A stretch of 39,668 nt of DNA from Magnetococcales bacterium (GTDB lineage: Bacteria > Pseudomonadota > Magnetococcia > Magnetococcales > DC0425bin3). Location of the stretch: the NCBI GenBank assembly GCA_015228935.1, contig JADGCO010000037.1, positions 1 through 39,668 on the forward strand, read 5' to 3'. Positions 1 through 39,668 of this stretch are shown here, piece by piece. The translations under genes were made by a program, and so were the position numbers. The number at the start of each line of letters is the position of its first letter. The first letter of the stretch is position 1. The notes beneath the pieces were generated by a model. The model saw only the letters and a list, made by a program, of their open reading frames with translations, searched no databases and was not told the origin of the DNA.

Positions 1-182
1 ATTACGAAAAAAAATACGCCGCCCACGGCCCGGTTGCCGTGGTCTGCCGCAAGCGTGGCGACAAACCCGGGGATGACCTCTACAAATTGCACAACATTCA
101 ATATCTGAAAGAGACTCAGGAGTTTGCCACCCGGGACCAGGATCCAGAGAAGGTTTATGATCCCCCAACCGGCTGGTCATGA
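1..182 (+). CDS. 3' end of an unrecognised protein (partial)
   Basis: The frame starting at base 3 is open from the window edge to a TGA at 180-182, giving about 59 C-terminal residues that end in DPPTGWS. The segment is hydrophilic and charged, with no membrane helix or motif I recognise. Codon use looks like that of the GC-rich genes nearby, so I take it as the tail of a real gene whose body lies outside the window. It converges with the ion-channel gene on the other strand, whose stop is 12 bases further on. No function can be assigned. Confidence 0.5.
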   Translation, partial: YEKKYAAHGPVAVVCRKRGDKPGDDLYKLHNIQYLKETQEFATRDQDPEKVYDPPTGWS

Positions 183-194
183 TCTTTCGGTGGA

Positions 195-1547
195 TCAGGA
201 CTCTTTGCGGGAGGTATAGCGGGTCCGAACCACGCCATCCAATTGCAGACCGAAATCCGGATAGCTTTTGACAACCCGGGTGAAATCACTCCTGCTCAAC
301 ACGTAGAGATCGCAGAAGGTAATGGCCCGCACCGTGGCTGTTCTTTCCACATCCCGCAACAGGGCCACTTCCCCGAAGAAGGAACCGGCCCGCAGCTTGA
401 CCAGCGGATGTCCTTCCGGGGTCAGGACCTCCACCACACCGTGACTCAGGAAAAACATTTCATCGCCTTTGTCGCCGGCGCGAATCACCTGTTCGCGTGG
501 GGTGCAGATACGGGTGGTCAGACACTCGACCATATCCGACAGACACTCTTCGGAGGCCTGGGCAAAAAAGGGCACGTTGCGCAACATGACCATGTTGACG
601 TACCGGTTGATTTCCCTTTGCAACTCTGGCGGCAGCTCCTGAAGAATTTCGGAGGTCAAAGCCGCCCTTTCCGTCATGAAATGATTGTAGAAGCTGAAAA
701 TATCACCCTGGAGACGCAAGGGGATGTTGTACTGTCGCATGAAGGCAGAGAGGGCAGCGAATTTTTCCTGGCGCCGGTTTTCGAACGAGTTGGCGTTGGC
801 GATGGTGGTGGAAATGTTGCCGATGATGAAACCATACATGCCGATGCCGACCACCATTACCAGGGTGGCATAGATGCGTGAAATATCCGTCGTGGGCGTA
901 ATATCTCCATAGCCGACCGTCGCCACGGTGACCACGAGCCAATACATGGCCTGGATGTAGATGGAGAGCGGCTCCTTGTTGGGCGTTTCGTGGAGAAGGA
1001 TCCAGCCACAGGCCAGGGCATTGAGTCCCATGACCACCCAGAACAACATTTTCAGCACTTTCAACCGGTGACTGGCCCCCAATCGGATGGTGTCAACCAG
1101 GGCATGTTCGGTATGAGAACGCAGGTCGGCCATGACACTGGGAACCAGCACGAGACGCAGGGCGCGTGTCAAACGCACGGTGCGTATCAAGGCCAGCGCT
1201 TGCGGATCGTTGCCAAAATAGAACAAACACAACAGATCCCAGGGAATTGTGGAAATGAGATCGATGATAAACCGGCTCTTCAAATAGCGTCTGCGGATGG
1301 CATGGATATCCGTGATCTGTTCACCATCCTTCAGAAAGGGGGTGTGAAAGTTGACATACATATCCACCATGAAAAATATGGTCAAAACCACATCCAGCAT
1401 GTAGGACCAGTCGGGAATATCCAGTTTGAGAGCGATTTCAATCGGTACGGAAAGTCCATACCAACTGACCGCCATGAGAATGACGTAGTCCCAATAGATG
1501 CGGAAGCGTCCCTTGGGTATCAGGAAGGATTGTTTCTTTTCGGACAT
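195..1547 (-). CDS. Cyclic-nucleotide-gated voltage-sensor potassium channel
   Basis: An inner-membrane potassium channel of the six-helix voltage-sensor superfamily with a C-terminal cyclic-nucleotide-binding domain. The N-terminal third has hydrophobic helices, and the S4-like segment (LIRTVRLTRALRLVL) carries regularly spaced arginines. The pore loop has the potassium filter TVGYGD. The last ~130 residues form the nucleotide-binding domain, with the phosphate cassette GSFFGEVALLRDVERTATV, whose FGE and R-T-A residues are typical of cAMP/cGMP binders. I start at the ATG giving MSEKKQS; the frame stays open 5 codons upstream to a GTG, which would also work. About 450 residues is normal for bacterial channels of this type. 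It stands alone on the minus strand. Nucleotide specificity cannot be read from the sequence. Confidence 0.9.
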   Translation of the reverse strand: MSEKKQSFLIPKGRFRIYWDYVILMAVSWYGLSVPIEIALKLDIPDWSYMLDVVLTIFFMVDMYVNFHTPFLKDGEQITDIHAIRRRYLKSRFIIDLISTIPWDLLCLFYFGNDPQALALIRTVRLTRALRLVLVPSVMADLRSHTEHALVDTIRLGASHRLKVLKMLFWVVMGLNALACGWILLHETPNKEPLSIYIQAMYWLVVTVATVGYGDITPTTDISRIYATLVMVVGIGMYGFIIGNISTTIANANSFENRRQEKFAALSAFMRQYNIPLRLQGDIFSFYNHFMTERAALTSEILQELPPELQREINRYVNMVMLRNVPFFAQASEECLSDMVECLTTRICTPREQVIRAGDKGDEMFFLSHGVVEVLTPEGHPLVKLRAGSFFGEVALLRDVERTATVRAITFCDLYVLSRSDFTRVVKSYPDFGLQLDGVVRTRYTSRKES

Positions 1548-1916
1548 GCGGCCCATCCACACTGAAAATTCAGATCGTCAAACTTTCCACATGGCTCCAG
1601 ACGGGACACACCCCCAAAACGCCCATCCCACCCGGCTACATCGCAATTATGGAGTCAGACCTGAGCGTCCGTAAAGGGTCTGTTAAAAAATTTTCGATCT
1701 GGATTGTTGTGGATTTCACAACCGAAGGAGTGACCAGACCGCAAAGAGTGGCCAGACCAGAGGATTGACCTGGAATCATCCGATACAAAAGGACTGCAAA
1801 CAGAATGGCCGGAGATGATTCGGCAATCTCCGGCCATGATTCTGCATGCCCGGCTGGACATGCCTGAACTGAAATTCGGAAAGGATCCAGGGATACCTGG
1901 GATCCTTGCCGTGGGA
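1548..1916. other. Gene-free stretch with degenerate repeats and a palindrome
   Basis: About 370 bases between the channel gene and the small gene at 1917. I see no convincing gene; the open frames here lack ribosome sites and lie opposite the small gene. The stretch contains short imperfect direct repeats around 1725-1765 (GTGACCAGACC, GTGGCCAGACC) and a perfect hairpin at 1805-1837, listed separately. Confidence 0.5.
1805..1837. repeat. Perfect 12-bp inverted repeat
   Basis: Arms ATGGCCGGAGAT (1805-1816) and ATCTCCGGCCAT (1826-1837) are exact reverse complements around a 9-base loop. It lies 80 bases downstream of the stop of the minus-strand gene at 1917-2132. It could act as a transcription terminator for that gene, although no strong T-run follows on the minus strand. 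It could also be a protein-binding site. Confidence 0.55.
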
Positions 1917-2132
1917 TCAGATTTGATTCCGTATGCGACTGCCGCTCGTGGCGACTGCCGATTGAAAGGCAACCAGATTGCCGAAGCTTTCCACGGGAGT
2001 CTCATAGAAGAGCCGTTCCAGGTGTTCTGCTGCATCGACGGCCTCATCCCGGGTCAATCCTTCCGCAATGACCCGGCCATTATGGCACAGGAAAAAACCA
2101 ACTCCACCATCGTCAATACGAAAATGCTTCAT
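1917..2132 (-). CDS. Small hypothetical protein, 71 residues
   Basis: I choose the ATG giving MKHFRIDDGGVGFFL because a strong GGAGG sits 7-8 bases upstream; the frame is open further up but without such a site. The protein is soluble and mixed alpha/beta in character (GGVGFFLCHNGRVIAEGLTRDEAVDAAEHLERLF), like the short strand-strand-helix proteins common in proteobacteria. There is no signal peptide or membrane helix. I do not recognise the family. The next gene downstream on the same strand is the ion channel, about 370 bases away, so co-transcription is doubtful. Confidence 0.65.
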   Translation of the reverse strand: MKHFRIDDGGVGFFLCHNGRVIAEGLTRDEAVDAAEHLERLFYETPVESFGNLVAFQSAVATSGSRIRNQI

Positions 2133-2225
2133 GATACGTCCTCCTTCTTTCTTTTTATATAGCCTTCCGTAGATGCCACTCGGCACGCCCTGTGTCTCGC
2201 AAAACAAATGCCAAACAAATAAATT

Positions 2226-2251
2226 TTGTTGAACAAAAATTAAATCAACAA
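2226..2251. promoter_or_regulatory. AT-rich inverted repeat in an intergenic region
   Basis: TTGTTGA (2226-2232) and TCAACAA (2245-2251) form a 7-bp inverted repeat around an A/T spacer. It lies upstream of the minus-strand gene starting at 2132 and upstream of the plus-strand two-component genes. The surroundings (2208-2252) are much richer in A+T than the rest, as expected for a promoter zone. An operator role is a guess. Confidence 0.25.
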
Positions 2252-2252
2252 G

Positions 2253-2573
2253 TTGGCTACACCCGGCCTTGTTTCATGCTTCCTTTCAACCGGAACTCCC
2301 CTCCCGGGAACAGTGACTATCGGCAAGGAATGCCGGGCGGATGGGAAAATTGTGACCCGGCTGCACACGGAAAAAAAATGTCCCGCAAATCAAATCCTGG
2401 CATCAGGATGGTTTCTTATGATCGACAGAAATGGCATACTGCATCGTTCGAGAGTGTCCAGCGCCCGACAGGAGCCTGTGTCACCCAATGATCTGGACAC
2501 CCAAGCCGGATATCGGTCCGATCAAGACAAACCAAACGGTTCGGATCCCCTTGTCGTGCTGATTCTGCAATGA
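2253..2573 (+). CDS. Possible small protein before the response regulator
   Basis: An open frame of up to 106 codons that would need a TTG start (or an internal GTG near 2319) and ends 10 bases before the response regulator ATG. The middle part (ILASGWFLMIDRNGILHRSRVSS) looks protein-like, but no family is recognisable and there is no clear ribosome site. Its placement directly before a two-component gene suits a small co-transcribed gene. A non-coding leader explains the data equally well. Confidence 0.3.
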   Translation: MATPGLVSCFLSTGTPLPGTVTIGKECRADGKIVTRLHTEKKCPANQILASGWFLMIDRNGILHRSRVSSARQEPVSPNDLDTQAGYRSDQDKPNGSDPLVVLILQ

Positions 2574-2583
2574 GGCTGACCCC

Positions 2584-2985
2584 ATGAGGATTTTGATCGT
2601 CGATGACCAGTTCAACAATCGCATGCTGCTGGAAAAAATCCTGACCAAATACGGCTCCTGCGATTTTGCCGCCAATGGTCTGGAGGCTGTGGAAACGTTC
2701 CAGTTTGCCCTGGAAGATGGCAACCCCTACAACCTCGTATGCCTGGATATCATGATGCCCGTCATGGATGGCCAGGAAGCCCTGGCACGCATGCGGGAAA
2801 TCGAGGACAAAAGCGGTATCAGCTCTTCCTCTCCGGCGGTGATTTTCATGATCAGCGCCCTGGATACCGAAGAACAGGTCGTCAAGGCCTTTTTCCGGGG
2901 AGGCTGCAACGATTACATCACCAAACCGGTCACAACGGCCAAGATTTTGCAGAAACTCAAAGAGTACGGTCTCGTCTCCGAGTAG
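2584..2985 (+). CDS. Single-domain CheY-like response regulator
   Basis: A stand-alone receiver of 133 residues with no output domain. It keeps all phosphorylation residues: the acidic pair D7-D8 (ILIVDDQ), the phospho-acceptor D55 in LDIMMPVMDG, the switch residue S91 and K114 in YITKPV. Proteins like this pass phosphate between kinases or act by protein contact, as CheY does. It lies 59 bases upstream of the hybrid kinase gene on the same strand, so the two are probably one operon, with the kinase (which carries several receivers) as likely partner. The start is the first ATG of the frame. Confidence 0.92.
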   Translation: MRILIVDDQFNNRMLLEKILTKYGSCDFAANGLEAVETFQFALEDGNPYNLVCLDIMMPVMDGQEALARMREIEDKSGISSSSPAVIFMISALDTEEQVVKAFFRGGCNDYITKPVTTAKILQKLKEYGLVSE

Positions 2986-3044
2986 GCTCCATCCGGATTC
3001 CGGCAGGGTCAACCCCGGAAACCTCTTGTCGTGGATATTCCATC

Positions 3045-6000
3045 ATGGATTCATTGCTGATCGTCGAAGATTCGCGGAGCTTCGCCTCCCTGCTCAGAAG
3101 TCGCCTGCAGGCAACCTTTCCCTGTGAAGTGATTCTGGCCCGTGACTATGCCGAGGCCCAAAAATGGGTCACATCGAAACGGGGCGGCTGTTTTCTGGGT
3201 ATCCTCGATCTGCATCTTCCCGACGCCCAGGATGGCGAAATCGTCGATCTGATCCTCTCACACAAAATTCCCGCCATCGTTTTGACTGGAGAGTTCAAGG
3301 AGGATTTGCGCAGCAAGGTCCTTTCCAAGGGAGTGCTGGACTATTTCATCAAGGATAGCGTTCACGTCATTGATTCGGTCATTTATTTTATCCAGCGCCT
3401 GCGGCAGAACCAGAATATTCAGGTCCTGGTGGTGGACGACTCCCGCAGTTTTCGTTTCAGCCTGTGCCGGTTTTTGCGTCTGTATGGTTTCAAGGTGCTG
3501 GAGGCAGCCGACGGCAAACAGGCCTTGCAGGTCCTGGATGAAAACAATGTGCGCATGGTGATCTCCGACTACGAAATGCCGGGCATGGATGGTTTCCAGT
3601 TGACCAAACAAATCCGCGCCAAATATCCCCGCGACCACGTGGCCGTCATCGGTCTCTCCTCGCATGGAGACATGAATCTCGCCGCACAGTTCATCAAGGC
3701 CGGAGCCAACGATTTCTTGATCAAACCGTTTCGCAATGAAGAACTGTTCTGCCGCGTCTCGCAAAACGTCGAGCTGATCGAAAAATATGAAGCTCTGGAA
3801 GGCCTGGTTCAGGAACGCACCAAACGTCTGGAAGAGACCCTCGTCAAACTCCGCAGCCGGGAAAATCACCTCAAATCAGTCCTGGAAAGTGCCCTGGATG
3901 CCATCGTGACCATCGACAAGGACGGACGCCTGGTCGATTTCAATCCGGCAGCGGAAAAATTGTTCGGCTACAGCCGCGACCAACTGCTGGGTAAACCCAT
4001 TACCGATACGATCATGCCCCCGCACGCCCGCGATGCCCACAATGCGGCGTTTTCCCGGCGGCTTACCTTGGGAGAAGAGACCGTCAACCTGAAACGACGG
4101 GTCGAAGTCCAGGGTTTGCGACGGGATGGTCTGGTAATCGACCTGGAAATGGCTCTGACCTCCCTGAGCAACGATGGCCGCCTGTTCTTCACCGGCTTCA
4201 TGCACGACATCACCGAACGCAAGCAGCTCGTCAAATCCCTGGAAGAAACCTTGACCGTGGCCGAGTCGGCCAACCGGGCCAAAAGCGAATTCCTGGCCAA
4301 CATGAGCCATGAAATCCGTACCCCCATGAATGCCGTCATCGGCATGACGGATCTGCTTCTGGAAGGAAATCCCTCGCCAGAGCAGCGAGAATATCTTGAA
4401 ATTGTTCAGAATTCTTCCAGATCCCTGCTGGAGCTGATCAATGGCATTCTGGACCTTTCCAAAATCGAGGCCGGCCACCTCAAACTGGAACAGATTCCCT
4501 TCGATCTGTTGGGCCGGGTCGAAAACGCCTGCGAGGGATTGGCCGTCAAGGCCCACCAGAAAGATCTCGATCTGCTGTGCCATGTGGCGCACGATCTTCC
4601 GGAAACCCTGGTCGGCGACCCGTTGCGCCTCAATCAGGTGTTGATCAACCTGCTCAGCAATGCCATCAAGTTTACCAATGCTGGAGAAGTGGTGTTGCGG
4701 GTGCGCGCTGCCCAGCCGGGCGATGTGCCGGGCAACAAGGTGCGTCCACCGGGATTGGGCAATCGGGCCATGCTCCATTTTTCCGTCACGGATACGGGTG
4801 TCGGTATCCCGCGTGATCGACAGGAAAAAATATTTGAACGCTTTACCCAGGCAGACGGTTCCACAACGCGACAGTTCGGAGGATCCGGGCTGGGGTTGAC
4901 CATCAGCCGCAGTCTGGTAGCCATGATGAGCGGCGAAATGTGGGTGGAAAGCGAAGAGGGATTTGGCAGCACGTTTCATTTCACGGCTGAATTCGGTCTG
5001 GGCAAGCGGGGATCCGATCAACCAGGCCGCATCATGGAGGACCGGGTTGGTCATCCGGCAACCGAACAACTGGCTGCCCTCTCCATCCTGACAGTCTGGA
5101 AAAGTGCTGTCGGCCGGGAGATCGTGCGGGAAATCCTGACCCACGCCGGTGCCCATGTCCAGGAGGCCTCCGATGTGCCCGAAATGATGGAAGCCCTTGA
5201 ACGGGCGAAAAAGCGCATGCGTCCCTTTGATGTCCTGGTTCTGGATCATGGTGTCCTGGATCAGGACAACCAGCCGCCGGAGGCGTGGCGCGCCCATGCG
5301 GGCTGGCATGGCAATGCGGTTCTTTTGTTGCCGACCCATCTGCGTCTGGAAGATGTTGAAAATGCCTGTCGCCTGGATGGTCAGGTTTGCTGTCGCAAAC
5401 CCATCAAAAAATTTGCCCTGTTGCGCACCGTCAAACAGACCATGGGTATTGTCGCGTCCCAGGAACCTGCCAAACTTGTCGTCAAGACCGAACCCGCAGC
5501 CAAGCCCATGGAGAATCCCAGCCGCATTCTTCTGGTCGAGGATCTGGTCAACAATCAAAAACTGGCCCTGGCCATTCTGGAGCGGGCCGGACACCGGGTC
5601 ACGGTGGCCAACAATGGCATGGAAGCCCTGGATGCCATGGCCAATGCCGATTTCGATCTGATCCTGATGGACCTGCAAATGCCTGAAATGGATGGCCATG
5701 AAACCACCCGGGTCATTCGGGCCGGGGAAGGTCCCATGATCGGCAAGAAGGAAATTCCCATCATCGCCGTGACGGCCCACGCCCTGGAAGAGGAGAGACA
5801 GCGTTGTCAGACAGAGGGCATGAACGGCTTCTTGCGCAAACCCTACCGTCCACAGGAACTGATCGACGCCATCAATCCCTTCCTGGCCAAATCGACTGCC
5901 GCCCGGCGACCACCACCACCCAAGATCATCAAAACCAGTGAAACACCCGTCCTGAAACCCGTGGTGGGTGATGCGGCAGACTTTGTCCGCAACCGGGAAA

Positions 6001-6263
6001 TTTTCCTGAAGGAAGGACCCGACAAGTTGCGTTCCCTGCAACATCAACTGGAAATCAAGGACCCCATGCAGGCCCGCAAGGCCGCCGAATGGATCAAGAA
6101 TGCCGCTACTGATGTGGGAGCATCGCGGGTGCGCATCAAGGCCATGTTGCTGGCCGGCAAGGCAGAAATGAAAAACTGGACCGAGTCCGAAACCATCTTT
6201 GCCGATCTCACCCAGGAAGTGGAAAAAGCCTTGGAAATGCTTGCAGAAACGTCCGTTTCCTGA
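3045..6263 (+). CDS. Hybrid histidine kinase with four receiver-like domains and a degenerate HPt
   Basis: A 1072-residue cytoplasmic signalling protein with no membrane segments. In order: receiver 1 (D55 in LDLHLPD); receiver 2 (D175 in SDYEMPG, K in IKPF); a short coiled linker; a PAS domain (about 275-395, SALDAIVTIDKDGRLVDFNPAAE); HisKA with the phosphorylated H422 in MSHEIRTPMN; an HATPase domain with N box (LINLLSNAIKFT), DTGVGIP and GGSGLGLTI; a divergent third receiver (D734, RKPI); a canonical fourth receiver (D876 in MDLQMPEMDG); and a C-terminal HPt-like helical segment. In the HPt segment the usual AAHxLKGSA reads AAEWIKNAA, so the phospho-histidine is replaced by E1015. The start is the ATG giving MDSLLIVED; the frame extends upstream into the previous gene, but that part is not domain-like. 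The input signal is unknown; probable partner is the upstream receiver protein. Confidence 0.93.
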   Translation: MDSLLIVEDSRSFASLLRSRLQATFPCEVILARDYAEAQKWVTSKRGGCFLGILDLHLPDAQDGEIVDLILSHKIPAIVLTGEFKEDLRSKVLSKGVLDYFIKDSVHVIDSVIYFIQRLRQNQNIQVLVVDDSRSFRFSLCRFLRLYGFKVLEAADGKQALQVLDENNVRMVISDYEMPGMDGFQLTKQIRAKYPRDHVAVIGLSSHGDMNLAAQFIKAGANDFLIKPFRNEELFCRVSQNVELIEKYEALEGLVQERTKRLEETLVKLRSRENHLKSVLESALDAIVTIDKDGRLVDFNPAAEKLFGYSRDQLLGKPITDTIMPPHARDAHNAAFSRRLTLGEETVNLKRRVEVQGLRRDGLVIDLEMALTSLSNDGRLFFTGFMHDITERKQLVKSLEETLTVAESANRAKSEFLANMSHEIRTPMNAVIGMTDLLLEGNPSPEQREYLEIVQNSSRSLLELINGILDLSKIEAGHLKLEQIPFDLLGRVENACEGLAVKAHQKDLDLLCHVAHDLPETLVGDPLRLNQVLINLLSNAIKFTNAGEVVLRVRAAQPGDVPGNKVRPPGLGNRAMLHFSVTDTGVGIPRDRQEKIFERFTQADGSTTRQFGGSGLGLTISRSLVAMMSGEMWVESEEGFGSTFHFTAEFGLGKRGSDQPGRIMEDRVGHPATEQLAALSILTVWKSAVGREIVREILTHAGAHVQEASDVPEMMEALERAKKRMRPFDVLVLDHGVLDQDNQPPEAWRAHAGWHGNAVLLLPTHLRLEDVENACRLDGQVCCRKPIKKFALLRTVKQTMGIVASQEPAKLVVKTEPAAKPMENPSRILLVEDLVNNQKLALAILERAGHRVTVANNGMEALDAMANADFDLILMDLQMPEMDGHETTRVIRAGEGPMIGKKEIPIIAVTAHALEEERQRCQTEGMNGFLRKPYRPQELIDAINPFLAKSTAARRPPPPKIIKTSETPVLKPVVGDAADFVRNREIFLKEGPDKLRSLQHQLEIKDPMQARKAAEWIKNAATDVGASRVRIKAMLLAGKAEMKNWTESETIFADLTQEVEKALEMLAETSVS

Positions 6264-6367
6264 ACCCGGGAGGTTCTGCTGCGTCCGCCAAAACTGTGCC
6301 GCTGTACGATTGCATCTGGCGTGCAGAGATGAACTTCTTGTTGAAATAAAGACTGGAGGGGAACAGA

Positions 6368-6988
6368 ATGGCCGAAATGTCCAGGATTGCTGACTTCAGG
6401 GATATCGGTGCGATTGGTACGGATCAACCCAGGCAGTCGTCCAGCGGTGGCAGCAGTGGAGGAGAGGGTGGGATGGAAGCACGAGTCGCCAAACTTGAAT
6501 CGGATGTCAGCCACATTCAGACAGATGTGGCGGAGCTGAAGGCAGATATTCGGGAAATTCGGACGGATGTTGGCTTGTTGAAAAATGACGTTGCCGCCAT
6601 CAAGGCAACGTTGACCGCAGAATTTGCCGCCGTGCGTCGTGAGATGTCCCATTTTGCCACCAGGGATGAGGTCAAGGCCGAGATTAATTCTGTCAAGGCC
6701 GAGATCGGTTCTGTCAAGGCCGAGATCAGTTCTGTTAAGGTCGAGGTCAATTTTATCAAGGCCGAGATCAATTCTGTCAGGACTGAAGTCAGTTCTGTCA
6801 GGGCTGAAGTCAATTCTGTCAGGACTGAAGTCAGTTCTGTCAGGACTGAAGTCAGTTCTGTCAGGGCTGAAGTCAGTTCTGTCAGGGCTGATATCAGTGC
6901 CTTGGGAATGAAAATGGTGATGTGGTACATCGGTTCCACCTTCACGCTGGCCGGGCTTGTTGTCGCGGCACTCAAGCTTCTCCGCTGA
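6368..6988 (+). CDS. Coiled-coil protein of heptad repeats with C-terminal membrane anchor
   Basis: 206 residues. GGAGGGG lies 7 bases before the ATG. After a Gly/Ser-rich N-terminus (SSSGGSSGGEGG) the chain is an almost perfect heptad coiled coil from about residue 37 to 178, first irregular (LESDVSHIQTDVAELKADI), then eleven near-identical heptads (SVKAEIN, SVRTEVS and similar). One transmembrane helix (YIGSTFTLAGLVVAALKLL) closes the protein. The layout resembles the small membrane-anchored coiled-coil proteins of the CCDC90/DUF1640 type, but I cannot place it firmly. It probably forms oligomers at the membrane. It follows the kinase by 104 bases and converges with the deacetylase gene. 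Confidence 0.85.
   Translation: MAEMSRIADFRDIGAIGTDQPRQSSSGGSSGGEGGMEARVAKLESDVSHIQTDVAELKADIREIRTDVGLLKNDVAAIKATLTAEFAAVRREMSHFATRDEVKAEINSVKAEIGSVKAEISSVKVEVNFIKAEINSVRTEVSSVRAEVNSVRTEVSSVRTEVSSVRAEVSSVRADISALGMKMVMWYIGSTFTLAGLVVAALKLLR
6671..6901. repeat. Eleven tandem 21-bp repeats inside a coiled-coil gene
   Basis: Unit GTCAAGGCCGAGATCAATTCT and variants, eleven consecutive copies exactly in frame, each encoding one heptad. Early copies are of the AAGGCCGAG type, later ones AGGACTGAAG or AGGGCTGAAG, which suggests at least two rounds of expansion. The array keeps all three plus frames and a minus frame open, so the other ORFs here are shadows. Confidence 0.95.
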
Positions 6989-7206
6989 TTTTTTCTGCCA
7001 GCGATTTCGAATGGTAACCCACGATGACTTGGCCCATTGCCACGATGCGCTTCGTCTTATCCGAGAACTAATTGATTTTTAAGTATTTTCAAGCCAGGTG
7101 CATGATGCTTCTTCGGATGTGGAATTGTCATGTAAATTCAAGATGAACTGGTCATGGCAAGGCACCACCGAATTTTCCCGGAAACCATACTGCAAAATGG
7201 ACGGGG

Positions 7207-8922
7207 TCAAAACGGGGGGATAAAATTGGTTGGGGTATCCCAGGGAATTTTTTGTTCCGGATCCATCCAGGTGGGAACCAGGCCGGCCAGCAGACGGGCC
7301 ACTTCCAGGACCGAGTTGGGCGTGGGAAAGCGACGGACATGGACCCCATCGAACCGGCTGGGAAAGTTGTATCCCCCATAGGCTGAATAGAGGTAACGAT
7401 ACACGGAGCGTGCCTTGAGAAAAGCCTCCCGGGTGATGTTTTTGCCATGCACGCCGAATGGAAAGGCAAAATGGTGAACCGGTTCGTCCAGGATCTCTTC
7501 CAGTATTTCCCGACTGCGCTGCAATTCAAAATCGACCTGCGGCCCCGTATTCTGCCCCAGATCGGCGTGCCACATGGTGTGGGAACCGATGCCGAAACCA
7601 CGGCGACGCAAAGTTCGCACATCATCCGCTGTCAATAGATCAAATCCCAACGGCGTTGCCCGTTCCAGCATCAATCCAGGCGAAATGAACAACGTCGCCG
7701 GATGACCGTGCATTTCCAGCCAGGGCAGGGCCGTGATCAGGTCGCTTGCATAACCGTCATCGATGGTAATGGCCACGGCCAGGCGGGAATTGTGGCCACT
7801 GGCCAAACGCCGGACGGCCATGTCCAGGGAGATCACTTCCGCATGTTGATGTATGAAGGTGATCTGACGGACAAACTCTTCCAGGGGCAGGGTGATGCCA
7901 TGCCCATGATCGTTGGCGGTGCGATGATAGTACAAAACCACGATGGGGGCATCCCCGACGGCGATCCGATGCGCCAGGTGTTCCTGACCGGCCTGACGGG
8001 ATTGGAGGTATTGAGCAGACTCCTGGAGAATGGCACCGGACCGCTCTTCCGAAGCGTGATGCCGGTACCGCGGCATTTCCAGGATCCGCTGCCGGCGCTG
8101 CCGGGCCACCCGACCAGAAAAAATGTTCGCAAAACCGGCCTGGGGGTCCGGATGGAACGAGTGTCCACGTCCACCTGGCAGGGTCAGGGGCGCACGGCCG
8201 ATCAAACCGGCTTGATTGGCACAAAAATTTTGCATCCATTCCCGGATCAGAAGCAGACTCGACTGTGTCCCCAGAATGGCCAGGCTTTCCAGGGTCGCAC
8301 AAGGCTCAATGGCGAGAAGACGTTGGGCGGCAATTTCGCCGGCAGCCCGCTCTGGAGACCCCCACCAGCGCAGGGTCAACAGGATGTGTTCGCGAGCGGT
8401 CAGGAGTTCCAGGAGACCCGGTTGCCAGGCAATCCTGCCGGGCAGCAACGGTCCACCATAAACCTGCAAGGATCCCAGATGGGGTACCTGCAACAAGGAG
8501 GTCTCCGACCAGCCGTCTGCCAGGACGATGCCCAAATCCGGTTGGCGGCGTGCCAACTCCCTGCCGATGCTCCGGGGAGAGTCGGCATCCAGGCAATCAC
8601 AGGCAATTCCAAAGTCCTGACACCAGGCAACCCAGGAAGCCGGAGTCACGGCACGGGCCGGATAATCTGCCGTAAACGCCTGCTCCACAGCCCGGACGGC
8701 CTGCCGGATCGGCAAATCCGGACCCCGCTCTGCCCAGTATCCTGGAAAACGATAGATTCCCCGTTTCAACAGGCTTTTCCGGTGCCCCGAGCAACATCGA
8801 CCACTGGCCACCACAACCCCGTCCAGAATCACTCCGCGCATGCCAGCCAGTTCACGCACCAGCCAGAGAGGACCGGGGGCCGGTGATGCCGCCACGAAAA
8901 AGATCAATTTGAGTGGACGCAT
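7207..8922 (-). CDS. Polysaccharide deacetylase fused to a degenerate formyltransferase-like domain
   Basis: 571 residues from an ATG directly behind an in-frame GTG. The C-terminal part (about 325-540) is a NodB-type carbohydrate deacetylase: TIDDGY with metal/catalytic D388-D389 and SHTMWHADL with metal ligands H448 and H452. It would remove N- or O-acetyl groups from a polysaccharide or sugar. The N-terminal ~230 residues look like a Rossmann formyltransferase (PDLGIVLADGWSETSLLQVPHLGSLQV, then a proline-rich PLLPGR turn). The catalytic Asn and His of the active family (GSxNxHxSLLP) are Q153 and Y155 here, so formyl transfer is unlikely. There is no signal peptide, so it probably works in the cytoplasm on a precursor. 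The start is 10 bases after the stop of the sigma-54 activator, so the two are co-transcribed. Confidence 0.85.
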   Translation of the reverse strand: MRPLKLIFFVAASPAPGPLWLVRELAGMRGVILDGVVVASGRCCSGHRKSLLKRGIYRFPGYWAERGPDLPIRQAVRAVEQAFTADYPARAVTPASWVAWCQDFGIACDCLDADSPRSIGRELARRQPDLGIVLADGWSETSLLQVPHLGSLQVYGGPLLPGRIAWQPGLLELLTAREHILLTLRWWGSPERAAGEIAAQRLLAIEPCATLESLAILGTQSSLLLIREWMQNFCANQAGLIGRAPLTLPGGRGHSFHPDPQAGFANIFSGRVARQRRQRILEMPRYRHHASEERSGAILQESAQYLQSRQAGQEHLAHRIAVGDAPIVVLYYHRTANDHGHGITLPLEEFVRQITFIHQHAEVISLDMAVRRLASGHNSRLAVAITIDDGYASDLITALPWLEMHGHPATLFISPGLMLERATPLGFDLLTADDVRTLRRRGFGIGSHTMWHADLGQNTGPQVDFELQRSREILEEILDEPVHHFAFPFGVHGKNITREAFLKARSVYRYLYSAYGGYNFPSRFDGVHVRRFPTPNSVLEVARLLAGLVPTWMDPEQKIPWDTPTNFIPPF

Positions 8923-8932
8923 CACAAACAGT

Positions 8933-10861
8933 TCATTTGATGTTGTACTGGTCCAGTTTCCGGTACAGATTGCTGCGGCTCATACCCAATATTTTGGCCG
9001 CAACGATTTTTTTCCAATGTGCCGCTTCCAGGGCTTGAAGGATCCGTCCTTTTTCATCCGGATCCTCATCAGGATTGATGGACGAAGCTGCCGGAAGATG
9101 TTTTTCGGCTGCATCGTGATCAGGCGATTTCACCGGTTTCGCACTCCTGGAATCCATTTTTTCCGGAGTGATTCTGTCGGGAAGAATGTCATTTGAAACG
9201 ATTTCTTCGAGATCGTTTGACCCGGCATTGTTTTCCCCGAAATAATAAGGAGAAAAGTCAGACGAATCGATCTCCCTGTGGAGGGCGGTGAGTCGTTCGG
9301 GAACCTCTCCACTCAGGATATCACCGGCACCGGTTTTGTTGAATTTCTGGTACTCCCTGGGCAGATGTTCCATCCGGATTTCATTTTGACGGCAAAAGGC
9401 AAAGGCATGTTCGATGACATTTTCCAGTTCCCGAATATTGCCAGGCCAGGCATGCTTCTGGAACAGATCCATGACCGTATGATCCAATCTGTTGATGTGT
9501 TTGTTGTGTTTGGTATTGAATTTTTGCAAAAAATGCTGGGTCAGAAGGGGAAGATCGTCGGACCGTTCCCGCAGGGGAGGCAGGTGGATTTCGACCACCT
9601 TGAGACGGAAATAGAGATCTTCGCGAAACTCTCCTTCAAGGATGCGTTTTTGCAGATCACGATTGGTGGCGGTGATGATCCGGACATTGACCTTGACCGT
9701 GCGCGACTCCCCGACCGGCTCGAACTCCCGTTCCTGGATGATGCGCAGAAGACGGGTCTGCATGGAGTGTGGAATATCCCCGATTTCATCCAGAAAGATG
9801 GTCCCCTTGTCGGCCATTTGAAAACGGCCCATGCGGTTTTTGATGGCACCGGTAAACGCCCCCTTGACATGACCGAACAGTTCATCTTCGAGAAGAGACT
9901 CCGGCAATCCCGAACAATTGACCTTGATGAAGGGTCCGCCTCTGCGGCGACTCTCCGCGTGCAGGGCCTCGGCAATGAGTTCCTTGCCGGTACCGGATTC
10001 GCCGGTGATCAGGATGGTGGTATCCATGCCGGCAACATCTTCGATGAGATTGTAGATTTCCATCATGCGGGCGTTCTGGCCAATGAGGCGATGAAACCGG
10101 CTCCGCGGACCGCGCAATGGACCTGGTCCAGTGTGCCGGGTGTGATCGTAAACCACAAACACCACCCCATCAAAACGCCCGGCATTGCCCCAGATTGGTG
10201 CGGCAGAGACTTGCATGGAAAGGGACTGTTGATCCTGTTCAAGGGTGCAGGAACGTTCCTCCCGGCGCACGGCCTGACGATTTTCGACAATCCGCTGAAA
10301 AATTTCTTCCAGATAGGAACCACACGGCGTCAGTTCCGCAATGGTGATGGGACGTCCGGTATCGGGGGGAAAGCCGCACAAACGGTGGGCAGCCTCATTG
10401 GCATTGAGAACAATCATGTTTTCATCGACCAGAATGACAACCTCTTCGACCCCGTCCATGACGGCATCCAGTTGCTGACGCAAAAGGTGGCGCCGCCCGG
10501 ATACGGCCCGAAACTCCAAGGCCTGTTGGATGGATTTCAATAACCGGGTCGAGGTGACAGGATCGGTCAGATGATCGAAGACCAGAATGGTGATGCCTTC
10601 GGAGACGGGTTTGCCACCAACCAGCAGCAGGGGTGCGCCCAGACTCAGCTTCTGGATTTTTCCCAGCCATTCCGGGTCCGGGCCATGGGCCGGGACTCCG
10701 ACCAGAATGAGATCGAAAGCACCGCCGGTCAGGGCATCCACCGTCGAATCCCTTCCCCGGATGGTCTTGACCTGGAAATTTGTTCCAGACAGCCAAGCTT
10801 CAACGGGAACCGGCAGATCGGCCTCTTCGCGTACAATCAAAATGCGGGGCCTGTAGGTCAT
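8933..10861 (-). CDS. Sigma-54 enhancer-binding activator with pseudo-receiver and PAS domain
   Basis: 642 residues. It activates sigma-54 RNA polymerase by ATP hydrolysis. The N-terminal ~120 residues are receiver-shaped but lack the chemistry: ILIVREEAD instead of ILIVDDE, G55 where the phospho-Asp belongs (DLILVGV), and DPV instead of the KP pair. A PAS-like domain follows (about 130-250, DGVEEVVILVDENMIVLNANEAAHRLCGF). The AAA+ domain has Walker A GESGTGKE, the sigma-54 contact loop GAFTGA and Walker B GTIFLDEIGD. A Fis-type helix-turn-helix ends the protein (AAKILGMSRSNLYRKLDQYNIK). A charged linker of about 100 residues precedes it. I start at the ATG giving MTYRPRILIV, behind GGAGCGGAG; the frame is open a further ~200 codons through repeats, but that part is not domain-like. 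It diverges from a sigma-54 promoter at 11561. Confidence 0.93.
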   Translation of the reverse strand: MTYRPRILIVREEADLPVPVEAWLSGTNFQVKTIRGRDSTVDALTGGAFDLILVGVPAHGPDPEWLGKIQKLSLGAPLLLVGGKPVSEGITILVFDHLTDPVTSTRLLKSIQQALEFRAVSGRRHLLRQQLDAVMDGVEEVVILVDENMIVLNANEAAHRLCGFPPDTGRPITIAELTPCGSYLEEIFQRIVENRQAVRREERSCTLEQDQQSLSMQVSAAPIWGNAGRFDGVVFVVYDHTRHTGPGPLRGPRSRFHRLIGQNARMMEIYNLIEDVAGMDTTILITGESGTGKELIAEALHAESRRRGGPFIKVNCSGLPESLLEDELFGHVKGAFTGAIKNRMGRFQMADKGTIFLDEIGDIPHSMQTRLLRIIQEREFEPVGESRTVKVNVRIITATNRDLQKRILEGEFREDLYFRLKVVEIHLPPLRERSDDLPLLTQHFLQKFNTKHNKHINRLDHTVMDLFQKHAWPGNIRELENVIEHAFAFCRQNEIRMEHLPREYQKFNKTGAGDILSGEVPERLTALHREIDSSDFSPYYFGENNAGSNDLEEIVSNDILPDRITPEKMDSRSAKPVKSPDHDAAEKHLPAASSINPDEDPDEKGRILQALEAAHWKKIVAAKILGMSRSNLYRKLDQYNIK

Positions 10862-10866
10862 CGATA

Positions 10867-11427
10867 TCACTCCGCTCCAGCCTGATGACGGGTCAGGGTT
10901 CGGGAGTCCATCCCAAACCATCCCTGGTGTATGTCCAGGTTCGTATCCGCCAGGGTTGCCGATTTCGCCTGTCCATTTCCGCCTGTCCATGTCACTTCCG
11001 CTCGAACCTGATGACGAATCAGGGTCCGGGCGTTTGTCCCAAACCAGCCAAGGATTATCTCCAGATTTGTGTCCACCAGAGCTTTCGATTCCGCATGACG
11101 GGCAAAAAGGAGCTGCTCTGCCTCGCGGATGAGACACTGTCCAAGAGTATGTCCCAGACCGACCATGGGACACTCCAGGCTTGTGTCCATGAAGGTTTCC
11201 GGTATTTGTCTGAAGCTCACAGCCGCAAGGGTTTTCGGCTCTGTCTGATGGCCAAAAAGGAGCTGTTCCGCATCGCGGATGAGACACTGTCCAAGAATAT
11301 GTCCCAGACCGGGCATGAGACACTCCAGGCTCGTGACCGCCAGAGTTTTTGCCCTGCACAATGGTCGAAAATCTGTCGCTGGAACACTTCTGGGACAAAA
11401 TGTCCTGGACATTTTGTCCCACAGCAC
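10867..11427 (-). CDS. Possible repeat protein directly upstream of the sigma-54 activator
   Basis: An open frame of up to 186 codons that ends 5 bases before the activator ATG. Its translation resolves the DNA repeats of this region into related protein units: VTSLECLMPGLGHILGQCLI, then MDTSLECPMVGLGHTLGQCLI, then VDTNLEIILGWFGTNARTLI, then ADTNLDIHQGWFGMDSRTLT. Comparing the last two copies by eye, about 10 of 19 base differences fall on third codon positions of this frame, which suggests coding selection. Against it: the only upstream starts (GTG at 11427 or ATG at 11412) overlap a 31-bp palindrome and have no ribosome site, and the family is unknown. It may be a real small gene, a decayed one, or non-coding repeats. 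Two other frames are also open here. Confidence 0.35.
   Translation of the reverse strand: MLWDKMSRTFCPRSVPATDFRPLCRAKTLAVTSLECLMPGLGHILGQCLIRDAEQLLFGHQTEPKTLAAVSFRQIPETFMDTSLECPMVGLGHTLGQCLIREAEQLLFARHAESKALVDTNLEIILGWFGTNARTLIRHQVRAEVTWTGGNGQAKSATLADTNLDIHQGWFGMDSRTLTRHQAGAE
10868..11360. repeat. Array of four degenerate 126-150 bp repeats
   Basis: Two similar copies are aligned on AAAAAGGAGCTG at 11104 and 11254 (period 150) and share GATGAGACACTGTCCAAGA and ATGTCCCAGACCG. Two more diverged copies are aligned on CCTGATGACG at 10881 and 11007 (period 126) and share TCCCAAACCA. All four carry a TCCCA(A/G)ACC core followed by a TCCAG core. The array fills the region between the activator and the divergent operon. 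Confidence 0.8.
11391..11421. promoter_or_regulatory. Perfect 15-bp-arm palindrome, candidate activator binding site
   Basis: GGGACAAAATGTCC, one central T, then GGACATTTTGTCCC; including the flanking T and A the arms are 15 bp and perfect. Its centre lies about 180 bases upstream of the expected start of the sigma-54 promoter at 11561-11576, the usual distance for an enhancer site of a Fis-type activator. Such an activator is encoded next door. The same TGTCCC/GGGACA hexamers recur in the adjacent repeats. Binding is inferred. Confidence 0.55.
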
Positions 11428-11783
11428 CCTTTTGCGCAGGCAAATCTTGCCTCACAGGCGTCCCTCAACGCAAGGAGAGGGGAAATCAAAGAGTTCATCA
11501 AACATAATAACTCATAAAAAACAATATATTACAAAATACACACATAATTGCCTCTGGTGATGGCAAGGAAGATGCATATTTATTAGCAAAGCAGAAGATT
11601 CTAATGTTGTGATCAAGACCCGGCAGGATGCCACAGGAAGAGCGCCATGAAAACGAAAAAGAAGGAACGTCCCTCTCCGAAGCGACGAACCTCATCCACC
11701 TGAATCCGAGCCATCCCCCGGATGGTTGCAGTTTAAAGAACAGAACAAGTTTGCAAGAAGTCTCTGATCCGAAGGAAAGAACC
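11422..11783. other. AT-rich intergenic control region
   Basis: About 360 bases between the repeat array and the ankyrin gene. The segment 11490-11600 is strongly A+T-rich and holds the sigma-54 promoter. An in-frame ATG at 11628 would lengthen the ankyrin protein by 52 residues, but it has no ribosome site and would bury the signal peptide, so I treat 11588-11783 as a leader of about 195 bases. Confidence 0.5.
11561..11576 (+). promoter_or_regulatory. Sigma-54 (-24/-12) promoter
   Basis: TGGCAAGGAAGATGCA matches the consensus TGGCAC-N5-TTGCW with the essential GG at -24 and GC at -12 in exact spacing; only two less critical positions differ. It faces the ankyrin/cytochrome genes and lies beside the divergent gene for a sigma-54 activator. 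Transcription should start near 11587. Confidence 0.7.
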
Positions 11784-12755
11784 ATGAACGCCAAAGGAAT
11801 GAAATTCACCGCAGCACTGTTGGCCCTGGCCGGGATGGCCGCCTTGTCACAGATGGGGGACAGCCGCTCCGAGTCGGAACCGCAACAACTCACCATGGCT
11901 GCCATGGATGGTCAGTTGCAACAGGTCGATCAACTGCTGGCCCAGGGAGCCGATGGCAATGCCCGTGGCTACATGGGTCGCAACGCCCTGATGCTGGCCG
12001 CCGAGAATGGTCATGCCGATGTGGTGCGCCACCTGCTCGCCAAAGGGGCGGAAGTGAATGTGCGCGACTCGTGGAACTATACACCCCTGATGCTGGCCGC
12101 CCAATGGGGCTCGAAAGAGATCGTTGAAACCCTGATCGCTGCCGGCGCGGATCCGTCCGTACATACACGCAGTGGCATCGATGCTGTCATGCTGGCCGCC
12201 CGCTATCAATATCCGGAACTGGTCCAGCTTCTGATCGAGCGCGGTGCCCCGGTGGATCGGGCCGATGCCCAGGGCAAAACAGCCCTGATGCTCGCCTCCG
12301 AACGCGGTTTTGACAACGTCGCCAAAGTGCTGCTGGCCCATGGTGCCAACCCCAACCAGCAAGCCCGGGAAGGATATACCGCCCTCATGCTGGCCGCCAA
12401 AGGCGGACATGACAAAACCGTCAAGGCCCTCCTGAGTGCCAAGGCCGATTTGAGTCCACAACATGAATGTGGTTGCACAGCACTTCTCCTGGCGGCGGAA
12501 AAGGGATACACTGGGATCGTGGAAGACATTCTCGCCAGCGGAGCCAATGTAAACGCTGCCAATGACGAGGGAACCACAGCCCTGATGTTTGCCGCCCGGC
12601 ACGATCACCTGGACACCGTGCGTGCCCTGATCGCCCGGGGTGCAAACCCGGGTCAGACCGACAAGGAAGGCAAAACCGCCATCGACTATACGACCAGTCG
12701 GGATCAGAATTCCGCCATCCGCCGCCTGATCGCCGCCGATGCCGGTCACGCCTGA
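11784..12755 (+). CDS. Secreted ankyrin-repeat protein, first gene of the cytochrome operon
   Basis: 323 residues. The ATG has GAAGGA a few bases upstream and starts a signal peptide (MNAKGMKFTAALLALAGMAALSQ). The rest is about nine consecutive ankyrin repeats with the typical G-x-TALMLAA...G......LL..GA.... pattern (for example GRNALMLAAENGHADVVRHLLAKGAEVN). It is therefore a periplasmic protein-binding scaffold with no catalytic motif. As first gene behind a sigma-54 promoter and ahead of three cytochrome genes, it may help assemble or hold the multiheme complex, or protect against oxidative stress as described for some periplasmic ankyrin proteins. Both roles are inference. A second secreted ankyrin gene is at 25657. 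Confidence 0.88.
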   Translation: MNAKGMKFTAALLALAGMAALSQMGDSRSESEPQQLTMAAMDGQLQQVDQLLAQGADGNARGYMGRNALMLAAENGHADVVRHLLAKGAEVNVRDSWNYTPLMLAAQWGSKEIVETLIAAGADPSVHTRSGIDAVMLAARYQYPELVQLLIERGAPVDRADAQGKTALMLASERGFDNVAKVLLAHGANPNQQAREGYTALMLAAKGGHDKTVKALLSAKADLSPQHECGCTALLLAAEKGYTGIVEDILASGANVNAANDEGTTALMFAARHDHLDTVRALIARGANPGQTDKEGKTAIDYTTSRDQNSAIRRLIAADAGHA

Positions 12756-12760
12756 GGACA

Positions 12761-12801
12761 GGGGGCAACCTCGCCTTCACCCGGAAATAACGGGGTTGCC
12801 C
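12761..12801 (+). other. Intercistronic hairpin
   Basis: GGGCAACC (12763-12770) pairs with GGTTGCCC (12794-12801), with a smaller CCCG/CGGG stem inside. No T-run follows, so it is not a terminator. It lies between the ankyrin and heptaheme genes and could set the ratio of the two messages by stabilising RNA. Confidence 0.4.
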
Positions 12802-12843
12802 ATGGAAACAACACGCTGAAAGAGGCCCGGGGAGACCTGACTC

Positions 12844-13779
12844 ATGACGCAGACCTCCGAAAGGAGAATCGCCACAGCGGTTCTCCTTTCCGTCGTTTCG
12901 ATCTTCACGTTCCTGTGGGGTTCTCCCGCCCAGGCCATCGATAAAGGCACCAATGCCTACTGTGAACGGTGCCACGGCATGCCCACCCTGGCGCAACACG
13001 ACCCACGCACCGGTCGGCTCATCAGCCTTTTCGTGGACCAGAAAAAGCTGGAGCAATCCAGCCACAAGAAACAAGAGTGCCTGGATTGTCACGGCAAAGG
13101 TTTCAAACAGTACCCGCATGATGCCGCATCAAGTTTGGAAACACGCCATTGTGTCGATTGTCACATGGAAAACAGCCGTTTCCAGCGCAATAAATTCGAG
13201 CGCATCGAACGTGAGTTCCTGAACAGCGTTCACTTCCAATCCATGCCGGACCGGTTCGACTGCTTTTCCTGTCACGAACCACACTCCTTCCAGACCGTCC
13301 CCAAGGAAAGCGAAATCAGCCTCCTGGTCCTGCGCGACAATCAAATCTGCCTGACCTGCCATAAAACCCAGGCAGGCACCGCTTCCCTGACCAAACGACG
13401 CTTCGCCAGCCTGGAAACAACCCACAATTGGCTGCCCCAGGTGGCGTTGCACTGGCGCTCGGTCCGCTGCCTGGAGTGCCATACCCCCACCCTGGGAGGC
13501 AATCACGTCATCCTGAAAGCAACCTATGCAGAACGCAATTGCGTGGCCTGCCACACCCGTGACTCCATCCTGTTGACCAAACTTTACAAATTTCGTGCCC
13601 AGGAAGATCGCCAGAAAGCCGGATTCATCAACAGCGTGGTCCTCAACGATGCCTATATCGTCGGCATGACGCGCAATGCCTGGCTGGATCGTTTCAGCCT
13701 GATCCTGGTTGGTTTGACCCTCCTGGGTGTCACCCTGCACGGATTGGGTCGAATACTCGCCGCCAGGAGATCAAAATGA
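12844..13779 (+). CDS. Periplasmic 7-heme c-type cytochrome with C-terminal membrane anchor
   Basis: 311 residues, with GGGGAGA before the ATG. It has an N-terminal signal/anchor (VLLSVVSIFTFLWGSPAQA) and seven CxxCH heme sites: CERCH, CLDCH, CVDCH, CFSCH, CLTCH, CLECH and CVACH. A C-terminal transmembrane helix (LILVGLTLLGVTLHGLGRIL) follows. The protein would be an electron carrier held on the periplasmic face of the inner membrane, passing electrons between the membrane cytochrome b downstream and the octaheme protein. The spacing of heme sites and scattered single His residues fit NrfB/NapC-like multiheme wires, but I cannot name a family. Its stop overlaps a spurious-looking ATG created by a local duplication. 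Confidence 0.9.
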   Translation: MTQTSERRIATAVLLSVVSIFTFLWGSPAQAIDKGTNAYCERCHGMPTLAQHDPRTGRLISLFVDQKKLEQSSHKKQECLDCHGKGFKQYPHDAASSLETRHCVDCHMENSRFQRNKFERIEREFLNSVHFQSMPDRFDCFSCHEPHSFQTVPKESEISLLVLRDNQICLTCHKTQAGTASLTKRRFASLETTHNWLPQVALHWRSVRCLECHTPTLGGNHVILKATYAERNCVACHTRDSILLTKLYKFRAQEDRQKAGFINSVVLNDAYIVGMTRNAWLDRFSLILVGLTLLGVTLHGLGRILAARRSK

Positions 13780-13865
13780 CCTCCCTGTCAATCCTGAACG
13801 GCCACATCCTCGCGGATGCCGCCCGGCACGGATCGGGTCGGGCGTCTGCTGCCAGGAGACCGAAA
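13738..13865. repeat. Direct duplication of about 39 bp (offset 89) covering a gene end and ribosome site
   Basis: The last 13 codons of the heptaheme gene with the following AGGAGA (13738-13776, CACGGATTGGGTCG...GCCAGGAGATCAAAA) recur at 13827-13865 (CACGGATCGGGTCG...GCCAGGAGACCGAAA). The second copy supplies the ribosome site of the cytochrome b gene. The first copy now drives a 32-codon ORF (13776-13874) that overlaps the heptaheme stop as ATGA. Confidence 0.75.
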
Positions 13866-13874
13866 CATGAATAA
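13776..13874 (+). CDS. 32-codon ORF created by the duplication, possibly a translation coupler
   Basis: It starts ATGA over the stop of the heptaheme gene, has AGGAGA 5 bases upstream, and ends TAA inside the first codons of the cytochrome b gene. The product (MTSLSILNGHILADAARHGS...) resembles no protein; its second half repeats the tail of the heptaheme protein. It may simply pass ribosomes from one gene to the next, or be meaningless. Confidence 0.25.
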   Translation: MTSLSILNGHILADAARHGSGRASAARRPKHE

Positions 13875-14490
13875 AATGATCGAGTTGTACCCAATATGGT
13901 TGCGAATCTGGCACTGGTTCAATGCGGGAAATTTTCTGCTTCTCCTGCTCTCGGGCATGGTGCTGCACTTCCCGGAAGCAACCTTGGGCATCCTCTCGTT
14001 TCCTACCGCCCGCATGTTGCATAACCTTTGCGGCGTCCTGATGGCCGTGGGTTACGGAATCTACCTGATCAATTCCATGCTTACCCGGAATTGGCGACAT
14101 TACCTCCCGGAACACAAAGGTTTCGTGCCGCGCATGCTGGCCCAGATCCGCTTTTATGCCGTGGATATCTTCCAGGGCAAACCTCAACCATTTCCGCCCA
14201 CGGTGTGCGCCAAGTTCAATCCATTGCAACAAGTCACCTACCTGGGAGTCATGTTTGGCCTCGTGCCGGTACTGGTCGTGACCGGAATTTTGTTCCTCTT
14301 TCCCGAATATGCCCCTGACCAGATCCTGGACCGGGGTGGCATCTGGCCGCTGGCCCTGTTGCATCAGGCTACGGCTGCCCTTCTCACCGCTTTTCTCGTG
14401 GGCCACATCTACCTGGCCACGGCAGGTGAAACCCCGGCCAGTGAATTCCGTAAAATGCTGACCGGTGAACAAATCCGTGACGACGCCTGA
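13867..14490 (+). CDS. Membrane cytochrome b subunit (b561/Ni-hydrogenase-type)
   Basis: 207 residues with AGGAGA before the ATG. Four hydrophobic helices carry histidines suited to bind two b hemes: H16 in RIWHWFNAGNF, VLHF in the first helix, MLHNLCG in the second, and LLHQATAALLTAFLVGHIYL in the fourth. The pattern is that of diheme quinol-oxidising subunits of the formate dehydrogenase/thiosulfate reductase/Ni-hydrogenase type. It would exchange electrons between the quinone pool and the periplasmic heme proteins encoded on both sides. The long loop between helices 2 and 3 (KGFVPRMLAQIRFYAVDIFQGKPQPFPP) is common in this family. Confidence 0.88.
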   Translation: MNKMIELYPIWLRIWHWFNAGNFLLLLLSGMVLHFPEATLGILSFPTARMLHNLCGVLMAVGYGIYLINSMLTRNWRHYLPEHKGFVPRMLAQIRFYAVDIFQGKPQPFPPTVCAKFNPLQQVTYLGVMFGLVPVLVVTGILFLFPEYAPDQILDRGGIWPLALLHQATAALLTAFLVGHIYLATAGETPASEFRKMLTGEQIRDDA

Positions 14491-14586
14491 AAGGCCGTCC
14501 GTGTCACATACCGACCGGTGAGCCGATCCGCAGTGACACGTTCTTTCCACTTTTTTTGCAGCGATCCAGTGCGGGGGAGTGACACG

Positions 14587-17181
14587 ATGACAGGAAAAAC
14601 AGCCAATTCCCAAAGTGGCATGGGACACATGACCATCATGGGCCTGCTTGTGGTCGTACTTCTGCTGGCAGGTACCGGCAAGAAGTGGATCTATCCCTAT
14701 TTTTTTGAACAATATACCGGGGTCGTCAACCGCACCCTGACCTACGCCTCGTCCAAACCGGTCAGTGATGCGGAGTTTGAAATCATCGCCCGGGAGCTGA
14801 CGGAAAAGCATCGTGCCCAACAGGCCAATCGCATCCTGGAAAAGGAAACCAACCCCTTTGCCCGGCGCATCAAGACCACCATGCTGATGCAAACCCGGTC
14901 TTTCCTGCACGAAACCCCTTTTCCCCACATCCGTTATTTCCGGGATGCCGGAATCCGGCAATACGATGGTCCCAGCACCTGCCTGCGCTGCCATGCCACC
15001 ATGCAGGTGACAGATGCCAAGGGCAAGGTGACCAATGTGGACACCCTGACCGACGTGGTGGAAACGGTGCATTTCAAGTTCCAGCGCAGTGGTCCCGGTT
15101 TCAGCACCTACGGCTATGACGGGCGTCAGGTCAATGCCGCAGGTTCCCGGGCCATTCCGGTAGGCAAGATTGACCGGGCCTGTGGTGTACCGGGTTCGTT
15201 CTCCTGGACCGGTTGGGCCGAACTGGCTGCCTCACGTCCAAACCAGCCGGAACCTGGCCAGCCAGGCACAGCCACCGCCCCGCATGCACCGGCCAAGAGT
15301 ACCTTGCCCACACCGGCCAGCGCTGTCCAGAGCGCCATGCCTGCACCGGCCAACACCGTCCAGAGCGTCGCACCCACACCGGCCAACATCATCAAGAGTG
15401 ATTTGACCGTTCCTTCCGACCCGACCCGGAAAGAAAAGACCGACCCCACAACCGAGGCCAGGACTGTCGCCAAAGCCGATGCCATTCCCGGCCACCCCGA
15501 AGGGACCCTCGCCCGCAGTGAAGGGTGTGGACAGTGCCATATCGGCGGCGGCTACCATCCGGCCACGGAAAAAATGATGCCGGTGGGCGATGTCCCGGAA
15601 AAGGTCAAGCAGGGAATCGACTGCCTGATCTGTCATGCCCAGGCTTACGATATGAACTATCGGCACGTCATCCAGGATGAGGGCGGAACCCGTTGGAACC
15701 AGGATCGTACCCTGAAAGCGGCCCTCACGGTCGGTATTCCCACCAAAGACAACTGCATGTTCTGCCACCAGCACAACATGGGCGGTGACCTGGAAGCCGA
15801 TCTGGCCGCCAATGCCGCTCCACGCAACCTGGGCTACGAAAATCCGCGCCTGCTGCACCCGGGTGCCAAGCGGGCCAATTCCATCACCGCCGACAATGAC
15901 GTGCATGCCGCAGCCGGTCTGATCTGCACCGACTGTCATGTCCCACAAGGTCACAAAATACCCCGGGGTACCAAAGGGGTGGATCTGGTGGCCACCGATC
16001 TTCCGGAACGGGAGGTCACCTGCGAGGGATGCCATACCAACGCCGCCCACCTGAAATCACCCTATCGGGCCATCCTGAACGGTCATCTGGACCGGGTCTC
16101 CTGCGAGGCCTGTCATATCCACAATCTGGGTAGCGACAGCGTCATGCTGCGGGACTGGATCCATCCGGTCTGGAACGAAGAGGAAGGCATCTATGTCTAT
16201 CGGGATGTCCTGCGTTCCGGCGATCCCGGCAAGGGGTTCCTGTTCTTGTGGTTCAACGGCAATGGCACCTTCCTGGCCAATGCCCTGGGCGACAATCCCC
16301 TGGGCGGCAATGGCTACAATCCCCTCATGAACCAGATGGCCCGCATCGACGATCCGCAACTCATCGAACAGGTGCGGCAGGCGGCTCTGGAAATCAAGAA
16401 AAAACATCCCGAGCTCGATGTGGATCGCTATGTGCGCGAGGTGACACAGCCCCTGACACAGCTCACCCCGGAGATGCTCGCCAAACGCCAACGCATGATC
16501 GAAGAGAATATCCGGCCCGTCATGAAACAGGGACACAGCCGGATCTACCCCTTCAAGGTATTCAATGCAATCATGTATGAAGACATGTCCAACCAGGGAC
16601 CGTTCGGGGCCATGATCCTCCCCTTTGACTATCCCACCTACTATGAAAAGGGCGATGCCCTGGCCTCCATGGTGGAAGCCATCAAGAGTCCCATCGTCCG
16701 GCGGATGTATCAGATTCCCTTCACCCAGTACATGATGAACGAGTTCATGAACTATTTCGGGGTGGAAAAGTGGTCCGGCATCTATCCCATGACCGATGAT
16801 GGCAAGTTGCGCAATGTCGAATCCCACTGGATGCGGCAGATGGGGACCCTGATGATCAATCATGGCATCAAACGCGAAGGTCGCGGGTGCCGCGAGTGTC
16901 ATGATCCCAAAGGCATCATCAATTTCAAGGCGTTGGGTTACCCAGAAGAGCGGATTCGGGATTTGACGCAGTTGCCCGAGTTGGAAAAAATTTCCTACAC
17001 GCCCACCCAGACAACCAAAACGCCGAAACCGGCAACAAGTGGTCCGTCACCCGCCATGGGGGGTATGCCATCGGGTCAGCCATCCGGTGGAGGTGCATCC
17101 GGTGCGCCACTTCAGCCGCATCATCCCGGCATGATGCGCCCGCACATGCCGCCGATGGGGTATCCACCGCGAACCTATTGA
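14587..17181 (+). CDS. Large octaheme c-type cytochrome, probable periplasmic terminal reductase
   Basis: 864 residues from the ATG preceded by GGGGGAG; an upstream GTG is less likely. One N-terminal transmembrane helix (MTIMGLLVVVLLLAGTG) anchors it. Eight CxxCH sites: CLRCH, CGQCH, CLICH, CMFCH, CTDCH, CEGCH, CEACH and CRECH. Between hemes 1 and 2 is a Pro/Ala/Thr-rich linker (about 218-310) with 11-residue repeats (TPASAVQSAMP, APANTVQSVAP). Some 250 residues without heme sites separate hemes 7 and 8, and the C-terminus is Pro/Gly/Met-rich. Eight hemes recall octaheme tetrathionate or hydroxylamine-type enzymes, but this protein is far longer than tetrathionate-reductase octahemes (about 450) and the substrate cannot be read. 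Last gene of the operon; a strong terminator follows. Confidence 0.88.
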   Translation: MTGKTANSQSGMGHMTIMGLLVVVLLLAGTGKKWIYPYFFEQYTGVVNRTLTYASSKPVSDAEFEIIARELTEKHRAQQANRILEKETNPFARRIKTTMLMQTRSFLHETPFPHIRYFRDAGIRQYDGPSTCLRCHATMQVTDAKGKVTNVDTLTDVVETVHFKFQRSGPGFSTYGYDGRQVNAAGSRAIPVGKIDRACGVPGSFSWTGWAELAASRPNQPEPGQPGTATAPHAPAKSTLPTPASAVQSAMPAPANTVQSVAPTPANIIKSDLTVPSDPTRKEKTDPTTEARTVAKADAIPGHPEGTLARSEGCGQCHIGGGYHPATEKMMPVGDVPEKVKQGIDCLICHAQAYDMNYRHVIQDEGGTRWNQDRTLKAALTVGIPTKDNCMFCHQHNMGGDLEADLAANAAPRNLGYENPRLLHPGAKRANSITADNDVHAAAGLICTDCHVPQGHKIPRGTKGVDLVATDLPEREVTCEGCHTNAAHLKSPYRAILNGHLDRVSCEACHIHNLGSDSVMLRDWIHPVWNEEEGIYVYRDVLRSGDPGKGFLFLWFNGNGTFLANALGDNPLGGNGYNPLMNQMARIDDPQLIEQVRQAALEIKKKHPELDVDRYVREVTQPLTQLTPEMLAKRQRMIEENIRPVMKQGHSRIYPFKVFNAIMYEDMSNQGPFGAMILPFDYPTYYEKGDALASMVEAIKSPIVRRMYQIPFTQYMMNEFMNYFGVEKWSGIYPMTDDGKLRNVESHWMRQMGTLMINHGIKREGRGCRECHDPKGIINFKALGYPEERIRDLTQLPELEKISYTPTQTTKTPKPATSGPSPAMGGMPSGQPSGGGASGAPLQPHHPGMMRPHMPPMGYPPRTY

Positions 17182-17199
17182 TCGCCCGAGTATCCAGCC

Positions 17200-17234
17200 A
17201 AGGCGGTCCCCCAAAGGGGGACCGCCTTTTGTTT
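17200..17234 (+). terminator. Rho-independent terminator of the cytochrome operon
   Basis: A perfect 13-bp stem, AAGGCGGTCCCCC and GGGGGACCGCCTT, with loop AAA, ends in TTTTGTTT. It lies 18 bases after the octaheme stop. Confidence 0.92.
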
Positions 17235-17272
17235 CCTGATCCCTTGCAAACCGACCGGTGAGAATCCAGGCC

Positions 17273-19006
17273 ATGACCGAAAAAAGTCGTCCGTTTTTTT
17301 CCTACTGGCGGGTCATGCGGGAAATGATGCGGTTTTTTCCCTGGCGCGGCCTGACCATCCTGGTCTGTCTGGTCATCTCCAGCACCATGGAAGGGGTGGG
17401 GCTGGCCTCCCTGCTGCCGGTGTTCAATCTCTCCCTGGGAGCTGCCGGAGGACCTGCTTCCGAAATTCAAAAATTGATTCTGCAACCCCTGGAGTATCTG
17501 GGGTTGCCCACCACCCTGGGCATGCTGCTCGGCGTGATTGCGCTGGCCCTGCTGATCAAGGCCCTGACCAAACTCTTCGCCATGACCCTGGTAGGCTATG
17601 CCGCAGCCCACATCATCACCCATTTGCGCCTGGAGCTGATTCGTGGTTTGACCGAGGCCAAATGGGGCTATTTTACCGGACAGCCGGTGGGACGGCTCTC
17701 CAATGCCCTGGGCATGGAGGCCACCCGGGCAGCCAGTGCCTTCATGTCGGGTACCGAGATGACGGCCTCGCTGATTCGCAGCGCACTCTTGCTGGGCACG
17801 GCCATATTTCTCTCCTGGCAGGTGTGTCTGGCTGCGGTCATCGTCAGTCTGTTGATCTATTTCATCCTTAAAAACACGGTCCATGGCATTCATCGGGCCG
17901 GGCAGGACAAAACCCGTCTTTCCAACCAGATGCTGATTCGCCTGGCCGACACCCTGCAAGGCATGAAGCCCCTCAAGGCCATGGCCCGGGAAAACCGCCT
18001 GCTCCCTTTCCTGGAAAAGCTGGTGCAGGGCTTGAACCTGGCGGAACGGCAGATGGCATTCAATCGCTACGTCATGGCTTCCATGCCGGAACCCATCATG
18101 GCCTTGTTCATGGCCATCGGCATCCATCAGGCCGTGACTCGCTGGCATGTTGACTTGTCGGTACTGATGGTTCTGGCCCTGCTGTTCAGTCGTATCGTCG
18201 GCACCTTTGGCGTCTTGCAGTTGCACCTGCAAAACCTGATGGATGTCGAGAGCGCCTACTGGTCCCTGCGCGAAGCGATCACCCATGCCCAGGCGGAGGA
18301 AGAACGCAGCGAAGGCCGGACCCCTCCCGGTTTTCACCAGGCCATCCGCATGGAAAACGTGTCGTTCGCTTTTGGGGAAAAACAGTTGCTGAAGGATTTA
18401 TCCTTGGAAATTCCGGCTGGGCAGTTTGTCACCATTGCCGGACCCTCGGGGGCCGGCAAGACCACCCTGGTGGACATGATCATTGGCCTGTATCGTCCGC
18501 AACAGGGTGAGATTACCATCGACGGATTTTCCATGGCCGATATGGACCTGCGGGCTTGGCGACGGCGCATTGGCTACGTCCCCCAGGAAATGTTCCTGTT
18601 TCACGACACCATCCTGGCCAACCTGACCCTGGGCGATGATTCGGTGACCTTAGAGGCCGTCCAGGCCGCGTTGCAGCAGGCCGAGGCCTGGGATTTTGTC
18701 CAGTCGTTGCCGGAGGGGTTGCATACCGTCATTGGCGAACGGGGTTCCAAACTTTCCGGCGGGCAGCGGCAACGTATTGCCATTGCCCGTGCCCTGCTCG
18801 GCAATCCCGACCTGCTCATCCTGGATGAATCCACCACAGCCCTCGATCCCCCCACCGAACGCGCCATTTGTCAGACTTTACGGGGTTTGGCAGGCCGGGT
18901 CACCATCCTGGCCATCACCCATCAAACCGAACTGGTCCAGGCCGCCGACCGGGTGTTTCAGGTGGCCAATGGCAAGATTCTCCAGATAGAAAACAAATCA
19001 AAATAA
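17273..19006 (+). CDS. ABC exporter, fused membrane and ATPase domains
   Basis: 577 residues of the half-transporter type that works as a homodimer. The N-terminal ~320 residues contain about six membrane helices (for example LTILVCLVISSTMEGVGLASLLPVF, LGMLLGVIALALLIKAL, LSVLMVLALLFSRIVG). The ATPase domain has Walker A GPSGAGKT (390-397), the Q loop YVPQE, the signature LSGGQRQRIAIARALL, Walker B LLILDE and the switch histidine in AITHQ. This is the MsbA/lipid and peptide exporter branch; the cargo is unknown. I start at the ATG giving MTEKSRP; a GTG 15 bases upstream is also in frame. The unrecognised gene at 19007 abuts its stop codon, so the exporter and the two following genes are probably co-transcribed. 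Confidence 0.9.
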   Translation: MTEKSRPFFSYWRVMREMMRFFPWRGLTILVCLVISSTMEGVGLASLLPVFNLSLGAAGGPASEIQKLILQPLEYLGLPTTLGMLLGVIALALLIKALTKLFAMTLVGYAAAHIITHLRLELIRGLTEAKWGYFTGQPVGRLSNALGMEATRAASAFMSGTEMTASLIRSALLLGTAIFLSWQVCLAAVIVSLLIYFILKNTVHGIHRAGQDKTRLSNQMLIRLADTLQGMKPLKAMARENRLLPFLEKLVQGLNLAERQMAFNRYVMASMPEPIMALFMAIGIHQAVTRWHVDLSVLMVLALLFSRIVGTFGVLQLHLQNLMDVESAYWSLREAITHAQAEEERSEGRTPPGFHQAIRMENVSFAFGEKQLLKDLSLEIPAGQFVTIAGPSGAGKTTLVDMIIGLYRPQQGEITIDGFSMADMDLRAWRRRIGYVPQEMFLFHDTILANLTLGDDSVTLEAVQAALQQAEAWDFVQSLPEGLHTVIGERGSKLSGGQRQRIAIARALLGNPDLLILDESTTALDPPTERAICQTLRGLAGRVTILAITHQTELVQAADRVFQVANGKILQIENKSK

Positions 19007-19981
19007 TTGACAGAGTCCATTGTGTCCGCCGTGGTGGAACAATTAGTACAAATATTACGCAGTCGAACAGACTATGCATGGCAACGGTTGGCCGATAATA
19101 TTGCCCTGGATTTCCAAAATCTTCCCTCCCCAGATCATTTTCCTGCATCGCATGGCAACAATGTCCAGCCCAAACCGGCAGCAGCCTTCGCGCAACAAAT
19201 AGGTACCCTCATTCAATCAGCAGTAAATTTAAATCTGAACGATTCCGAATTTTCTGCATGTTATAAAAAAATTGTGGCTGCCTCTTTCCGACTGGAAAAT
19301 CAATCCAAAAAAGTTCCACATTATAAGCTCGCAGGTAACCAGGCCAATCGGTGCAAAATAGAACCTGATTCGGAACGTCTTTTTACTCGTTATCTCTCGG
19401 TTTATGATTTTTACCGCGCCTTCATTTATAAACAAAATAAAATCATGCCTTTACCTGAATCCATAAGAAGTGAAACCAATTATTTTTTTAATAATATATA
19501 TAACGCCCATGACAATGAAGCCGTTGAAGGATGGATGGCCAGAGAGGATGATGCACAGGCTTTGGATCCCATGAACATGGACCGCTATCCAACTCCCGCA
19601 TGGATCGTACCATGGAAAGATGCTCCACACCGATATCATTCCAATCCGATTGATGTGATCAAAATATTGGCTTTGCCGGGATATGCAACACAAGAAGATC
19701 GCGCAAATAAAATCGGATTGGTGGCTGTCACTTTCGATCTACCTGACGATGTCTTTATTTTGAAACCAACAATCCTTGATGCCCTGGAGCAGAAACAATC
19801 TTTTTTTCTTCCAGGTCGAACGTTGGAGTGTCAGGGGATGACCTGTCCCCTGGCGGACGATTTGCAAAATAATGACACAGAGCAAATAGGCAAGGGGGTT
19901 CCAGAATTCATTTGCAAACCACTCCGGGTTCCAGTCAGAATCAACAGGCGGACCATGGTCAAATTGGTGGGCACTTTCTGA
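19007..19981 (+). CDS. Hypothetical protein, first of an AT-rich gene pair
   Basis: Up to 324 residues. The frame can begin at a TTG directly after the ABC exporter stop, or at a GTG at 19022; neither has a strong ribosome site, so the start is uncertain. There is no signal peptide or membrane helix. The N-terminal half is helical and polar; the C-terminal half has a more beta-rich character (PTPAWIVPWKDAPHRYHS, KIGLVAVTFDLPDDVFILKPTILDALE). I do not recognise a family or catalytic motif. Base composition is clearly lower in G+C than in the exporter before it and the pump genes after it, which suggests acquisition with the next gene. Confidence 0.7.
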   Translation: MTESIVSAVVEQLVQILRSRTDYAWQRLADNIALDFQNLPSPDHFPASHGNNVQPKPAAAFAQQIGTLIQSAVNLNLNDSEFSACYKKIVAASFRLENQSKKVPHYKLAGNQANRCKIEPDSERLFTRYLSVYDFYRAFIYKQNKIMPLPESIRSETNYFFNNIYNAHDNEAVEGWMAREDDAQALDPMNMDRYPTPAWIVPWKDAPHRYHSNPIDVIKILALPGYATQEDRANKIGLVAVTFDLPDDVFILKPTILDALEQKQSFFLPGRTLECQGMTCPLADDLQNNDTEQIGKGVPEFICKPLRVPVRINRRTMVKLVGTF

Positions 19982-20001
19982 GCAAAAGGTTTGGTACATC
20001 C

Positions 20002-21030
20002 ATGGAGACTTATCGCCAGGAATATCGCAAGAAACTGAAAGAAACTGCCGCAGAGGGTGAGGAGCCTCTGTGGGTTCTCATGCGCAAGCGTTTTCTTGAG
20101 GGTGATGGACCGATTCTTGCCGAAGAAGAGGAGGACCTGACGGATGTGGTCCGCCGAGTCTGGTTGGAAGGACCCCCCGAGGTTCGCCATACCATCTTCC
20201 AAGTGCTGAACAATAAAATCATGGATCCATTTTTAAAAATCTTCAGCCATCCTGACGCTCATCAGGCCGATGCTGACTTGCCGATTCTTGCAGTCGATGC
20301 TTTGACATTATTGGAAGGTTTGCAAGCCTGGGGACCATTGAAAGATGAAATAAAAATTTTTTCCAAAAAAGTTTTAGATGATTTTCCATCATTTTTAAAG
20401 GTATTATCTAATATAGACACAAACAATTCTATCATATTAAAAATGCAATTAAAATTTGAGAGAATCTATCTTAATTTATTGGAGGATCGTGACGATATAG
20501 AAGGAACCTTGTCCAATTATTGGATAAATGATGAGGAGAATCTTTCCATCGTAAAAATTGATCGCAATTCCCATATTCTCGAAATGCTCGCCCGGCTTCG
20601 GCCAGAGATTCTTACTCAAAATCTCGAATATCTTGAAAAATTTTTCTGGCAAACCCGCCAACCTCCCTTGGGGGTTGACCCTGAACGGTGGTTGACACAG
20701 GATCGTTCAGGTTTGCTGCGTGGTGTTTTTCTCTCCATTAATTATTTAATGGGAAATCATAATGAATTTAAAAGAAATTTTTCTTACTCGTTGGATGGTC
20801 CTGAACTGAGTCTCTGGCACCATGTCGATAAAGACTATTTTGATGAGGAAATCCGCCGCCTTGTCAATTTTTTGGGTATTTCCCTGGATTTGAATCGCCA
20901 AACACGAGAAGAAATGCTTAAGGAAATTAAAATTTTAAAATCCAGAAAAAGCATTATTATGGCCAGATCATTTGTAACTTTCGAAGATAAAGGAAGATCG
21001 GTACGGGAAAATATGTTTATGCCTGGCTGA
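20002..21030 (+). CDS. Hypothetical helical protein, second of the AT-rich pair
   Basis: 342 residues from the ATG giving METYRQEYRKK, 20 bases after the previous stop; an in-frame start further up would overlap the previous gene. It is highly charged and apparently all-helical (EYRKKLKETAAEGEEPLWVLMRKRF, DEEIRRLVNFLGISLDLNRQTREEMLKEIKILKSRK), with no signal peptide, membrane helix or recognisable motif. A HEAT- or TPR-like scaffold is possible but not visible as clear repeats. AT-rich and lysine/isoleucine-rich in its second half, unlike its neighbours. Tight spacing suggests it works with the protein encoded upstream. It converges with the RND pump gene. Confidence 0.72.
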   Translation: METYRQEYRKKLKETAAEGEEPLWVLMRKRFLEGDGPILAEEEEDLTDVVRRVWLEGPPEVRHTIFQVLNNKIMDPFLKIFSHPDAHQADADLPILAVDALTLLEGLQAWGPLKDEIKIFSKKVLDDFPSFLKVLSNIDTNNSIILKMQLKFERIYLNLLEDRDDIEGTLSNYWINDEENLSIVKIDRNSHILEMLARLRPEILTQNLEYLEKFFWQTRQPPLGVDPERWLTQDRSGLLRGVFLSINYLMGNHNEFKRNFSYSLDGPELSLWHHVDKDYFDEEIRRLVNFLGISLDLNRQTREEMLKEIKILKSRKSIIMARSFVTFEDKGRSVRENMFMPG

Positions 21031-21067
21031 ATATCCTCGCAAAAAAACTCCTGTGGCGCAGAACGAC

Positions 21068-24000
21068 TCAGGCGCTTTTTCTGATCAGCAGACGCCGCCC
21101 CAGCCGGAGCAGGTCATCCACATAGGTAAAGACAACCGGAATCACCAGCAACGATAAAAATGTCGAAGTGATCAAGCCGCCAATGACGACAATGGCCATG
21201 GGAGAACGAAAACTTGGTTCGGCACCCAGGCCAAGCGCCACCGGCAGCATGCCCGCTGCCATGGCAATGGTCGTCATGACAATGGGCCGGGCACGCTTGC
21301 GGCAGGCATCCAGCAGGGCCTCGATGCGACTGAGATTTCGCTCGCGTCGGGCCACAATGGCATACTCGACAAGCAGGATGGAATTTTTGGTGGTCACCCC
21401 CATCAACATGAGAATGCCGATCACCGAAGGCATCGAAAACGAGTTGTGGGTGATCAAAAGCGAGACAAACGCCCCGCCCAAAGAGAGCGGCAAGGCCGCC
21501 AGAATGGTGACCGGTTGCAGAAAATCCCGGAACAACAAGACGAGGACAATGTAAATACAGAGAATGCCAATCGACATGGCCGTACCAAAACTTTTGAACA
21601 GCTCCATCATGCGTTGCGCATCCCCATCAATCGGGCGTTTGACACCTGCCGGCAGCTTGTTCAAGGAAGGCATTTTGTTGACCTCGGCCAGGACATCCCC
21701 AATGATGCGCTGACCCAATTCAATGTTGGTCCCGACCCGACGCATTCTGTCCAGGCGATCAATCTGGGTGGGACCACTGCTCATCCGCACCGTGGCAAAA
21801 CTTTCCAGAAGCTGCACGCCATTGCGGGTGATCACCGGCAATTGCCGCACGGCATCCAGGTTTGCCCGCAGGGCCGGTTCCATGCGCACCCGCATGGGAA
21901 CCTGACGCTGGGGCAGATTGAGTTTGGGCAGCAACACCATGTAATCCCCCGCCGTGGCCAGACGCACGACCTGGGCAACCACATCGCTCGTGATGCCCAG
22001 ATCGGCGGCCCGGGCAAAATCGGGCACGACATGGATTTCGGGACGTTCCAGGGAGGCATTCGAGACAATATTGCCCACCCCTTGCAGGGTATGCAAATCC
22101 TGGCTCACCCCGCTCACGGCCACGGCAAGCGCATCGGGATCGTCGCTGGCCAGGGTCACCACAAGCTTGGTCCCGGGTTCTGCCGCCACAATGGCCACCC
22201 GAACACCCGGAATCAGGCGCAGGCGTTGCCGGATTTCATCTTCAATCATGAACTGTTTTTTGGTGCGTTCCCGGCGATCCAGCAGGTTGACGGTCAAGGT
22301 TGCCTTGCGCACATCGCTCCAGGAACCGCCACCCAATGGTCCGCCATCGGGGTTTGCCGCCGAGCCGGCCACGGCAAAAACCCCTGTCACTTCCGGCATC
22401 TCCCGCAACATGGCCACGGCGCGTTCGGTGACGGCACGGGTCTCGGCCAGGGCACTGCCCGGAGGGAGTTCCAGGGTGACGATGGTCTGACCCCGGTCGG
22501 AAACAGGAATGAATCCGGTCGGCAGAAGTGGAATCAACCGCAGAGAACCCACAAAAAACATCAGGGTCACCACCAGAGTCAAAAACCGGTGGGTCATGCA
22601 GAAACGGGCCGCGACCAGATAGACACGCAACATTCTCCCCTCGGGAACATCATGGTCAATCGGGCGCAGAATATAGGCCGCCATCATGGGAGTCAGCAAC
22701 CGGGCCACCAGCAATGAGGCCAGGATGGCACTGACCGCCGTGATGCCAAACGAACGGAAAAACATCCCCGGTATACCCCCCATGAATGCCGTGGGCATGA
22801 ACACCGCCACCAGGGTAAAAGTCGTGGCAATCACCGCCAGACCGATTTCGTCGGCTGCTTCCATGGCCGCCTGATAGGGTTTTTTGCCCATGCGCAGGTG
22901 GCGAACAATGTTTTCCACCTCGACAATGGCATCATCGACCAGAATGCCCACCACCAGAGCCAGCGCCAACAGGGTCAGCGTGTCCAGACTGAATCCGGAT
23001 ATTTTCATGATGATGAAAGCCGGAATGATGGAGAGCGGCAAGGCCGTGGCCGATACAAAAGTCGCCCGCCAATCACGCAAAAACCACCAAACCACCACGA
23101 CCGCCAGAAATGCCCCTTCATAGAGCAGTTCCATGGATCCCTTGTAATTGTCCTGCACCCGGGAAATGGTGTTGTAGGCTTCGACAATCCGGATTTGCGG
23201 ATGGTTGGCGTTGAATTCCTTGACGGCCTGCCGCACGGCCTCGGCGACGGTCACTTCGCTCCGCCCCTTGGAACGGGTGATTTCAAAACCCACCACCGGA
23301 CGACCATCCAGCAAGGCGACCGAACCCCGTTCGGCAATGCCATCCGTGATTCCGGCCACGCTGCTCAGGGATATCCGCCGACCATCGGCAAGCGGAATTT
23401 CCAGGTTGAACAAATCCGCCACGGATTCGGCAGCGGCCAGGGTGCGTACATATTGGATCGTCCCGGCGATATCTCCCCGTCCCCCGGAGACATCCTTGCG
23501 GATTTTGCGCAAGGCGTTGGAAATATCCGTGGCCGTCACGCCCAGCGCCCGCATGCGCAAGGGATCCAGATCCACATGCACCTCGCGCTCCACACCACCC
23601 AGACGACTGAATTTGCCGACGCCCGGCACCGCAAAAACGGCCTTGGCCACATCGTTGTCCACAAACCAGGAGAGGTCCATCTCGTCCATGTTGGACGATT
23701 CCACTGCAAAGGCGAGGATGGTTCCTCCGGCAGTGGTTTTTTTCGAGACCACCGGGGCGGTCAAATCCTGGGGCAGATCGGGCCGGACACTGTCCACGGC
23801 ATTCCGCACTTCATTGAGGGCGATTTCGGGATTCTTGTCGATGACAAACTCCACCCCGACGCTGACCACCCCATCGGTCAACGTTGTATAGACATGTTCC
23901 ACGCCCCCCAGAGTGGCGACGGCATCTTCAATCTTGCGTGCAACATCTGTTTCCAATTGGGCGGGAGCCGCCCCATCGAGAGTCGCCGCCACCATGATGA

Positions 24001-24130
24001 CCGGTACTTCGATATCGGGAAAATTCTGGATCCCCAACCCGCGAAAGGCCCCGATCCCCAAAAACGTGAGCAACATGAACAACAGGATGGCCGGTACCGG
24101 ATCGCGGATTGACCAGGAGGATACATTCAT
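21068..24130 (-). CDS. RND efflux pump, inner-membrane transporter (HAE1/AcrB type)
   Basis: 1020 residues, the usual length. A proton-driven exporter with twelve membrane helices and two large periplasmic loops. It starts with the canonical helix (MNVSSWSIRDPVPAILLFMLLTF) and the porter-domain start (FPDIEVPVIMVAATLDGAAPAQLETDVARKIEDAV). Helix 4 carries the proton-relay pair D399-D400 (VVGILVDDAIVEVEN), and helix 10 the partner lysine (GVTTKNSILLVEYA). The DD pair puts it with drug/organic-compound pumps rather than heavy-metal (HME) pumps. Its ATG overlaps the adaptor stop as ATGA, so the two are translationally coupled. No outer-membrane TolC partner is in the window. Substrate unknown. 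Confidence 0.95.
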   Translation of the reverse strand: MNVSSWSIRDPVPAILLFMLLTFLGIGAFRGLGIQNFPDIEVPVIMVAATLDGAAPAQLETDVARKIEDAVATLGGVEHVYTTLTDGVVSVGVEFVIDKNPEIALNEVRNAVDSVRPDLPQDLTAPVVSKKTTAGGTILAFAVESSNMDEMDLSWFVDNDVAKAVFAVPGVGKFSRLGGVEREVHVDLDPLRMRALGVTATDISNALRKIRKDVSGGRGDIAGTIQYVRTLAAAESVADLFNLEIPLADGRRISLSSVAGITDGIAERGSVALLDGRPVVGFEITRSKGRSEVTVAEAVRQAVKEFNANHPQIRIVEAYNTISRVQDNYKGSMELLYEGAFLAVVVVWWFLRDWRATFVSATALPLSIIPAFIIMKISGFSLDTLTLLALALVVGILVDDAIVEVENIVRHLRMGKKPYQAAMEAADEIGLAVIATTFTLVAVFMPTAFMGGIPGMFFRSFGITAVSAILASLLVARLLTPMMAAYILRPIDHDVPEGRMLRVYLVAARFCMTHRFLTLVVTLMFFVGSLRLIPLLPTGFIPVSDRGQTIVTLELPPGSALAETRAVTERAVAMLREMPEVTGVFAVAGSAANPDGGPLGGGSWSDVRKATLTVNLLDRRERTKKQFMIEDEIRQRLRLIPGVRVAIVAAEPGTKLVVTLASDDPDALAVAVSGVSQDLHTLQGVGNIVSNASLERPEIHVVPDFARAADLGITSDVVAQVVRLATAGDYMVLLPKLNLPQRQVPMRVRMEPALRANLDAVRQLPVITRNGVQLLESFATVRMSSGPTQIDRLDRMRRVGTNIELGQRIIGDVLAEVNKMPSLNKLPAGVKRPIDGDAQRMMELFKSFGTAMSIGILCIYIVLVLLFRDFLQPVTILAALPLSLGGAFVSLLITHNSFSMPSVIGILMLMGVTTKNSILLVEYAIVARRERNLSRIEALLDACRKRARPIVMTTIAMAAGMLPVALGLGAEPSFRSPMAIVVIGGLITSTFLSLLVIPVVFTYVDDLLRLGRRLLIRKSA

Positions 24131-25233
24131 GGGGTCACATCCCCGGTCACCACACGCACCCGATCTCCGTCATGCAAAAAAGCACCACCTGCGACCACCA
24201 CCCGGGTATCCGGTTGCACGCCTGCCGTGATTTCGACCCGTTGACCCTGGCGGCGTCCGGTGCTGATCTTGCGTTGGACCACACGTTCACCAGTAGTCAT
24301 TTCAAAAACATAGGCATTGCCGTCATGCATGACGATGGCCGATTGCGGCAGGGTCATGGCACCTGTCGTTCCCAACTGGATTTCACCCTGGACAAACATG
24401 CCGGCCCGGAATGCAGATCCGGGGGGAAGATCGAAATAGACCAGACCCCGGCGGTTGTTGGGATCGAGAACCGGTGCCACCTGTCGTGCCACAACGTTGA
24501 GGGTCTGGCCATCGTCCAGGGACAGACGCGCCTGAACCCCGGCCTGGACACGGGCCATCTGCCCGGCGGTGAGTTCGGCCCGCCACTCCAGCCGTCCCTG
24601 CCGCAACAGGCGAAACATGTCGCCACCCACCTGGACCACGGATCCCAGTGTCGCATTGCGGGCCGTGATCACCCCATCATCGGCAGCCAGGATATGGGTC
24701 TGCCGCAAACGTACCTCATCCACCCCCATGGCCGCCTTGACTGCCTCCAGTTCCGCCCGGACGGCCTTTTCCGTCAGCAAATATTGGGTTGATTGTTGTT
24801 CGGACATGGCACTGGAGCCTTTGAGGTCACGCGCCCGATTGGCATTGCTTGCGGCCAAAGCGAGGTTGGCTTCCGTGCGCGCCACGTTGGCACGGTGCTG
24901 GACCAGAACGGCCTGCAATGTCGCATCGGAGAGACGTGCCAACTCCTGGCCACGCTTGACCTGACTCCCCACATCCACCAGCAGGGAGGTGACGGCCAAT
25001 CCCCCAATCTCCGAGGCCACCACAGATTCCTGCCAGGCATGAATGCCGCCACTGACCAACAGGGTCAGGGGCCAGTTTTCCTGTTGCGGCATGGCCACCG
25101 TCACCGTCAGTACCGGATTCGCTTCGGCAGCGTGGGGTGGAGCCGCCGCAGTGGATGTCTTGCCCCATGTCATAACGCTCCCGGCACATGCAAGGATCAG
25201 CATCATGCCGAACAGGCGTTGACCCATTTCCAT
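24127..25233 (-). CDS. RND efflux periplasmic adaptor (membrane fusion protein)
   Basis: 368 residues with GGGAG before the ATG. An N-terminal signal peptide (FGMMLILACAGSVMTWG), then the adaptor layout: a lipoyl half-motif (SEIGGLAVTSLLVDVGSQVKRGQELARL), an alpha-hairpin (about 105-170, rich in Ala/Glu), the second lipoyl half (ILAADDGVITARNATLGSVVQVGGDMFRL), then beta-barrel and membrane-proximal domains (VVAGGAFLHDGDRVRVV). It joins the RND transporter to an outer-membrane channel in the periplasm. First gene of the pump operon, overlapping the transporter gene by four bases. Confidence 0.93.
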   Translation of the reverse strand: MEMGQRLFGMMLILACAGSVMTWGKTSTAAAPPHAAEANPVLTVTVAMPQQENWPLTLLVSGGIHAWQESVVASEIGGLAVTSLLVDVGSQVKRGQELARLSDATLQAVLVQHRANVARTEANLALAASNANRARDLKGSSAMSEQQSTQYLLTEKAVRAELEAVKAAMGVDEVRLRQTHILAADDGVITARNATLGSVVQVGGDMFRLLRQGRLEWRAELTAGQMARVQAGVQARLSLDDGQTLNVVARQVAPVLDPNNRRGLVYFDLPPGSAFRAGMFVQGEIQLGTTGAMTLPQSAIVMHDGNAYVFEMTTGERVVQRKISTGRRQGQRVEITAGVQPDTRVVVAGGAFLHDGDRVRVVTGDVTP

Positions 25234-25330
25234 CTTGCATCTCCCAATCCGAACAGAAGGATCTGTCCAAGAGGCTGTCTAATAACTTGTTGATTTCGAA
25301 AAAACGAATGAAAAACCGGGATGGAGATCC

Positions 25331-25356
25331 AGGGGAAGGGCTGCGCCATTCCTCCT
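25331..25356. repeat. Degenerate REP-like hairpin (second copy)
   Basis: AGGGGAAGGGC, TGC, GCCATTCCTCCT resembles the perfect hairpin AGGAGGAAGGGC/GCCCTTCCTCCT at 29849-29875 with a few mismatches, so both probably belong to one dispersed repeat family. Confidence 0.45.
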
Positions 25357-25584
25357 GACCTGATCATCCCTGTCAACAACCATCACTGCCGACCATTCAG
25401 AAAACCATCCTGGATTCAATTCGTTCCCGGTCATCAGGACATTTCATTCCAGATACCGGTCGCAAAGAGCCTCAAGGAAGCTGTCCCATGGCCGGATCAT
25501 CCCTGATCAAGTGAATCCGCCCCGTGGCCGGATCGCCATCCGAGAGACGACTCTTCGTTCGAAAAAAATCACCCCGAAACCCGT

Positions 25585-25623
25585 TTGCATGCGGCTTCCC
25601 TGCATGCAACCGCAGGGAAGCCG
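25585..25623. repeat. Two mutually exclusive hairpins
   Basis: A perfect 12-bp stem, CGGCTTCCCTGC (25592-25603) with GCAGGGAAGCCG (25612-25623), overlaps an alternative stem TTGCATG (25585-25591) with CATGCAA (25603-25609). Only one can form at a time. It lies 34 bases after the stop of the ankyrin gene (minus strand) and may be its terminator or processing site, though no T-run directly follows. Confidence 0.55.
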
Positions 25624-25656
25624 TCTCATGACCGAATCGATACCCGAACGGGTTTT

Positions 25657-26946
25657 CTATTTTCTTTTCAGGACTGCGGTCAAATAATCGGCCAGAACCA
25701 TGTAGTGATTCAGGGCGGCCACCCGGGCGGCATCCTGACCGGCAGTATTTTGCAGGCGCAGATTGGCCCCTCTTGATTGCAGGAGTTTCACCGCCTCGAT
25801 ATGTCCATGCGCTGCTGCCATAAGCAGGGGGGCATTTCCTTCCTTGTCCTGCAAATTGAGCGGCGCTCCCATATCCATCAGGATGGCCATTTCCCGGGTT
25901 CGATTGTGGGCTGCGGCCCAGTGGAGGGCACTGCGGCCTTTATTGTCAACGGAGCGAATATCGGCCCCATTGGCCAGCAGGAGATGCATCGTCAGATCGC
26001 GACCATCCATGGCGGCCCAGGTCAGCGGGGTTCTTCCCCCTTTGTCGGCAAGATTGATTTTGGCCTGCATTTCCAGGAGGGTCTGCACAGCCTGCAAGCG
26101 ACCCTCGTGAGAGGCGATGATCAGGGGAGATACCCCATCTTCATCCAGTTTGTTGGGATCAATTTTGCTTGTCCCACTCAGGAGCTTGCGCAGCTCTTTG
26201 GCGTCACCTCTGGCGGCGGCGTCAAACAGGGGATCGCTTCCCTTTTTATGCTCGCCGGCCTCGGCATGCTCATGATGTTCATGAGTGGCATGCATGTCAA
26301 CCTTGGCATCTTTCGCCTTGGCACCCTGTGGACGGGATTTTGCCTTATCGTTGCCATCTTTCAAGATGCCCTTGTCGGCGAGATATTTTTGTGTATCCGC
26401 CAATTCCAGCAGAGAGGCCACCCGACCCCAACCACCGGCATGGGCACGATCCAGGGCTGACTGACCATTCTTGTCGCGCAGGGAGAGATCGGCCCCGCTG
26501 CCCAGGAGCAGCAACACGGAATTGAAGCGCCCTGCCGTTGCGGCCCACATGAGTGCTGTCTCCTTGTCCGCATTGACCATGTCCAGGTTGGCACCCCGAT
26601 CCACCAGGATTTCCAGAATATGGATATGCTCCTCGCGGGCAGCCCACATCAGGGCCGAGGCACTCATCGAATCCATGACCTCGTCATGTTTCAGGCGTTC
26701 GATATCGGCAGCATCGATCTTGCCCCCTTCATGACCATGCTCGTGATGTTCCTCTTCATGTTCCTCTTCGCCGCTGAACAGAAAATCCGGTGGAATCCTG
26801 CGATCCAGCATCATGCGCACCGCAGCGGCATTACCCTTGCGGACCGCCTGGATGAACCATTCATCCATGCGCATGGACCAACTGTCGCCCGCATAAAGGA
26901 GAATGGCCAAGCCTAGAAAAAATTGCCAAACAGTCTCTTTTTTCAT
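25657..26946 (-). CDS. Secreted ankyrin-repeat protein with histidine-rich segments
   Basis: 429 residues from the ATG giving MKKETVWQFF, behind AAGGGAA. A signal peptide (FFLGLAILLYAGDSWS) sends it to the periplasm. Two ankyrin blocks: three to four repeats (about 90-185, SASALMWAAREEHIHILEILVDRGANLD) and five repeats (about 235-420, GRTPLTWAAMDGRDLTMHLLLANGADI). Each block is preceded by a His/Glu cluster (EEEHEEEHHEHGHEGG; THEHHEHAEAGEHKK) of the kind that binds zinc, nickel or copper. A metal-sensing or metal-buffering scaffold is a reasonable inference; the family itself only implies protein binding. It lies upstream of the efflux pump genes on the same strand but 423 bases away. Confidence 0.88.
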   Translation of the reverse strand: MKKETVWQFFLGLAILLYAGDSWSMRMDEWFIQAVRKGNAAAVRMMLDRRIPPDFLFSGEEEHEEEHHEHGHEGGKIDAADIERLKHDEVMDSMSASALMWAAREEHIHILEILVDRGANLDMVNADKETALMWAATAGRFNSVLLLLGSGADLSLRDKNGQSALDRAHAGGWGRVASLLELADTQKYLADKGILKDGNDKAKSRPQGAKAKDAKVDMHATHEHHEHAEAGEHKKGSDPLFDAAARGDAKELRKLLSGTSKIDPNKLDEDGVSPLIIASHEGRLQAVQTLLEMQAKINLADKGGRTPLTWAAMDGRDLTMHLLLANGADIRSVDNKGRSALHWAAAHNRTREMAILMDMGAPLNLQDKEGNAPLLMAAAHGHIEAVKLLQSRGANLRLQNTAGQDAARVAALNHYMVLADYLTAVLKRK

Positions 26947-27130
26947 GAAGGTTCCCTTGCGTTTTCTCAAAATCAGAAGACCTTTCCGGAAATCAGGAAA
27001 CTCGGAATAGGGTCCGCTCCGTGGATCATCGAATCAACCCATCCCCGTCGCCTCACAGTGTACCTGCACATCCGAGTGTGAGGGAAGACGGAATTTTGAC
27101 TTTGTTCTTGACCAGTCGGGAGGGATATAA

Positions 27131-28594
<1,464 letters not shown>

Positions 28595-28611
28595 AACAAC
28601 GAACGCATATC

Positions 28612-29709
28612 ATGGCCGACGCCTACCACATCGACAGCCACAAATTGATTTATCACCCGGCCCGCACGGCTGAATTGCTGGCGGTGGGTGACTCCTGGGA
28701 AAAGGCACGGGGAATCTATCCGATCTATATGGAAATTTCCCCCATCGGGGCCTGCAACCATCGGTGTACCTTCTGCGCGGTGGATTATGTGGGCTATGCC
28801 CCCAACCGCATGGAAGTCGCCATCCTGCGCGAGCGGTTGCCGGAAATGGGACGGCTCGGCGTCAAAAGCATCATGTATGGCGGCGAGGGCGAACCCCTGT
28901 TGCACAAGGAAATCAGCACCATCATCCAGATGACCCAGGCCGCCGGCATCGATGTGGCCCTGACCACGAATGCCAGCGTTTTCCCTCCCGACTTTCTGGA
29001 TGTTGCCCTGCCGTGTCTGGCCTGGATGAAGGTTTCCATCAATGCCGGCTCCCCGGAAAACTACGCCCGCATCCATCGCACCAAAGAACGCGATTTTCAT
29101 CAGGTCGTGGCGCACCTGACCGCTGCCGTGGCCCGCAAGCGATCCGCAGGATTGAGTTGCGTCATCGGTGCCCAGGCCCTGCTGCTTCCCGAAAATGCCG
29201 ACGAAATGACCCAACTGGCACGCATCTGTCGGGATGAAATCGGCCTCGATTATCTCGTGATCAAACCCTATTCCCAGCACATGTTCAGCGAAACCCGTCT
29301 CTACAGCCAACTCGACTATCAGGAACTCGTGGCCCTGGAGAGTCAACTGCAAGGCCTGGATACCGACCGTTTCCAGGTGATTTTTCGGGCCGCGACCATG
29401 CGCAAGTATACGGCCACGGATCGTTACGAGCGGTGCCAGGCCACCCCGTTTCTGTGGGCCTACATCATGGCCGATGGCACGGTTTCCGGGTGCAGCGCCT
29501 TTCTGTTGGACAAACGCTTCGAATATGGCAACATCAATCACCAAACCTTCCAGGAAATCTGGGAAGGAGAAAAACGGCAGCAGGGATTCGAGTTTGTCCG
29601 CACACAGCTCGATATCGGTGCATGTCGGCGAAACTGCCGGATGGACGCCATCAATCGCTATCTGTACCAGATGACGGCCCATAAAATTCCTCATGTCAAT
29701 TTTATCTGA
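28612..29709 (+). CDS. Radical SAM protein with SPASM-like C-terminus
   Basis: 365 residues from the ATG giving MADAYHIDSHK; a TTG at 28591 overlapping the purB stop (TTGA) would add seven residues. The [4Fe-4S] cluster that splits S-adenosylmethionine is bound by C48, C52 and C55 (CNHRCTFC), followed by the GGE motif (MYGGEGEP) and a TIM-barrel body. The C-terminal part holds extra cysteines (RCQATPF, SGCSAF, GACRRNCRMD) around the usual FEYGNINHQTFQEIWEG segment, a SPASM/twitch-like domain that binds another cluster. The reaction is unknown; relatives modify peptides or carbohydrates. A sugar-nucleotide epimerase gene follows, which hints at glycan work, but 247 bases with a repeat separate them. 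Confidence 0.88.
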   Translation: MADAYHIDSHKLIYHPARTAELLAVGDSWEKARGIYPIYMEISPIGACNHRCTFCAVDYVGYAPNRMEVAILRERLPEMGRLGVKSIMYGGEGEPLLHKEISTIIQMTQAAGIDVALTTNASVFPPDFLDVALPCLAWMKVSINAGSPENYARIHRTKERDFHQVVAHLTAAVARKRSAGLSCVIGAQALLLPENADEMTQLARICRDEIGLDYLVIKPYSQHMFSETRLYSQLDYQELVALESQLQGLDTDRFQVIFRAATMRKYTATDRYERCQATPFLWAYIMADGTVSGCSAFLLDKRFEYGNINHQTFQEIWEGEKRQQGFEFVRTQLDIGACRRNCRMDAINRYLYQMTAHKIPHVNFI

Positions 29710-29810
29710 ACCCCGTCCGTGGATAAAAATTTTTTATTTAGGCTACAAAGATATCTGTTTTCATTCGTTTTTTGTAACCATTCAGAACCCCTTCATTATA
29801 AGGATTTGAC

Positions 29811-29909
29811 ATGGAAGACTTTGTTGGGGCTCCGCCCCAAACCCCGCCAGGAGGAAGGGCACAGCCCTTCCTCCTGGGCCTCCTTCCCAGTTTTTCAAAC
29901 GTTTACTAA
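29811..29909 (+). CDS. 32-codon ORF inside a REP-like repeat, probably not functional
   Basis: ATG with AAGGAT upstream, encoding MEDFVGAPPQTPPGGRAQPF and a short hydrophobic tail. It is entirely the translation of a dispersed hairpin repeat. Many genomes carry such tiny frames because the repeat brings its own ATG. I list it only for completeness. Confidence 0.12.
   Translation: MEDFVGAPPQTPPGGRAQPFLLGLLPSFSNVY
29826..29875. repeat. REP-like double hairpin, possible terminator
   Basis: GGGGC-TCC-GCCCC (29826-29838) is followed by a perfect 12-bp stem AGGAGGAAGGGC-ACA-GCCCTTCCTCCT (29849-29875). The GGGGCTCCGCCCCAAACCCCGCC core is the form of a palindromic repeat scattered in many alphaproteobacteria-like genomes. 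It lies between the radical SAM and epimerase genes and may reduce read-through. A degenerate copy is at 25331. Confidence 0.75.
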
Positions 29910-29956
29910 AATAGGCCGGTTTTTCATACCTTTTTTTGTAAAGGAGAGCCTGTTCC

Positions 29957-30970
29957 ATGATGACATTGGTCACCGGGGGTGCCGGGTTCATTGGCAGCCA
30001 TCTTTGTCAATTGCTGTTGGCCGAAGGACATGGTGTGCGCCTGGTGGATGATTTTTCCACCGGACGCCCGGAAAATCTGCGTGAATTCGAAGGCCATCCA
30101 CGTCTGACGCTCCATCGAACCAGCATTTTACAACGTGCGGATCTGGACCGTTGCATGGCGGGAGTGGATTGGGTGTTTCACCTGGCCGGGTTGGCGGACA
30201 TTGTCCCCTCCATCGAACAGCCGGAACGCTATTTTGCCGTCAATGTCCAGGGAACCCTCCAGGTCCTGGAAAGTGCCCGGGCCGCCGGAGTGCAACGCCT
30301 CGTTTATGCGGCATCCTCCTCGTCCTATGGCATTCCGGACCACTATCCGACGCCGGAAACCGCCCCCATGCGTGCCCAATATCCCTACGCCCTGACCAAA
30401 TACATGGGCGAGGAACTTGTCCTGCACTGGGCACGCACCTATCGTTTGCCGGCCATCTCCCTGCGCATGTTCAACGTCTATGGTCCCCGCTCCCGGACCA
30501 CCGGAGCCTATGGAGCCGTATTCGGGGTATTTCTCGCCCAGAAACTCAACAACAAACCCCTGACCGTGGTCGGAGACGGCAGCCAGAGCCGGGATTTCAC
30601 CTTTGTGACCGATGTGGCGCGGGCCTTTCTGGCTGCGGCGGCCTCCCAGGTAAGCGGTGAAGCCATGAATGTAGGCAGCGGTGCCCACCAAAGCGTCAAC
30701 CGGCTGGTGGAATTGTTGGGGTGCCGGGAGGTGGTCCACCTGCCCAAACGCCCCGGCGAACCCGATATCACCTTTGCCGATATCCGTAAAATCCACGATT
30801 TATTGGGATGGCAGGCGCAGGTTCCTTTTGCAACGGGAGTGGCACAAATGTTGGAACGCCTGGAAGATTGGCGCACGGCCCCGGTCTGGGAACCGGACTC
30901 CATCGCCAAGGCCACAGCCACCTGGTTCCGTTACCTGGACAGGGACAAGGATGGAACATCCCATACATAA
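29957..30970 (+). CDS. NAD-dependent sugar-nucleotide epimerase/dehydratase
   Basis: 337 residues of the extended short-chain dehydrogenase family, with AAAGGAGAG about 9 bases before the ATG. It has the NAD-binding TGGAGFIG at the N-terminus, the acidic DDFSTG after strand 2, catalytic S/T in AASSSSYG, Y-x3-K in YALTK, and the substrate-binding LRMFNVYGPRS and VGDGSQSRDFTFVTDVA segments. These match UDP-glucose/UDP-GlcNAc 4-epimerases (GalE/WbpP-like) and related dTDP-sugar enzymes. It probably makes an activated sugar for lipopolysaccharide, capsule or protein glycosylation in the cytoplasm. Exact substrate not readable. Confidence 0.92.
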   Translation: MMTLVTGGAGFIGSHLCQLLLAEGHGVRLVDDFSTGRPENLREFEGHPRLTLHRTSILQRADLDRCMAGVDWVFHLAGLADIVPSIEQPERYFAVNVQGTLQVLESARAAGVQRLVYAASSSSYGIPDHYPTPETAPMRAQYPYALTKYMGEELVLHWARTYRLPAISLRMFNVYGPRSRTTGAYGAVFGVFLAQKLNNKPLTVVGDGSQSRDFTFVTDVARAFLAAAASQVSGEAMNVGSGAHQSVNRLVELLGCREVVHLPKRPGEPDITFADIRKIHDLLGWQAQVPFATGVAQMLERLEDWRTAPVWEPDSIAKATATWFRYLDRDKDGTSHT

Positions 30971-30988
30971 CCGCGTTGAAGCCATGCC

Positions 30989-32260
30989 ATGAATCCAGAT
31001 TCCTTTGCAGGTCCATCGGGTATTGTTTTGTCACTCTTGGCCATGGTTGGGGTATTGGCCGTGGCCTTGTGGGGTCGCAACAAAAAAAAGGCTGGACCTC
31101 CGGGTTCGACAGGTTTGCCAGTTGCACAAACCGTCTCTTCGAATCCGGAACCGGTTGCCGATACGTCTGCCGACGACTCTCTGATCCTGCCTGCGGCTGA
31201 TTTTGTCACCCCTTCCTTTCTCTACCATGAATTATTGGAAGAAGGTCAGTTGCGTCCCGATGCTGACCAGCTCGCCGTCCTGCCCATCCTGGATGGTCTC
31301 GTGGTGGCCCTGCACCAGCCGGCCAAAAGAGGCATGTGGCGGGGTGTGGAAATCTGGCGTCTGGACAATCAACGTCCCGTGCCCAGAGGTCTCTACCTGT
31401 TTGGATCGGTCGGACGCGGCAAATCAATGCTCATGCAACTGATTTTTGACGCCACCGAAATCACGGCCAAACGGCGGGTCCATTTTCAGCCCTTCATGCG
31501 CGAACTTCAGGAACGCATGCATCAAAACAAGCCTCCACAAGGGGTCGATCTCATGCTGTTTATTGCCAGCCAGATCGCCACCGAGGCCCGTTTGTTGTGT
31601 TTTGACGAATTTTGCGTCACCAATATTGCCGATGCCATGCTGTTGGGACGTTTGCTGGAAGCACTGTTCAAATGCGGCGTGACGCTCTGCGCCACCAGCA
31701 ACTGGCCCCCGGAAGACCTCTATCAGGAGGGTCTCAACCGGGGCCGTTTCATGCCTTTCATCAAGATTCTGACCGATCATGCCCAGGCCGTGAATCTCTC
31801 CCAGGGAGCAGACTGGCGGCGCAGCCGTGTCGTCGGTGAAACGTCGGACGAACAGGAACGGCCCCATACTCCCGAAGCGTTGTTTACCTGGCTGACCGGC
31901 ACGATTCCCGAACCGGTCCCGGTCTCCTTCCAGGGAATGGAACTGACGGCTCTGGGTGCCGCAAAAAGGGTGTTCTGGTTTGATTTCAACACCCTGTGCA
32001 ATCGGGCCATCGGCGTGGCCGAATACATGGATCTGGTCCAACAGACCGGAACCCTCCTCATTTCCGCCGTGCCCAAACTGGGTCCGGAAGCCGCCGATGC
32101 CGCCATGCGCCTGGTCGTGTTGATCGATCTCCTCTACGAAAGCCGTATCCCCCTGCGCATCTTCAGCGACGTCGCATTGGATCATCTCTGCACCACAGGA
32201 CCCGTGGCCTTCGCCTTTCAAAGATCGGCGTCACGCATGCATGAATTGATGCGTTTATAA
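30989..32260 (+). CDS. zapE: ZapE/AFG1-family ATPase with an N-terminal membrane helix
   Basis: 423 residues. The AAA-type ATPase has Walker A FGSVGRGKS (usual GxVGRGKT/S), the family segments RVHFQPFMRELQERMH and LLCFDEFCVTNIADAMLLGRLLEALF (Walker B plus sensor), ATSNWPPEDLYQEGLNRGRFMPFI and FDFNTLC. In E. coli ZapE helps constrict the FtsZ ring, and the mitochondrial relative AFG1 aids respiratory-complex quality control. Unusual here is an N-terminal transmembrane helix (SGIVLSLLAMVGVLAVALWG) plus a Pro/Ser linker of about 40 residues before the ATPase; the E. coli protein is soluble. It follows the epimerase by 18 bases, probably in one operon. Confidence 0.85.
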   Translation: MNPDSFAGPSGIVLSLLAMVGVLAVALWGRNKKKAGPPGSTGLPVAQTVSSNPEPVADTSADDSLILPAADFVTPSFLYHELLEEGQLRPDADQLAVLPILDGLVVALHQPAKRGMWRGVEIWRLDNQRPVPRGLYLFGSVGRGKSMLMQLIFDATEITAKRRVHFQPFMRELQERMHQNKPPQGVDLMLFIASQIATEARLLCFDEFCVTNIADAMLLGRLLEALFKCGVTLCATSNWPPEDLYQEGLNRGRFMPFIKILTDHAQAVNLSQGADWRRSRVVGETSDEQERPHTPEALFTWLTGTIPEPVPVSFQGMELTALGAAKRVFWFDFNTLCNRAIGVAEYMDLVQQTGTLLISAVPKLGPEAADAAMRLVVLIDLLYESRIPLRIFSDVALDHLCTTGPVAFAFQRSASRMHELMRL

Positions 32261-32307
32261 CTGAAAATCCAAGGCAGAATGCCCACGTTCCCCGCCCGAT
32301 TTTTGTA

Positions 32308-32336
32308 TTGGCGAAGAGACATGAGAGAGTTATACT
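32308..32336 (+). promoter_or_regulatory. Sigma-70-type promoter of the HTH gene pair
   Basis: TTGGCG (-35), exactly 17 bases, then TATACT (-10). Start expected near 32343, 40 bases before the HTH gene ATG at 32384. Confidence 0.6.
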
Positions 32337-32383
32337 CAAGGTTCTACATTTCCTGGACCTGTTTTCTCGTCAGAGAGGATACC

Positions 32384-32920
32384 ATGAGCAGCAGAATGTC
32401 CCATGCACTGGCCTTTGATGACTTGGCACAGGATCCCCTGCATCCAGCAGATACCGTGGAAATGGATGACAAAATCGACCGTTCCGGCCATGCCAATGTC
32501 CGCATCCCGGTTGACCATATTGAAAATATTCGCTCGATACCCGACCTTTCATATGCCGATTTGGCTTCTCTTTTTGATGTGTCACAACAAACAATTTATA
32601 GATGGTTTATGAAAGAATCAGATCCAGAAGTTGAAAAACATGGCATGATTATTAAATTAAGCCATATAGTTACTCTATTCAAAAATTCAGGGATCATTCA
32701 AGCGGGAGGCTTGATGAAAATAAAAACTTTTGCAGGACAATCTCTTTTGAGCTTATTAAAATCAGGCCATGAGTTTAGTAAAGAAGTTGATTTTTTAGTA
32801 AATATGGAGAGAGAAATGGAGTTGTCTTACAAAAATTCTGGACTTTCTTCATCAAAAGCAAAACCAACAAATGATTGGCAATCCTATATCTCCATACCTG
32901 GTTCACTTGAAACGAATTGA
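32384..32920 (+). CDS. Helix-turn-helix protein, possible antitoxin-like regulator
   Basis: 178 residues; GAGAGGA lies before the ATG. The middle part has a helix-turn-helix (LSYADLASLFDVSQQTIYRWF, about 68-88) that would bind DNA. The following helical part (GLMKIKTFAGQSLLSLLKSG, then HEFSKEVDFLVNMEREMEL) has a general likeness to the C-terminal domain of Xre/ParS-type antitoxins, but the match is weak. Composition turns AT-rich after codon 50. Its stop overlaps a possible TTG start of the next gene, so the pair is coupled. A regulator of its own two-gene unit is the simplest reading. Confidence 0.65.
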   Translation: MSSRMSHALAFDDLAQDPLHPADTVEMDDKIDRSGHANVRIPVDHIENIRSIPDLSYADLASLFDVSQQTIYRWFMKESDPEVEKHGMIIKLSHIVTLFKNSGIIQAGGLMKIKTFAGQSLLSLLKSGHEFSKEVDFLVNMEREMELSYKNSGLSSSKAKPTNDWQSYISIPGSLETN

Positions 32921-33783
32921 GGCGAGATGTGGGTACATTTGATCGTGATAGCAATGTGGAATGGGAGCAAGGATGCATTCTGGAAGCTCATGATGCCCAT
33001 CGGCTTATTGAATCCATTGAATCGACTCAGTGTGTGGTTATTGTTTCTCACGATTGCGACTTGCGATATGACGGGGAACTTTCAGTCGAGATGATCGTTG
33101 GCTCTATAATACCTGAAATGAATCAAAATTTTGCCAAAGCCCGTCATCCCCGTTGCCTTCATTTGGAATATGCGACACAATCGGCAAGGGTCATCTGTGT
33201 TGAATTAAAGTTTTCAGAACGATTGTCTTTTGAAAAGAGTAACTTTACCGACATCATGCGCCCAAGCGGGGACCTTGTTCTGTCACATGATGGAAAAAGA
33301 GTTTTAAAACAGTGGCTTAGTTCACGGTATGGCAGACCGGCGTTCCCAAATGCGTTTGAAAAAAGGCTCAGAAAAAAGTATAAACAAAAAACCGTAGAAA
33401 AACACATTGCAAAAATCATTGAATCGGAAAGCAAATATTTAGTTGGAATTTTTTTGGATTTTGGAGATGGAAAACTCTCTGAATTACCAGAGGGGGTCCC
33501 ATACGTCCTATCCATGTCGATTGTATATGATGTGATAGAAGGTGGCCTGGAGGCCACAAGATCGGCTGAAAAAATTTCACGTGCGTTGTACGAACTTTTT
33601 ATTCATGCATTTGGCAAATTTGGTGCAACAACAGAAATTGCCCTTGAAAAATGCACAGCTGTGGCCGATGATAAATTCAGTCTTGCTGACCTTCGCAGAG
33701 TTATTCAATGGCGACTGGAATATCTCAGCTTGCGGGAACATCCGGCTGGTTACTTTCTTGCAGCCGGTGATACGCCAACATAA
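32917..33783 (+). CDS. Protein of unknown function paired with the HTH gene
   Basis: Up to 288 residues. It can start at TTG overlapping the previous stop (ATTGA) or at GTG 32929; the start is uncertain. The N-terminal part reads WEQGCILEAHDAHRLIE, then CVVIVSHDCDLRYDGELSVEMIVGSIIPEM. This hydrophobic strand ending in SHDCDL, with an acidic strand after it, is a layout I recall from widespread uncharacterised bacterial proteins, without a known activity. His, Asp and Cys there could be catalytic or metal ligands. The rest is lysine-rich and AT-rich. As the partner of a helix-turn-helix gene behind one promoter it could be a toxin or effector; that is inference. Confidence 0.65.
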   Translation: MRRDVGTFDRDSNVEWEQGCILEAHDAHRLIESIESTQCVVIVSHDCDLRYDGELSVEMIVGSIIPEMNQNFAKARHPRCLHLEYATQSARVICVELKFSERLSFEKSNFTDIMRPSGDLVLSHDGKRVLKQWLSSRYGRPAFPNAFEKRLRKKYKQKTVEKHIAKIIESESKYLVGIFLDFGDGKLSELPEGVPYVLSMSIVYDVIEGGLEATRSAEKISRALYELFIHAFGKFGATTEIALEKCTAVADDKFSLADLRRVIQWRLEYLSLREHPAGYFLAAGDTPT

Positions 33784-33837
33784 ATGTTTATATATATCAT
33801 CTGGTTGCATTATAGCCTTAAGTTAAGGAGAGATTCC

Positions 33838-34272
33838 ATGCTGCTCGAAGTAAAACCCGACAGGATATTCATGGGCAAGCTGACTCACGACAGTGATCTG
33901 CTGGAAGAACTGAACCGGATCTGCCAGGAAAAAAACATCACCTCGGGCTGGCTGGAAGGGTTGGGAGCGGTCAAAAGGGCCAGGGTCGGATTTTATGATC
34001 AGAATACGCAGGAATATCGCTATGTTGACCTGGATGCCCCTCTTGAAATCACCCATCTGGTTGGCAACATTTCATCCAGGGATGGACAGCCCTTTGTCCA
34101 TGCCCACATCACGTTTGCCGATCACAAAGGCGCGGCTTACGGCGGCCATCTCGCACCTGGGACAATTGTATTTGCAGGAGAAATTTTGATCCGGTCTTTT
34201 GCTTCCACGGAATTTTCTCGTGCCCTGGATCCGGTGACAGGTTTGTATCTGTGGAAGGGAGAGAGTGCATAG
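33838..34272 (+). CDS. PPC/DUF296-domain protein
   Basis: 144 residues with AAGGAG before the ATG; upstream in-frame starts are not needed. The whole protein is one PPC (plants and prokaryotes conserved, DUF296) domain: SGWLEGLGAVKRARVGFYD, EITHLVGNISSRDGQPFVHAHITF, GGHLAPGTIVFAGEILI, and a final LDPVTGLYLW. The histidines (HAH and GGH) are conserved in the family and can hold a metal. In bacteria such trimeric proteins have no settled function; plant relatives have AT-hook DNA-binding partners. It stands alone between the HTH pair and a small gene. Confidence 0.9.
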   Translation: MLLEVKPDRIFMGKLTHDSDLLEELNRICQEKNITSGWLEGLGAVKRARVGFYDQNTQEYRYVDLDAPLEITHLVGNISSRDGQPFVHAHITFADHKGAAYGGHLAPGTIVFAGEILIRSFASTEFSRALDPVTGLYLWKGESA

Positions 34273-34375
34273 ACCCTTTTTTCCGATTATTTTTCCTGGT
34301 TGACAGGCCGATAATGAAATGGACTGTGTCCACACGGGTGGCAATCCATTTCCTTCCCCATGCAAGGAGAATTTC

Positions 34376-34576
34376 ATGAGTGTGTCGGTCGATGCGGCAA
34401 GTGCGGTACAAAACCCGCAGAGTACACGCCAGGCATCCGTAACGCGCCAGGCCAGTCCCTCAGAAGAACAAGGTGCCGGTGAAGCGGCTGAAACAAAAGT
34501 GCAAGAAACATCCGAACCCAAAAGTTCCGGAGGCAATCCTCCCCATGTAGGAAATAATTTAAACGTGGTGGGGTAG
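34376..34576 (+). CDS. Small disordered protein, 66 residues
   Basis: AAGGAGA lies 6 bases before the ATG and a terminator follows, so the gene is well supported despite its size. The product is polar, rich in Ser, Ala, Gln and Glu (MSVSVDAASAVQNPQSTRQA...), and ends GNNLNVVG. It has no signal peptide. Similar short disordered proteins with a VNxxG/INxxA tail occur in alphaproteobacteria-like genomes, function unknown. Confidence 0.65.
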   Translation: MSVSVDAASAVQNPQSTRQASVTRQASPSEEQGAGEAAETKVQETSEPKSSGGNPPHVGNNLNVVG

Positions 34577-34640
34577 GCAGCCGTCTTGCATTTCTTGTAT
34601 CAGCACCATGTACCTCCATTGAGTACACAGGATTTACTGG

Positions 34641-34677
34641 AGCCATTCTTGCCTGTTGGAAAGAATGGCTTTTTTTT
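34641..34677 (+). terminator. Rho-independent terminator
   Basis: AGCCATTCTT and AAGAATGGCT form a perfect 10-bp stem around a 10-base loop, followed by seven T. It serves the small gene at 34376 and lies 10 bases before the convergent znuA stop. Confidence 0.88.
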
Positions 34678-34687
34678 GGCCATTTTT

Positions 34688-35713
34688 TCAATTGCCGGCA
34701 AGACATTGCCGCAGGTCGGCAGCCAGATTTTCCAGCATCTGAAAATAGGCATCCGGTCCGGGTTGCAGGGCACTGCCCAGCGGGTCCAAAACACCCAGAC
34801 GCACGTCAAAATCCTTGAACAAACCCTGGATCATGGCCGGTTGAAACTGGGGTTCACTGAACAGGCATACCACTTTGGATTGTCGCAGCCGCTGATGCAG
34901 CTCCTGAATGCGACGCGCCCCGGGGGGCTGTTCCGGACGCAGGGTGATCGTGCCGACTCCGGCAAGTCCATAGCGGGTTTCAAAATATTGATAGGCATCG
35001 TGGAACACGATAAAAGGACGGTCGCGCACGGGAAGCAGGAGATTTCGCAATTGCAGATCCATGGCCTGCAACCGTTCCTGCACCCGCTGCCCGTTACGTT
35101 CAAACAAATTTTTTTGTTCCGGCCAAACGTCACCAAGAATACGGACCAGGGCTGCCACCAGAACCCGTCCATTTTCAGGATCCAACCAGACATGGGGATC
35201 CACAAGCGTTGCCTGGTCATGGTCGGCATGGGGATCGTTGTCATGTCCATGGTCAGACTTGGCATCCCGGGGCCCATTGTCATGTTGATGGTTGGCCTTG
35301 GCATCCCGGGGTTGATCATCATGCCCATGGGCAGCATCCCAAACCCCTCCCTGCCGACTGGGCAGGCGATGCAGGTCAGAAAGTTCCAGCATGGCCACGA
35401 CCCGGCTCCGTGCCGCCAGTGATGCCAGGGGACGCTCCAGAAACAATTCCAATTCCCTGCCCACCCGCACGATCAACCGCGACTTTTCCAGGGCACGGGC
35501 ATCCGAAGGCCGTAAAGTGTAGGTGTGGGGGGAAGCCGCACCATTCAGCAGCAGGGTGGGTGTGGCAAACCCCTCCATGATGCCCGCTACCAGAGAATGC
35601 ACAGGCTTGATGGTGACCACAACCAAGCCATCGGCAGCGCTTGTTGCCGCCAGGACAGAAGAAGTCAAAAATGTCCAGATAAGACCGCAAAGCAAAACAA
35701 ATCCTGGCGACAT
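34688..35713 (-). CDS. znuA: Zinc ABC transporter, periplasmic binding protein
   Basis: 341 residues from the ATG giving MSPGFVLLC, with GGGAGGC about 8 bases upstream; an upstream start would overlap the Zur box region. A signal peptide (FVLLCGLIWTFLTSSVLAA) exports it. Zinc ligands of the cluster A-I family are visible: His in NGAASPHTYTLRPSDA, His in VDPHVWLDPEN, His in VFHDAYQYFETRYGL, and Asp in LGVLDPLG. A histidine/aspartate-rich loop with repeats (HGHDDQPRDAKANHQHDNGPRDAKSDHGHDN) sits between ligands 1 and 2, the mark of zinc-specific ZnuA. Divergent from zur-znuC-znuB across a Zur box. Confidence 0.95.
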   Translation of the reverse strand: MSPGFVLLCGLIWTFLTSSVLAATSAADGLVVVTIKPVHSLVAGIMEGFATPTLLLNGAASPHTYTLRPSDARALEKSRLIVRVGRELELFLERPLASLAARSRVVAMLELSDLHRLPSRQGGVWDAAHGHDDQPRDAKANHQHDNGPRDAKSDHGHDNDPHADHDQATLVDPHVWLDPENGRVLVAALVRILGDVWPEQKNLFERNGQRVQERLQAMDLQLRNLLLPVRDRPFIVFHDAYQYFETRYGLAGVGTITLRPEQPPGARRIQELHQRLRQSKVVCLFSEPQFQPAMIQGLFKDFDVRLGVLDPLGSALQPGPDAYFQMLENLAADLRQCLAGN

Positions 35714-35763
35714 GAATCTGCCTCCCCAAAAATCACTTGCCTGCCTGATTGCCTTGGGCATGG

Positions 35764-35784
35764 AAATGTTATATCATAACATTT
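35764..35784. promoter_or_regulatory. Zur box between znuA and zur
   Basis: AAATGTTAT, ATC, ATAACATTT: perfect 9-bp arms, closely matching the proteobacterial Zur consensus GAAATGTTATANTATAACATTTC. It lies 51 bases from the znuA start and 82 from the chosen zur start, placed to repress both directions when zinc is plentiful. Confidence 0.9.
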
Positions 35785-35865
35785 TGCGCTGGACCATGGG
35801 TTGCGAAAAAAATGGCTCAGGAGCGTAAAATCTCCCGCCATGCATTCACGAAAGGTGTGTCACAC

Positions 35866-36363
35866 ATGGGGCTGCTGCCAGTCTTTCTGGAACGGGATCA
35901 CGATCATGAACGCTGTCTGCAAAAAACCCTCCAGGATGCAGAACGCATTTGCCGGGAACGCCGCCTGCGTCTGACACCTCAGCGGCAACGGGTTTTGGCA
36001 ATCATTGCCAGCAGTCACAAGGCCGTAGGAGCCTATGACATATTGGAGATGATGACACCTGGAGGACCCTTGCCGGCCCCGGTGACGGTCTATCGTGCCC
36101 TGGAATTTTTGATGGCCCAGGGTTTGGTGCATCGTCTGGCCAGTTTGAATGCCTATGTGGCCTGCCGACATCCGGGAGCCGACCACGGTGCCCATTTTCT
36201 GGTATGTCGGCATTGTGCCACGGTTGCCGAAATGAGCAGTGCGGCGGTCTGGCACTCCATCCAGGAAAAAGCCGCCATGGCGGAATTTACGGTGGCCACA
36301 CTGCTGGTCGAGGTGGCCGGGGTGTGTCGGCATTGTCGAGAACCTGTGGGACAGACCCCATGA
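35866..36363 (+). CDS. zur: Zinc uptake regulator, Fur family
   Basis: 165 residues from the ATG giving MGLLPVFLERDHDHERC, with AAAGG upstream; another ATG at 35812 would add 18 residues, and starts before that fall in the Zur box. Fur-family winged helix: RLRLTPQRQRVLAIIASSHKAVGAYDILE, then PVTVYRALEFLMAQGLVHRL. The dimer domain has the regulatory zinc ligands (HPGADHGAHF) and two structural CxxC pairs (CRHC, twice). It represses zinc uptake genes when zinc-bound. Its stop overlaps the znuC start as ATGA, so the regulator is made with the transporter it controls. Confidence 0.94.
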   Translation: MGLLPVFLERDHDHERCLQKTLQDAERICRERRLRLTPQRQRVLAIIASSHKAVGAYDILEMMTPGGPLPAPVTVYRALEFLMAQGLVHRLASLNAYVACRHPGADHGAHFLVCRHCATVAEMSSAAVWHSIQEKAAMAEFTVATLLVEVAGVCRHCREPVGQTP

Positions 36364-37133
36364 ACAAGGATGCATCGCCCCTGGTAACCGCCTCGGGTGT
36401 GGTCCTGACCATGGGCGGCGTGCGGGTTCTCTCCAGCGTGGAAATGAGCGTTTTGCCCGGGGAGATTGTGACGCTCATCGGTCCCAACGGGGCAGGCAAG
36501 ACCACCCTGATCCGGGTATTGCTGGGCCTGATGCCACCCGATTCAGGAGATGTGGTCCGCCGCCCGGGGATTCGGATCGGATACGTCCCGCAACGTTTGC
36601 CGCTGGATCCAATCCTCCCCCTGACTGTTGCCCGTTTCATGACCCTGACCGACCGTCGTTCATTGGCAGCCTTGCAGGAAGCATTGGCAGAGACCGGCGT
36701 CGCCCATCTGGTTGCCGCGCCGGTTGCCAGATTGTCGGGCGGCGAGATGCAACGGGTCCTGCTGGCGCGTGCCCTGCTGCGTGAACCGGATCTGCTCGTC
36801 CTCGATGAACCCGTCCAGGGCGTCGATTTTGCCGGGGAAGGGGCCATGTATGAATTGATCGGCACCATTCGCAGCCGGCGTGGTTGCGGCATTCTGCTGG
36901 TATCGCATGATTTGCATGTGGTGATGGGGGCCACCGACCGGGTGATCTGCCTGAATGGGCATGTTTGTTGTGCCGGTGCCCCAGAGACCGTGAGTCGTGA
37001 TCCGGAATATGCCCGCCTGTTTGGCCCGCATGCAGCTTCGGCCTATGCCATCTACGCCCATCGCCATGCCCGGAGCCAACATCCTGACCGTCCCCCTCAC
37101 GCCCACTGCGATTGTGCGGAGAAACCGACTTGA
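36360..37133 (+). CDS. znuC: Zinc ABC transporter, ATPase
   Basis: 257 residues. Walker A GPNGAGKTT, Q loop GYVPQRLPLD (the YVPQ form typical of zinc/manganese importers), signature LSGGEMQRVLLARALL, Walker B LLVLDEP and H in LLVSHDLHVV. It powers zinc import through ZnuB from the cytoplasmic face. The C-terminus is His/Cys-rich (YAHRHARSQHPDRPPHAHCDC), likely a metal-binding tail. It overlaps zur by four bases. Confidence 0.95.
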   Translation: MNKDASPLVTASGVVLTMGGVRVLSSVEMSVLPGEIVTLIGPNGAGKTTLIRVLLGLMPPDSGDVVRRPGIRIGYVPQRLPLDPILPLTVARFMTLTDRRSLAALQEALAETGVAHLVAAPVARLSGGEMQRVLLARALLREPDLLVLDEPVQGVDFAGEGAMYELIGTIRSRRGCGILLVSHDLHVVMGATDRVICLNGHVCCAGAPETVSRDPEYARLFGPHAASAYAIYAHRHARSQHPDRPPHAHCDCAEKPT

Positions 37134-37166
37134 TCCTGACCCACCCGATTGTTTGCAGAGGTCGGC

Positions 37167-37961
37167 ATGTTATTCGATGAGTTCCTTTGGCGTGCCCTGG
37201 CGGCAGGTGTTGGCGTGGCCCTGGTGGCGGGTCCCATGGGGTGTTTTGTCATTTGGCGGCGGATGGCCTATTTTGGCGACACCATGGCCCATTCGGCCCT
37301 GCTGGGGGTGGCCCTTGGCCTGATGTTTTCGTGGGGAACTGTCCCGGGAGTCGTGACCGTGACCATTCTGGTGGCCTTATTGCTGCTCACCTTGCAACGG
37401 CGTCCGGGTCTGGCCACGGATACCCTGTTGGGAATTCTTTCTCACCTCTCCCTGGCTGCCGGTCTGGTGGTTCTGGGATTGCTTTCCTGGCTGCGCGTCG
37501 ATGTGATGGGGTATCTCTTTGGGGATATTCTGGCAGTGGATCGTCAGGAAATCATTTTGATCTTTGGCGGAGGTGGGCTTGCCCTGGCCATTCTGGCGCT
37601 GATCTGGCGACCACTGCTGGCCATCACGGTACATGAAGACCTGGCCCGTGCCGAAGGAGTCCCCGCCGCCCGGGTCCAAATGATCTACATGCTGCTTCTT
37701 TCCCTGGTCATTGCGCTCTCCATGAAAGTGATCGGGGTAATGTTGTTGACCTCCCTGCTGATCATTCCGGCAGCCACGGCCCGCCGCTTTGCCCCTTCCC
37801 CAGAAATCATGGCGTTTCTGGCCGCCCTGTTGGGTTGTGTGGCCGTGATTCTCGGCTTGTCCGCCTCCCTGGCATGGGATACCCCCTCGGGTCCCTCCAT
37901 CGTGCTGGCAGCGGGTCTCTTATTTGTGGTCACGCTTGCCTATCCGCAAAAAAAACGCTGA
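37167..37961 (+). CDS. znuB: Zinc ABC transporter, membrane permease
   Basis: 264 residues from the ATG giving MLFDEFLWRAL, behind AGAGG; a TTG 18 bases upstream is in frame. About eight hydrophobic helices, with the family segments GCFVIWRRMAYFGDTMAHSALLGVALG and VIGVMLLTSLLIIPAATARR and the ATPase-contact loop near AVDRQEI. It forms the zinc channel in the inner membrane with ZnuC and receives zinc from ZnuA. Last gene of the zur-znuC-znuB operon. Confidence 0.95.
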   Translation: MLFDEFLWRALAAGVGVALVAGPMGCFVIWRRMAYFGDTMAHSALLGVALGLMFSWGTVPGVVTVTILVALLLLTLQRRPGLATDTLLGILSHLSLAAGLVVLGLLSWLRVDVMGYLFGDILAVDRQEIILIFGGGGLALAILALIWRPLLAITVHEDLARAEGVPAARVQMIYMLLLSLVIALSMKVIGVMLLTSLLIIPAATARRFAPSPEIMAFLAALLGCVAVILGLSASLAWDTPSGPSIVLAAGLLFVVTLAYPQKKR

Positions 37962-38067
37962 AGGGTAAGCGGTCAACGATCCACATCTTCCCCCCGATGG
38001 GATACAAACAGATCACACTCGATGACCCAGGAGACAACCCATGGCCAAAACTGGGTGGTGCCCGACA

Positions 38068-39236
38068 TTGACCTAATTGCCTGGTATGGTGTAAATTTTC
38101 TTCGACTCGGTGACATTGCCATGGAAGGAGAAAAATATGCTGCCCTTGGAAGCTTTTTGTTGCCAGAACCCAGATTGCCCGGATGCGGGGATCCGAGGAA
38201 AGAGGAACCTCAGGCGGCATGGCTATAGCGGCCATAAACAACAGATTCGAGGCTTGTTTTGCAAAACATGCCGTAAATATTTTTCCGAACGAAAAGGCAC
38301 CGTGCTTGAACATAGCCGATTGGAAACAGGTAAAGCAGTTTCACTCCTGAAACATCTGCGTGACGGTTGTGGTGTCCGAAGTACTGGCCGTTTGGTTGGT
38401 GTGTCGCCTGACACCGTTGTACGGTACTCCCGTCTTGCTGGGAGTCACGGGTTCAGGTTGCACGATGAACTTGTTGCCATATCCCCTGCAACCAAGGAAG
38501 TGCAATTTGATGAAAAGTGGGGATTTGTTTTTCAAAAAGAGGCTCATTGCGCACCAGGTATCGAGGATCAGGGGGATAATTGGGATCACACCGCACTTGA
38601 CGCAGAACATAGACTTATGTTGGCCGTTGTTCCTGGCAAGCGAACTGCGGAAAAATGCCACAAAGTTGTTTCTGAAGTAAAAAAACGAACAGAGGGGCGA
38701 ACTGACTTGTTGCTGACATCTGACGAGCATGCTCCCTGCAAATCGGCCATCAAAGCAGCCTATACTGTTGAAGATCAACATCCTGAACATCGTCAGAGAA
38801 AAAAAAACCAAACGAAAAATGCCAGGGAATCTGTGCTATGCAACAGTCCGAAAGACCCGTGAAGGTGGATGCGTGGTCAGTGTGTTGAGAACACTGGTAT
38901 TTGGGACATTCGCCCTTCTGGCTATGCTGCTTTTTCGGTCGAGTGTCAGCTCTACGATCAACACTTCCTTTGTTGAACGGCACAACGGAACAGACCGGCA
39001 TTAAAATGCTCGTAAAGCAAGGAAAACGTTAAAATTTTCTAAAAATTGGGATGTTCACAACGCACTGACATATTTTGTCGGGTATGGCTACAATTTTTGC
39101 TGGCCAGTTCGGACCTTGCGCATCAAGGAACTGGGGAGGTGGAAGGCCCGAACACCAGCTATGGCAGCAGGTCTTGCGGATCACGTATGGTCAACTGAAG
39201 AGTGGGTCTTGTTCCCGGCTAGACCTGTTAGGTCAA
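38068..39236 (+). mobile_element. Decayed insertion sequence (IS1-like)
   Basis: A 9-bp inverted repeat, TTGACCTAA (38068-38076) and TTAGGTCAA (39228-39236), brackets a broken transposase gene. I could not find a clear target duplication outside these repeats, and the transposase frame runs a few bases past the right repeat, so the ends are approximate. Confidence 0.5.
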
Positions 39237-39241
39237 CATAG
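38137..39241 (+). pseudogene. IS1-like transposase, frameshifted and with an internal stop
   Basis: AAGGAG precedes the ATG. The N-terminus is a zinc finger (CCQNPDCPDAG, then LFCKTCRKYFSERKGT), then a helix-turn-helix (GRLVGVSPDTVVRYSRLAG) and a catalytic part (VQFDEKWGFVFQKE, LLLTSDEHAP). The frame breaks in a run of nine A (38799-38807), continuing one base on with KKTKRKMPGNLCYATVRKTREGG, and later SSTINTSFVERHNGTDRH. There a TAA at 39002-39004 replaces a codon, after which the same frame goes on to a TAG at 39241 (HNALTYFVGYGYNFCWPVRTL...). IS1 uses a -1 shift, whereas here a +1 shift is needed; with the extra stop this indicates decay. Confidence 0.85.
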
Positions 39242-39303
39242 GACACGACCGAGTGTTGTACCGAATCCGAGAAATGTTGTCGTTCACGCTCTGGAGGAAC
39301 TCC

Positions 39304-39668
39304 ATGTCCCAAACCCTGACCATCGATGATATCTGGAAACTTTTTCACGAGACCAATCAACTGTTTCGGGAATCGGAGGCCAGGACAAAACACGATTTCC
39401 AGGAGGCCAGACGCCTGCTCAGGGAAGCGGAAGCCAGATCGGAACGCGATATCCAAGAAGCCAGACGTTTGTCCCGGGAAGCAGACGCCAGACTGGAACG
39501 CAACATCCAAGAGGCCAGACGACTCTCGCAAGAGGCAGAGGCCAGACTGGAACATGACCTTCAGGAAACCAGACGCCTGCTGCAGGAAGCAGATGACAAA
39601 GCGCAAGCCAGAATGGCACATGAGTTCCAGGAGGCCAGACGCCTGCTCCAGGAAGCGGATGACAAGGC
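39304..39668 (+). CDS. N-terminal part of a coiled-coil repeat protein (runs off the window)
   Basis: GGAGGAA lies about 6 bases before the ATG; the frame is open to the window end (121 complete codons). It begins MSQTLTIDDIWKLFHETNQLF and continues in 18-residue coiled-coil units (DIQEARRLSREADARLER and similar). Proteins that start with DDIWKLFxET and then repeat are known, and some carry a DUF3782-type nuclease-like C-terminal domain. Whether this one does cannot be seen. The DNA behind the repeat is a 54-bp tandem array. Confidence 0.75.
   Translation, partial: MSQTLTIDDIWKLFHETNQLFRESEARTKHDFQEARRLLREAEARSERDIQEARRLSREADARLERNIQEARRLSQEAEARLEHDLQETRRLLQEADDKAQARMAHEFQEARRLLQEADDK
39394..39668. 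repeat. 54-bp tandem repeats in the coiled-coil gene
   Basis: Units start at 39394, 39448, 39502 and 39556, each 54 bases and encoding 18 residues around QEARRLLREAEA; a longer unit (66 bases) leads to another copy near 39622. The array continues past the window. Confidence 0.85.

Follow-up and report, generated by a model that had tools for sequence, protein, structure and literature searches.

The window analyzed here (39,668 nucleotides, one contig of a 4.7-Mb Magnetococcales genome) carries a probable order-wide variant of known octaheme respiration, with a well-supported sigma-54 regulon and an unusual ankyrin component. A divergent sigma-54 activator gene precedes co-directional genes for an ankyrin-repeat protein (ANK), a heptaheme cytochrome (C7), a cytochrome b (CYTB) and an octaheme cytochrome (C8), with an intrinsic terminator last. 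Our favored reading, held with moderate confidence, is that these genes form an on-demand, quinol-linked reductase regulon of the octaheme tetrathionate reductase (OTR) type, with a periplasmic ankyrin protein as maturation factor. Magnetococcales are mostly uncultivated and known for magnetotaxis, and the locus would provide them with a specific, testable respiratory system whose regulator, operator and promoter are defined and which is conserved throughout the order.

A five-gene locus conserved in Magnetococcales

As presented in Table 1, the ankyrin, seven-heme, cytochrome b and eight-heme genes run in one direction and are closed by a terminator, and the open frames and the terminator stem bear out the original prediction on this point. 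The predicted sigma-54 activator gene is indeed divergent, but it lies outside the interval first assigned to the system. A protein search recovered C8 in 36 of the 48 genomes of the order, the genome of the window included. In one more genome (G038), counted beyond the 36, the operator, promoter, ankyrin and C7 genes are present and the contig ends before C8. Synteny in relatives had been proposed as a check on the locus, and we found the complete order activator-ANK-C7-CYTB-C8 in 17 sister loci and in the window (about 18 genomes). A scan of a bacterial and archaeal collection, with one genome per species, gave 13 close relatives, all Magnetococcales, and in some 350 genomes from elsewhere in the phylum C8 had weak OTR-like matches at best. 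In most relatives, stop and start codons overlap at the C7/CYTB and CYTB/C8 junctions, and in one locus (L052) CYTB and C8 are naturally fused in one open frame of 1021 aa; these overlaps and this fusion support a single transcript and physical contact between the products. Rfam matched no RNA between positions 8500 and 18000 of the window.

The open literature that we searched contained no description of a C7-CYTB-C8/ankyrin system. The original prediction did not note that C8 belongs to the OTR superfamily, so that the reductase part has relatives.

Table 1. Features of the locus, in positions of the window.
Feature	Position	Strand	Basis
Sigma-54 activator (EBP)	8933..10861	-	Pfam, alignment
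Leader direct repeats, activator side	10871..11338		Two pairs, imperfect, 101 and 116 nt
Operator palindrome	11391..11421		Two overlapping dyads
Sigma-54 -24/-12 promoter TGGCAAGGAAGATGCA	11561..11576	+	GG-N10-GC spacing; conserved in sister loci
ANK, ankyrin-repeat protein, hydrophobic N-terminus	11784..12755	+	Pfam Ank repeats; alignment of 29 ankyrin proteins
HxCGCTAL motif in ANK	12462..12484	+	H227, C229, C231
C7 heptaheme cytochrome	12844..13779	+	7 CxxCH in every ortholog
CYTB four-helix cytochrome b, FdnI/PhsC-type	13867..14490	+	Pfam, NCBIfam, His conservation
C8 octaheme cytochrome, OTR superfamily, membrane-anchored, presumed catalytic subunit	14587..17181	+	8 CxxCH, profile comparison
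Intrinsic terminator	17200..17228	+	13-bp stem

A sigma-54 promoter and an operator mark a probable regulon

The -24/-12 promoter proposed ahead of ANK is present with the expected spacing. We analyzed the intergenic regions of 29 loci, that of the window among them, and found the form TGGC[AG][CT]-N6-TGC in 27, where first-order Markov versions of the regions gave an expectation of 0.33. The window's own promoter reads TGGCAA and lies outside this stricter form. Upstream, the palindrome TGGGACAAAATGTCCTGGACATTTTGTCCCA (31 bp, 15-bp arms with 1 nt between them) is perfect, as had been stated; it is not a single site, though, but two overlapping 17-bp dyads, TGGGACA-N3-TGTCCCA. With at most three mismatches over 14 positions, the dyad was found at all 29 loci (1.34 expected). 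As it was first derived from these same loci, the independent test is the whole-genome search, in which the exact operator TGRGACANNNTGTCYCA gave 20 sites in the 48 genomes against 1 for the reversed control. At two mismatches and in the window's genome alone, the search was uninformative, with 16 sites for the operator and 29 for the control. The leader repeats between the activator gene and the operator contain TGTCCCA half-sites and have no further copy in the genome; they might form an enlarged array of weak sites for the activator.

Seventeen of the 20 exact sites lie at genes of the C7-CYTB-C8 system. Nine are at C8 operons, G038 being counted among them, and a tenth, in G044, adjoins an activator gene located on a separate contig. 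Five precede stand-alone ankyrin genes (G042, G033, G028 and two adjacent sites in G021; loci L157, L159, L161 and L162), and the C8 operon of each of these four genomes has no ankyrin gene. The last two precede a second C7-CYTB operon in G033 and G021 (L160, L163), where the C8 operon is devoid of CYTB. Most of the translocated genes with an exact operator have their own sigma-54 promoter, and in three further genomes of the same family an orphan ankyrin gene is likewise equipped with promoter and operator. G020, finally, has C7-CYTB-C8 without a neighboring activator gene, orthologous ankyrin gene, promoter or operator. Since the translocated genes retain the operator and G020 is without all these elements, there is strong evidence, from sequence comparison, that the activator and the system genes constitute a single regulon. 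The conserved -24/-12 promoter with its upstream activator sites marks this regulon as a probable sigma-54 one, and control by the activator, as first proposed, is supported by the off-locus genes that carry the same operator and promoter.

The other three exact operators (G014, G011 and G013) are away from system genes. One of them, at position 4169 of contig C60 of G014 (L155), lies, together with a sigma-54-like site, in front of a kinase-like gene and behind a universal-stress-like gene; it may be a further target of the regulon or a chance match. On contig C30 of G000 (L107), a cluster of three operator-like dyads was observed near hisB (8241-8340), with no recognizable sigma-54 promoter; the search at two mismatches had given a pair of sites near hisB on this contig.

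The activator

The activator matches the Pfam models Sigma54_activat (234.5 bits), PAS and HTH_8, and its domains (a degenerate receiver, a PAS domain, an AAA+ domain with GAFTGA and a Fis-type HTH) are those of a sigma-54 activator. All 28 activators compared contain GAFTGA or GSFTGA, and the PAS cysteines 163, 181 and 206 (numbering of the frame aligned) are each conserved in 27 of the 28. The PAS domain with these three Cys is probably the part that senses the signal. The acidic pocket and phospho-Asp of the receiver are kept in some families (L058, L060, L069 and L074) and lost in the activator of the window. No histidine kinase was recognized by eye in the frames adjoining the activator gene. 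The sequence shared with relatives begins at the Met encoded at 10861, which sets the start at this ATG and led us to reject a longer GTG start; the N-terminal part of the 840-aa GTG frame is not conserved among relatives.

In NtrC-type systems, a 17-bp dyad lies upstream of a -24/-12 promoter. The locus shares this layout and the combination of GAFTGA with a Fis-type HTH in the activator. It differs by its operator (TGGGAC-N5-GTCCCA), by the degenerate receiver of this activator and by being dedicated to one respiratory system.

CYTB and C7 form a predicted route from quinol

CYTB matches Pfam Ni_hydr_CYTB (PF01292) with 86 bits and NCBIfam PRK15006 with 172.5 bits, below the equivalog cut-off of 204. 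His16, 52, 166 and 180 are invariant among 29 sequences and the protein has four hydrophobic segments, which makes it a cytochrome b of the diheme type; the spacing of its His residues resembles that in FdnI. With its four helices and four invariant His, CYTB is like the FdnI/PhsC-type cytochromes b (PF01292; PRK15006), but its gene, unlike theirs, is grouped with genes for multiheme cytochromes instead of a molybdenum enzyme.

The seven heme motifs of C7 are constant across orthologs, with seven extra invariant His ahead of the C-terminal helix. C7 possesses an N-terminal signal and a C-terminal transmembrane helix; export of both ANK and C7 was read from the N-terminal sequence by inspection. 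The C-terminal helix carries H(G/A)xxR in 31 of 31 C7 sequences, and the same motif was found in the last helix of the OTRs paired with a cytochrome b (4/4). From this common motif, we infer that the last helix of C7 docks to the cytochrome b. C7 has 4.6 kDa per heme and C8 has 10-12, values that point to an electron carrier and a catalytic protein, respectively, by the rule that separates these two kinds of multiheme cytochromes (PMC7096707).

C8 belongs to the OTR superfamily

Against the OTR family model TIGR04315 (NCBIfam), C8 scored 72.1 bits with a cut-off of 375, which leaves it outside the curated family; the best stretch covered residues 293-515. By hhalign, with a profile of five OTRs from Magnetococcales and from a single genome elsewhere in the phylum, C8 and OTR were aligned at 99.9% (E 1.7e-31) with all eight hemes in register, which places C8 in the superfamily. 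Among 20 orthologs, we counted a residue as conserved if none or very few departed from it. Of the residues so conserved, seven His of C8 (114, 162, 396, 440, 456, 488 and 500), the predicted distal ligands, align with His of OTR, and Cys199 is aligned with Cys64. Lys428, a candidate heme ligand, is part of a GAK motif that resembles the one around Lys153 of OTR, a register that rests on the motif beside an alignment gap and is the weakest point of the comparison. A Lys ligand on the active-site heme, with seven distal His, characterizes the OTR superfamily, and Lys153 and Cys64 of OTR reportedly have roles of their own (Mowat 2004); residues 64 and 153 were read from the chain of 1SP3. All full-length C8 orthologs have eight CxxCH motifs except those of G033 and G021 (L080, L081), which are without the heme-2 motif and the Cys199 region. 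An AlphaFold model of C8 from 20 sequences was not usable (pLDDT 48.9, pTM 0.42), and a fold search with this low-confidence model gave nothing below E 0.001.

C8 is like the OTR of Shewanella oneidensis (PDB 1SP3) in its eight hemes in register and seven aligned His, and it has a candidate Lys and a candidate Cys. Unlike this 443-aa protein, it comprises about 715-864 aa, has an N-terminal membrane anchor and contains large insertions between hemes 1 and 2 and between hemes 7 and 8. The same genome also encodes, at another locus (L084), a canonical OTR together with a cytochrome b, beside which C8 is a paralog. From these alignments, C8 may well work like OTR although it is outside the curated family; its low family score and large insertions suggest that its substrate may differ from that of OTR. 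The Shewanella OTR reduces tetrathionate, nitrite and hydroxylamine, as Mowat 2004 and Atkinson 2007 are cited in PMC8840924, and an octaheme protein of Beggiatoaceae reduces tetrathionate and nitrite (PMC6449678).

Proposed mechanism and alternative readings

In the mechanism that we propose, the activator would sense a signal, probably by its PAS domain, bind the dyads upstream of the promoter and switch on ANK-C7-CYTB-C8. CYTB would oxidize quinol by means of two b hemes, and C7, docked through its C-terminal helix, would hand the electrons to the membrane-anchored C8. C8 would in turn reduce a small oxidized sulfur or nitrogen compound outside the cell membrane, tetrathionate, nitrite and hydroxylamine being the first candidates. 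ANK, in the periplasm, would help to mature or dock the cytochromes through its HxCGC motif. Of this scheme, the sequences show the gene content and its conservation, the linkage of operator, promoter and genes, and the alignment of hemes and candidate ligands; the direction of electron flow, catalysis by C8, its substrate and the role of ANK are predictions. A quinol-linked reductase, periplasmic as the original prediction had it, is the most likely reading of the sequences and fits the OTR homology of C8, the four-His cytochrome b and an electron-transfer role of C7. Octaheme reductases would thereby gain a deeply diverged branch with a clear electron route from quinol.

We weighed four other explanations. 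The genes could be neighbors by chance and read from separate transcripts, as the gaps of 87-96 bp between them in the window would allow, but this is extremely improbable given the order-wide synteny, the overlaps and fusion in relatives and the translocated genes with the same operator. A chain running in reverse, a dehydrogenase in which the oxidation of a sulfur or nitrogen compound by C8 supplies C7-CYTB with electrons for quinone, would suit an order generally known for sulfur oxidizers, and homology does not give the direction. We nevertheless find it quite unlikely, because the OTR-like proteins that have been characterized were studied in reductase assays (PMC6449678; PMC8840924, which cites Mowat 2004 and Atkinson 2007).

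It is rather unlikely that C8 is an electron conduit, for example to the outer membrane, minerals or a partner protein, instead of a terminal reductase. MmcA, a relative of OTR, is such a conduit (PMC11024163), and the system has 15 c hemes in total. However, C8 is peptide-rich for its heme content, keeps the OTR Lys and Cys, is about 60-80% identical among relatives and has a long heme-free region, and no outer-membrane partner was recognized in the operon. The same proteins could serve detoxification and not respiration, removing nitrite, hydroxylamine or a similar compound with quinol merely as the electron source. The reduction of nitrite and hydroxylamine by the Shewanella OTR (title of Atkinson 2007, cited in PMC8840924) would agree with this, as would an activator whose conserved PAS cysteines could sense reactive species; it is still unlikely in our view, as no nitrosative-stress genes were recognized, either among the operon genes or next to off-locus operators. 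Several points weigh against the favored mechanism: the low family score and large insertions of C8, the conduit role of MmcA, the low confidence of the structure model, the three exact operators away from system genes, the C8 proteins of G021 and G033 that have lost the heme-2 motif and the four genomes whose ankyrin has lost HxCGC. Overall, we retain the quinol-linked respiratory reductase as the preferred reading.

A two-cysteine motif in exported ankyrin proteins

C229 and C231 are the only two cysteines of ANK, and almost all ankyrins of the system have exactly two, both in an H-x-C-G-C-T-A-L stretch of one repeat. By the repeat consensus, the HxCGC motif falls at beta-turn positions, with which ankyrin repeats usually bind partners. 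A degenerate DNA pattern for the motif matched 39 sites, spread over 31 genomes of the order, and a single site among some 350 further genomes of the phylum; that outside match lies in a 51-aa frame and is not an ankyrin. In four genomes (G016, G031, G035 and G037), the system ankyrin is without HxCGC. The HxCGC ankyrins examined outside the system neighbor a pair of OTR and cytochrome b, follow a molybdopterin-FeS-NrfD-TorD operon or are on a contig that is cut there. Both the motif and its wider association with reductases go beyond the original prediction.

Two ankyrin proteins required by heme enzymes offer a comparison. AnkB of Pseudomonas is periplasmic and needed for KatB (PMC7567364), and Cj1386 of Campylobacter, which is cytoplasmic and binds heme by Tyr57, traffics heme to KatA (PMC11442138). 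For ANK, maturation or docking of the cytochromes is our best guess; AnkB and Cj1386 differ in serving catalases. As a tentative extension, which we regard as possible but doubtful, the exported HxCGC ankyrins might be a dedicated periplasmic maturation factor, for heme, metal or thiol handling, common to three reductase types of Magnetococcales (C7-CYTB-C8, OTR-cytochrome b and molybdopterin-FeS-NrfD-TorD). With its recurrence beside different reductases, the periplasmic HxCGC ankyrin suggests a new kind of helper, one that would extend the catalase-associated cases to cytochrome and molybdenum enzymes.

Two side observations concern ankyrin genes. One gene, on the minus strand of the window (25657-26970), encodes a probably exported protein without HxCGC. 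The other belongs to a gene group at positions 10657-19184 of L107 (contig C30 of G000), in which a second activator gene and a molybdopterin reductase operon (MopB, FeS, NrfD, TorD, TorD) are divergent; the last gene of this operon encodes an exported HxCGC ankyrin.
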